The notes under the pieces were generated by a model. That model searched no databases. It was not told the origin of the DNA and saw nothing but the letters and a program-made list of their open reading frames with translations. 64,000 nucleotides of DNA from Utricularia gibba (Eukaryota; Streptophyta; Magnoliopsida; Lamiales; Lentibulariaceae). Position numbers and translations under genes: made by a program. Of the stretch, positions 1 through 64,000 are shown in pieces. The stretch is taken from NCBI GenBank assembly GCA_002189035.1, contig NEEC01000007.1, positions 2,108,001-2,172,000 of the forward strand, written 5' to 3'. Every line of letters begins with the position of its first letter. Positions within the stretch are counted from its first letter, which is position 1.

Positions 1-147
1 TGCAGCGGCGAAGGGGTTCCTGTTTGCGACAATCCCGATCAGTACATAAACTGGGATGGCATTCATCTGACACAAGCTGCCTATGCTGGCATCTTCAACT
101 TCATTCGACCCATCCTCGAAGCAACAGCATGCTTCCCCTCACTTTGA
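1..147 (+). CDS. GDSL esterase/lipase, last exon only (gene starts before the window)
   Basis: The window opens inside the terminal exon of a GDSL esterase; it reads open from base 1 to a TGA at 145-147 (48 residues). It contains the C-terminal block V, with Asp and His in [13 protein letters not shown], which supply the catalytic dyad that works with the Ser of the GDS motif. The stretch differs at only about ten positions from 5755-5901 of the complete copy downstream, and similarity continues into the 3' UTR (shared bases just after each stop). The two genes are therefore recent tandem copies. Substrate is unknown; plant relatives are secreted and include sinapine and acetylajmaline esterases. 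Confidence 0.9.
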
Positions 148-844
148 CATCCCATCCATGGGAATGGGACGCATTTTACGTTTTTAATAACATGCACTGT
201 TATAACTATAATGGGTTACTAGTGATTTATAATTTTTTATTTGAATATTTCATTTTATATTTTACATAATACATAATTTTTTTATTTATATTTAAAAATA
301 ATAAATACATATTTGTTTTTTGTATAAATAAAATATTTTTTATTCTTTATCAATCAAAACATATTCATATATCTCTATCCTATCTAATATCCTTATTAAA
401 ACGTTATATTTGAATTTAGTAATGAAACATATTCTATGAGTTTTTTTTCAATTAAAAATATTGAGAAAATTATTTGGAAGACTGTTGACTTATGTGACAC
501 GGGTTGGGTCGGCCCATGAATTACACTCTTTGTTTACATCTCATCGGTAATATGTGGGCTGCTCTGAATTGGGCCCCGCCCTAAAGATACTAAAGCGACT
601 AAACGAAATTGCCGCCGGTCGAAACTCGGCTCCTACGTCGACTGGGTGAATCTCTGCGGCAGCCATCGAATTCCAATAGTTTATTGGTAAGGTTGGAAGA
701 GTTCGTCTTTCTTGATCCAAATTCTGTTTCTCCTGTTTCTTTTTCAGTTTTCGGTTGAGCAGGTGTTATTTCGCTTGCATTTTTCTGTAGATTGTAGCTG
801 CAATACTGCTAAGTGTCTTTGCAGATAATAGTTGAGGAACGACA
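148..844. other. GDSL 3' flank and NEP1 promoter/leader
   Basis: The left part is the 3' UTR of the truncated GDSL gene, then AT-rich spacer to about 480. GGCCCA/TGGGCC-type Site II motifs lie at about 510-580, as is common upstream of ribosome-biogenesis genes. A likely 5' UTR intron of NEP1 runs from 687 (GTAAGG after TTATTG) to 824 (TTTGCAG), 20 bases before the NEP1 ATG. No other gene is seen. Confidence 0.5.
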
Positions 845-2740
845 ATGGTGAGGCGTTACAAAGTGAAAGGCCAAAAGAGGAAGGGGAAATCAGAGAAATA
901 TGACAAGGGGGAAGATTTTGATGAGGTTGAAGAAGAGGAAGTTGCTCCAAAGAAACTGAAATCGGAAGGATCTTTGACTGATGGAAATGAATCATCAAAG
1001 CCTGCTGATGATGAATTGCCTGGAATTCCGATTATTCCAGTGAATATGAATGATAAGCAGCAGGGAATTATTTTCATTCTTGAGAAGGCATCATTGGAAA
1101 TTGCGAAAGTCGGGAAGGTAGGCTGGTGATGAAAAATCGAGGGCTATAGTTATCTATGTTTGTAAAGTAAAACGTTTTTTGTGTTTCTCGGGCAGGATTA
1201 TCAACTTTTGAGCTCAGATGAGCACAAGAATTATTTACTGAAGAATAAGAGGAACCCTGCTGAGTATCGTCCTGACATTGCGTTCCAGGTTTCTGCGTCG
1301 TTTCTACCATTCAAATGAGATATTTACTTGAAGAATCACACTTGAAATGTTGTTAGTTGATCCATATTTGTTTGTCTGGTCAATCGCTATGAGTTATGAC
1401 TCTGTTCCAATCTAAGGCATACATCTTTGGTTACTGATTGCTCTAAATTATTAATTGCGGTTTGGACACAACTGCATTTTATTTTTGTATTCCGTGCGTA
1501 GGACAAGATAGAAGAAGTTTGATGTATTATCTGGTTTGGTACCGTGAGAAGTACTGATAATTTTGTAGCATATGCTTGTGAATCACACTGGAATCTTTTT
1601 CTTGTGATTCATTCACCAATAGAAGAACCTCCCTCATTTAGTTATCTTTTGTCATTTATTATGAGCAATTACTCTGCAGCTACTAGGATGGGATGCTACT
1701 TTCAGCTGAGTTTTTTCCTCGAACAAATGAGAAGTCAGGCTTGATTTACTGTTGCATTCGATAGCATGACAACGTCTATTGAATCTTTAATTAATATATG
1801 TATATATATATATATATTGTTTAGGCTGGGTATTATATGGTCCCAGATGCTCTGTGCTTTTCTTTGTCCCTTGGAATGATTCTTAACTCATGTGATTTGG
1901 CTACTTGTGATTCTAACAAAGTTGTACCGAACATCACATCATCTTCAGGCAATCCTAACCATCCTTGACAGCCGAGTGAACAAAAGTGGGCGATTGAAAG
2001 CGTTATACGTGAAAACATTGGGAGGTCTCCTTTTGCAGATCAAACCTTATGCTCGCATGCCAAGAACGTACAAGAGGTTTGCAGGGCTTATGGGTGAGCG
2101 TAAATGATTAAGATGTAAATACATCATTCTTGTATTTCACACATTTTCCTAATTCTCAGTGCAGCTACTGCAGAAGCTGCATATTACTGCAGCTGGTAAG
2201 GGCGAGAAACTTTGCCGTGTCATCAAGAACCCCGTTGACCAGTACTTACCAGCCAATTGTCGTAAAATAGGTAATCAGCTCTTCTCGAGTAATTGTACCC
2301 GGCACACCTCATTATCATCCTACTGATTATCATGCTATACGTATCAGGATTCTCACACAGCTCAGAAAAGTTAGTAGACATGCACAGCTATGTTGATATG
2401 ATTAACGACGAATCAAATCTTGTGTTTGTGGTACCAACAACTTCCTCATTCGTTCTCCTTCCCCTTATCTGCTGTCTACTTGACTCCCTACCGAGATTTG
2501 CATGTTTGAACTTGGTTAGGTTGGTGCTATGGCTCATGGGAAGATCGAAGAGACAAATTTCAACGATTTCATATCAAGTACGAACCAGCTACATATCATG
2601 GCTCATTGTCTCTCTGCCCTGCTTTCATTTTTGGTCTCATATCCTGCTGCCATGTTTCAGTTTCAGAGTACCCATTGAGTGCAGCATACTGCATATCTAT
2701 AATCACCACAGCACTGGAACGAAAATGGAAGATCCTGTAA
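845..2740 (+). CDS. NEP1: rRNA small subunit pseudouridine N1-methyltransferase NEP1/EMG1
   Basis: Seven coding exons join in frame: 845-1117, 1196-1288, 1949-2093, 2160-2270, 2348-2430, 2520-2577, 2667-2740 (278 aa). All introns are GT-AG. The family SPOUT-class enzyme methylates N1 of a pseudouridine in 18S rRNA and is needed for 40S assembly in the nucleolus. The N-terminus is a charged, Lys/Glu-rich tail (residues 1-60). Family landmarks follow: GIIFILEKASLEIAKVGK, the NKSGRLKALYVKT segment, RMPRTYKRFAGLM, LVFVVGAMAHGKI (SAM-site loop) and the C-terminal YPLSAAYCIS...ALERKWKIL. The length fits plant NEP1 with its acidic N-terminal extension. The Gly before YPLS in relatives is Lys here, created at the last splice junction. 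The gene sits between two GDSL copies but is unrelated to them. Confidence 0.93.
1797..1818. repeat. TA-rich microsatellite in NEP1 intron 2
   Basis: An almost pure TA/ATG run lies inside NEP1 intron 2 (1289-1948). Confidence 0.8.
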
Positions 2741-4477
2741 ACAAACTGTCATCCACAGCCGCCCCTGAAGGAAGGAAGCATAGCGCTGGAGTAGCACTTT
2801 GATGAAATGCTGCTTTTTCAAGAACTTGACATGGTGGCCATTGATTTGTTGAGTCTGTAACAGAGTTTGGTACTCCACAGCCACGCAGAGACATGTGGCA
2901 ACGCAGTCAAGAAACTAGATGTTGAATTATAATTACTCAAATCATTAATTTAATGGATACAGCACTTGCGACGTGGCAAGATCTCCGGAGACGCATCGGA
3001 CGGCCCGTATCTCATGGGAAACACGTGGTGTAACAGAAGTCCTTGGTCTTCTCACAAACTGCCCCAAAATGGGTACTTTTCTAATCTACTTTACAATGTA
3101 TCGTTGCCTGCCCATCGGGGCATTTTTTAAAAATAATCATTTTAATATTCTCTTTCATACATTAAAATTAAAATTTTATACATGCAATAGTTATTTTTTA
3201 CACACAATAATAAAATTATTTTTTGAGGCATTTATATATCTGATTATTCAATGATATTTAATAATAAAATTATTTTAAATTGTTTTTTTCTAGAAATATA
3301 ACATGTTCCAAATAAAAAATTATTTTATTTTTGGTACTTTCTAATAAAAACATAGTTAGTTTTTTTCAATTTATTATAAATAAAAAGCGTTTTTAAATTT
3401 CTATTTTTCAAAATAAAAATCACTCATATTTGATAACAAAAATACTTTTTTTGTAGTAGAAACTGGGTTGCCACCTCTCCAAGATTATTCTTCATTTACT
3501 TCTCACTAGTCAACTATCATTGTCATTAGAGAGAGAGAGAGGGAGAGGTTCCCATTTTACTTTTTTTTTTTTTGAAAAAGGGTTTTGCATTTGCCAAGTA
3601 AACGGGAATTAATCGATGAAATGGACCACTAAAAGACATTTACGTATAATTAAAAGAGGCCATCGATGTGACAGATTCCTCTAAATCCAGGGCGTTGAAA
3701 ATAATTTCTTTTACAACCCTAAAATTTAGATCTATTTTTTATTCTTTTATTAAAAAAAATTCTCACCCCCGTACAAAGTATGTTTATAAAAGATGATTTA
3801 TATATAAAAAAAAGGGTTCAAAAATAATTTTATTATCAAATCCGAAAAGCCCGTCATTGACCTTGCAAAAGGTACTCATTGGAACACAATTTTTTTTATT
3901 AGAAAAATTAATATAATGGAGTGGACGCTAAATTAAATATTCATTTTTATTAATTTGTTCCATGGTTCCATATGCTTTAGGGCAATGATCATTTTAGTTT
4001 TTTATTTTATGTTCGGGAAGGGTTCTGTGATAAACCTGTACGGACGGGAAGAGGCGTATGATAGTATAGTTTAATTAATAATGTATTTGAATTATTTATA
4101 TTTAAATAAATATACCGTTAAAATTTAAATTTTATTTGATATATATATATATAGATAATGAAAATTAGAAAAAAAATGAGTATCATTTATAAGTGTTTCA
4201 ACGCCTAGCCAGCATATGCAAATGTCTAGCTGCAGTTTGTTGAAATTCGGATTCACTCCCGTAGACATGAAAATTTGCATTAGAGTACATCTGGGTACGT
4301 TTTAGTAGGGGGGAAAAAAATGTCTACATGCATGCATTCACGTGGAGGAGGGGCAGTTGTGTCATATTCTGGATTTGTGAGTCCCAAAAAGGGGAAGTTT
4401 TTCAAATTAGCGACTAAATAAATAATGTTTGCTCAATAAAAACCCTGCAAAGTCGTATATCGTTGTCAAACTGCACC
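2741..4477. other. NEP1-GDSL intergenic region, AT-rich
   Basis: The region holds the NEP1 3' UTR, then 1.5 kb of AT-rich sequence with short A and T runs and an (AG)n tract at about 3529-3549. No supported gene or RNA is visible. The last few hundred bases act as promoter and leader of the GDSL gene. Confidence 0.5.
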
Positions 4478-5901
4478 ATGAGGTTCATCGGAAACCTATC
4501 GGTATGTTTCTTGATCTTCACTTTATTCCGTTTCTCACACGCGGCGGTCGGAGCCATCAACACTGCGAGTTGCCAAATCGACGCGATCTACCAGTTCGGC
4601 GACTCGATATCGGATACGGGGAACGTGAGGGCTCCGTACTTGCCATCCAACAAGTACCCTTACGGAAGAACTTTTCCTGGTTATGCAACGGGTCGTTGGT
4701 GTGATGGTCATCTCATTCTGGATTATGCGAGTACCATTTCGAAGCCCTTTGCCCTTTTGCTTCTTCTTTTTTGTTTTGGTTAAGTATTTTTTGATGCACA
4801 TTTGACAGCGCGTTTCTTTCGCCTCACACCGTTACGCCTGATTTCGAACTCGAGCTCGTCCTCCAACAGTGGAATCAACTTTGCCTTCGCCGGAGCTACC
4901 GCATTGGATAAGTCAACGCTTGCCAGTCTAGGAATCAGTGCACTGGATGTTCCCAGCCTTTCGACACAAGTAGGCTTGTTTAAGAACTCTATTGCGGCAC
5001 TCTGCCAAAATAAAGCAGGTAATGGATCCACTTCTCTTACAGAATATCTGTTGCTGGTTCCGACAATATGTTATGTTTTTACGACTTGTGTAGATTGCAG
5101 AAACAAGCTGAAGAAATCACTGATTTTCTTCGGCGAGATCGGAGGCAATGACATCAACTACGGGCTTCTTTCAAACAAAACGCTTGCACAGATGAAGGAT
5201 ATACTCCCTACAATTATCGATGTTATTGTTCAAAATCTAGAGGTTGGCTCCTATTCCTTTTCTTGTTTTGGTATCGCTGACACATAATGGATTGGATCCC
5301 GCTGTTCAGGCAGTGATAGACTCAGGGGCGACAAGGTTTGTGGTTCCGGGGAACTTTCCGATAGGATGCATACCATCAACGAAAAGTGAATTAGCCAGTG
5401 ACACCTCCTCATTATACGATCCGTTCGGATGCAACATCGCTGCAAACCTACTCGCAGTTGATCAAAACCTGCAACTCGTAGAGGCTCTTGCAGTTCTGAG
5501 CATCAAGCATCCTGATATCAAGATCACCTACTTAGACTACTATTCTGGGTTCAAATCACTCCTCCAACTCGCCCCCATTAACGGTAGTGGTCCTCGCATT
5601 TTCATCTCTGAGTTGCACAATCACCCCCTTATCAAGTATTGAAAATGCATTGCTTCTGGTTTTTCAAAACACCCTGTTGTTTGTAGGGTTCAAGCGGGAT
5701 CAGAGCCAACCTTGCTGTGGCACGGGTGACTACAATGTCTTCAGCTCAGGATTTTGCAGCGGCGAAGGGGTTCCTGTTTGTGACAATCCCGATAAGTACA
5801 TAAACTGGGATGGCCTTCATCTGACACAAGCCGCCTATGCTGGCATCTTCAACACCATTCAACCCTCCCTCGAAGCAACAGCATGCCTCCCCTCACTTTG
5901 A
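4478..5901 (+). CDS. GDSL esterase/lipase (complete tandem copy)
   Basis: Five exons join in frame: 4478-4730, 4809-5018, 5094-5242, 5310-5583, 5687-5901 (366 aa). An N-terminal hydrophobic segment (about residues 4-23) looks like a signal peptide, so the enzyme should enter the secretory pathway. Ser43 lies in the FGDSISDTGN nucleophile block. GGNDINY in exon 3 is the oxyanion-hole block. Asp337 and His340 lie in INWDGLHLTQAAY. Relatives in this plant clade act on sinapine, acetylajmaline and other small esters; the substrate here cannot be read. The start of exon 2 is divergent from the usual LPxxPPYL segment. The ATG at 4478 is chosen because it directly precedes the signal peptide. The gene converges on folylpolyglutamate synthase, whose stop is 290 bases away. 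Confidence 0.9.
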
Positions 5902-6190
5902 CATCCCATCCATGGGAATGGGACGCCCTTTACGTTTGCAATAACATGCAGTGGTTGCAAATACAATGCTTTATGTAAAGCATTGTATTTCTTTAATGTT
6001 TTCTATCTATTGTATCATAGGTATGATTAAAAATGAATAAATTAGATTCCTTTAAAACTGTAAAGAGAACTGTGACTAAATCGAAAAATGGATCAAATCC
6101 AAAACCGTTCATAACACATCGCATAGAGCTTGATTTTAAACAACAATAATTCATACAATACCTTGCATTGAAGTGACCATGGTCATGGTG

Positions 6191-9100
6191 TCATCTTCTG
6201 AGGAGTTTCAGCACATCTCCAACGAGGTGCAGTGATCCTGTGACAAGAACCTGCATATTACCAGAGTTCCTCGCATCATTCTACGCCTTTCTAGATAACT
6301 AAGAAGGGAAGGGGTAGCAAGTACAATAAGATGGTGATTTGTGCAGTTTCTTAACTGTATTGTCTCCACCCTAGTGAACAATAGCATTCTGTGATACTGA
6401 CTCATACATTCTGAAGCATTCTAAGAAGTTCTAAATCTTCCTTTCCCTTTTGAATTTCAAACAGTTATATAACTCATATCACATCCTAAATTTTAGAAAG
6501 AAGATCCATTAGAACGCATGCAAACACAAACTAATAATGATTGCCCAAGACAGGACTCTGACGAGGAGTTTTCGGCCACCCATTGGAGGATTTCAAGGAG
6601 GCTTAAGCAACCCCTACGAGTAAAAAGAAGATGGAAACCGGAGAGATACTTGCACTACAGAAGTGACAAGGTTTCTGATATTACAGAACAGGAAGTTTTT
6701 GCAGCATGGATGGAGTAAGATTCGTTTCAAGGAGACACTTGAACCTTATGCTGAAAAGAAGTGTGTAGGGTGCAAGTTGTGCAAGTGATCTAACTAACCA
6801 AACAAGAAAGGCGACTGTACCTGAATCTTAAAGGAAGGGTTCTCTTTCACGTGGTTCCTTAGCCAGTTAATAGCTGATGGGAGCGAAGAAACCACAGTGC
6901 TGCAGGAACAACTCCCGTTGGTTTTATTGTGTGATGAGGCATCACCATTGATCTCAACACCAGGCAGATTAAGAGGTTTTATTTCATACACATCTGTAAT
7001 ATTGTACAAGATATTGTGACATATAAAGATCGAGAAATGAGGGATTAGTATGAAAAGCTACCTTTCTCATTCAGGATTCTCTCCCATGCTTTCTGGAGAT
7101 TCATTTGCCAAGACAAATCCTTAGGAGAAATATCACAAGGGATGGAGGAAGAGCTTGATGTAACCTTGTTATACTTTGAGATGCTTGGAACAAAAATGGT
7201 TTTCGAGAAGTGCATATCTAAAATAAGAGGAAAAAAATAGGGCACTCAAGGCATCAAACAAATAAGAGCATTCAATGCAAGAACTGTTGAGCACCAACTA
7301 CCTGAAGAAGCACACGTCCTAAAAAGCTTTGAGAGGAGAACCTCTGGGTCTCTGATGTCCATGCAGTTGAATAAAAGAATCTGCAGTACAGAGTGGCTGC
7401 ATAAGAATGCAGGAGACTATCAAATGAGATCGGAAGACTCTGTTCAATATTCCCTCATTTACTATTGTTCCCCGCACTGACTGTGGAAAATGTACCTGCT
7501 TTGAGATCGTGTCAGGAGCATTGTTTCTTCTGCTTACTTGCTGATTGATCCACATGTTTCCTCCATTCAGCATCTTTGAACCCGAAATTGGAGATAGTTT
7601 TTTATCACTGACATTCTTTGCAGCACCACAAAACCACTTGGCACAAGCTTCCATACTTTCGGGGCTGTGAGCGCCATCAAGATAGAATATTAAATCTCCA
7701 GAAGAACTTTCAGTTGCTCTAGAGGAGTTATATGTTGCGAAAGTGTCATGAACAATCTGAGCTCTTCCAGAAAGACGTGCAGTTGAAAGACCCCTCACAA
7801 ATGGTTCAGGTAAGTTTTGCTCCTCGTCAAACTGTTTCACATCCCATAGATATTAGAACTTCTAATAGAAGCCAAATTCACATACATAAGATTTTTAATA
7901 ATCCATGTTCGCTTTACCCACTTGTGGAAAGAGACTTTTCCAGTTTCCAGTCATTCGTAGCCAACTTTCACAAAGGGCAGTGGCCAGCCCAGCATTTGTG
8001 AATTGGTGATCGCCAGACAGGCTTAGTGGCACCCCTTTCAACAACTTGGAATCAAGCGGGTTAACAACTTCTAAAGGAACCTGAGAACAGTAATAAATTT
8101 GTTTTAGAAGAAATTCCGTTTTTCTAGGATGGGTAACAGAGAAAAGGCATTCAAATTTAACGGACAACCCAGCCATAACATCCAGCAACGACATGTTACC
8201 GACCAAATCACTAATTTGGCTTTATATCTGATTCAAAATAGGAATCCAAGAGATATAAAACCAATTTGAAAAAGCTGTGACACAAACGACAGTCAGGATA
8301 AGCTACAGTCACCTTCATTGCTTCTGCCTTTTCAAGAAGAGCATTCATGGCTTCAGGTGGTTGCGGCACAGTGAATGCAGGAACCTGTGTCTTTAGAAAT
8401 AGACACAGGAAAATAAAATATAATTCTTGTATGCAAAAAAACTTAAAAAAACAAAATCCACTTCGAACGCATGGGGCTTCGTTTCCTATTTATACACACT
8501 CTTGATACCTTGAAGATCCCAGCCTTCTGAGATGCAATTTCTCCAATTGTATCTCCTATAAAACAATAGAGTAACTAGATCACGTTGACTTGAAACAGCA
8601 ATGATATTACTCTTGTTTCTGTTCATCAAAATTCCCTAGTTTGAAAAAACTGAACCATTTTATACTAGCTCCATTTGTGAAACAAAACAGTATCAGATAG
8701 AAGTTTCAGGGAAAAGGGGGCAAACCTAATGATTCCATGTGGTCCATGCCAAGTGAGGTGACACCACAAACAATAGGATTCTTGATCTGCGAAAATTACA
8801 CTATCCCAGATATAGGTAGATACTCAATTTGAGTAGCCAGTGATCCAGTCAAGCAGTGAACAAGAAAGTTACCACATTGGTTGAGTCCCTGGCCCCTCCA
8901 AGTCCAACTTCAATAATAGCAACGTCAACCTATTGATAAAAAACGCTTTTATGTTAACAGTGCAAGTGGCTCCTTGTACTAGTTGTTATCAGATTTCCTC
9001 CCGCTCTCCTAAAGGACCAGAAAAACCAAAACTCCAACCAGTAATTTATCTTGGATGCTACCTTTTCGCTAACAAATATTTTGAAAGCCATTATTGTGAG

Positions 9101-10365
9101 AAACTCGAATAGGCGAGGCATTGGCAGATCCGCACTGGTGCTTTCCTAAAGCCACAAAATAAAATGTAAGAATTAACTTATTTTCTCTTTTTACATGAGT
9201 GAGCGAACATACATGGGGAATAATTATGTGAATACCTTCAACTGGCCCCAACATTCTCGGAAGTAGTGTAAAAATTTCTCTTCAGTTATATCCATCCTGT
9301 CAGAAAGAGTAATGATCAGAATCATCAGTGCTGGAAAATCCATCAGTGTACAGAAACGTTTCAAAACATGAGATTGTATTTAATTTGTAAAATGACTGAA
9401 TACCCCAGTTTCCTACAAATTTTCATAATTTCAACAATAAACACTTCTCTATTGTTTCCAACTCTATGATGCATGAAAAGATGCATTATAACTTGCTCTC
9501 ATGCAAACCTTCACATGAAGACTAACTTCAAAGAAACTGAGAAATAAATGCTAACCCTTCTAAGCGAAATCTTTCTCTAACATCGATCAAGTGGGGAGAA
9601 GTAAACATTCCTGTTCTGAATCCGCACTCTCTCAGAATTGATTCACAGAAAGTGCATGTTGAACCCTGTATATATTGAAGATAATTAATTTTGCTTAATT
9701 GAACTTAACAAGTGCATGAAACGGAAAAAAAGTACCTTCCCCTTCGTACCAGCAACGTGGATTATTTTAAGGTCATCCAATTTTTCTTTCAAATCCATGA
9801 TCTGCCAACAAGAAGCACACTTTTCAACATTTTCAATTGATGCAATGCAAATTAGAGAATGAATATATTGCATCAAAGTAACCTCCATATACATCAGCAT
9901 CCTCTCAAGTTTGTCCTTTTTGCTGAGATTTACAGGGGATCTCTCCCCACGCTTTTTGCGTGTAATAAGTGAGGAAAGGGCCTCCATCGCAGTTTCATAG
10001 TCCAAAATATTATTAATATATCCATTATGCGATCCATTCATCATATCGCCATCCATCGGTCTTGGAAGCTTAAGCAAAGCTGCCTCTGTATCTATGGCGA
10101 AGGAAGATAGATTTCTTACTGGTCACTAAACCACTAAATGCACACTAAAAAAGAGTAAGTATTGACTGCCATCAAACTAGCAATCAAGTTTACCTTGAAT
10201 CTTCACTTCAAGTTCAGTTTTTGAACTTTTCCTTCCATTTATATGTAAAGAATTAATAAACATGGGCATGAAGATCTCTGATTTAAAGAATCCATGACTT
10301 TTCTGACAACTAAATCTTGAAAGACTCCTTACTCCGGGTGGAAGTAGAGGTTGGAATGTGAGCAT
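6191..10365 (-). CDS. FPGS: folylpolyglutamate synthase
   Basis: Sixteen coding exons on the minus strand join in frame to 633 aa: 10194-10365, 9883-10091, 9736-9801, 9556-9665, 9236-9296, 9062-9145, 8873-8929, 8726-8786, 8509-8555, 8313-8384, 7922-8080, 7496-7831, 7302-7380, 7062-7217, 6821-6993, 6191-6250. The enzyme adds gamma-glutamates to tetrahydrofolates using ATP, which retains them in cells and organelles. The P-loop VAGTKGKGST is split between exons 3 and 4 (about residues 143-152). Further family blocks are [40 protein letters not shown], the ALATA-like [17 protein letters not shown], and the C-terminal-domain [17 protein letters not shown]. The first 57 residues are rich in Ser, Arg and Lys and poor in acidic residues, which fits an organellar targeting peptide (inference). 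A 5' UTR intron of roughly 10400-10828 is likely, with an acceptor (AAATGTAG) upstream of the ATG. Confidence 0.93.
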
Positions 10366-11130
10366 AGATCACTCTATTTTGCGGAGCAGCAAGGGCCTAC
10401 ATTTGGAAAAAGTTCATTGACATACAAGGACATACAAGCTGCCTGATCGCGGCAACTAAGAAAAGATTTATAGACAAAGCATCAAATGTTGACGAGACTT
10501 GAGGAAAACTAGAGAAATGAAATCAAAGAGAAAAAAAACTTTCTGTCTGTAACAAAACTCATGATAAATGAGCAAATATCCCTTTGTCGACACGACTTGG
10601 GTGTTAGGGAGTTAAAGCTACCTCCTTTATCCCCACAATCCGTCATCTTCTTCAGAAGTAACCCACGCGGACCCAAAAAAGACAAACCCAACCACAACGA
10701 AAAGGGAAATACCACTAATAAAAACCAAACCCATTTCCTCCATTCAATCCAAATAACAACGAGATGGGATAAATTGAAAAAAAAAAAAAAACACAGAAGA
10801 AGAAAGCATCACCATCTTCTCAAAATACCTTAAATAAATTCACCCCAAAGCTTCATCTCCCCAGATCTCACACACGCGATGGGGTTTCGTAGGAGGAGAT
10901 TGCTTCCTACTCCGGACTCCGAAGAGCGAAAGGCTCGTTTTGTTGCGGCACTTGGAAGTGACCGTTGTCCCCCCCTCCCCTGCATTTTTGTGATTTTCAT
11001 GAATTCTCCCCTTATTCCTAGGTTTAAAACCCGGCATATTCCTCCCGTCGAGATTCCCATAAAATAAATCCAAATGGTAAATCTTCCGGGTTACCCGGCC
11101 CATCAAGGGCCCAGCATCCATTGAAAGCCC
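10366..11130 (-). promoter_or_regulatory. FPGS leader, likely 5' UTR intron and promoter
   Basis: Reading on the minus strand, TGGGCC motifs at about 11095-11115 lie upstream of a purine-rich stretch ending in AATTTATTTAAG with a GTATTT donor near 10828. A pyrimidine-bearing acceptor ending AATGTAG lies near 10398. This fits a leader exon, a 5' UTR intron of about 430 bases and a short second leader segment before the ATG. Open frames here on either strand have no recognisable protein content. Confidence 0.4.
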
Positions 11131-13540
11131 AATCCAAGATGTGACTATTTGACCCGAAAATATTTTTAATAATAAAATAAAAATTACCTTTGTAAAAATA
11201 ATAAACTTTTCTATATTTTTATTTTCATAATAAAATTGATTTTAAAACATTTCTTAAAAAATAGAAGATGACCTAAATAAATTCTTATATTATTTTGCTA
11301 TCAATCAATGACTCATCTCAATTTAATACACGACTCCCGTCTTGGTGATATGATGGATGTATTAGAAATCTGATCATTTTTCATCAAATGTAAAAAAAAA
11401 TAATCATGATAAATTAAAATTTTGTACCTTAGTGTATGAAAGAAAATGAGAGAATGACCAATTTCGTAAATAATCACCCATGTGACACAGTCTAGCAATT
11501 TGACCAAGTAGTGTGGTTGCTCTTAGGATTGTTAATTATATGGTTATTTTTATACACGAATGAAGAAATGAACAAAAATTGTGCTTTGAGTGCCTGCAGT
11601 TAACTAACACTCATACTACAAGACACTCCACGTGATTCGAATCTACGGGGAACGTGACTTTTGACCGGCTGATGACCACAGGACCAAAAAGGCTTAAAAG
11701 TGGGCCCTACCATTAACCATTTGGGCCCATTTCTATTTTTTTTTTTTAAAACGGTTGGCCCATTTGAAGTCCGCCTCTCTTCACCCCGCGCTCCCACATG
11801 GAGTTTAGGGTTTAGGGCAACCCCCAAACTATATACACTCAATGGAGGACATTAGGGTTTTTTAGGGTATGTTGGGACATTAGGGTTTTAGGGTTTTTTT
11901 TTAAAAAAAGTATATGTATGCTATGTGATTGGTTCATGTCGAGTCTGGATCCTGGTGTAGACCCAGCCCAAGGAGAAATGTGTGTGATGGGATGAATCGA
12001 GGGCAGCTCTCTCGTACTCACGACTGCTGATAAAAGCAGCAGACTGTGTCAGCACTGCCTTTCTCAACAAATAAAATTGAGTAGCACGTGCGACCGAGCC
12101 TTCCCGGAAGAAGATAACCCATCTGTTCCAAACACAGCGAAGCTTCAATTTTCACCGCGGTTGAGTGTTGTTATGAACTGCAGCGCTGCCTCAGCCTCAG
12201 GTACCTTTCAGCTGGCTGGGGCGGCGCTCCAAGAGCAAAAATGTGTATGTTTAGGCCCATCTGACTTCCACAAGCCAACAAGCATTCCTTGCAAATCCCC
12301 AGAACCGAGTGGAAACCCGCACCCTTTTGCATGACATCCGTGTTCTTCATGTGAAGGATGAAGTCCAGATTTAATGACTTAAAAAAATATTGGAGCATTT
12401 CAAAATTTCTGTGTAGCGTTCAACCTTTTCTGAAAATGCAGAAGGAAACATATATACTTTTTTCAATAATAAAAAAAAGAATAAATCCCTCTTTATTTGT
12501 TTATTTTGTTAACAGTTGTGTGGGGCCATTGAGGGGAGGTTTGAAAAGACAGGTCAGATGTCAAGTCTCAAACTTCAAATCATTAGACTGTCAGTGTGTG
12601 TGTGCTGTCCATCAAATTTGCATCTTTTACCCCTTTTTCTCCCCCACAACCCCAAAAAGACTACTTTTGGTGCTATTAATCACTGTTAAGAGACGCAGGG
12701 ATGATTTCTTTTCTTTCCAGGCTTTAATTCTTATCAAATTGCAAGGAGATAAAACCCTAGTTTCCTTTTTATAACCCTTTCCCAAAGTTTTTAACCCATG
12801 GTAAAAATGCAATAGGACGCGAACAGGGGCGGTGGTCAATGGTCAACGTTCCTCAGGTGCAAATATACCGCAGGGATTGGCTCTATGACTTATGCAGTAA
12901 AAACGTAACTCTGATCGGTTAAAAAATGTTAGTATAAGAGTCCCACCAGAAAACAAGAAGAAGATGATAACGTGTAAGTGCACGTTAATTGTGATGGTAT
13001 TTTCTATTGATTATTAACTGAAAGTGTACGTGGTTAAATAGAATCACCGTTCTAATCATGTATGAGTTAAGAATGTAAAACGGTAAGTATTTATTGTATA
13101 AAACAAATAATAGATAGGATGGGTCATAAAATAATGGGTCTTGGTTATTACCAAACATTTATTCCTCTTGTTAAATGTAATAAAATTTCATCATAAATTA
13201 GGACCCAAAATGCCAGAGGTAGAATAGATTTTTTTTTTTTTGAAAAAAATATTTACAAACAATTTAATTATCAAATATAAACAATTTTTTAATAAAAAAG
13301 GAGTAGAAAACTAAAAACATTTCTTAGTTTTAGAAAAACCATACTTTTAACTTATTAAAATCGTTTTTCTAATAAGTAATTATATTAATATTTCATTAAT
13401 AAGAAAATAAAAAGCTGAGGAGAAAGGGCACGGCACAGCACACCAACAATCTTCTCCTTTATCACTCAAGGGCGCGACAAAAGCAGCACTGTACTTTCTT
13501 CTTCCTGTCCATTTCCTTCTGTTCTCTTCCAACCCAAAGG
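11131..13540. other. FPGS-BOP intergenic region without a recognised gene
   Basis: The 2.4 kb starts AT-rich. It then holds the Site II/telo-box cluster at 11.70-11.90 kb and a moderately GC-rich stretch (11.93-12.35 kb) with no recognised protein or RNA. AT-rich sequence then leads into the BOP promoter. The open frame at 12077-12334 has no family features. Confidence 0.45.
11700..11900. promoter_or_regulatory. Site II (TGGGCC/GGCCCA) plus telo-box cluster
   Basis: Three GGCCCA/TGGGCCC motifs occur at about 11702, 11724 and 11757. TTTAGGG/TTAGGG units follow at about 11803-11816 and again at 11849-11856, 11867-11874, 11881-11898. In plants this pairing marks promoters of ribosomal-protein, translation and snoRNA genes. 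No such gene was recognised on either side, so the promoter may serve an unrecognised transcript or be a relic. Confidence 0.5.
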
Positions 13541-15010
13541 ATGAGCGCCGAAGACTCACTCAGATCTCTTTCCCTCGATTACCTCAATCTCCTAATCAAC
13601 GGCCACGCCTTCAGCGACGTTACTTTCACAGTTGAGGGCCGCCTCCTCCACGCCCACCGTTGCATCCTGGCGGCGCGTAGCCCCTTCTTCCGAAAGTTCT
13701 TCGCTGGAGAGGAAAAGCGAACCCCCGTCGTGGTGCCTGTGAATTCCGTCGGATACGAAGTGTTTTTGCTGATGCTTCAGTTCTTGTACAGTGGGCAGGT
13801 GTCGATCGTGCCCCAGAAACATGAACCTAGACCCGATTGCAACCAACGGGGCTGCTGGCACACGCATTGCTCCTCTGCCGTTGATCTCGCCCTCGAAACC
13901 CTCGCCGCCGCCAGGTCCTTTGGAGTCGAGCAGCTCGCTTTGCTCACTCAGGTTGTTCCGGGTTTGGGGATTCTTTCCTGATTCATGAGAATAATATGTG
14001 ATTATAATTTCTAGTGGTGAAGATTTCTCCTTTCTTGCAAAAACATGACGTTTTTCGAGTTTGGGATTCGCCCTCTCTACTGTAAGAACATTCCCTTTTT
14101 GGAACCTTGACTGCTCTATTTCATGACTCAGTCCCATCCCATCAATTGTTTCCTTTTTTGGCTCCCTGTGTGGATCTTATTTATATGAAATTGTGCTGCA
14201 GAAACAACTGATGATCATAGTGGAAAAGGCTTCGATCGAGGATGTGATGAAGGTTCTGACTGCATCAAGGAAGTACGAGTTGCACCAACTATGGACCACC
14301 TGCTCCCAATTGGTTGCCAAATCCGGCCTGCCGCCGGAGATTCTTGCTAAGCATCTCCCCATCGAGACGGTGGCGAAAATCGAAGAGCTCCGCCTCAAAT
14401 TCCCGCATTCCGGCCGACCCCTTCTCTCTTCACACCACACCGGAATCGATATAGAGGACCCAAAACTCCGACGGATGCGGCGAGCACTCGATTCCTCCGA
14501 TATTGAGCTCATCAAGCTGATGGTGATGGGCGAAGGGCTGAATCTTGATGCAGCATTGGGGTTACACTACGCGGTTGAGAACTGTACTAGAGAAGTAGTG
14601 AAAGCGTTGCTAGAACTTGGTGCTGCGGATGTCAACTACCGCGCAGCCCCAAGCGGGAAAACCCCGCTTCATCTAGCGGCGGCGATGGTGTCCCGGAGAT
14701 GGTGGCGGTGCTGCTCGACCACCATGCTGATCCCAACAGTCGAACCGTCGACGGGATCACGCCCTTGGATATTCTTAGAACCCTAACTTCCGACTTTCTA
14801 TTTAAAGGTGCAGTTCCGGGGCTGTCACACATTGAGCCCAACAAACTCAGGCTTTGCCTTGAGCTGGTACAGTCGGCGGCGGAGGTGATTTCGAGGGAGG
14901 AAGAGAATGCCGCCGCCGTTTACCCTCTGACGAGAGATGATCAAAGTGGCAGCCGCGCTCCGCAAAGGGTACATGGCTCTTGTTCTTCTATCTACCACCA
15001 CCGGTATTAG
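13541..15010 (+). CDS. BOP: BLADE-ON-PETIOLE (NPR1-like BTB-ankyrin) with apparent frameshift
   Basis: Exon 1 is 13541-13951 and exon 2 runs from 14202 to about 15010. BOP proteins are nuclear/cytoplasmic BTB-ankyrin co-regulators that work with TGA bZIP factors and in CUL3 ligases to set organ boundaries, leaf proximal patterning and abscission. The BTB/POZ domain covers residues 1-90. The NPR1-type zinc finger is C100, C105, H107, H109, C110. The helical linker contains KASIEDVMKVL and GLPPEILAKHLP, and ankyrin repeats start at MRRALDSSDIELIKLMVMGEGLNLD. After LHLAA the frame breaks at 14691-14696, where one C of a short C run appears missing. The family sequence resumes in the next frame (MVAVLLDHHADPNSRTVDGI...). 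With the base restored in count only, the protein would be about 406 aa; the C-terminal tail is shorter than in the 470-490 aa relatives. It may be a genuine mutation or an assembly error. Confidence 0.88.
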
Positions 15011-16679
15011 CCCACGTGCAACTCTTCCTGGTTATAACTTCCCAGCTTCTATTTTTATCATATTGGGAAAAGATTTTTCATGAGCTCCTCCCATTTTGAA
15101 AAAAATCTTTATCAAAATAACCGTAATTAGTGGAAAAAGAGTGTATTATAAAATAAGTTTCTAGAAAATGATAATAAAAATATAATTTATAAATAAGTAA
15201 TATTTAATTCTAATTTTTAATAATTTTGTTTAATAAACATAGAAACATTTTCTGTTCTACAAAACCATTAATTTATATATTTAATAATAATAAAAAAATA
15301 GATGTTGTATAGAATACGACCTAAACAATCATAGATTTTAATTTGCCCATAAACCTAATTCTCTATGTTCAACACTTTATAAACCCTACTTACAAGAACA
15401 ATGATTGGATTTATAATAACAAGACACACTCAAATAATTGACATGCTGTAAACCCTACTTCCACATGCCCTAAACCCGGTTCCGGTTTTACCCGGTCGAG
15501 TCAAGAATAGTGGTTCTATTATCAATTCCAATGTTTTAAAACCATGAGTTCAATTCATTATAAATAAGATCGAATCCCAAATTCATTACTAAATAAGTGA
15601 ATTCCCGGTTTGGATGGTTCAATTGTAGTACAAAATTTAGATGATCGAATCGTGATTGAATTACAATTTTTTTGCTCGTATTTTTAAAATGATTTGAGTT
15701 TAATTATGCGGTTACGATCCTAAATGGTTTTTAAAACATGACACATGGTTATAATTGTGTGTGATGCACATTCAATTATGGTAACTAATTGAGATGTTAT
15801 TGGGATGGGGCTTAGAAGGGTAGACAGTACACTTGGTGCTGCTCAACAAAACAAAGCTACAATTTTGTAATAATTTATTTATTTTTTTTAGAAAATTATT
15901 ATTATTATTATGTATATGTAAAGTTGGCCCATGGGCCACGGAGGTCTAGAGTCTCGAGTTATCGAGAGGCCCACAATGAGCATGGTGGGCCTAATGTGTC
16001 GCTCCATCGGGCCCATTAAATGTACTTCCCATTGCCATTTTGTTGAATGATTTTTAATTTCATTAATTCCCCTTTTTATTAGTGAAAAGAATTTTTGCTA
16101 ATTTTAAAGGTGAGGGCGGATGCCCTACTGGGTATGGAGAATATATAATAAGATTTAAAAAAATAAGATGATTACATTAATTGTATAATAAATAATTAAA
16201 GACAACTTAATCTGAATTTTAAAATATATATTTAGGTTTATTTGAGAAAAATACGTGCGATTTTAATTACATTAACCATGTGGAATTTTACTGTTGAGTG
16301 AATGATGTGGGAGAAAGGGTAAATTATATTTATAAATAATTGTAAAAAAAAAAGGGAATAAACTAAATTAGGAAATTCACCTGCGCTTCTGTGACGGAGG
16401 ATGAGTTGGGAGACGGCGCACGGTAGCAAAGGGGCTTGCAAGTGGACGTTAGCAAAGACTAATGCCCAACTTCATGATCTATGTCGCCAGGCCTTCTCTT
16501 CTTCTCTTCATCATTCCTCGTCTTCGCGCCCCTTACCGTCTTTCTCTAGGGTTAGGGCTGGCATAATCTGTTTTCTATACCAAAGCCCACAACGTCGACA
16601 GTTCTCCTTCAAGTGTTTTCTCCCCCAATGCTCTCTGTAAAGATATGCTCTTATCGTTCCGCTGTCGACTCTAGAGCTC
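15011..16679. other. BOP-INO80 intergenic region and INO80 promoter/leader
   Basis: The region is AT-rich to about 15900 and holds no recognised gene. At 15923-16017 GGCCCA motifs cluster, including the palindrome GGCCCATGGGCC near 15925, which probably marks the INO80 promoter. A 79-codon frame (16401-16640) begins with an ATG upstream of the INO80 start and would be an upstream ORF if transcription begins before it. Confidence 0.45.
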
Positions 16680-24048
<7,369 letters not shown>

Positions 24049-24937
24049 CTGCACAGAATGAAGAAGCATCTGTGCAGCAGTTCTGGGGGGAAGCAACAGG
24101 GAATTGTATAGTTTTATAGAGATTGTCATGATGTTAGAGCTCTTCTGCCCCTGTAAGCCTGGTGTAACAGAAACTTAACTCATGACTCATTCCCTGATTT
24201 AATTAATTATTATTTTAATTTCAAAACAATTTTTTTTATAATTGGAAATATATAAATATATATTTTTTAATTTCCGGACAAATATTTGGACCCTTTTTGC
24301 TACTTAAAAGCTGTAGACTGTTGTTTGAATGTTCATGTAACACAGTATCAATATTAAGGTAATTAGGACTAATATTTCAATTATCAAAATTCGAGATCTT
24401 ATGATATGTAACTGATTCAGCTTTGGGGTATACATTTTGAAATTTTTTTCTCGATATTACAAATTTATATTTGGAAAATAATTATCTTTATAACGAAATC
24501 AAGTTTCAAAAAATTTGTCATCCACCTATCATTCGGAGTATTTTTAATTTTGAATTGAACATTTTTTACAATAAATTGAATCGGGTTAAACTTATTATGA
24601 TTATATTTTAAAATTTCAAGTAGCCCGCATGTATTCGCAAAAGTAGCACTAAGAATCTGATGTCAGTGGCACCCCTATGAATTATATTTACGAGTGTGGC
24701 TGTACTCTGCGGTTGAATTCTTACATGAAACAGGACAACGCCCAATTCTCAACTTTTTCCGCATGAATCTGGTTTGCCATAAACGAGTCTGTGAATCTGA
24801 TCTTAGTGGCATTCCTATGAATTCTGTTTACGAGTATGGCTGTAGTCAGTAGTTGAATTCTTACATGATATAACGGAAAACGCCCAATTCCCATCTCAAT
24901 CAGAGGCTGCTGAGATCGCAGCACCCCCACAATTTTG
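24049..24937. other. INO80-transporter intergenic region
   Basis: The INO80 3' UTR and AT-rich spacer are followed, from about 24650, by two diverged direct repeats that form the proximal promoter of the transporter gene. No other gene is seen. Confidence 0.5.
24651..24892. repeat. Two tandem ~100-base promoter repeats
   Basis: 24651-24750 and 24791-24892 share the order GAATCTGAT, AGTGGCA, CCTATGAATT, TTTACGAGT, ATGGCTGTA, GTTGAATTCTTACATGA and CGCCCAATTC at an offset of 140-142 bases. The second copy ends about 46 bases before the transporter ATG. Confidence 0.8.
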
Positions 24938-26739
24938 ATGTCATCGATGAAAATTTCAGATCCCATCTCCATGTTCGATGAACAAACGTTTATGGCCTCG
25001 GCATTGGCTTGGTTCGCGTCTAGAAAAAAAGGGGTGTTCATTGCTTTTCTCATTGCACTCTGGTACTCAACCAACATTGGTGTTCTCCTTCTCAATAAAT
25101 TTCTCCTCTCCAACTATGGATTTGCTTACCCAATCTTCCTCACAATGTGTCATATGTCGGCTTGTGCTGTTCTCAGCTACATTTCTATCGGTTTCTTGAA
25201 ATTAGTTCCTACCCAGGTGATCAAATCGAGGTCTCAATTTTTTAGAATTGCTACTTTGAGCATTGTGTTTTGTGGGTCTGTCGTGGGTGGCAACATCTCG
25301 CTGAAATATTTGCCGGTTTCGTTCAATCAAGCTGTGGGTGCTACGACTCCTTTTTTCACTGCACTGTTTGCCTATGTGATGACAATGAAGACTGAGGCTT
25401 GGCTTACTTATGCTTGTCTTGTGCCAGTCGTCGGTGGAGTTATAATCGCCAGTGGGGTACGAATATTTTTGTTTCTGAATCTCTCATTTCGTGATTAGAG
25501 ATGGAGATGTTCGAAGATTCTGTTTTTTTATTTTTTCCAAGAAAAAGTCGAACTTTTTAGGATTCGTGATCCTGAAAGGGAAGTCCATGTCTCTCATTTA
25601 AGCTTTTTCTCTTCTGTATATTTTGGAACACCATAAATGTGTTTTCCTTGTGAGAAAAGAACCTCCATTTGGATATAGACCTCAAAGTATTGTCCCACAT
25701 TTCTACTTTGAGCTGAAATAAGCCGGCAACAGAACAAGCACCTTGCATCCGGTTCTATCAGGAGCTCGCTTGTTTGTTCTAGGAAATATATGAATTTGAT
25801 GTGAAAAAGAGATGCGTTTTTTTATTCCCAAGACTGAATATATCAAGTAGTTCTTTTTCATGTGACGTTTTTTAATATTGGTATCAGGGGGAGCCAAGTT
25901 TCCATTTCTATGGGTTCCTTATGTGTGTAAGTGCAACCGCTGCCAGAGCTTTTAAGTCTGTCTTACAGGGAGTTCTCCTCTCCAGTGAAGGGTAATCGCT
26001 TAATTCAGACCCTTCGTGCTTCCCTATCTAAGTTGCTTGTCCATGATAAGGCTTCAACTGGACCTAGTAATCCTGATTAATTGTCTATAAATTTATTGCT
26101 GTTACTCTTCTAGATCTCTTAGTGGTATTTTTTTTCCTGTGCATGATGACTCTTTTGAACCTGTAGGGAGAAGTTGGATTCAATGAACCTGATGCTTTAC
26201 ATGGCCCCAATCGCTGTTCTGGTTCTGCTGCCAACAGCCCTTACAATGGAAGCTGATGCTTTCAGTTACATAGTTTCTATAGGATCCGAAAACAGGATGA
26301 TATGGTTGCTTCTTCTGGTGAATTCCACGATGGCCTATGGAGCAAATTTATGCAACTTTCTGGTGACCAAACACACAAGTGCTCTAACACTTCAGGTAGT
26401 CTTTTTTCTGCCCGCAGTGCTTCCAAAATTTGTTTGTTATTATTGAAACTCATGTTAAAACGAAGCTCAATGTCTTGTGGGGTTTGGATTCAGCTATGGA
26501 CTACTTGTTCTTTGAGGAAGACTGATTAGAGAACCATTCTTCTGATACTGTTTGCTACTCATTTTGTTAACTCCTGCTGAACAAATGTGCAGGTTTTAGG
26601 GAATGCAAAAGGTGCAGTGGCAGTGGTGATCTCGATTCTCATCTTCCGTAACCCTGTGACGTTCATCGGCATCGCCGGTTACACGATGACGGTCATCGGA
26701 GTTGCTGCATATGGAGAATCAAAGAGGAGATACAAATGA
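24938..26739 (+). CDS. Golgi-type nucleotide-sugar transporter (NST/TPT family, DMT superfamily)
   Basis: Four exons join in frame: 24938-25456, 25888-25991, 26167-26395, 26593-26739 (332 aa). The protein is almost wholly hydrophobic, with about ten membrane segments. It carries clade-defining stretches: [86 protein letters not shown] and the C-terminal [22 protein letters not shown]. These place it with plant proteins once called probable sugar-phosphate/phosphate translocators; I believe some members have been reported as Golgi UDP-arabinofuranose transporters. The substrate here is inferred only. Translation may start at 24938 or at an in-frame ATG at 24947, 24968 or 24992; the first is used here. 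Confidence 0.9.
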
Positions 26740-26774
26740 CAGCTGAGAGCTTCACATATCCAAACAAAGTATAT

Positions 26775-26906
26775 GCATAGAGTGCAGATTTATATGGTAG
26801 ATGATGGTTCCCTTTCTGATAACATTGTTCTTCATACCGTGTTGAATCGTAGATCCGATTTCGGATGGAAAAAAATGATACGCATAGAGTGCAGATTTAT
26901 ATGGTA
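26775..26906. repeat. Exact 25-base direct repeat in the transporter 3' flank
   Basis: The same 25 bases, starting GCATAGAGTGCAG, occur at 26775-26799 and 26882-26906 (offset 107), in or just after the 3' UTR of the transporter gene. Confidence 0.85.
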
Positions 26907-26991
26907 TGTGAATGGCATCAATTCCATTGCATAACGAAATTCTAGAACCTCAAAATGCTATGCACAGATCCAACTACAGGAGACTGTGTTC

Positions 26992-28362
26992 CTACCTGGT
27001 GATATGGGCAACGAATGAATCCATTTCAACACGAGAAGCGCCACCAGCCTGAGTTGCTTGCTGAACGGTAAATGCCATCTTCTCTGCCGTCTTCCTCAGC
27101 TCCATTCCTTCTTCCATTTCCAGCAATCTTTTTACTGTGTTTTCAATGATGTCGGCCTTCACTATCTCATGTCTTCTTCTCCAATCCCTCACAAGAATAC
27201 CCATTTTCAGTACTTTTGTGATGAAAGTAGCGTTCATTGGTTGGTCTGAGTGCATCGGCCAGGCAGCTATCGGGACTCCCATTGTGATGCTTTCCATACA
27301 CGAATTCCATCCACAATGACTCATGAAACCACCTGTCGAGGGATGCTTTAAAATCTCCAGCTGTGGTATCCAATCTCGAACAACCAGTCCCACTCCTTCG
27401 ACTCGTTGTTCGAACAACTCCGGTAATGTTGGCAGTTGCTTCTGTTGATCATCAAAGATATCTGGTTTATCAGCGTCTCTGAGAACCCAGAGGAACTTCA
27501 CCTTGCTCTGTTCCAGTCCATATGCTAACTCCTTGATCTGTTCATCTGATAGCGAGGTAGTTGTTCCAAATGAAACGTAGATGACAGAGTTTGGCTCCTG
27601 CTTATCCAGCCACTCAAGGCACTCGTGCCGAACTGATTCCATCTCGAGTCCGATCATCGGAAATACAGGTCCGACAGCCCAACTCCTTCTCCCCCCGGCT
27701 ATCTCCTCACTTTCTAGTAGCTTCAAGTAAGGCCCTTCTATCGATCTGCAAGCATTATGGATATCCCCTGCTTGTGTGCCCGAAAACTTCTGATGAACAC
27801 CAAGGAACTGTATTACCTCGTCGGATAAACATCCTTCAAGGGCCGGTAAATCAGGATAAATCAATGGGAGTGGTTTCCCAAGCTTGGCCAGAAGGAAGGG
27901 CACTCTGAAGAAAACAGACACACAGTTGAAGACATAGGCTTCTGCATTGTCTACAAAGGCAACATCTTGGACCACAGCAGCCATCATGGAATCATGTACA
28001 ACAACAACTCTAGTGTAAGTTTTCGACATTTCGAGGAGGTAAACTGCAAAGGGCTGCCTCAAACTCAAGGATGCATACCAGCAAGGGAGAAACTGGGAAG
28101 CGAAGGTGTTGCCGGAAGCAGCATCTGGGGCAGGGGATTCGAACTCCGGCAGTGGCATATCATGGAAATGAACTTGTTTCGACACGATCGCATCGACACG
28201 GGATCTCGCCTGCCGGCTGTGGATGCCGGAGGCGACATAGTGAACCGGCAAGGAGTAGGAAGAAGCTATGAGGCATGAGAATTGGAGCAGCTGGTTGAGG
28301 TGACTTTGTGCCGGGAATGGAACAGTGAGCACCACCACAGGGGACTTGTTCTTAGTGGCCAT
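26992..28362 (-). CDS. UDP-glycosyltransferase, zeatin O-glucosyltransferase-like (UGT93-type)
   Basis: A single-exon gene of 456 aa. Family 1 plant UGTs move sugar from a UDP-sugar to small acceptors in the cytosol. His21 in PFPAQSHLNQLLQ is the expected catalytic base. The C-terminal PSPG box starts at Trp331 (WIPQLEILKHPSTGGFMSHC, then GWNS, Glu, and a final Asp-Gln pair) and is complete. The N-terminal HLNQLLQFSCL, the GDIHNACRSIEGPYL segment and the RDADKPD motif resemble zeatin O-glucosyl/O-xylosyltransferases, which reversibly inactivate cytokinins. The acceptor is not proven by sequence. The ATG at 28362 is preferred over an in-frame ATG at 28473, because a TATAAATA element lies between them. 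It forms a same-strand tandem pair with the next UGT. Confidence 0.88.
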   Translation of the reverse strand: MATKNKSPVVVLTVPFPAQSHLNQLLQFSCLIASSYSLPVHYVASGIHSRQARSRVDAIVSKQVHFHDMPLPEFESPAPDAASGNTFASQFLPCWYASLSLRQPFAVYLLEMSKTYTRVVVVHDSMMAAVVQDVAFVDNAEAYVFNCVSVFFRVPFLLAKLGKPLPLIYPDLPALEGCLSDEVIQFLGVHQKFSGTQAGDIHNACRSIEGPYLKLLESEEIAGGRRSWAVGPVFPMIGLEMESVRHECLEWLDKQEPNSVIYVSFGTTTSLSDEQIKELAYGLEQSKVKFLWVLRDADKPDIFDDQQKQLPTLPELFEQRVEGVGLVVRDWIPQLEILKHPSTGGFMSHCGWNSCMESITMGVPIAAWPMHSDQPMNATFITKVLKMGILVRDWRRRHEIVKADIIENTVKRLLEMEEGMELRKTAEKMAFTVQQATQAGGASRVEMDSFVAHITR

Positions 28363-29614
28363 TGTGATCACAAGTTGAATTGGTCCAAAGGAGGAATATT
28401 TATAAACTCGAGGGCCACTCTGCAATTTACGGAAACTGCGGTGTCCGGGAGGATATGTACTTGGAAGAGACACGTTGGGTGGGGAATGGGTGGGTGGCCA
28501 GTGTGTGGATATTCCAAAGTTTTATGCTGTGGCCAACGTGGGACACGGCGACACCGCAATGCGACTCGCGTAAAGCGACGTACTTAGGATCAAGGGGTAA
28601 ATTAGTAAATCAATTAAGTATTTAATTTTTTGATCATGGATTGATTTTAAATATTTGCAATTATTATTATTATTATTCTATAATTTTATTGCGAAACTCA
28701 TCACGCACACACATGACATATATTAATTGTAAAATATTTTTTGTAAAATTATTATTCAATTAAACTCAATTACAACATGTTACATAGCGAATACCTTTTA
28801 TATTTCATATATAGGTAAATATTAATGAATTAAAATCATTATTTGATTTAGTTATTAATTTGAATTGAATTCAATAATTATATTTTAAAAATAAAATTAT
28901 TATTATTTAAATGAATTGAATGTATTTTTCGGTTTGACTGTGTTTAAAGTAAACTAACATTTAATTGAAATCCAAAAAAACAAAAATATCTTCCTTGTCT
29001 ATTTATATCTCTTTCGAAGAAGAAAATCACGCCACGGCCTCCCAACCTTTCCCTTTCTGACAATAATTTCCTTTTTTTCTTTTTTTCATTTAAAAATATT
29101 GAAACCGAAAAAGGACGTGAATTAGCTAGAAATCAAGAAAGCAAATGATATTTTTGGTGATGATATTTCACGTATAAATTAATAATATAATTAGGGGCCA
29201 TGTGGAGTGCGTTTATTGGCGAGTTTGAACAGAAAGATTCCGTGAATCTTTCCGACAGATACGAAGGAAAAGAAATCGTTTCTCGTAGTATAAAAGAGGA
29301 AGGCAGCTTCTATTTCTGCGTACGTGTTATGCATCCCTATGCCCATACTCTGACCTTTTACAGCTGGAGTGATGGCTCCGGATTCTGATACGTGGAGACT
29401 TCGCGGACGGACACGGGGGCACGGCAGCTTTGACGTACTAGTCATGGTCCACGGAAAGATGACCCCATAAGATATTTTCGATTCAACGTACGTAGAAGCA
29501 TATGGTAAGCAAATATCCATGTTATTACAGCATCAGTGAAGGCAAGAGGAGTTGTAAAGGAGGCTTTGTTGTGAATCTGCAGTTCCCAGTGTAATCATGG
29601 GGTGAGTGCTGGAT
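28363..29614. other. Spacer between the two UGT genes
   Basis: It includes the promoter of the downstream UGT (TATA at 28395-28406, minus strand) and 600 bases of AT-rich sequence. A mixed-composition stretch at 29190-29520 has open frames on both strands (62 and 109 codons) that I do not recognise. Confidence 0.5.
28395..28406 (-). promoter_or_regulatory. TATA element of the first UGT
   Basis: On the minus strand the sequence TTTATAAATATT lies 33 bases upstream of the ATG at 28362. If it is the functional TATA box, the leader is only a few bases long. Confidence 0.5.
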
Positions 29615-31003
29615 TCATCTAGTGATGTGGGCGATGAAGGAATCCATTTCAAGCTGAGAAGCACCGCCTGGCTGAGTTGCATTTTTAACAGCAACTGCCA
29701 ATTCTTGTGCCCTTTTCCTTAGCTCCCTGCCTTCTTCTGTTATCATTAGTCTTCTTACAGCATTTTCAATTGTGGATGCTTTCACTGTATCCTTCCTCTG
29801 ACTCCAGTCCCTTACAACTACACCCATTTTCAGCACCTCTGTAATGAGAAGAGTGTTTGTTGGTTGGTCAGAGTGCATTGGCCAGGCAGCTATGGGGACA
29901 CCCATTGCAATGCTCTCTATGCAAGAGTTCCATCCACAGTGACTCATGAAACCACCTACAGAAGGATGGTTCAGAATTTCTGGTTGTGGTGCCCAATCTC
30001 TGAACACTAATCCAGCACCTTTGATCCGTTCTTCAAATAACTCTGGTACTTGATTTTTCGACGCCGTGACGATGGTGTCTGGTTTATCAGCATCTCTCAG
30101 TACCCAGAGGAACTTCACCTTGCTCTGTTCCAATCCAAATGCCAATTCATGTATCTGTTCATTTGAGAAGGAAGAGGTTGTTCCAAAGGAAACATATATC
30201 ACAGAGTTTGGTTCCTGGCTGTCAAGCCACTGAAAGCATTTTTGCTGACTCTGTTGCATGCTTTCTGGTGAAAATGAGAAGAGTTTAGAGACCATAGGCC
30301 CTATTGCCCAACTTTTCCTGTTCCCATATGTTTTCCTTTCTAAGAATTCCAGGTAAGGGCCTTCTATCAGTCTGCTATTATTGTGGATATCACCCTCTCT
30401 GATGGCTGAATTCTTCAGGATGGCCGGAAAAAGACTAGCAAACTGCTCTTGAAGGCATCCATCATAATAAGGAATGTTGGGAAAATCTTCCGGAGGAGGC
30501 TCTTGACGGAAGGCATAGCTGATAACACACTGATAAGAGGCAGAGACACAACGGAAGACATAAGATACAGCATTTTCAGTAGAGGCAACATCTTTGACCA
30601 CTTCAGACATCAGGTTATCATGAACAACGATAACTCTTCGATACTTGTGAGACATCTCTTGGAGATATTCAGCAAAGGGTTGGCGTAGAATCGACATCGC
30701 ACACACCACTTGATAAAGCCAGGGAATGATGTGGTTGGCAAGATCCAAATCTGAGTCGAAGGGTGGAATAGGAGGCATCATCATGTCATGGAAATGGATC
30801 CTCGCCATGTCTTGAGCTCGGACTCCATTTGCACGGGACTTCACTTGATGGTTGTGGATGTCCGGGGCGACGAAGTAGACGGGTAGATTGTATGAAGAAA
30901 CTAGGCATGAAAACTGCAACAGCTGATTCAGGTGGCCTTGCGCAGGCAATGGAACCACGAGTACAGCAACATGAGAGCTGCTACCATCATGAGAGCTTCC
31001 CAT
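29615..31003 (-). CDS. UDP-glycosyltransferase, zeatin O-glucosyltransferase-like (second copy)
   Basis: One coding exon of 462 aa, clearly paralogous to the UGT 1.25 kb away. His24 in PLPAQGHLNQLLQFSCL is the catalytic base. The PSPG box starts at Trp337 (WAPQPEILNHPSVGGFMSHC) and is complete, including GWNS, Glu and the terminal Asp-Gln. EGDIHNNSRLIEGPYLEFLE and LRDADKPD are shared with its neighbour. The role is likely O-glycosylation of cytokinins or other small acceptors. The frame stays open 60 codons further upstream to 31183 and would encode a hydrophobic stretch. However, a good 3' splice site (TCTCCTTCCAG) lies about 17 bases before the ATG at 31003, so the extension is more likely a leader intron. 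Confidence 0.88.
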   Translation of the reverse strand: MGSSHDGSSSHVAVLVVPLPAQGHLNQLLQFSCLVSSYNLPVYFVAPDIHNHQVKSRANGVRAQDMARIHFHDMMMPPIPPFDSDLDLANHIIPWLYQVVCAMSILRQPFAEYLQEMSHKYRRVIVVHDNLMSEVVKDVASTENAVSYVFRCVSASYQCVISYAFRQEPPPEDFPNIPYYDGCLQEQFASLFPAILKNSAIREGDIHNNSRLIEGPYLEFLERKTYGNRKSWAIGPMVSKLFSFSPESMQQSQQKCFQWLDSQEPNSVIYVSFGTTSSFSNEQIHELAFGLEQSKVKFLWVLRDADKPDTIVTASKNQVPELFEERIKGAGLVFRDWAPQPEILNHPSVGGFMSHCGWNSCIESIAMGVPIAAWPMHSDQPTNTLLITEVLKMGVVVRDWSQRKDTVKASTIENAVRRLMITEEGRELRKRAQELAVAVKNATQPGGASQLEMDSFIAHITR

Positions 31004-31924
31004 ATTGGCCCTGTGTTCCTGGAAGGAGATCAGAGAAAGTAGGAAAATATACAGAAACCAGACAAGGAAGAATGCAGCAATATTAACAATCGCAAGTTGC
31101 CTAATAAACAAGTAAACTAACCTATCAAAGTAGCACCATCCGGTAGCTTTCTTATGCTTGTACATCAAAGTGGACCTATGCACGAATGACGCTGGTGATA
31201 TAATAACTTCCCTTGGATTTCAATGATGCTAGTCAAATTGAAATCCAATTCTTTAATGTCCCTATCCATAGGTGTGAGAAAAAGTTGACAAAAAAACAAA
31301 AAAAAAAATCAGTCATTGTTCACTGTAAAAACTACTCCTTTGAAGCCTCTTGATTTTTGAAAGTGGAACCAATGGACAAGATAAGGTTTCTAAATAACTA
31401 TGTGCAATAATCCAAAGGCCTTCTGGCAATTCAATCTCTCAAGAGTTGACAATAATCAGATTAGACATACAAAACACACGCACAACCTGAATTTGCAGCA
31501 CACAAAGTGCTCTACTTCTTGGGATACACATGCTGATCTTTTAATCAACAAATACCAAATGATGGAAAGATGAGACGGACATGAAGAACCCAATCCAACC
31601 AAATCAATGAATGAGAGGCGTGCATAACTTCCTCTATGAATGAAAACTCATTCGAAAAGCGACCTCTCTTAATCACCAAACTCATCATTTAAGATGGACC
31701 ATGGTGAGGCAATAATTATATCAGGACATTTAGGCAGACCCTTGAAACCAGCTTTGTGAAGTAATGTCTAGAATAGGTCCACTTTCCTTTTAAGCACGTC
31801 TTACTTCCACTTTGGCATTCCCAGAAAGATTATGAATTCTTCATCCGATTGATAAACCCGAGTTTAAAAATAAAAATTAGGAAGTCTATTTACATACTGT
31901 TGCAACTAATGAATGCATTGACTT
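31004..31924. other. Upstream region of the second UGT
   Basis: It probably contains the leader intron and promoter of the UGT. An A run lies at about 31291-31309. No recognised gene. Confidence 0.45.
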
Positions 31925-32705
31925 AGTGACAAACTTTTCTGCGTTAAAAATCTATTCCCTTCACAGGGTTGTTGGATTTGGCCTGCAACTGTTCATATGC
32001 GAACGTACTCTGATTATGTTCCAAGCCATTTTCATCTCCATTGCTTTCTGCTTTCAATTCAAATCCTCACCATTACTTTATACAGCTGGCTCGATTGTCA
32101 GGACTTCCTTAATATCCGAGACTTCTTTGTTATCTTCAACTTCAGTTGCTACTTCACTCTTACTTGGAACTGGTACACAAAACAGTAGTTCAATGAGAGG
32201 ATTCAGAAAGGGTGTTAATACTAGGAACTGCCTTCAATGAAAATTAACAATGCAAAAGAGGAAAAAATCTCAGTAGCCACAGAATAAGTAATACCAGGAG
32301 GGCTAGCTTCTATAGGTGGACTTCTTTGCGAGTAGCCAGGAGATTCATCAGGTGTCTTGTCTTTTCGTTTTTGACAATCAAAACTGATGATAGCGCAGTC
32401 ACTGCTGCTGCTCTTTGTGACCCTTAACTTTTACCCGCAGTTCTAGGGGAAGCCGGAGCTCTTTGAGTTGGGCCTCCATTATTCGCAGCATTGGATTTTT
32501 CCTAAATTGACAATTCAATGAAGAAGCAATTTTCATACGGCTGACTGTCAGGCTATTTGATTCCTTTTACTGATAAATTTGAGAGGGAAAAGAAAAAAAC
32601 TCAAAACAACACAGAAGCCCCACTAAGTGCATGCATGCTTACCTCCACAACATGGCTGGCACCCAAAGTTTGCAAGCCCTTCTTTTGAAATGAGTTTCCA
32701 TGTGT
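31925..32705 (-). pseudogene. Decayed 3' fragment of a villin gene
   Basis: On the minus strand, pieces of the villin linker and headpiece occur in the right order. 32643-32705 gives HGNSFQKKG...GASHVVE with a GT donor. 32435-32501 gives EKSNAANNGGPTQRAPA. The frame then runs on to GKS, a TAA, and GSQRAAAVTALSSVL. After a frame change comes KTPDESPGYSQRSPP. 32078-32180 gives VPVPSKSEVATEVEDNKEVSDIKEV followed by TAA. Near 31944-32040 the headpiece start TFAYEQLQAKSNNPVKGIDF is followed by TAA where relatives have Lys, then RRK. Villins are actin-bundling and severing proteins with six gelsolin domains and a headpiece. The gelsolin domains are absent, as is the rest of the headpiece. Several stops plus frame changes make it non-coding. 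Confidence 0.75.
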
Positions 32706-34094
32706 CTGTTCAAGGCAATGTTCAAAAATTTATGCACAAAGCATAGATCATCTAAGAGGATATTTCAACAAACTCTCTAAGAACCAGTAAGATCCCAGAT
32801 CTATCAAACAAGCTTAAAATTTAAGGCAGAATGAAGCAAGAAAATGGATCTAAAAACGTCACCAATGAACAAGCTCCAGTTAAGAAACCTCAAAAAAGCA
32901 TCTTTTGATCTATCTCAATCTTCCTTCTTCCAAGAGAAGCGACCCACAAGCCAACAATAAACTGTCAACAAGGATATAAGTGTAGTAGCAGCGGAACTGG
33001 CAAATGAGACTAAAGAGAAAAAGCAGAAATATCAGCATCGTATGACAGTACAAGGTCAGCGCATCAAATTCATCAACAAAATGTACATAAATTATGATGG
33101 GTTTTTTTTTTTTTTTTACTATCACAACCTTTCCAGTTCACCTTCACTACAACCTTGCAAAACCCACAAAGGAAAGATAAAGGAATATCCATTGAGAGAA
33201 GAAAGACTCCATTTTGGCCAATTATCCCACGAGTAAATCGGCAATGGTGGGGCGTTACCAAAAGGCAAAAACTATCCGTTGTCATAAATTATCTTTTTTT
33301 TTTCTTTTTTTTTTAAATTTAACAAAAAGAGTTTAGCCAATCATACTGGGCTTAGGATCATTTAATGGGCTGAGCCGTTTATCAAGATGAGCTTTCTCTG
33401 CAAAGTTTAAGCCCAAATTCAGCCCAATTGTGAAATTGTAAACCTAGTCAATAATGACAACATTTCAAAAAATCACTTTAAAATGGATTTTAACAGAATA
33501 AAAAATTCTAATAAAATGAAAATTGACGTATGTTTAAAAGTATTTCTGAGAATAAGTATTATAGCATTCATTAATATTTGGAGTAAAAAAAATAAAAATA
33601 ATTTTTATAAAAAAATTACATATTTACTCATAATCATTTAAGTAGAATAAATTTACTCATATTGAAAAAAACACTAACTAGAATAATTTTTTTTTAAAAA
33701 AATATAACTCTAACTAGAATAATTATTTGTAATTCTGTATTAATAAATATGCATAATAGTAAATTTATTTCTTAAAATCAATTCTGAAAAAATAATTCTA
33801 TAAAAAAAACTACACATCCAAGCTTCTTTGACAATTAAATTGATTCTCAAAAATCAATTCTAATCAATGATATGTTTGAAAGGTGGAGAATTGATAAAAT
33901 AGAAGTGATTTCCAAATCAATCCCAATGTTGACTGCCACTGTGATGTACCAGCCGATTACCGAAGTCTAGAAGTAGCCCGAATGGGATTGCCGTGAATCT
34001 TCGTTCGCTCACTCGAATTCGCAGTTGATTGTTGACTGTCCTTTGATGATGTATCGGGTATCAGCTGAAGCCTGACTGGCGAGCTTCATTGTCA
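32706..34094. other. Villin-relic to GnTII intergenic region
   Basis: AT-rich with T runs at about 33102-33118 and 33292-33313. TGGGCTT/AGCCCA motifs at 33345-33430 may belong to the GnTII promoter. No recognised gene; the short frames around 33042-33285 are low-complexity. Confidence 0.45.
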
Positions 34095-35387
34095 ATGGCG
34101 GCTTTCCACCGAAAGCCACGGATGAAAGATTTGAGTGCCTGGCGATCGATTTTAGTTGTATCGCTAGGGATTTTGTTTCTGCTGCTGCTGTTGAGGGAAA
34201 ATAGCTTTCTTCGTTTGACTAAGAGGTATGCCTCTGAGGCGATTGAAGGTGAAGATGCTGATTTCCCTGGGAACGTCTCTTCCTTGACTAACCAGAATCT
34301 GAAGCTTTTCAAGAAGAATAGGTTATCAGCTTCCCTGGACCGGAGGAATAGATTGCCACCTAGGAATTTAGATTTATATCCGAGTTTGCCCCAGAACAAT
34401 ATTGTCATTGTGCTGTATGTTCATAATCGGCCTCAGTATCTGAAGGTAACTGTTGACAGTCTTTCTCAAGTCAAGGGGATTGAAAAAACCTTGCTGATTG
34501 TTAGTCATGATGGTTTCTATGATTCGATGAATAAGATTGTTGAGAGTATCAAGTTCTGCAGAGTTAAGCAAATATTTTCCCCTTATTCTCCTCATCTCTA
34601 TCCTGATAGTTTTCCGGGAGTTTCTAAGAATGATTGCAGGGATAAAGAAGACCCTGCTGTTAAAAGATGCCATGGTACCCCTGATCAATATGGTAACCAC
34701 CGTTCCCCAAATATTGTGTCTTTAAAGCATCATTGGTGGTGGATGATGAATACTGTTTGGGATGGCTTGGAGGAGACCAAGTATCATTTCGGCCACATTG
34801 TCTTCATAGAAGAGGACCATTTTATTTACCCCAACGCATATGGGAATTTGCAGTTACTTGTAGAAATGAAACTGGAGAAATGTCCACAGTGCTATGCAGT
34901 AAACCTTGCACCAAGTGATGTGAAGTCTAGGGGAGAGGGGTGGAACTTATTGATAGCTGAAAAAATAGGAAATGTGGGATATTCGTTTAACAGGACTGTG
35001 TGGCGAAAGATACACAGTAAGGCTAGGGAATTCTGCTCTTTTGATGACTATAACTGGGATATAACTATGTGGTCAACTGTATTTCCTTCATTTGGGGGTC
35101 CTGTATACTCCCTCCGTGGCCCAAGATCAAGTGCTCTTCACTTTGGGAGATGTGGATTGCATCAAGGACAGGATAAGAATTCTGCACCCTGCATCGATGA
35201 TGGTGAGTTCCATATCCAAGTGGACGACATTGATAAGGTTCCAAACATCAAACGTGATTGGAGTGTTACCGTATTCGAGCATCAATCTGGTTACAAGGCC
35301 GGGTTTCGAGGGTGGGGAGGATGGGGAGATACAAGAGATCGCCAACTATGTTTGGATTTCAGCCGTTTGTATGCTTCTCAGGCATAA
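34095..35387 (+). CDS. GNTII: alpha-1,6-mannosyl-glycoprotein 2-beta-N-acetylglucosaminyltransferase (GnTII)
   Basis: An intronless gene of 430 aa, the same length as the Arabidopsis enzyme as I recall it. GnTII adds the second antennal GlcNAc to the alpha-1,6-mannose arm of complex N-glycans in the Golgi (EC 2.4.1.143). It is a type II membrane protein: a short basic cytosolic tail, one membrane anchor at about residues 19-33, a stem to about 85, and the GT-A catalytic domain. Landmarks are NIVIVLYVHNRPQYL, the metal-binding EED at 239-241 (in HIVFIEEDHF), DYNWDITMW, and Cys-containing FGRCGLHQGQ and KNSAPCIDD. The ATG at 34095 is the first in frame with the anchor. Confidence 0.95.
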   Translation: MAAFHRKPRMKDLSAWRSILVVSLGILFLLLLLRENSFLRLTKRYASEAIEGEDADFPGNVSSLTNQNLKLFKKNRLSASLDRRNRLPPRNLDLYPSLPQNNIVIVLYVHNRPQYLKVTVDSLSQVKGIEKTLLIVSHDGFYDSMNKIVESIKFCRVKQIFSPYSPHLYPDSFPGVSKNDCRDKEDPAVKRCHGTPDQYGNHRSPNIVSLKHHWWWMMNTVWDGLEETKYHFGHIVFIEEDHFIYPNAYGNLQLLVEMKLEKCPQCYAVNLAPSDVKSRGEGWNLLIAEKIGNVGYSFNRTVWRKIHSKAREFCSFDDYNWDITMWSTVFPSFGGPVYSLRGPRSSALHFGRCGLHQGQDKNSAPCIDDGEFHIQVDDIDKVPNIKRDWSVTVFEHQSGYKAGFRGWGGWGDTRDRQLCLDFSRLYASQA

Positions 35388-36577
35388 TCAGCTCCTTTAC
35401 ATTCTTGAGATTGCAGGATCTTATAATCTTTTTGATGCGAGTCTAGTGTACTTCTTTACTGATTTCCACTTTGCAGATAGAAAGCAGGATTTTCATTGTA
35501 CTTGTGAACTTGTGATTTTGCCTTCATGTATTATTATATACTTTAAAGCCAATGAACTCAATCTTTTGTATTTGCCTGGTCACTCTTTTACACAATAATA
35601 CATTGTAGCTAACGTGTTAATTCGGATGTAAATGTTAATTGTAGCATGTTAGAATGTTTCACACCAAATGTCATGTCAAACTAGTTGATTTCAATCCGTG
35701 TATAATAAGTGAAGTGTGTTGTGGTCTTCATATCACCAAATGTCATGTCAAACTCTTGAGTTAGCCGTCAGTGGTAATCTATCACGCATGTGTAGGTGGA
35801 GTTAGCCGACGAAAGGTTGATCAACTTCTGATTAAGAGAGTTGTTTGAAGGGCAGTTGGAGATACTGTTAAACCGACTTTCTTTTCCTTTCCTTTTCTTG
35901 GCTTTTGTGGAAGACTTTTCAGGGCTCTGGATCTTACTCTGTGGATCGGGTGTTGTGGTAACAGTTGAATCTTTTTCTTTTAGGGTTGAGAGGACTATGA
36001 AGTTCTGTTGATTAATGGGCTTTCATCTCAAATTCTCTTTGATGGTTGTCATTTCCATCGCCTGATCTGTTCTTTGTATGCAAAAGAGGAGTATATTTCT
36101 CTTGGTATTGTTCGCTTAAGCTCTCTGCTAAATTTTATATCTCAGTGAAGAGTTTTTTCTTTTTTCTAATGCTGACCCTTTGTTTCTTCCCTTTCAAATC
36201 ATATTTTGCTGCTGCCTGCCTCTCTGTGATTCCACTTTCACTATTATCAGTAATACTTCGTTGCGTATGCTTTGGATTTCAACTCACGGCCTCTTCTGCA
36301 TTTTTGCACATCACAATCCAAAACAGGGCACAGAGTTCAGATTTTGTCTGAGAATCATCTCTTCAGTTGAAACATGTTCAATACATAAATCAGACTGAAT
36401 AACTAATCCAGAGGAGGTATCCGCATCCTGGAGACTCGTTGGAGTTAGTAAGCTGCTGTCATGTAATATGTATCTCGACATCGGCAGACTCAAATCCAGA
36501 TATCAAATTCAATGCTTGAGATGGTCTTGACTATTATCACGTATGTACCTACAAGTCTAGCTACTCCATCCTGGTCT
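35388..36577. other. GnTII-bHLH convergent intergenic region
   Basis: The 3' UTRs of both genes plus spacer. A 21-base exact direct repeat (CACCAAATGTCATG...) lies at 35662-35682 and 35734-35754. No gene recognised. Confidence 0.5.
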
Positions 36578-38786
36578 TCATAGCTCTGTCTTCAGACGAT
36601 TCGAGTGCTGAGAAGCTGGCCGCAACAGTGATTGGTGAAAGGTGAGTTCCAAAGATGAAAAGTGCAGCAGATGGAGTTTGGTTTACCTGAATTCGCTGGT
36701 GAGCCATAACTTAAAAGTGAGTTCTCTGGAGTTGAGAAGTTGGGGTTGGACAGGTCTTCTTCTTTACCCAAGGAAAGGTGATGATGATGAGCATCCAGGT
36801 TCCATGGTTGCTGATACTGATGTCTGCTCATTTTCATGGGGTTTTCGAGCCAGGCTTCTGGAGGAAACAATCCGGAATGGCTATTGTCGATAGATGATGT
36901 TCCAATCTGGAGGAGCACAGAATCATAAACAAACAAAGAGGTCCACAACTGAACATCAGAAATCACTCTAAAAGATGCTGACTTGGTGCAGCCCAGTAGA
37001 CATACACATGGAGGAACTAACCTCGGCGCCAAGCAGGCAGTCCAGGTTGAAATCAATTCCCGGGTCTACAGCAGCAAGTGTCATGGATAAGAACTGCATA
37101 TGAGCACTCGAAAACTCAAATTCAGGTTTTCCATTGGATCATCAGGATCACAGATAACAAGTTCTACTAAAGCCATATGTTGTGGAATACCCAATGCAGA
37201 ACAAATGCATTCATTCCCAAGTTCACAGCAAACAAGCCAAAGCTGAGAGCATACCTCCACTTGACGCTGGAGGGCCTGTACATGATTTATTATCTCATCC
37301 AGCACAAGTGCAGTACCTGAAATCTGTATTACAGGGAACAACATCAGACTCCACATTTTGAAAATGCATTCTTTTGTAAACTTTAAGAATAAGGCTACTT
37401 ACTTCCAATATCTGTGGGTGTAGCATATAAGAAGAAAATCACCAGAGAAAAAAAAAAGGAAGACTTTTTAACCACCCAAAGGACAAGCGACAGACATTCA
37501 AAAGGTGAAGACGTGTGAAGAAGGGCTATGAGGGAGAGAGACAGCTCAAGCTTTTCTAGTGGTAAAAAGCAAACAGCTTTTTCACGCTCCATCACAATTA
37601 AGAAAAAGTTGACATGGAATATAATCCTTCCAATAACTACACATACCATTTCAATTAATCCCATCTTGTTGTTAATCTTCACAAGTTAACAAAACCATAA
37701 ATGATGGCAGATATTGACACACACAGGCCCAACTTCTAACAAGATAACTAAATCAAAGAAGGGTTTCAGGCTCTTGTTTCCATACCTAATCCTCAACCTT
37801 ATTTCCATAAGAGCTACAAGATAAAGACTGGCTCTACTGGTTCTCTGTAATGTTTCTATCTCTTATCTTTATTGCTCAGAATGGGTTAAGATTAATTGCA
37901 AGCAACAAACCTTATCTCTACCCTGAGTTAAAAGACGAAATAAATAATAATAAACATATGGAAGACGAGATGATAAGTCTCAAAAGTGATAGCGTCTGAC
38001 AGCTGACCTTGTTGCATCCTGGGACCAGCTCCTGTAATAGCTTCATCCGAGCATTGATTTTCTCTCTCCTTGCCTGCATACAGAGAGATCTGTGAAACCA
38101 CAACTCTGATGGAGACGATGATGATGATGATGATAAACGAAATCGAAGAGGTTAATTGAGTGAAGTTAGTTATAGGGAGGAGTTATACTCTCTCTGCTAA
38201 GCTATGGCTATCGGTGGCTTGCCCACGTCGAGCTCTAACATGAACATATGGCAGCTTCTCACCATGCTCATCAATGGCATCATCTTTTCTGATTCTTTTG
38301 TTAGCTTCCTTCACCTGGGGAATTCGGGAAGTCATTGAATTGTGATGATGAATTTGGAAAATCATGAGTAAGAGAGCTTTGATTTACCTCCTTCTCTCCG
38401 TGCTTTCGTTTGCTCAGATTTGAAGAAGAATTCTGATGGAAATTGGAGCCCAGGGGCTCCTGTTTCACCATTTCCGAGCTTAAACCCGACAAACCCGCGG
38501 TGTTTTCCAGAGAATCATCCGCAGAAGCGGATACAGAGAACTTAGAAGCACGGTCGCTGAGAGAAGCGGCGCATGGAAAGAATGGCGGCTGAGTAGGCTT
38601 ATCGCTTAAATCCTCCTTAACTAAAAGCTCCACCGCTTGCGGAGGAGGAAGCTCGAGGAGCGCCGTGAAAGAACTACTACCCTGTTTCAACGGCCGACCG
38701 GCGGCAATTAGGCCGTGAATCTCCTCCAGCCCAAACCCCATTTCCAGTCCTCCTCCTCCTCCAAACTCATCAACCCCCGGTTCCAT
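36578..38786 (-). CDS. bHLH transcription factor, bHLH48/60-type
   Basis: Seven exons join in frame to 329 aa: 38388-38786, 38189-38314, 38008-38073, 37255-37323, 37022-37093, 36687-36906, 36578-36615. The N-terminal half has [17 protein letters not shown], typical of the bHLH48/60 group. A basic stretch with [23 protein letters not shown] leads into the bHLH (about 165-225). The DNA-contact residues His170, Glu174 and Arg178 predict binding to G-box/E-box CANNTG sites. Helix 2 is [19 protein letters not shown], followed by the conserved [18 protein letters not shown]. The C-terminus ends in HSNRLKTEL, made by a 38-base terminal exon. If the last intron (36616-36686) is retained, the frame stays open to 36592 and gives another tail. 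Arabidopsis relatives have been tied to flowering and gibberellin/light responses. Confidence 0.9.
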
Positions 38787-40356
38787 AATTCCACAAAAAC
38801 GTCAGCTTGGCCACTTCGACAGACGCTAAACACGCATTCCAGAATTAGAAGCAGCGGAGTCGGAGAAAAAGCAGGGCGGGGGCGGGGGGTTCCCTTCCTT
38901 CCCGCTCCAATGGCAGTCAAAAGCAGCAGAGTTGGTTGTCAATAATACTCTGAGAGTTGGGGGTTTGCAGAGCCCACAAATGGAGTTCCCAGTTTCCACT
39001 AGTTGCTGATATCAGAATTCAGAGCAAAACACTGACAGTACAAGGAGAGCGACATTTGCTCTTCGGTCCCAACTCTATCGCCATCAATAATTCTTTGACA
39101 ACATCCCCTCTCATCTCATTCAATTATCTCTTCCTCCCCCAAAACTCTCCTCTCCATCAGATCCAGCAACTGCATCACCCCTTCCCTTCCTCACCACCAA
39201 ACAGAAAAACATATAGTTTAATGTCAAATTTACTTAAAATCAATTTTAAATCAAATAGATTGATTTAATTTAAAATTGAGTACCAAACATTCATATTAAA
39301 TAAAAGTTGAATATTTTACTAAAGTTTAGAAAAAAGTATATATTATTTTTTATCATATTTAAAATGAGATGAAATCATTAAATCTCCAATTGTACTTTAA
39401 ATTCCCACTCACACACCAAACAATCCATTTTTTTCAACTACTTTAACAACTCATTCTTTCTTTATACAATCTTATCATTTTAGATATATAATCTTTAGGA
39501 TTTTATATTCTATTCTTTTAAATAAAAATAATTATACAAGATTAGAAATATCCTTCTATTTAAATATGTTACCTTTTTCATCTATAACTAATATGATATA
39601 TTATTACCAAACTTCTTACCTTTTATTCTCCCCTTTGTAGACACTCAACATCTTTGTTGAATGTACTTTTATCCTATTATTGACACGAGTTTGAGTTTGG
39701 TTCTAATATCAAATATAATGATTCATTTCGGATATTCAAGCCTCACAATTTTATGTTTCATTTTTTTAAAAAAGTAATCATACAATATTTGGAGTGAATT
39801 TATATTTAATCATATTTATTATAACATTTTAAACTAATGTGGTCTATAGTTACTGACCCCTAATCTTGCAATTAAACCCGAAATCTTAAATACTAAACTA
39901 TCGTGGCTTGTTTTTTTAGTAAGGAAAAATGTTTTTTTTATTTGAATATTGAAGTTGAAAGATGACTAGATGATCGACATGGATCGTACAAAATGGTCCT
40001 CAAAGGGGTGGGGGACTTAGAAGACCCCATGGCCTTACGACTACGATGCTTCACTCCCACTGCAACACTTCACAGCTCAGCCATCAAAAGCCCATTATGA
40101 AAATGGCCCACTTCCTTTTTCCTCGAATGCCGATTCTGCCCCTCCTGCCACCTGGGCCTCCCCTCATCATTTTATTTATCGATACAGCCCCTGCACCCGC
40201 CAATCAGATACCCACACGTGTGCAGACTCCACAACCCCGGCCCCGGCCCCCCACCCAAAAAAACAAAATCTTTAATCATTTTTTTGTTTCTTTTCGAATG
40301 AAAAGGAAAACATGCCGAGGACTGAATGAGTGGCAGCCCACTCCCTGGGACCATCT

Positions 40357-40398
40357 GCTTCTGGCCCAATGGACCACGTGCCTCTGGCCCAACTGACA
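40357..40398. promoter_or_regulatory. G-box flanked by two CTGGCCCAA motifs
   Basis: TCTGGCCCAA, then CCACGTG, then TCTGGCCCAA lie within 42 bases between divergent genes. The G-box is a bHLH/bZIP site. Both flanking genes are more than 1.5 kb away. Confidence 0.35.
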
Positions 40399-40668
40399 AA
40401 ATAGAATAAGGAATCGTCAAAATAGTCAGTCAGCATGTATTTTTGACTTTGTAAAAAAAAAATATTCTCATTTACATCATCATAGTAGCGGTTGAAATTA
40501 AAGATCTCATAGAGTGATCACACTCAAGTTCATAATAAATATGCATTACAATAGAAAAAAATTCGAATATTATTAATATTGATCTACAATCTTTTATATA
40601 TTTTATCATATCACGTTAATTTTTTAATGTGAGATTATTTTTACTCTAATAATAGCCACCCTTTTTTT

Positions 40669-40671
<3 letters not shown>

Positions 40672-40701
<30 letters not shown>
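40672..40701. repeat. (AT)n microsatellite
   Basis: Thirty bases of alternating A and T in the intergenic region. Confidence 0.95.
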
Positions 40702-40704
<3 letters not shown>

Positions 40705-41930
40705 TTCAATTAATGTTCTGGAATTATATTATAGCTTATGGTTATGAATGAAAATCAAATATTTCATTAATCAATATCCTCATTTTTCAATCCAATTTTA
40801 ACAGTTAAAATTGCAATTTAATGATTAGGAAATAAATTTAATTTTTCTAACTATAACACTGAGAACGCGCTGCTGTACTCTTGGTGTTTTAGATGAAGTT
40901 TCAAAAGAAATATTATATAATAAAAAAAGATAATGATTAATGACCTGGCGCCAAGCTCACTATTACAGGAGTGAATCCGTTGGGCTTCACCATTTTGGGC
41001 TTTCAATTGAGCCGACAGTTACCCATATATGATCCAATTTGACTATAAAATTTCTTAATCTTGAAAAATTATTTAATAATTGTGTAATTAAATAATTATC
41101 ATACATAAATTCAGAATCAATTATTATGTTTAGTAAGTTGTAAAGATTCAATTTATATTTTATTAATAAAATAATTTCTAAATAAAGGAAACTCCCAAAT
41201 GATGCGTTGTTTTTTGGTTTGTTTTTTTCATCATTTTTAATATTAAAATTTACTAAAGGTATCTATACTCGAGATTAAAAAAATGGACGGAATGTATGCA
41301 TTATTGGCATGTTCCTTCGGGTTGGTTTTATTCACAAATCAAGTTCCGATGTTGGGGGGTAGTTCGGGTATTTCACAAATAAATCCAACGGAAGAGTCTC
41401 ATGTGAAATGCCACGTTGTCGTTACTCTTTGATAACAATAAATTGGAGGAGGTTGGTTTTATTGAATTTGTCCTGTCGAGATTCAGTCCATTGACCAAAA
41501 TAGCCCTGTTTTTTTAAAAATAGATTCTCTGAAAAAGCAGACCACAAAGCACTATTTCCCTGACAAGGCCACCCACATGTCTGTTTTACTGCCCACGTTT
41601 TTCGATGCAGTTTTTAAATTTTTAACAGCATTTATTGCTTAATTTCTTTAATTATAAAATTAAAAAAATACAAAAAATGAAATTTTCGAATTTCTCAATT
41701 GAATTAATTACCATGCAATATTTTTATTTTGAGGTTTGAGGTATAAATATTGGTAATTAATTTACAAGTTTAAAAAATGGGGATAAATTGGAGCACCCCA
41801 CTTTCTCTGTGGCTTTGCATTCAAAAACTCTTGTCTTTCTGGTTAGAACGAAATCTAGCAAAGATTTTGCTTTGATCCCGTCTCGTCTACACGCAAAAAG
41901 ATTGAATCTTTGCTGAGGAAAAAGGAGAAA

Positions 41931-43849
41931 ATGAAACCCGCCGCCATGGGATCTCCTCATCTGGTGTTGTGGTTCTTATTCAGTTTTTGCATTTCCATCA
42001 CTTGTTCAGTGGACGAAGATGGTCTTTCTCTGTTGGCTCTTCAATCCGCCATTTCTCAAGATCCGAAGCAGTCGCTTGCTTCATGGAATGAGTCGGATTC
42101 ATCTCCATGTTCTTGGCGTGGAATCACTTGCGATCCTTTCACCGGGAAAGTGGTCGGGATTTCACTTCCTGGAAAGGGTCTGGCTGGCTACATTCCTTCA
42201 GAAATCGGTGCTCTCACTTTTCTGTCTTATCTTGATCTATCGCACAACTCCTTTTCAGGGCCTCTCCCTAGCGAAATCGTCACGCTTTCTTACCTTTCTC
42301 ATCTTGATTTATCTTCAAATAGCTTTAATGGCACGATTCCTGAGGGTTTGAGCAATTTGAGCCGCCTCACAGGAACACTGAATCTCTCGTATAATGCATT
42401 TTCCGGGGAGATTCCGGCGAGTTTAGGTGCTTTGCCGGTGATGCTCTGTTTCGATTTCAGTCATAATAACTTAACTGGGAAAGTGCCGGAAGCTGGCTCA
42501 CTTTTGAACCAGGGGCCAACAGCTTTTTCTGGGAATCCTTATCTCTGCGGGTTTCCATTAAACACGCCGTGTACATCTCCAGCAGAAGCTCAAAACCCGG
42601 CATTTTTGAGCACCCCTCTAAATCATCGCAATTCAGGGGTTTCTTACAGAAAATCCAAGGATTTACTGATGGTAATTGCTGTGATTTTTGGGTTTTCGTT
42701 GTTGGTTGCTCTTGTTTCTGTCTCAACATGGGCTGCAACAAGAAAAGGGAAGAGAGATGAGAGTAAGAGTGGATTTGAAAGCGACGAAGTTACGGGAATG
42801 GAAGAGAGAAAAAAGGGCAGATTCGTTGTATTGGATGAAGGATTCGAAATGGGGTTGGAGGATTTGTTGAGGGCATCTGCTTACGTTTTAGGGAAGAGTA
42901 AAAGCGGTATAGTTTACAAGGTGGTCGTCAGCGGAGGGAAGGGTGGCGCAGCATCTATTCCGGTGGCGGTGCGCCGCCTCAGTGAGGTTGAAGGCGATGA
43001 TGGTTTGAGGCTCAAGGAGTTCGAAAGCGAGATTGAATCCATTGCCAAAATTCAGCACCCCAACATCGTGAAGCTCAAGGCCTATTACTATTCAAAAGAT
43101 GAGAAGTTTCTGGTTTCTGAGTTCATAAGAAATGGCAGCTTGCACACAGCACTTCATGGTATAGCTTCTTAAACTGGTCTTGTTTTACCACGGCAACTGC
43201 ACTCAACTCGAACAAAGTTGTAAGAATCTGAGCCATTCGTGTTATTGCAGGAACAGGTACAGGGAATAACTCGTTCCACGGTGCACTAACATGGGCAATG
43301 CGGCTCAGAATCGCACAAGAGGTTGCCAAAGGCCTAACCCACATCCATGAATTTAGCAACAGAAAGTACATTCATGGAAGCATAACATCATCCAAGATCC
43401 TCCTCAACGACGACCTGAAGCCGTTCATTGCCGGATTCGGCATGCTCCGGCTCCAGCAAGGAGCTTCAAAACCTGCTGGTTCAGCCCAGAGGAGCAAAAG
43501 CACAATCATGTATACTGCACCAGAAGCTCGTGACGGGAACGCCAGACTGACCCAGAAGTGTGACGTATACTCCTATGGGATCGTGCTGTTGGAGCTGCTC
43601 ACCGGTCGGTTGCCCGATGGCCGCCCCGAAAGCGGCGGAATGGGGCTGGAAGCAGTTGTGAGGGAGGCATTTCGTGAGGAAAGGAGGCTGGCTGAGATCA
43701 TAGATCCTTCTCTTCTGGGAGAGATTGATGCTAAGAAACAAGTCGTTGCATTGTTTCATACTGCGCTGAGCTGCACGGAGGGTGATCCCGATTCGAGGCC
43801 GAGGATGAGGACGGTGTCGGAGAATCTGGATTGCATCAAGACCCTATGA
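41931..43849 (+). CDS. LRR receptor-like kinase, ZAR1-like subfamily, predicted pseudokinase
   Basis: Two exons, 41931-43158 and 43251-43849, join in frame (608 aa). Order: signal peptide (about 1-27); LRRNT with the paired-cysteine CSWRGITC; about five LRRs (LSYLDLSHNSFSGPLPSEI and similar); a CGFPL cap; a transmembrane helix near 245-265; and a kinase-fold domain. It resembles LRR-III receptors such as ZAR1 (At2g01210), which share VAVRRL in place of the usual VAIK. The catalytic loop that reads HGDVKPSN in ZAR1 here reads HGSITSSK (451-458), losing the catalytic Asp (Ser453) and metal-binding Asn (Lys458). DFG reads GFG (471-473). Phosphotransfer is therefore unlikely; a scaffold or co-receptor role is inferred. 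The APE region (YTAPEA) and the GIVLLELLTGRLP segment are intact, so the fold seems kept. Confidence 0.9.
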
Positions 43850-44450
43850 GAACCCCGCGACGGCACGATGGACAAGATTGAAGATGAAGAACCAAGCTTT
43901 TTGTTTGTGGGAAGTTCTTAGTTCCTTTGGTTGCTTGTGTTGTACAGACTAGAGGCTCTGTATTGGGCTCGGCCCAAATAATATGGGCCATGCTGCCTTT
44001 TGAAATCAACGGCTTAATAATAATATCTTGTAAGTGACCATGGCATGCTATGTTTGGTATCATATCCAAATTTGGATACGTGGCAATCGACGAGAATGAT
44101 TAAATAGAGAAATAGTGCGATAATATCCAACATTTTAATCTTTTTTTTTTAAAATAACGTAAAACCATGATATTTGAGTGTACTAATCGGATAATATTGT
44201 ATAAATAACATGTGACATTTGGTATTATTCCACCTTGCACACCTTTTGTAGAAAATCTTTTTTTTTTTTGCATCAAATATCCGAATGGATAAGTCCCACT
44301 ATATTTTTTTAAAAATGACAAAACAAATTTTCAAATTTTTATTTTATTAATGAGTTATGGTGGGAAGAAAAGTCAACAAAAGACACGAATTTATTTTCTT
44401 CTTCCACTCCACTCTTCCAACGTTCACACTTCGGAGTTGAGATTGCAGAT
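43850..44450. other. Convergent spacer, LRR kinase to PGIP
   Basis: 3' UTRs of the two convergent genes and AT-rich sequence with T runs at about 44142 and 44260. Nothing else recognised. Confidence 0.5.
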
Positions 44451-45485
44451 TTAACGGGGGCAGGCTGGCAACGGCGACCCGCAGAGGCACCGGTTATGGA
44501 AATAAGCGGTGGCGTCGAGGCTCTGCAGATTACTGCCGACGGGGATGGGCCCACAGAGCCTATTGTAACTTACGTTCAAGTATATATGATCCAGCTGCGC
44601 CAGTCCCGCCGGCAAGCCGCCATAGATTTGGTTGTGGTCGATATACAAAACCTCCAAAGTCTGGGGGATTTCCACCGCCGATAGATCGAAATGGAACATG
44701 TTTCTCGACAAATCGAGGGTATGTATACTCTTATTCCTTCCCAACAGAAAAGATGCGTCGCCTTGGAGCATATTCCGCCCTAGTTCCACCAACGTGAAAT
44801 TGGCGTCGCCCAGAGACCTGGGTATCGTCCCAGAGAGGAGATTATGGGAAAGGCGGAGGTAAAAATCGCTCGCGGTGAACTTCCCGAAGGAATCAGGGAT
44901 TTGCCCGGTGAGTTTATTCCGGCCGAGATTGAGGCCGGAAAGTTTCGGGAGATCTGCAAGGGACGCCGGAATAGACCCGGTGAGAACATTGAAGGACAAA
45001 TCGAGAAACCAGAGATTCTTGAGTTGGCCAAGAAAATCAGGAACCGGGCCGGAGAGATTGGTCCAGCTGAGCCACAGGAACTGCAGATTATTAAGCTTGC
45101 TTATCGCCCTCGGTATTTCTCCGTTCAGTTCTGCGAGATGTCTAAACGTCAGTTTCTGAAGGTACGGGAGGTCTCCGATCGAGGGCGGGATCTGGGCAGA
45201 TATATTGTTGTCCTGAAAGAGATGGAACTCAACGATCCGTCCGTTATCGTCGCATTCGACGACGTACCAGTTGCAGCAATCGGTGTTCGGGATCCACGAG
45301 GCTAAATGGTACGGATCTCCGAGATCCTTTTTTATCCTCAGGAGGACTTTGTAGTCCTCAGGGTTGCATTTGAACTTCACGCTCGCAGCTGCGGTGGCCG
45401 TGAGCAACAAAAGAAGCAAGCCGGAGAAGACGGAAAGAGCTTCCGCGGGCTGCTTTCCCATTCTAGCTTCTGCAATTTTAAGCAT
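44451..45485 (-). CDS. polygalacturonase-inhibitor (PGIP)-like LRR protein
   Basis: A single-exon gene of 344 aa from the ATG at 45485; an in-frame ATG at 45461 also directly precedes the signal peptide. PGIPs are apoplastic LRR proteins that bind and restrain fungal endopolygalacturonases. A signal peptide (about residues 10-35) precedes the LRRNT CNPEDYKVLLRIKKDL...HLASW with CCNWY. About ten 24-residue extracellular LRRs follow (LSWTNLSGPVPDFLGQLKNL, LDLSFNVLTGSIPASL and others). The LRRCT ends with NRLCGPIP...YFHNRCLCGSPLP and a final Cys. The length matches the family (about 330-345 aa), and no break is seen. Whether it inhibits a given polygalacturonase depends on concave-face residues and cannot be told here. 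Confidence 0.92.
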   Translation of the reverse strand: MLKIAEARMGKQPAEALSVFSGLLLLLLTATAAASVKFKCNPEDYKVLLRIKKDLGDPYHLASWIPNTDCCNWYVVECDDNGRIVEFHLFQDNNISAQIPPSIGDLPYLQKLTFRHLAELNGEIPRAISKLNNLQFLWLSWTNLSGPVPDFLGQLKNLWFLDLSFNVLTGSIPASLADLPKLSGLNLGRNKLTGQIPDSFGKFTASDFYLRLSHNLLSGTIPRSLGDANFTLVELGRNMLQGDASFLLGRNKSIHTLDLSRNMFHFDLSAVEIPQTLEVLYIDHNQIYGGLPAGLAQLDHIYLNVSYNRLCGPIPVGSNLQSLDATAYFHNRCLCGSPLPACPR

Positions 45486-45776
45486 CAAGCTGTGGCTATT
45501 TATAGTAAGTAATACTTCGGCTTTTCTTAGTATTAGCTCCCCAAGTATATTTATATAATATTATTGTAGTCCTTTATGAGTTGGACAGCAGGATTGCGCA
45601 GGGAAGAAGATGGCAGAAGGATTGACAGAGAAGAAGGAACTTCAGAACAAGTAAACAGGATAGAGAGATTACTTAAGAGTTCGTTTCCCAGGAGACCAAC
45701 ACCAGAACAAAGAATTACCATAAAACATAGACGGCGCATCCAAGGCGGCGGAGCAGGGAAGGGGTATTGCCGGAGA

Positions 45777-48095
45777 TTACAGCATGCAGTCGGTCCTTGC
45801 CGGCAGCCTTCTGAAGAAGTTGAGCGGCACCGATGGTAGCTTGTGCCGGAACCTGGGATGTCTCAACACGTAGAACCCTGTAATGAGTGCGACCACTTGG
45901 AAAGGTGTGACGTAGAGAACAATGGCGGCGACCAGGCAGAAAATCACGAACAGGGCTGTGGCTCTCGGGTCTCTCCAGCTTAGAAGAGACTGAAGCCTCT
46001 CCCCTTGCGTCGCCAGGTCGCCCACGACCGTCTGAATCCGGCCTGCGATGCTTCGTAAACGATCGTACCTCATTCGGACGAGGTCAGCAGGGCGGGAAGT
46101 CGGGAAGGTGTCGAACTCCTCATCGAGCTCGTCGGGGTGCGCGTTTTCGGCGCAGGAGAGGCGGGTGTCCATGTGGGGCGGGTGCCTCGGTCTCCACCGG
46201 TAGTACCAGACTCCGATCAGGAACAGGTAGAGGAAGATGGTGGGCAGTATGAGTTCAGGGTACAACACGAGTATGATGAACAGGATGTGAATCAGGACGG
46301 TGGTGATCGGATTCTTCCAATGGCAAATCTGATCGAACCATTTCCCGATCGCGATCACGCCACCGAGAACACCCATGATCCTGAAGAAGTTAGCTTTGCT
46401 TCGCCTCATGCTCCACATGTGGGAGCTCACGTCCAGCATATACTCCACCACCTCCTTCCTCAGAGGTGGCTCCGCACGGCTCAGCCTCAGGGAGACGATC
46501 TGAGTAGCCTGATGCCTCAGATTGTCAAGCTGAGTAATAGTCAGAGGATGAATGTAGTGCATCTTGGGGAGCAGGGGCTGAGCGTACATGTGCATCATGT
46601 TCACCAGTGAGGAGCAGGTGAATCGGACGGCCAAGTGAATCTCACCCATCTTCTTCACTCCCGAGTTGTGCAGCACCAGCAGAGGATATGAATGGGTGTA
46701 CACCCGATCCGTTTCCAGAGTCGACAGACGGATCCGGACCTTCCCGATCCTTGAATCCCTCCCAGATTTATCCCCAGGATGCAGATGGCCATTATCGAAG
46801 ACACCAACAGTCACTACAGTGCAGGGATCATACACCTCCCAAGTGTATTGCTCATTCCACTTGGGAGCGAAGCTGTCGATGATTGTTCTAGTTCTGACCC
46901 ACTTTTGTCCGTATTTGGCAACACAGTATGCATCCGTGCTCGCACGCCCGTCTTTGGATTTCATCGGAGAAAGTCCGTGAGCATTCAGAATCCCCAGCTC
47001 CAGAATCCCAATGCTTGATTTCCAGAGCACTTTTGCAGTTGGCCTGAGATCGCTGCTGTAGTGAGTCGACTCATCCAGAACATGGTACCCACCTTCCAGA
47101 CAAATCCTCATATGAATCTTGCTGGCGAATTTCACTTCCTTTTTCTTCTCACCATCAACCATGACATGCTTCTCCAGATTATACCATCTTGAACCCACAG
47201 GCTTGTGATCCAGCCTCCTGTCAACGTATTGCAATGGAATGCCACACACTCCCAGAACTTCATCCTTGTTGGGTGCAACACGGTCTTCGATGCTTAAAAT
47301 GAGGGGATCCTCGAAGGGTTCAGCAGCCACGAACATCAGATCCTCATTCCACATCGGGTTTATAGATTTGCTCATGGAAACTCTTGTCCTCAGCGCCTGG
47401 TTTCCTAAGATGGCTTTGACATAAACTTCGGGATATCGGCCCTTGTCGTTGGGAATCAGATCCTGGGCTTCGATCACGTTCACTCTCAGATACCAGAGCT
47501 TGGGTGACAAGTAGACCTTTGATCGTATGTTTGCCACACCATCAGAACCGCTAACAGCAGCAGCATCAGAATGCCATGCCTCTGGGAATGCCTCATCTGC
47601 TTGAGTTCCCATCCACACAGCCAGCATAAGCTCTCCCTTGGCCTTTTCATTCCTGCGGTCCTCCAGACGATACCACTGGGGTGCCAATGGACTGTCAGGA
47701 GGAACCCTTTTGGGGATCTCACCCAAATCAAAAAGAACCCTACCAACGAAGTCATCCTTGACAACATCCTTGTCCTTCACTATTACTTCAAGAACAGATG
47801 CCTGAATCCGGTCTTTTGAGAAGGCGAACACCTGATTCCACTCCGGGTTCGATTTTTTCTCGAAATGGCGTGTCAATCCTCTGTAGTTTCCCAGCCTGAC
47901 TTCAACATATGGATCCAGGCTACCAGTGACATCCTTTCCGGGAAGATCCTTTGCCTTCACAACTCGGACATAAAGATACTGCATTTGCTCAACGAGATCA
48001 TAAGTGCTGGTAAGTTTATCTCCGGTAACCTTTCCACCGCCGAGGCGGGGATTGGTTTCCTTCAATGCAAAATCTTCTTGCTGGGGCCTCTGCAT
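45777..48095 (-). CDS. multiple C2 domain and transmembrane region protein (MCTP/FTIP type)
   Basis: A single coding exon of 772 aa. Plant MCTPs tether ER to the plasma membrane at plasmodesmata, and some move FT or homeodomain proteins. Three C2 domains are visible: from about residue 41 (LYVRVVKAKDLPGKDVTGSLDPYVEV), about 205 (LWYLRVNVIEAQDLIPNDKG) and about 365 (GILELGILNAHGLSPMKSKDG). The C-terminal phosphoribosyltransferase-C (PRT_C) region has two hydrophobic hairpins (FIILVLYPELILPTIFLYLF and the ATALFVIFCLVAAIVLYV area) and ends RLPARTDCML. The ATG at 48095 is chosen over an in-frame one at 48134, because a splice acceptor (CGCTTGGCAG) lies just upstream, so the first codons of the longer frame are leader intron. 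A likely 36-base leader exon lies at 49149-49184. Confidence 0.94.
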   Translation of the reverse strand: MQRPQQEDFALKETNPRLGGGKVTGDKLTSTYDLVEQMQYLYVRVVKAKDLPGKDVTGSLDPYVEVRLGNYRGLTRHFEKKSNPEWNQVFAFSKDRIQASVLEVIVKDKDVVKDDFVGRVLFDLGEIPKRVPPDSPLAPQWYRLEDRRNEKAKGELMLAVWMGTQADEAFPEAWHSDAAAVSGSDGVANIRSKVYLSPKLWYLRVNVIEAQDLIPNDKGRYPEVYVKAILGNQALRTRVSMSKSINPMWNEDLMFVAAEPFEDPLILSIEDRVAPNKDEVLGVCGIPLQYVDRRLDHKPVGSRWYNLEKHVMVDGEKKKEVKFASKIHMRICLEGGYHVLDESTHYSSDLRPTAKVLWKSSIGILELGILNAHGLSPMKSKDGRASTDAYCVAKYGQKWVRTRTIIDSFAPKWNEQYTWEVYDPCTVVTVGVFDNGHLHPGDKSGRDSRIGKVRIRLSTLETDRVYTHSYPLLVLHNSGVKKMGEIHLAVRFTCSSLVNMMHMYAQPLLPKMHYIHPLTITQLDNLRHQATQIVSLRLSRAEPPLRKEVVEYMLDVSSHMWSMRRSKANFFRIMGVLGGVIAIGKWFDQICHWKNPITTVLIHILFIILVLYPELILPTIFLYLFLIGVWYYRWRPRHPPHMDTRLSCAENAHPDELDEEFDTFPTSRPADLVRMRYDRLRSIAGRIQTVVGDLATQGERLQSLLSWRDPRATALFVIFCLVAAIVLYVTPFQVVALITGFYVLRHPRFRHKLPSVPLNFFRRLPARTDCML

Positions 48096-49300
48096 TTCCT
48101 CGGGTTCTTTAGAATCTGCCAAGCGCAAAAGCAAAAGGGTTACGTGACTTCTGAATCACTCGACAAATGCTGGTTTGGGTTATAATCGGCTATAGAAGAA
48201 AGCGATGCATAACCTTGATTTCTATATGAAAAAGTAGCCTCAGTTTAACGACGAATCCAGAATCTGAGAAGTAACCCACGATATTAGGATTACATCAAGA
48301 CGCAGCCGCTATTAAAGTAACAAACAAAAGTGCAGACAAAACCAGGTAGAAGATTCTAACACAAAACCAAAAAAAAAAAAAAAAAAAAACAGACCTGGGA
48401 GTTCAAGTAGTTTACACCCAGATGTAAATTCCGATGGCGAAAATCAAGATGGTAAAGCGAGGCAAAGTCAACTGAAGAAGAGGTTCCGAAGACCACTAAG
48501 GAAATTTTGCTGCCTGGAGAAATGCTATTCTGCACGCCCAGAACTTATTCCACAGTCGGATCTGGACACAGAAGCACAAAGAAATAACGAAAGAGAGAAA
48601 AACTAAGGCAACAAAGCACAAAAATTAACTATTCGGCAATTTTCAGGACACCCAGATGTCAATTTTCGATGGTAACAACACGAGAGTAAATATCAGTAAA
48701 AGTGAAGAAGTCCCAGCCAAGAAAGAAGGAAATTTCGCACCCTAGAGCATAACATCTTGCAAACCCAGAATAAAATTCTACCGCATCGGATCTAAACCGA
48801 ACCCAGAGAAACACAGAAAGGAGGACATAAAAAGGAAGATGGAATTGACTACCCGACAAATCGGCGAACGCATTCTAATCAATTTCTTACGTTAATGTTA
48901 GGAAAACGCAACCTATCGAAGAAATTTGAGATCTTTGAAGAGGGAAAACAGCTGAAACCAAAAAGAAACAGCAATGCAGTTGAAGAATAAAGCGGAGAAA
49001 CCAACTTGACCTTCACCACAAACCTTCCCCTCTGCTACTTATCTAACAATTTTTTTCTCTGTCGGGGACGAAGAAAAGATGTTTGTGTGATGTTCCTCCA
49101 TGACGAAAGTAAGGTGCTTTAAGCAAAAGTAGATAACTATGAATATACCTTGCGGGTTCACTTCTTCCACGATAAGGTTCTCTCCTGCAGAGCGAATGTC
49201 ACAAGTCACTACGGCGAGAAGAAAAGGGGTAAAGGAAAGAAAGAGTGATGAGAGTGTGAGAGAATGACAAAAGGAGAGAAAGGGGCTTGCATCCAGTATA
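48096..49300 (-). other. MCTP leader with introns and promoter
   Basis: Splice-like signals on the minus strand suggest a leader intron ending about 48118 (TTGGCAG) and a small exon 49149-49184, bounded by CTCTGCAG and GTATATTC. A poly(A) run of 21 (plus strand) lies at 48369-48389. No protein gene is recognised. Confidence 0.4.
48369..48389. repeat. poly(A) tract
   Basis: 21 consecutive A on the plus strand, inside the presumed MCTP leader intron. Confidence 0.9.
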
Positions 49301-51853
49301 AAGAAAAAGCCACAACACAAACCGTGGGAGCAAGAATCAAGACAATTCTTCCTTCAATTAATTCCACCACCAAATCCCCAAAACACTCAAAATGGACTCT
49401 CTATAATTTCCTAACCTCCCTCAAGATGAAAACCAGTGGTGGGGGTCGGCCCGTCGACAGTGAAGTATACAAAAGATTTCTCCTTTACCAAAATCACCTA
49501 TACCCCACTACCCCCGTGCTCCTCCTACACTTCTCAGGTTTTGTAAGCCTGTGACCGCCGGTGGGCCGGAATGTTCGCCGGAGATACTACAAACAATATT
49601 AAACTAGAACCAAAATAGTAGCCCCTAGTTAGGATTCCGCACCCAGCTCGATGCTGATAACTTTTTAAATTCTTCAGACGAACATTTCAACCATCGAGGT
49701 TTTATAGATCCTTCTTCAATGCAATAAATGGTGTTCAATTTTCAAATGTCCATTTTAATGTCACCCTCAAACTCCCAAAAACAAAAAAAAAAAACTTTTC
49801 AAATATAGCTTTTAAAAAATAAAAATGCTCTTAAACTTTTGAAATAAAACTTTCTATTTGTTTATAAGAAATTATTTTTAAAAAGTTAATCAAGAAACAT
49901 AAATAGAATCTATTTAATGTCATTCATAATTGGGATTCCAGTTTTGCATTCTTTGTTACTTTTTATCCACAAATAAAAAAGTATATTTAAACTCATTTTT
50001 CAGGTGATAAAGATTTGCCAAGTGACAGAGTTCATGATCTCCCCCACCAATTGATCTAGAGTAAAAAACCTGCACATTAATAAATAAATCAAAATTGGTG
50101 GTTTTATATTATAATGTCTTTTTTTATCAATAAAACGTTTATTAATACACATATTAATATAATATGTGTAATTATAAGTAATGATAATGGAGATTCTAAT
50201 TCTAAAAATTAGAATAAAATGAATTTATTTTTTTAAAAAAAATGGAATAGCATATGTTATTTGCGTATGATATTTAATAATAAATAGCTAAAATACGTGA
50301 ACCAGTCATATTCATGATAATGAAGAGCAAAATGGTTCTCCCATTTTAGGAATTTGGACAATGAGGTTGAATTTTTTTTAATTCTTTTATTCAATTTCCA
50401 TTAAAATTAGAAATCAGTTAATTACTATAATTATAAAGAAGTTCGAATTTTCAAATTGTTTCCTACAAAGGTAAATATAATATTTAAGGAAACACATGCA
50501 ACGTAAAAAAAAATAAGAAATTTCTTTTTTAGAAAATACAAATTTATAAATTTATTTTGCAAATTTGACGGCTATTTTTAGTAATATAATCTCAATTTTT
50601 TAATTTAAACACTTTTGAAATCACAATATATAATTATTATTATTTGTCACATCAATAAAGAAATAATTTTTTATATATTTGAGGGGAAAACAAAACGTCG
50701 CCAATTATACTTTATTAAACAAGGAACAGTACGAATCATACCATTTTGCAATTGACGATATGGCCCATGCATATTGAATGTATTGGACTGCTGGAGAAAG
50801 GGTATAACAGTCTTTGCATTATAATGATAATTGATTCTTTTGATTTTTCTGGGATGCGCTTCGCAACATGGTCGCATTCGTGATTCCCCTGATGTGACTG
50901 GAGCGGGCCCCGTTGTAGACCGCCGATGCCGACGCTGCAACCATAGGAGCCCACCGACACCGCCGTGCGCCGTCGCGACCGACGGAGCATTGATGTGTTG
51001 TCAAACCTGATTTGGACGATACGATAATATTCTTTTCCTGCACAAATCCACCATTTGGATCTAGAAATTTGATTCGGTCTAGGATTCTGGTGATTGTGAT
51101 CAGATTTCGGTTAATGGAGTTGATCATAAGAACTTGATCGACTGTTGTGCATTATCAAATGATGATTTTAGCGACAAACTCCTGTCATTCCTGATGAATT
51201 TCCATGCAGTAACATCGTCTGAGCGAAATCTAGATCAGAAGATTCGAAATCCTTTGCTCTTCATCGTATTTGGATTTTTTTTTGTCAGATTTGGCTTCTG
51301 AATCGTGCGATTTGTATATTGCACTTTTTAAGCATCTCCATTCAGAAGGTTTAGCTGTATATACCTTGTGTACCATCTCTTGTCACATGCTAATGGTTTG
51401 GAATATACTGATCTTGATGCATTTTAATCTGTATCGCAAGGTATATGGTCCTGAGTCATAACGTAGCCTCTACCCTTCATAGTGCCGCATTTTTCGACAG
51501 TTAGTTCTTACGGTTATTTCTGATATTGCTTTTCTGGTCCCTTCTCATTATGTATAAATATCGATTATGTTTCCTCCTCCGTGCTTCTTTAACTCTAGCT
51601 CACTTTCGATCGTGTTTTTTATTTGAAATATCCTTTGTTTCCTGCTGTGTGACTTGAGTTTTTTTCGATTTTCCAGCACCACCATCTTTTCTGTCACGTA
51701 TGCCGTGGTTGAAGGAATAATTGGTGAGTGCATTGCCCAATTCTCTTTTTTCTAGAATGTGCATGTTGGTTGTGTTCTTTAAGTTTGTCTACGACACCCC
51801 CTGCCCCCCGCTGTATGTTGTAGGTCATTGAATATTACTCTTAATTTTCAATA

Positions 51854-52381
51854 GGCATCATGCAATGTTTGGCAGCTGGTCTCAAAGCCTAGTGTAAATA
51901 AGAAGCAGCTGCGCCTGTCCCCTCAAAGCCTCATCAAATACCTAAACTCCTCCCTGTCTAATTACTCGCCATGGATTGGTAAGTTTTACTCGTTAAAAAT
52001 TACTCTTAGTTTTTCCAAATGACATGGGAATGTCATGTACCTGTTTTTTGTTTGCCAACTTCTAAACCCATTCCAACCTACCCCGATTCCACCCTCACTA
52101 TTTCTTACAGCTTTCACCAGAGATTCGAACTCGGGACCATATCTCGATCGTCACCTCCTTTTCACCCTCCCTTCCTACCACATGTCCCAACCTGCCTCCC
52201 TACTTGCTAAACCAGTTGGTGAACCGCATCAAACCATGTGTCAATGTGTTCCAAGTCCAAGCTTTCTCTGTTAGTTACCCTGGATGATAAGCTTTTACCT
52301 CATAGTCTGTGAAGTCACTTTAAATTCTCATGGCATCAGGAAATGTTTGACGGCTGGTGTTAAAGCCTAGAACTAAATAAG
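51854..52381. repeat. Diverged direct repeat pair, about 50 bases each
   Basis: 51854-51902 and 52332-52381 align over about 50 bases with about 9 differences (GGCATCA..AATGTTTG..GGCTGGT..AAAGCCTAG..TAAATAAG), offset 478. Both copies can be read in one frame as GI(M/R)(Q/K)CL(A/T)AG(L/V)KA then TAG. Confidence 0.7.
52110..52235 (-). mobile_element. Possible tRNA-derived SINE remnant
   Basis: On the minus strand GAGTTCGAATCTC (52120-52132) matches the Pol III B box GWTCRANNC. An A-box-like TGGTAGGAAGG lies about 36 bases upstream (52168-52179), and another TGGTTTAGCAAG at 52203-52214. No target duplication or clear A-rich end was identified. Confidence 0.3.
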
Positions 52382-53089
52382 TGAGTGCACTTGCCGTGGT
52401 TGGAAATGTGGATTCATTTATATCCGTACGTCGTGTTTTGAATTTGTCAGCGTGTCTACTTCTGCACTCTACTGCATGAGTTTGTGCGCTTCGTAAATGC
52501 AATAAATCCAGTCAAGCTGCTGATAGAAACATAGGGACAATTGAGGATCAAGCCCATATGGACCACCCCTTAACCCAATTAAGACACCTTGAACACTTTG
52601 AGCCACTCATGGTTAGGTATGCACTGTATTGTCTTCCTTGATGGTATTAGGATTTGGGTCGGGTCATAAATGTTTCTAATCAATTACCAATTTATTGTTC
52701 CCAGTTGAATTCGAAATCTGGTTATCTGATATTTGTTACTCAAGGTTTAAAATGTTTAAAAAAATCTGGAACCATTTTTTTTTTTAACTAGATTTATGAT
52801 TGGACCATGGTTGAATATTAATTAGATGGTTAGTTTTTTTTTTTTTTTGTATTTTAGAGTTATTTGAATTTATCATGAATGATTTATAATTTAATCATTG
52901 TTCATGTCTCGATTTTTTAAATATTGAGAGTGCTTGTTATTGCAATTTATTAAAGGCTTGTTGGTGCATCTTATTCAGCTGAATCAAACGCTTGGAGTTT
53001 TTCAGCTACGAGCTCGCTGATTCACACATAATTGTGTGGCCTATTGCAATAAATATTACATTTTGAACGCTTTTGGTTATGTAGGATTT

Positions 53090-54500
53090 TGTTAGCGTCA
53101 AAAGGGTAGGCCGGAAGATTGCCGTAACGGCGTGGTCCAGCTACCAATCGGGAAGGTACATTCTTGGCCTGGGGCATTCTTCATTGCGTTTGTTGTCGAT
53201 GTCTAGCATAGGCCGGGCAGTTCACCTACGGCGGAATAATCCCCATTCAAATGGTAATCGGATTCCGGTCTACAGTTTAATTGCATGCCAGGAATAGGAT
53301 CGAGTTTATTCGAATCCAAGCTTATGATGCCGTCATGGTGCAATTAAAATTGCGACTGTGTGCTGCTAGCTAGTCTTGCTGCCGCTGTCAAATGCCTTGT
53401 TCTTCCTATCTGCCGTTTGAAGGTACATTTGAGACCTCCCGAATCCAAATCTACGAGGAAGGGCCTTAAAATTTCCATCGACCAGATTCTGGGCATCAGC
53501 TTGTGGAGTCTGCGTTGCAATGCCCCTTTGAATAATCTTTAGCCAGCTTCTGATTCCTATCCTATACTACGAGTGAGTTGCTCTGGAAAACTTATTGGAA
53601 GAAAAGCAAGCGCAAATGTGTGGATGGTGTGGTCGGCCCAGCACGGTCCATTTGGACACATGGGCTGCACTGTCCCTGCCCCAGATTGAATACCCAAGGT
53701 TCTTCAAATAATTGAATTGTAAGCCTTTTGTCATAAAAGTTGCAGGAACACAAAGCTGGATTTGACGTTTAGTCAAGGGGTGGAATGTTCACCATTTGAG
53801 AAGTGTACTCGCACGCACACCCGATCTAATCTCAGGGAAAACCCTGGTGGCATGACACACTCTTTCAACACAGCTGAGGAGTGGATCGCATGGACAGGAA
53901 TATGATTGTGTTGGAGGAGACGGGGAGCCGTGCATGATTTGAAACAAAACAAGGTAGGTAACAGCATTCGCCTACTCCTGCTCATGTGTACGGTCATGTA
54001 CTTGAAAAATGATGACCACTCCCCGATGCTGAAATGCTAATCTGCGCGTAGATTTTGATGCCTTGCAATGGTTAACACTCCAGGGAACGCATTGGGATCC
54101 AGCCAAGTTTTGGATTTTTCGGGTGTTGATGGCAGACTCAGGGATCCAGAGCGGGCGGGGCGGCATTCCCTTCTCTTTGAGCCGGAAATTCAAAGATCCC
54201 CTTGTTAAATCCCAGCGATCCCTGGGATTCTTTTTGTCTCACAAAGAACACACACCACACAGGAAAGAGCTGTGTTGGGGTTTTAGGAAATTTGAGTTGT
54301 GAAAAACGGTCGGGCGTTGCGACGCCGACCCGGGTGTGTACTCCACAGTCGGAGCTTGAAATCATGTCTTGTTCAGAAAGCCCTGATCCAGGAACAAGAT
54401 CTCCATCTTCCGTGCTTCGGACAGGCTATCTCTATCTTTTGCTCAATTGGATGGTCAAAAAACACATCATTGCATTCGAGATCAGACAAGTTCCTCCTCT
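53090..54500. other. Balanced-GC island of unknown origin
   Basis: This 1.4 kb is clearly less AT-rich than its flanks and has no microsatellites. No reading frame is recognised; the longest, 54063-54302 and 54202-54561, show no family features. It could be an inserted organellar fragment, a decayed element, or an unrecognised non-coding gene. Confidence 0.3.
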
Positions 54501-56354
54501 TTTTTTTGGTTATTTATTTGTATTGTCCCCAAACCCTATCCACCCCGTACGGAAAACATAATTGCACATATGGTAAGATTTATGATATGTTCTATTTAGT
54601 ACACATTTTTATTCTTAAAATGATAAATTAATAATCTCACACAACATCATTACTTTTCATTTTTTTAAAATGATAACCTAAAATCAACTATTTTTTTATT
54701 CTTATTTTCAATCATTCATCTTTTTTCTTCTCTTTTAATTCATTTTTCTTAAAAAGGGTTTCAAGAATAATCAAAATAATATTAACATTTTTATGAATGT
54801 GGTCCCAAACAAGATTTATGAAAACATGTGGGAAACTCTGAAATAATGAACTTATGGTATGTATCCGAAATTAATTCTTTATTTTCTAACACAGCACATT
54901 TGTTACTGTGGATAAGACCGACCCGTTCCATCACATATATTTAAAATGCAATATATTCATCGTAATAAAATAAAGAAGTTGATATTAAATATAACATTTT
55001 TTTTACCAACATATAATAAAAAAATGGAACCAATTTTCTAAATGGGCCCCATACCACGGAGCAAAGACAAGGCTTTCAAACTGGCAGATTCTCGGCTTTC
55101 GAACCCCGAACGAAAAAATCACTTGCATCGAAGCCCTGAGGCCCTGAATCATCACTCAGATCCTCAGTTATTTTTTAATTGCGTACTCCTATTATTCATT
55201 TTTATTATTTATTAAATTTATAAAAATAATCTTTATTATTGCACCCTTATTACTATTATTTAAAACTTGTTATAATTAGCTTTTAATATTTCAATATAAC
55301 CATAACATTGATCTCAAATAATTTAATATCTCTAATATTTGAAGTAATTTTGAAAAAAATTAGTCTTTTACTAATCGTGATTAATTTATTTTATATTTTA
55401 AATTAATTATATATTATATTCAAATAGTAAAGGATAAAAAATGGTTACAATATACAATTTTTAATTTTACTGACACATTAAATTTTGAAAAATTAGTTAT
55501 ATCGGATATATAGAGTTTTGGAGATCAGTTGGGATGAAATATACAATTTATATTAAAAATTGTAAAATATTAAACATTGGGGTTTTTTCACGTAATTTTC
55601 TCTTTTTTAATATTTTATAAAAAGTCCCGGGAATACCCTCAGCTTACCGCGCCTTAGAAGGAGGGCATGGAGAGAATTTCACATTTTTATTTTATATACA
55701 TTCTCTAAATAATTTTTTATTTAAATAAAGATAAATGGTGAAATACGTTTTAAAAAAATGATTCAATTGGGATTCTATATAAAATAAAATATGTTTCTAG
55801 ATTTTTAAATTTTTTAAATTAAAAATTACCAATTTTTGATATATCAAATTGTTTGCAAAATAGCTTTGTAGAACTATATTAAATAGAGCTTAAATTTTTC
55901 ATTAATTAATATATTTTCATAAAGAATACCAAAATTCTAGATAAAAAATTAAAGAGAATATTTGAATTTAATTAAATATTAATTACCAAAAAGTAAGTTA
56001 ACGTTATATTTCCATCCGAAACGTGCACTTGCCTCTTCTATATATACATACCGTCGTGTATTATTAATATTGTTAGTAAATTTGACCACCGTCGGATTGG
56101 CAAGTTGTTGTAGATGGACGGTCAAGATTAACGGTAACCTTGTAAAGCTTCGTTTCCTTGTGACGCTGGGTTTGTTCTGTACTGGTTTTTCTACTTGGAG
56201 CAGAGGAAGGGATGAAAAGTTGCTATAAATGAGTCTCCATTATTTGACGGTCAGATGATCGTGCCTTGTGTGTGTGTATATAATATGGAGGCGCGCTGTT
56301 TTCTTTCTCTCCAATGAATGGGTAGGAACTGATCAAACGGGGCGTTTTTAGTTC

Positions 56355-56486
56355 ATGAACTCAGAGTTTTCTGTACCTGCATCGCTGTCGGGCAACGCGC
56401 ACTTCTGTTTTCTTTACGAGAAGATAAAAGATCCCTTTTTTATTCTGGGTTTTTTTGTTTTGGTTTTGGGTGTTGAGGTGTTTTAA
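56355..56486 (+). other. Upstream ORF in the response-regulator leader
   Basis: A 43-codon ATG frame ends 35 bases before the main start. A TATA-like TATATAAT near 56276 would place it inside the transcript. The peptide has a hydrophobic end and no known homology. Confidence 0.35.
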
Positions 56487-56521
56487 GAAAGGGACTTGTA
56501 AGTGTTTTTCAAACTAGTGGA

Positions 56522-58876
56522 ATGACTGCGGAGCGATTCATGGGTGATTTTGAGGAATATCCTCGCGGTCTTCGTGTTCTTGCTGTCGATGATGATCTTA
56601 TTTGTTTGAAGTTGTTGAAGGCTCTGCTTCAAAAATGTCAATACAAAGGTATGTTTTTTTTGGGGTTCCCTGATTGTGATCGAGTCTCGTTCTTGTGTTA
56701 TCTTTCCTGGACTTTTTTTTTCTGGGAATATTGGAATCTTCTATTCGTAAAGTGGGGATGATAGAAAGATGTCAAATAATTCGTTTGTGTTGCTAAGTGT
56801 CACGTTCTAGTGCATTTTACTTAACGTAAAGCTGTAGATTTTGACAAGCTTCTGTTTCCCTCTTTTTGTTATAAAATGCCTATGAAGTTGATTCGTCTAC
56901 TTTTGATATTTGAAGTTGAAACCGCGAATCAAGCAAGAGTGGCACTGAAGATGTTGCGAGAAAACAGGGACAGATTCGACTTGGTGATCAGTGATGTCCA
57001 TATGCCAGACATGGATGGCTTCAAGCTCTTGGAACTTGTTGGTCTCGAAATGGATCTTCCTGTCATCAGTTCGTTACTTTCTCCTTTCATTCTCACTGTC
57101 TTATCACTGTTTCTTCCTTTACAGTCCCTGATATTGCGATTGCTGATCGTTTTGATTTCGCAGTGTTGTCTGCAAATAATGATCCTAAGCTTGTTCTCAA
57201 AGGAGTTACACACGGTGCTTGTGACTATTTGGTTAAGCCAGTCAGATTCGAGGAGCTGAGCAACATATGGCAACATGTAATCCGAAGAAAGAAATTTGTT
57301 TCAACGGGCCAGGCCGGATCCATTGATCAAGCTACATCCATTCAGCAAAACTGTGAAGACCATTCCTCTATCCATGAAAATCAGGATGTGAATGTCAACC
57401 GAAAGCGGAAAGATGAGGATGATGACTCTGAAGGTGATGATCCTGCATCACAGAAGAAGCCTCGAGTTGTCTGGTCTATGGTCCTTCATAGGAAATTCGT
57501 TGCCGCAGTGAACCAATTAGGATACGACAGTAAATACATACTTCTTTGCTTCATGGTGTCCCATATTTACTGCATCTTTGTAGTTGTAACTCCTTCTTTT
57601 GCTCCTATGCAGAAGCCGTTCCTAAGAGGATTCTTGACTTGATGAACGTTGAAGGTCTTACACGTGAAAATGTAGCCAGTCATCTTCAGGTAATCTATCA
57701 CCTTCTCCATAGCTCCATTAACTGCTGTTTTTCTTGCATGTCTTCTGTATGCTGATTTTTGTCTTCTCTGTCGCAGAAGTATAGGCTTTACCTGAAACGA
57801 ATCAGTTCAGACGCAAAGCAAGCTGCTGCTCTGAATTCTCAGTGCATTCCCTCGTATGCTGCCAGTCTAGGAGACATGTATTTTTCTGCAGCAGGAAGGC
57901 ATGGAACTTCTGCTCGATCATCTTACACGACTGGAGAGATGCTCAGACGACCAGATGCTTCTTCTGGTCTGGGAAGCCTTCGTGGTCTCATGCCTCCATC
58001 TCTTATCCAACTGAATCACGTTAATGGCCTTGGCACACCACTTCCATGCCTACCATCCATTACGCAAAATCCAAGTGGATCTTTGAACTTAGATCAGTTT
58101 CAAATGAACAGGCATGCTTCGGATGCGGTGCATATTGATCAATCCAGAATTTATGAAGCTTCGAACATGCTCAATGGAAAAAGGGACGCTGCTGGAAGTT
58201 CAACCTGTATTTTGAATGGTCCAGGAGCCTTCAGGAACCATACATCTCACAATCTTGCTACTTTCAACTCTGTTGGTCTTGGTGCTTCAATCCTCCATGA
58301 TGCTGTGTCAAAAACGCAGCCAAGTTCCCTGGCTTATGCTCCTTTTCATTCCCAGCTGCCAGCGAACACCAAAGGGGATTGCAGCTTCTCAGCTAGTCCT
58401 TTTCTGCAGAATGATACTAACCACTCACTGAACTCTGCCCAGGCAGCAAACCAGAGATGGGGAGTGCAGGACTTGGACTTTGATCATGGTTTCCATCCCG
58501 GCGATCCATCCAACTATGACATTGGAACCACCATCCGACCCACAAGCACTTTTACCAATACAATGCAGCAGAGCATGAGCAAAAACTTCCCAACCCAACC
58601 AGGAACTGCAGCAAACGAAACCTTCTCACTGTTGCAAACCAAGTCACCAGACGAGCTCATGAACCGCAGCTATGACCCTTTCGAGGAAATGGTTGCTGCC
58701 ATGATCAAACGGGTAAGACTTAAAACCAAGGATAATGCAAAGAGAAATGGCTGTGGAAACTTTGCTTAGCTCCTGCCTGATCTTTTGCTTGTTGTATGAT
58801 TCATCATCCGCAGGAAGAAGATGAGGCGGTTTCAAGCTGTGATTTCGAGCTGGATGACTATGCTTATGGCGTATGA
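56522..58876 (+). CDS. type-B response regulator (ARR-B)
   Basis: Six exons join in frame to 573 aa: 56522-56648, 56916-57068, 57164-57529, 57613-57689, 57777-58712, 58814-58876. Type-B regulators are the nuclear transcription factors at the end of the cytokinin His-to-Asp phosphorelay. The receiver domain (about 17-135) has the acidic pocket Asp23-Asp24, phospho-acceptor Asp69 ([12 protein letters not shown]) and Lys118 (DYLVKPVR). An acidic, Lys/Arg-rich linker with a likely nuclear signal ([10 protein letters not shown]) precedes the GARP/Myb-like DNA-binding domain [20 protein letters not shown]...[29 protein letters not shown] (about 188-247). A Gln/Asn/Ser-rich activation region follows, ending [11 protein letters not shown]. 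All key residues are present. It most resembles the larger ARR1/10/11/12 type, but I cannot assign a single orthologue. Confidence 0.95.
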
Positions 58877-60286
58877 GGCGCAGCCCGTTGGAGTACTCTT
58901 TTGGAAACAACCTGCGGTCTTTTGATCTGAGCAGCTCAGCTGCAGTGTATGGAGACAACACCTTGTTTTGTAACATGTCAAATTTTGGTAACTTCCACTC
59001 AATTCAGGTTTCAGGTTTCATTTGTACCCAAAAATAATTAATTAGGAAGAAGAGGGATTAACAATTAAAATCATAGAATTAGTTTTTGAAAATAATAAAA
59101 TAATCTGGGTTTTAAAAATTATTTAATTTTATATTGGAGAGATGAAATTACTGTTCTACCCTCCACCCCGCAAAAAAATATCCAAATTTTATTAAAAATT
59201 GATTTTCGAGTGAAAATTAATCCACAATATCTTCTTAATCGAAAATTTATTACTATTTGTATAGTTGATGATGGAGGGGCCGGATTTAGAAAGTGTTGGC
59301 CGTACAGTTAGTTATAAAGTATGTAGACATTAGAAATAAACAGGGGAAGATGCAAGAAGCAATTTTTGTTTTTGAAAATTGAAATGTGGTTTGTTTTCTG
59401 TATTCATCACGTGACTGAATAGGGAGGAGGGAAGCAGCGGCGGAGAGGGCAGGACAGGGATGCGTTGCAATTTCACCACAATTCACTTGCTACTCTCCAT
59501 CTTCTTCCTTTCTCGCCTCACCTTTCTGCAATCGGCGGGGGCTGGCGTCACTGAAGATCTGCTTGGCGATTCCCTGCGTGCTGTTCGTATTGGTGCGGGC
59601 GTTTTCTGACTGATAATATCTCTTTCTTTTTTTTTTTTTTTTTTGAGAAAGACTGAAGATCTGCTTCAAAAATCGGCTATTTTCTTTTGAGTTTTTTTTC
59701 TTGTCTTCTGTCTCCGATCTTCGTGGTATTATTGTTTTGAAGGTGCGATCTTTAGTTGCTAGCACTGAAAACACCAGTCGTTGATCTTTGTTATTTTTTT
59801 TTTGTCGGGGGAATAGCATGTGGTGCCTGGGCTGGGCAGTTGTGTCCCGGATGTTTTTTCTTTCCCTCATTTTTCGTATTTTTGGTGTTTACTGATTTAG
59901 AGTCCAATGCTTGCGAGCCATTAGCTTGTCTTGAAGATTCATGGAAACTTTTTATAGAATCTAATTAGTTAGCTATTTTTATGTTTTGGGCTGATTGATG
60001 GTGATTTGAAGGAAACTATTGGGTGCTGTGTGTATTTGTACTAAGCCCTGCGGTTTTTTTTATGAAGATTTATTTTTCTTCTATCATTATGTTACCCGAT
60101 CATTCAGTTTCCTGCTTTCTTTTGCTTTTCTGGTTTTGTATTGAATATTGCTTCACAAGGTGATCAATTTGAGCTCCCTTTGTGGTTTCAGTTTCAGGCA
60201 TAGAAAGTCCTCTGCTTTGTCAAAGTATGTGATTGAAGATACTCAAGAGCAGGTGGGAATCGATTGGCTGGTGAGTTGCATGGGTA
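58877..60286. other. Response-regulator 3' flank, MLK promoter and leader
   Basis: The 3' UTR is followed by about 400 bases of AT-rich spacer. From about 59430 the sequence looks like a leader with a T run (59628-59644) and a splice acceptor (GTGGTTTCAG) near 60191, so an intron of the kinase leader is likely. No other gene model is supported. Confidence 0.45.
59460..59609 (+). other. Small ORF with signal-peptide-like start (49 aa)
   Basis: An ATG frame begins with a hydrophobic segment (LLLSIFFLSRL) and a small-residue site (QSAGAG), then a short hydrophilic tail and TGA. It lies in the presumed leader or promoter of the MUT9-like kinase. It is either an upstream ORF, the first exon of something else, or chance. 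Confidence 0.25.
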
Positions 60287-63200
60287 ATGATGCCAGAATT
60301 GCGTAGTGGAGCAAGGAGGTCAAAACGGCTTGGAGATCTTCAATCTAACCCTCAACCAGAAACCCAAGAACTGAATTTTCTTCCGGCTGCTCAGAATAGA
60401 ACCGGGAGAAGAGGAAGAGGAAGGGGAAGAGGAAATGCATCCGCTGTAGCAAAAGGTCCTTCTGCCGCTACACCTTCTAGGCCAGCTGCAGCTGGTAGAG
60501 TCAGGGGCGTTCGATTGATTGATTTAGACCCTCAACCACCTTGTGAGGCTCTTCCTCAACCTGTTGGAGGAAGGGTTGGGGATCAGGCTTTGAATAAAAT
60601 AGAAGGAGTTGCAGTTAAAGAAGTTGCCATGGAAGGAGGTAGTGCGGACAAAATAATGGGAGTTGAAGAAGAGTCTAGTACAACTCCCGTTCCTGACAGG
60701 GTAACTCATATTTGCTTATTTTTTTGTATAGTATTTTGGATAGGTGAAAACTATTCCGATGGATTTACACCAGCTCGTCTGCTGATTTTGTTGTTCCAGG
60801 TACAGGTGGGCAATTCCCCTATTTACAAAACAGAAAGAAAACTTGGCAAAGGTGGATTTGGCCAAGTTTATGTTGGCCGAAGAATAAGCGGTGGCTCAGA
60901 AAGAACTGGACCAGATGCTGTAGAGGTAATATTGTCTGTTTTTATTTGATTGTTCAAGGTTCTGGACATCTCTAGATTTACAGATCACTAAGTTTTCTCA
61001 TCTCTACTATGTAAAAAATCTCCTTACAGGTAGCATTGAAGTTTGAACACCGTAACAGTAAAGGCTGCAACTATGGCCCCCCATACGAGTGGCAAGTTTA
61101 CAAGTAAGATTTTTTGTTGCCTATCTAACCAAATGTTTTGTTACTCAAAGGATGTAGTAGTATTCTCACGTGAGTTCCTTCGTGAAGTAACTTAAATGGA
61201 TGCTATGGGGTTCCATCAGTTCACTACAAGGGTCAACAAGGAGACTTTTACATTTTGGTCAGTTTTTAAATCTTGCACTTGTTGCAAACATTGCAGCTTT
61301 TGACTATTTTCTTTCCCAGGTAATGGACATGCTAGGACCGAGTCTCTGGGATGTTTGGAGTTCTTTGGGCCAGTCGTAAGATATCTCTCTTTGTTTAGAT
61401 CATGCTGACTGAGATGCATACTTAATATATAATGGCTGAGATTCTGTAACAGGATGTCGCCAAATATGGTAGCGTGCATTGCAGTGGAAGCAATCTCAAT
61501 TCTTGAAAAGCTGCACCTTAAAGGGTTGGCAATCTTGCTGATCATAGGATATTGATACAATATTAGTCATAATTCTCTACATTCCCCTTTCAACTGTTGA
61601 TTTTCTGTTGGGGTGTTCGTTTCCAATCCAGATTTGTTCATGGAGATGTGAAACCTGAGAACTTTCTTTTGGGTCAGCCTGGAACTGTTGAAGATAAAAA
61701 GCTTTATCTTATTGATCTTGGACTGGGTACTTCTTCTGCCCTCTGTGCCGACCTTCCCCCCTCCCTCGATCTAACCATCTGAAGGTTGATAAATTTTATG
61801 TTTCGTCAGCTTCAAAGTGGAAGGATTCGTCATCTGGCCAGCATGTTGAGTATGATCAAAGGCCAGATATATTCAGGTGTGTGGGTAGGTTTGTTGAGCT
61901 ATTTAGGCTTTTGGACTATGAGTGACTGTTAGTTTTCTGCAGAGGCACGATAAGGTATGCAAGTGTGCATGCCCACTTGGGCCGTACAGGAAGCAGAAGG
62001 GATGACCTTGAGTCACTGGCCTACACGTTGATATTTCTCATCAAGGGGAGGCTCCCATGGCAAGGCTATCAGGTCACTGAATCACGAAATGAGTTGCTTA
62101 ATATGTCTTATCAAATCATGTGTAACTCGTATTTTTTTCTACCTTCTCTGATCCAGTCCCCCCACCCCCTCTCCCCGTGACTTCTTTTTTGAAAAAATGA
62201 TCAGGGGGAAAATAAGAGCTTCCTAGTATGCAAGAAGAAAATGGCAACCTCTCCAGAGTTGATGTGCTGCTTTTGTCCTGCACCATTCAAACTGTTCCTC
62301 GAGGCTGTTACGAATATGAAGTTTGATGAAGAGCCGCATTATTCCAAGCTTATATCTCTCTTTGAAAGTCTCATTGAACCATGCACATCATTGAGACCAA
62401 TACGGATTGATGGGGCTCTTAAGGTATTTTGCCAACTGTAGTAGGTTGACTGAGTCAGCATACATGAAGTCCTTATTTGGCCTTGAGCACACTTCCATAG
62501 GGTTTTGCTACAACCTTTTTGTTTATGGATTAGGTTGGTCAAAAACGTGGGAGGCTGCACATCAGTCTGGAAGATGATGAACAGCCAAAGAAGAAAGTGC
62601 GGATGGGTAGTCCTGCTACTCAATGGATCTCAGTGTATAATGCACGTCGCCCAATGAAGCAGAGGTTATCTTTTAATTAACAAGTAGTTCCAGGTGTTGA
62701 GTGGAGTTTAACTTTCAAAATTCTGAAAAAAATGTTTTATTAGGAAATTTTTCATTTCTCTGTAGTGATTTGGTTTGCAAGGCGCTCTATTGGATTTATT
62801 GATTCTGTATTCTATTTCTGAATTGAATCTCTGGCTTCATTCGAGAATTTTCCATCTAGTCATAGATTTCTACTGAAAAAAAATAGAACAGCTTTCCTTG
62901 CACAAAAAATGCATTGTAACAGTGTTGTTCTGTTGTCCATGAATAAATAGTATGGTGTTTCTCCTTGCAGATATCACTATAATGTTGCAGACTCCAGACT
63001 TCGCCAGCATGTAGACAAGGGCAATGAAGACGGTTTGTATATTAGCTGCGTGGCTTCAGCTGGAAACCTTTGGGCTTTGATAATGGATGCAGGAACTGGC
63101 TTTAGCTCCCAGGTGTATGAGTTATCGACTGTATTTCTTCACAAGGTTGGTTGTAAATCTGGTCCTACTGTCTCGGCATTGTTTTTCAATCTTTCATTTA

Positions 63201-63994
63201 CCTAATATTTTCATTTTCCTTCAGGACTGGATCATGGAACAGTGGGATAAGAACTATTACATAAGTTCCATAGCTGGAGCAGCTAATGGAAGTTCGCTGG
63301 TGATCATGTCAAAAGGTATTTATTACAATACATAGCCTGATTTTTAATCCTATCTTGATGTCACAACTTTCATTTAGTTTGGTGGGTTTGTAAGCTTCAC
63401 TTTGAGGCTGATTGATTTCCCACTTATTTTCTGTGTACCTGTAGGAACCCCTTACACTCAGCAGTCATATAAAGTTAGTGAATCATTTCCTTTCAAGTGG
63501 ATTAACAAAAAGTGGAAAGAAGGCTTCCATGTAACATCGATGACCACGGCTGGTAGTCGTTGGGGTGTTGTCATGTCTAGAAACTCTGGTTACACCGAGC
63601 AGGTAGATATTTTGGTGCAACAACAGAACACCTCATTTTCACATCTGCTAATGAATGGAGCTCTCCGTAGGTTGTTGAGCTTGATTTCCTGTATCCGAGC
63701 GAGGGCATACATCGTCGTTGGGAAAGTGGCTACCGCATAACCTCCATGGCTGCTACTACCGATCAAGGGGCATTTATCCTCAGCATCCCTCGTCGTAAAG
63801 TGATGGATGAAACACAGGAGACTCTTCGCACATCAGCGTTCCCCAGTACGCATGTAAAGGTACCACCCCTTTTCATTGCAGACTTGTGATGTTGCGCAGA
63901 TTGTAGTTTACGATGGATTTATCATAACGTACAGGAGAAATGGGCGAAGAACTTGTACATCGCATCTATATGCTATGGGCGCACTGTTTGCTGA
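60287..63994 (+). CDS. MUT9-like kinase (MLK/PPK/AEL), casein kinase 1-type
   Basis: Sixteen exons join in frame to 708 aa: 60287-60700, 60800-60925, 61030-61103, 61188-61257, 61320-61375, 61453-61524, 61632-61726, 61810-61876, 61943-62072, 62205-62423, 62534-62664, 62971-63145, 63225-63315, 63445-63602, 63671-63859, 63935-63994. These nuclear kinases phosphorylate histone H3 Thr3, cryptochromes and PIFs, and bind the evening complex. A basic RG-rich N-terminus ([25 protein letters not shown]) precedes the kinase domain: [11 protein letters not shown] glycine loop, VALKFEH lysine, [12 protein letters not shown] catalytic loop, LIDLGLA for DFG. The long C-terminal region ([22 protein letters not shown] and WxxGFHVTSM-like repeats) is typical and ends CYGRTVC, TGA at 63992-63994. 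Either the first or second ATG (60287/60290) may be used. No defect is seen. Confidence 0.95.
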
Positions 63995-64000
63995 AGGGAA

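Follow-up and report, generated by a model that had tools for sequence, protein, structure and literature searches.

A single-base frame break in a BLADE-ON-PETIOLE gene of Utricularia gibba most likely stems from an assembly consensus error

Results

Gene structure

The window analysed here (G000:C213:2108001-2172000), a stretch of 64,000 nucleotides, carries on its plus strand a two-exon BLADE-ON-PETIOLE (BOP) gene (Table 1). The BTB, DUF3420 and ankyrin matches, together with homology to paralogs in the same genome, bear out the original prediction that the gene belongs to this family. The N-terminal BTB/POZ domain of the BOP clade is found in exon 1, and the ankyrin repeats are present in exon 2, split by a one-base break such that they form a single frame only if the consensus is wrong. 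The start codon (ATG, 13541), splice donor (GT, 13952-13953), splice acceptor (AG, 14200-14201), Cys/His motif and terminal TAG are all in place, and no second lesion was found in the rest of the gene, in agreement with the earlier view that everything but the break is intact. The NPR1_like_C domain (PF12313) is absent from the window, and a profile search of the genome matched it only in an NPR1-type gene on C411, which is additional to the BOP copies. At 14900-15010 the window gene lacks the (Y/F)LNL tail motif kept by four paralogs (L018, L019, L020 and L021); its tail falls about 30 residues short of theirs and ends in SSIYHHRY.

Table 1. Coordinates of the BOP gene and of its frame break within the window
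Feature	Position	Strand	Description	Evidence
BOP exon 1	13541..13951	+	BTB/POZ and CNQRGCWHTHC motif, open frame, 137 aa	Pfam BTB E=1.2e-18; translation
BOP intron, GT..AG	13952..14201	+		sequence; junction between LLTQ and KQL identical in paralogs
BOP exon 2, whole	14202..15010	+		
BOP exon 2 before break	14202..14693	+	DUF3420 and most of ankyrin match	Pfam DUF3420, Ank_2; 71% identity to C402 paralog
Frame break	14691..14696	+	one base fewer than all four paralogs, Ser codon third position	alignment with four BOP paralogs
BOP exon 2 after break, next frame	14694..15010	+	last ankyrin repeat, C-terminal region, TAG stop	84-86% identity to paralogs; dN/dS 0.05-0.08 vs close paralogs
Premature TAA if consensus read as written	14784..14786	+	331 aa product	

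The frame break at base level

Positions 14685-14702 read ATG GTG TCC CGG AGA TGG, with a run of three C at 14692-14694. One frame proceeds through ...TPLHLAAAMVS to about 14693 and then as RRWWRCC... to the premature TAA, confirming the stop at 14786 that had been predicted for the sequence as written. The next frame takes up with PEMVAVLLDHHADPNSRTVDGITPLDIL... at about 14694 and runs to the TAG at 15008-15010. BOP homology reaches within one codon on either side of the break, and both halves match the genome paralogs contiguously, so that the break must be a net loss of a single base and neither an intron nor the product of chance; the predicted one-base frame change is thereby confirmed. 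In the alignment, the TC-CCGG of the window faces TCG, TCA, TCG and TCG before CCGG in the four paralogs. The absent base is the third base of this Ser codon, where any base is possible; it need not be a C, since all four have G or A there. The original prediction of a C run one base short thus stands as regards the missing base and is too specific as regards its identity, the shortening of a C4 run to C3 being one option among four, possible but not established. Likewise, the suggestion that most ankyrin repeats would be lost was overstated: before the break the Ank_2 match already spans positions 7-69 of the 90 in the profile (the C402 copy spans 7-89), and what the break takes away is the C-terminal region and about one modelled repeat, the last.

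These features also bear on the notion that the plant does carry the break but bypasses it, with the protein restored by a programmed ribosomal frameshift or by a tiny intron. Constraint on the downstream sequence in the shifted frame (see below) would agree with such a bypass, but the base is kept in four of four paralogs. Furthermore, an intron across the break was rejected because homology continuous to within one codon on either side leaves no room for it, and a programmed frameshift was rejected because there is no X XXY YYZ slippery heptamer around GTG TCC CGG AGA. A bypass is hence extremely improbable.

Constraint on the window copy

In pairwise comparisons of the window BOP with its three close paralogs, dN/dS is 0.07-0.09 upstream of the break and 0.05-0.08 downstream; the corresponding values for the divergent C2 copy are 0.10 and 0.13, resembling other comparisons that involve C2. 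No residue is unique to the window BOP in the 75 codons downstream of the break, as against 9 of 214 upstream, where the close paralogs have 4-5. This pattern shows purifying selection on the sequence 3' of the break. Given that constraint is not relaxed downstream and that no other lesion is present, an old lesion is very unlikely, and only a very recent lesion or an error fits well. An old pseudogene spanning the entire locus is therefore scarcely credible. The one disabling lesion and the shortened tail would suit such a reading, but the downstream dN/dS against the close paralogs stays low at high dS, the splice sites are intact and, the frame break aside, there are no stops. Neither the relaxed constraint nor the multiple lesions of a pseudogene were found in the window gene.

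Other BOP copies in the genome

The original prediction had called for a search for more BOP copies, and four were found in the genome: C402 (~352k), C505 (~1.927M, minus strand), C505 (~2.904M; C505b) and C2 (~3.720M). Two of these four, C402 and C505:1.927M, have frame breaks in conserved exons, where alignment identifies the out-of-frame changes as short losses at C or T runs; an additional frame loss appears, as read by eye, in the tail of C402. The interruptions in C505b and C2 were dropped as frameshifts, since by eye they resemble extra short GT..AG introns. Both putative introns start with GT and end with AG, are predicted to be in phase 0 (by eye) and have apparently been gained, that of C2 (L021, ~3720.3k) between KLM and VIGEGL and that of C505b (L020, ~2903.7k) in the variable loop after ELRIQ. 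The C2 copy is the most divergent, with 42 unique residues of 289, and is without the CxxRGCWHTHC motif that the other four copies have. No second, near-identical assembled copy (haplotig) of the window BOP, as a source of the other allele, was found in the genome.

Frame breaks in other conserved gene families

The error rate was estimated from censuses of the GRAS, HSP70 and KCS families in the same genome, plant genes that often have long exons lacking interruptions. A gene was scored as split when hits in different frames overlapped or lay less than 40 bases apart, too close for an intron to fit. Splits between frames affect at least 10 of roughly 45 GRAS genes (about 26 domains being unbroken), two HSP70 genes (C451 and C496) and two KCS genes (C4:3.824M and C402:0.782M). 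About one-fifth of the genes in these families are broken without intron room. The break rates, approximate because they were counted by hand from tables, are one per 3.4 kb in GRAS, one per 5 kb in HSP70 and one per 12 kb in KCS, and from them the chance of a break in a coding sequence of BOP length is 10-30%. The other long conserved exons of the window, about 10 kb, show no break; the local error rate lies at the low end and may be below that in GRAS genes.

When the usable cases were aligned in a frame-aware manner with intact paralogs of the same genome, nearly all proved to be single-base losses, among them two HSP70 genes (93% and 94% identity) and one GRAS gene (85%). DNA alignment to near paralogs placed most losses within C or G runs or next to them, one C-run site being common to two GRAS paralogs. 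GRAS loci with introns or too divergent references (L060, L063, L064, L071 and L078) were excluded from the error count, as were L069 and L070, which also contain stops. Several GRAS loci (L061, L073, L074 and others) break near profile position ~131-140, where a Gly-Gly-Pro-Pro-like motif is encoded by a C-rich run, in what looks like a recurrent homopolymer error site. A GRAS gene near a contig end (L062, G000:C414:3443700-3445300), 99% identical to the intact L042, shows several out-of-frame losses within a short stretch, perhaps reflecting poor coverage of the contig end. Two HSP70 loci (G000:C241:16598-18511 and G000:C304:2235549-2237462) have identical exon-by-exon scores and are probably one locus assembled twice (a haplotig) or a very recent duplication.

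Discussion

The frame break in the window BOP very probably reflects a single base wrongly deleted from the assembly consensus, in a gene that would otherwise be normal and probably functional. This reading derives from the pattern across the assembly and not from the base itself. The signature of one-base loss recurs in other BOP copies and in the GRAS, HSP70 and KCS families, unrelated conserved genes in which it is biased to single-base losses at runs, and constraint downstream of the break is not relaxed. The original prediction had treated a real lesion and a consensus error as equal candidates; the genome-wide evidence strongly favours the error. The error would be of the kind expected from long reads whose polishing was incomplete, presumably the technology behind the assembly. 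Published error profiles of long reads consist mainly of false deletions where a base is repeated 2-8 times, and some non-repeated bases are lost as well (PMC12007338). Several observations nonetheless speak against a consensus error: the C run at the break is only three bases long and the missing base may lie outside any run, the window has some 10 kb of further long exons without a break, and the slightly larger number of unique upstream residues and the short C-terminus are compatible with weaker constraint on the window copy. If the break is a consensus error, the living plant would carry an intact BOP frame here, and the product is predicted to work like other BOPs, as a BTB-ankyrin co-regulator recruiting TGA bZIP factors and also as an E3-ligase adaptor.

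It is unlikely that the window BOP was knocked out by a genuine, recent deletion of one base (fixed or heterozygous in the sequenced plant) while other paralogs cover for it, though this reading has more in its favour than a bypass or an old pseudogene. Redundancy is plausible, as the genome has five or more BOP copies, and the loss would be buffered by the two others that have no small-indel break; the (Y/F)LNL motif lost here and kept by the other four copies, and the slight excess of unique residues upstream, also lean this way. Yet highly conserved unrelated genes bear the identical signature, and with constraint unrelaxed and a second lesion absent the deletion would need to be very young. 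Were it real, the break would amount to an ordinary loss of one of the several copies of a developmental regulator. It could then be viewed as post-duplication gene loss caught at an early stage in this lineage, with the other copies of the organ-boundary regulator acting as a buffer.

The break matters mainly as a warning on gene models from this assembly. To judge from the three families surveyed, such models would wrongly present a substantial minority of the intact genes (about one-fifth) as truncated or pseudogenic, and claims of gene loss based on the assembly therefore need read support. The situation resembles the gene-fragmenting indel errors described for long reads (PMC12007338), in that single-base deletions, mostly at short homopolymers, split otherwise intact genes across the assembly; it differs in that the error is here deduced from the assembly pattern alone.

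The window gene itself departs from the BOP clade in being one base short in exon 2, and from its paralogs in a shorter C-terminus without (Y/F)LNL; a C-terminal deletion has also been described for PtrBPL1 of poplar (PMC10682204). In other respects it conforms to the BOP1/BOP2 (NPR5/NPR6) clade of the NPR1-like BTB-ankyrin family, with BTB, DUF3420 and ankyrin domains, no NPR1-type C-terminal domain, and an exon junction shared with its four paralogs in the genome. The clade is further marked by interaction with TGA bZIP factors and by expression at organ boundaries. Whether the break is an error or real, the family to which the gene belongs is well known, its members being BTB-ankyrin co-regulators that work with TGA bZIP factors (PMC10682204, PMC6381062).
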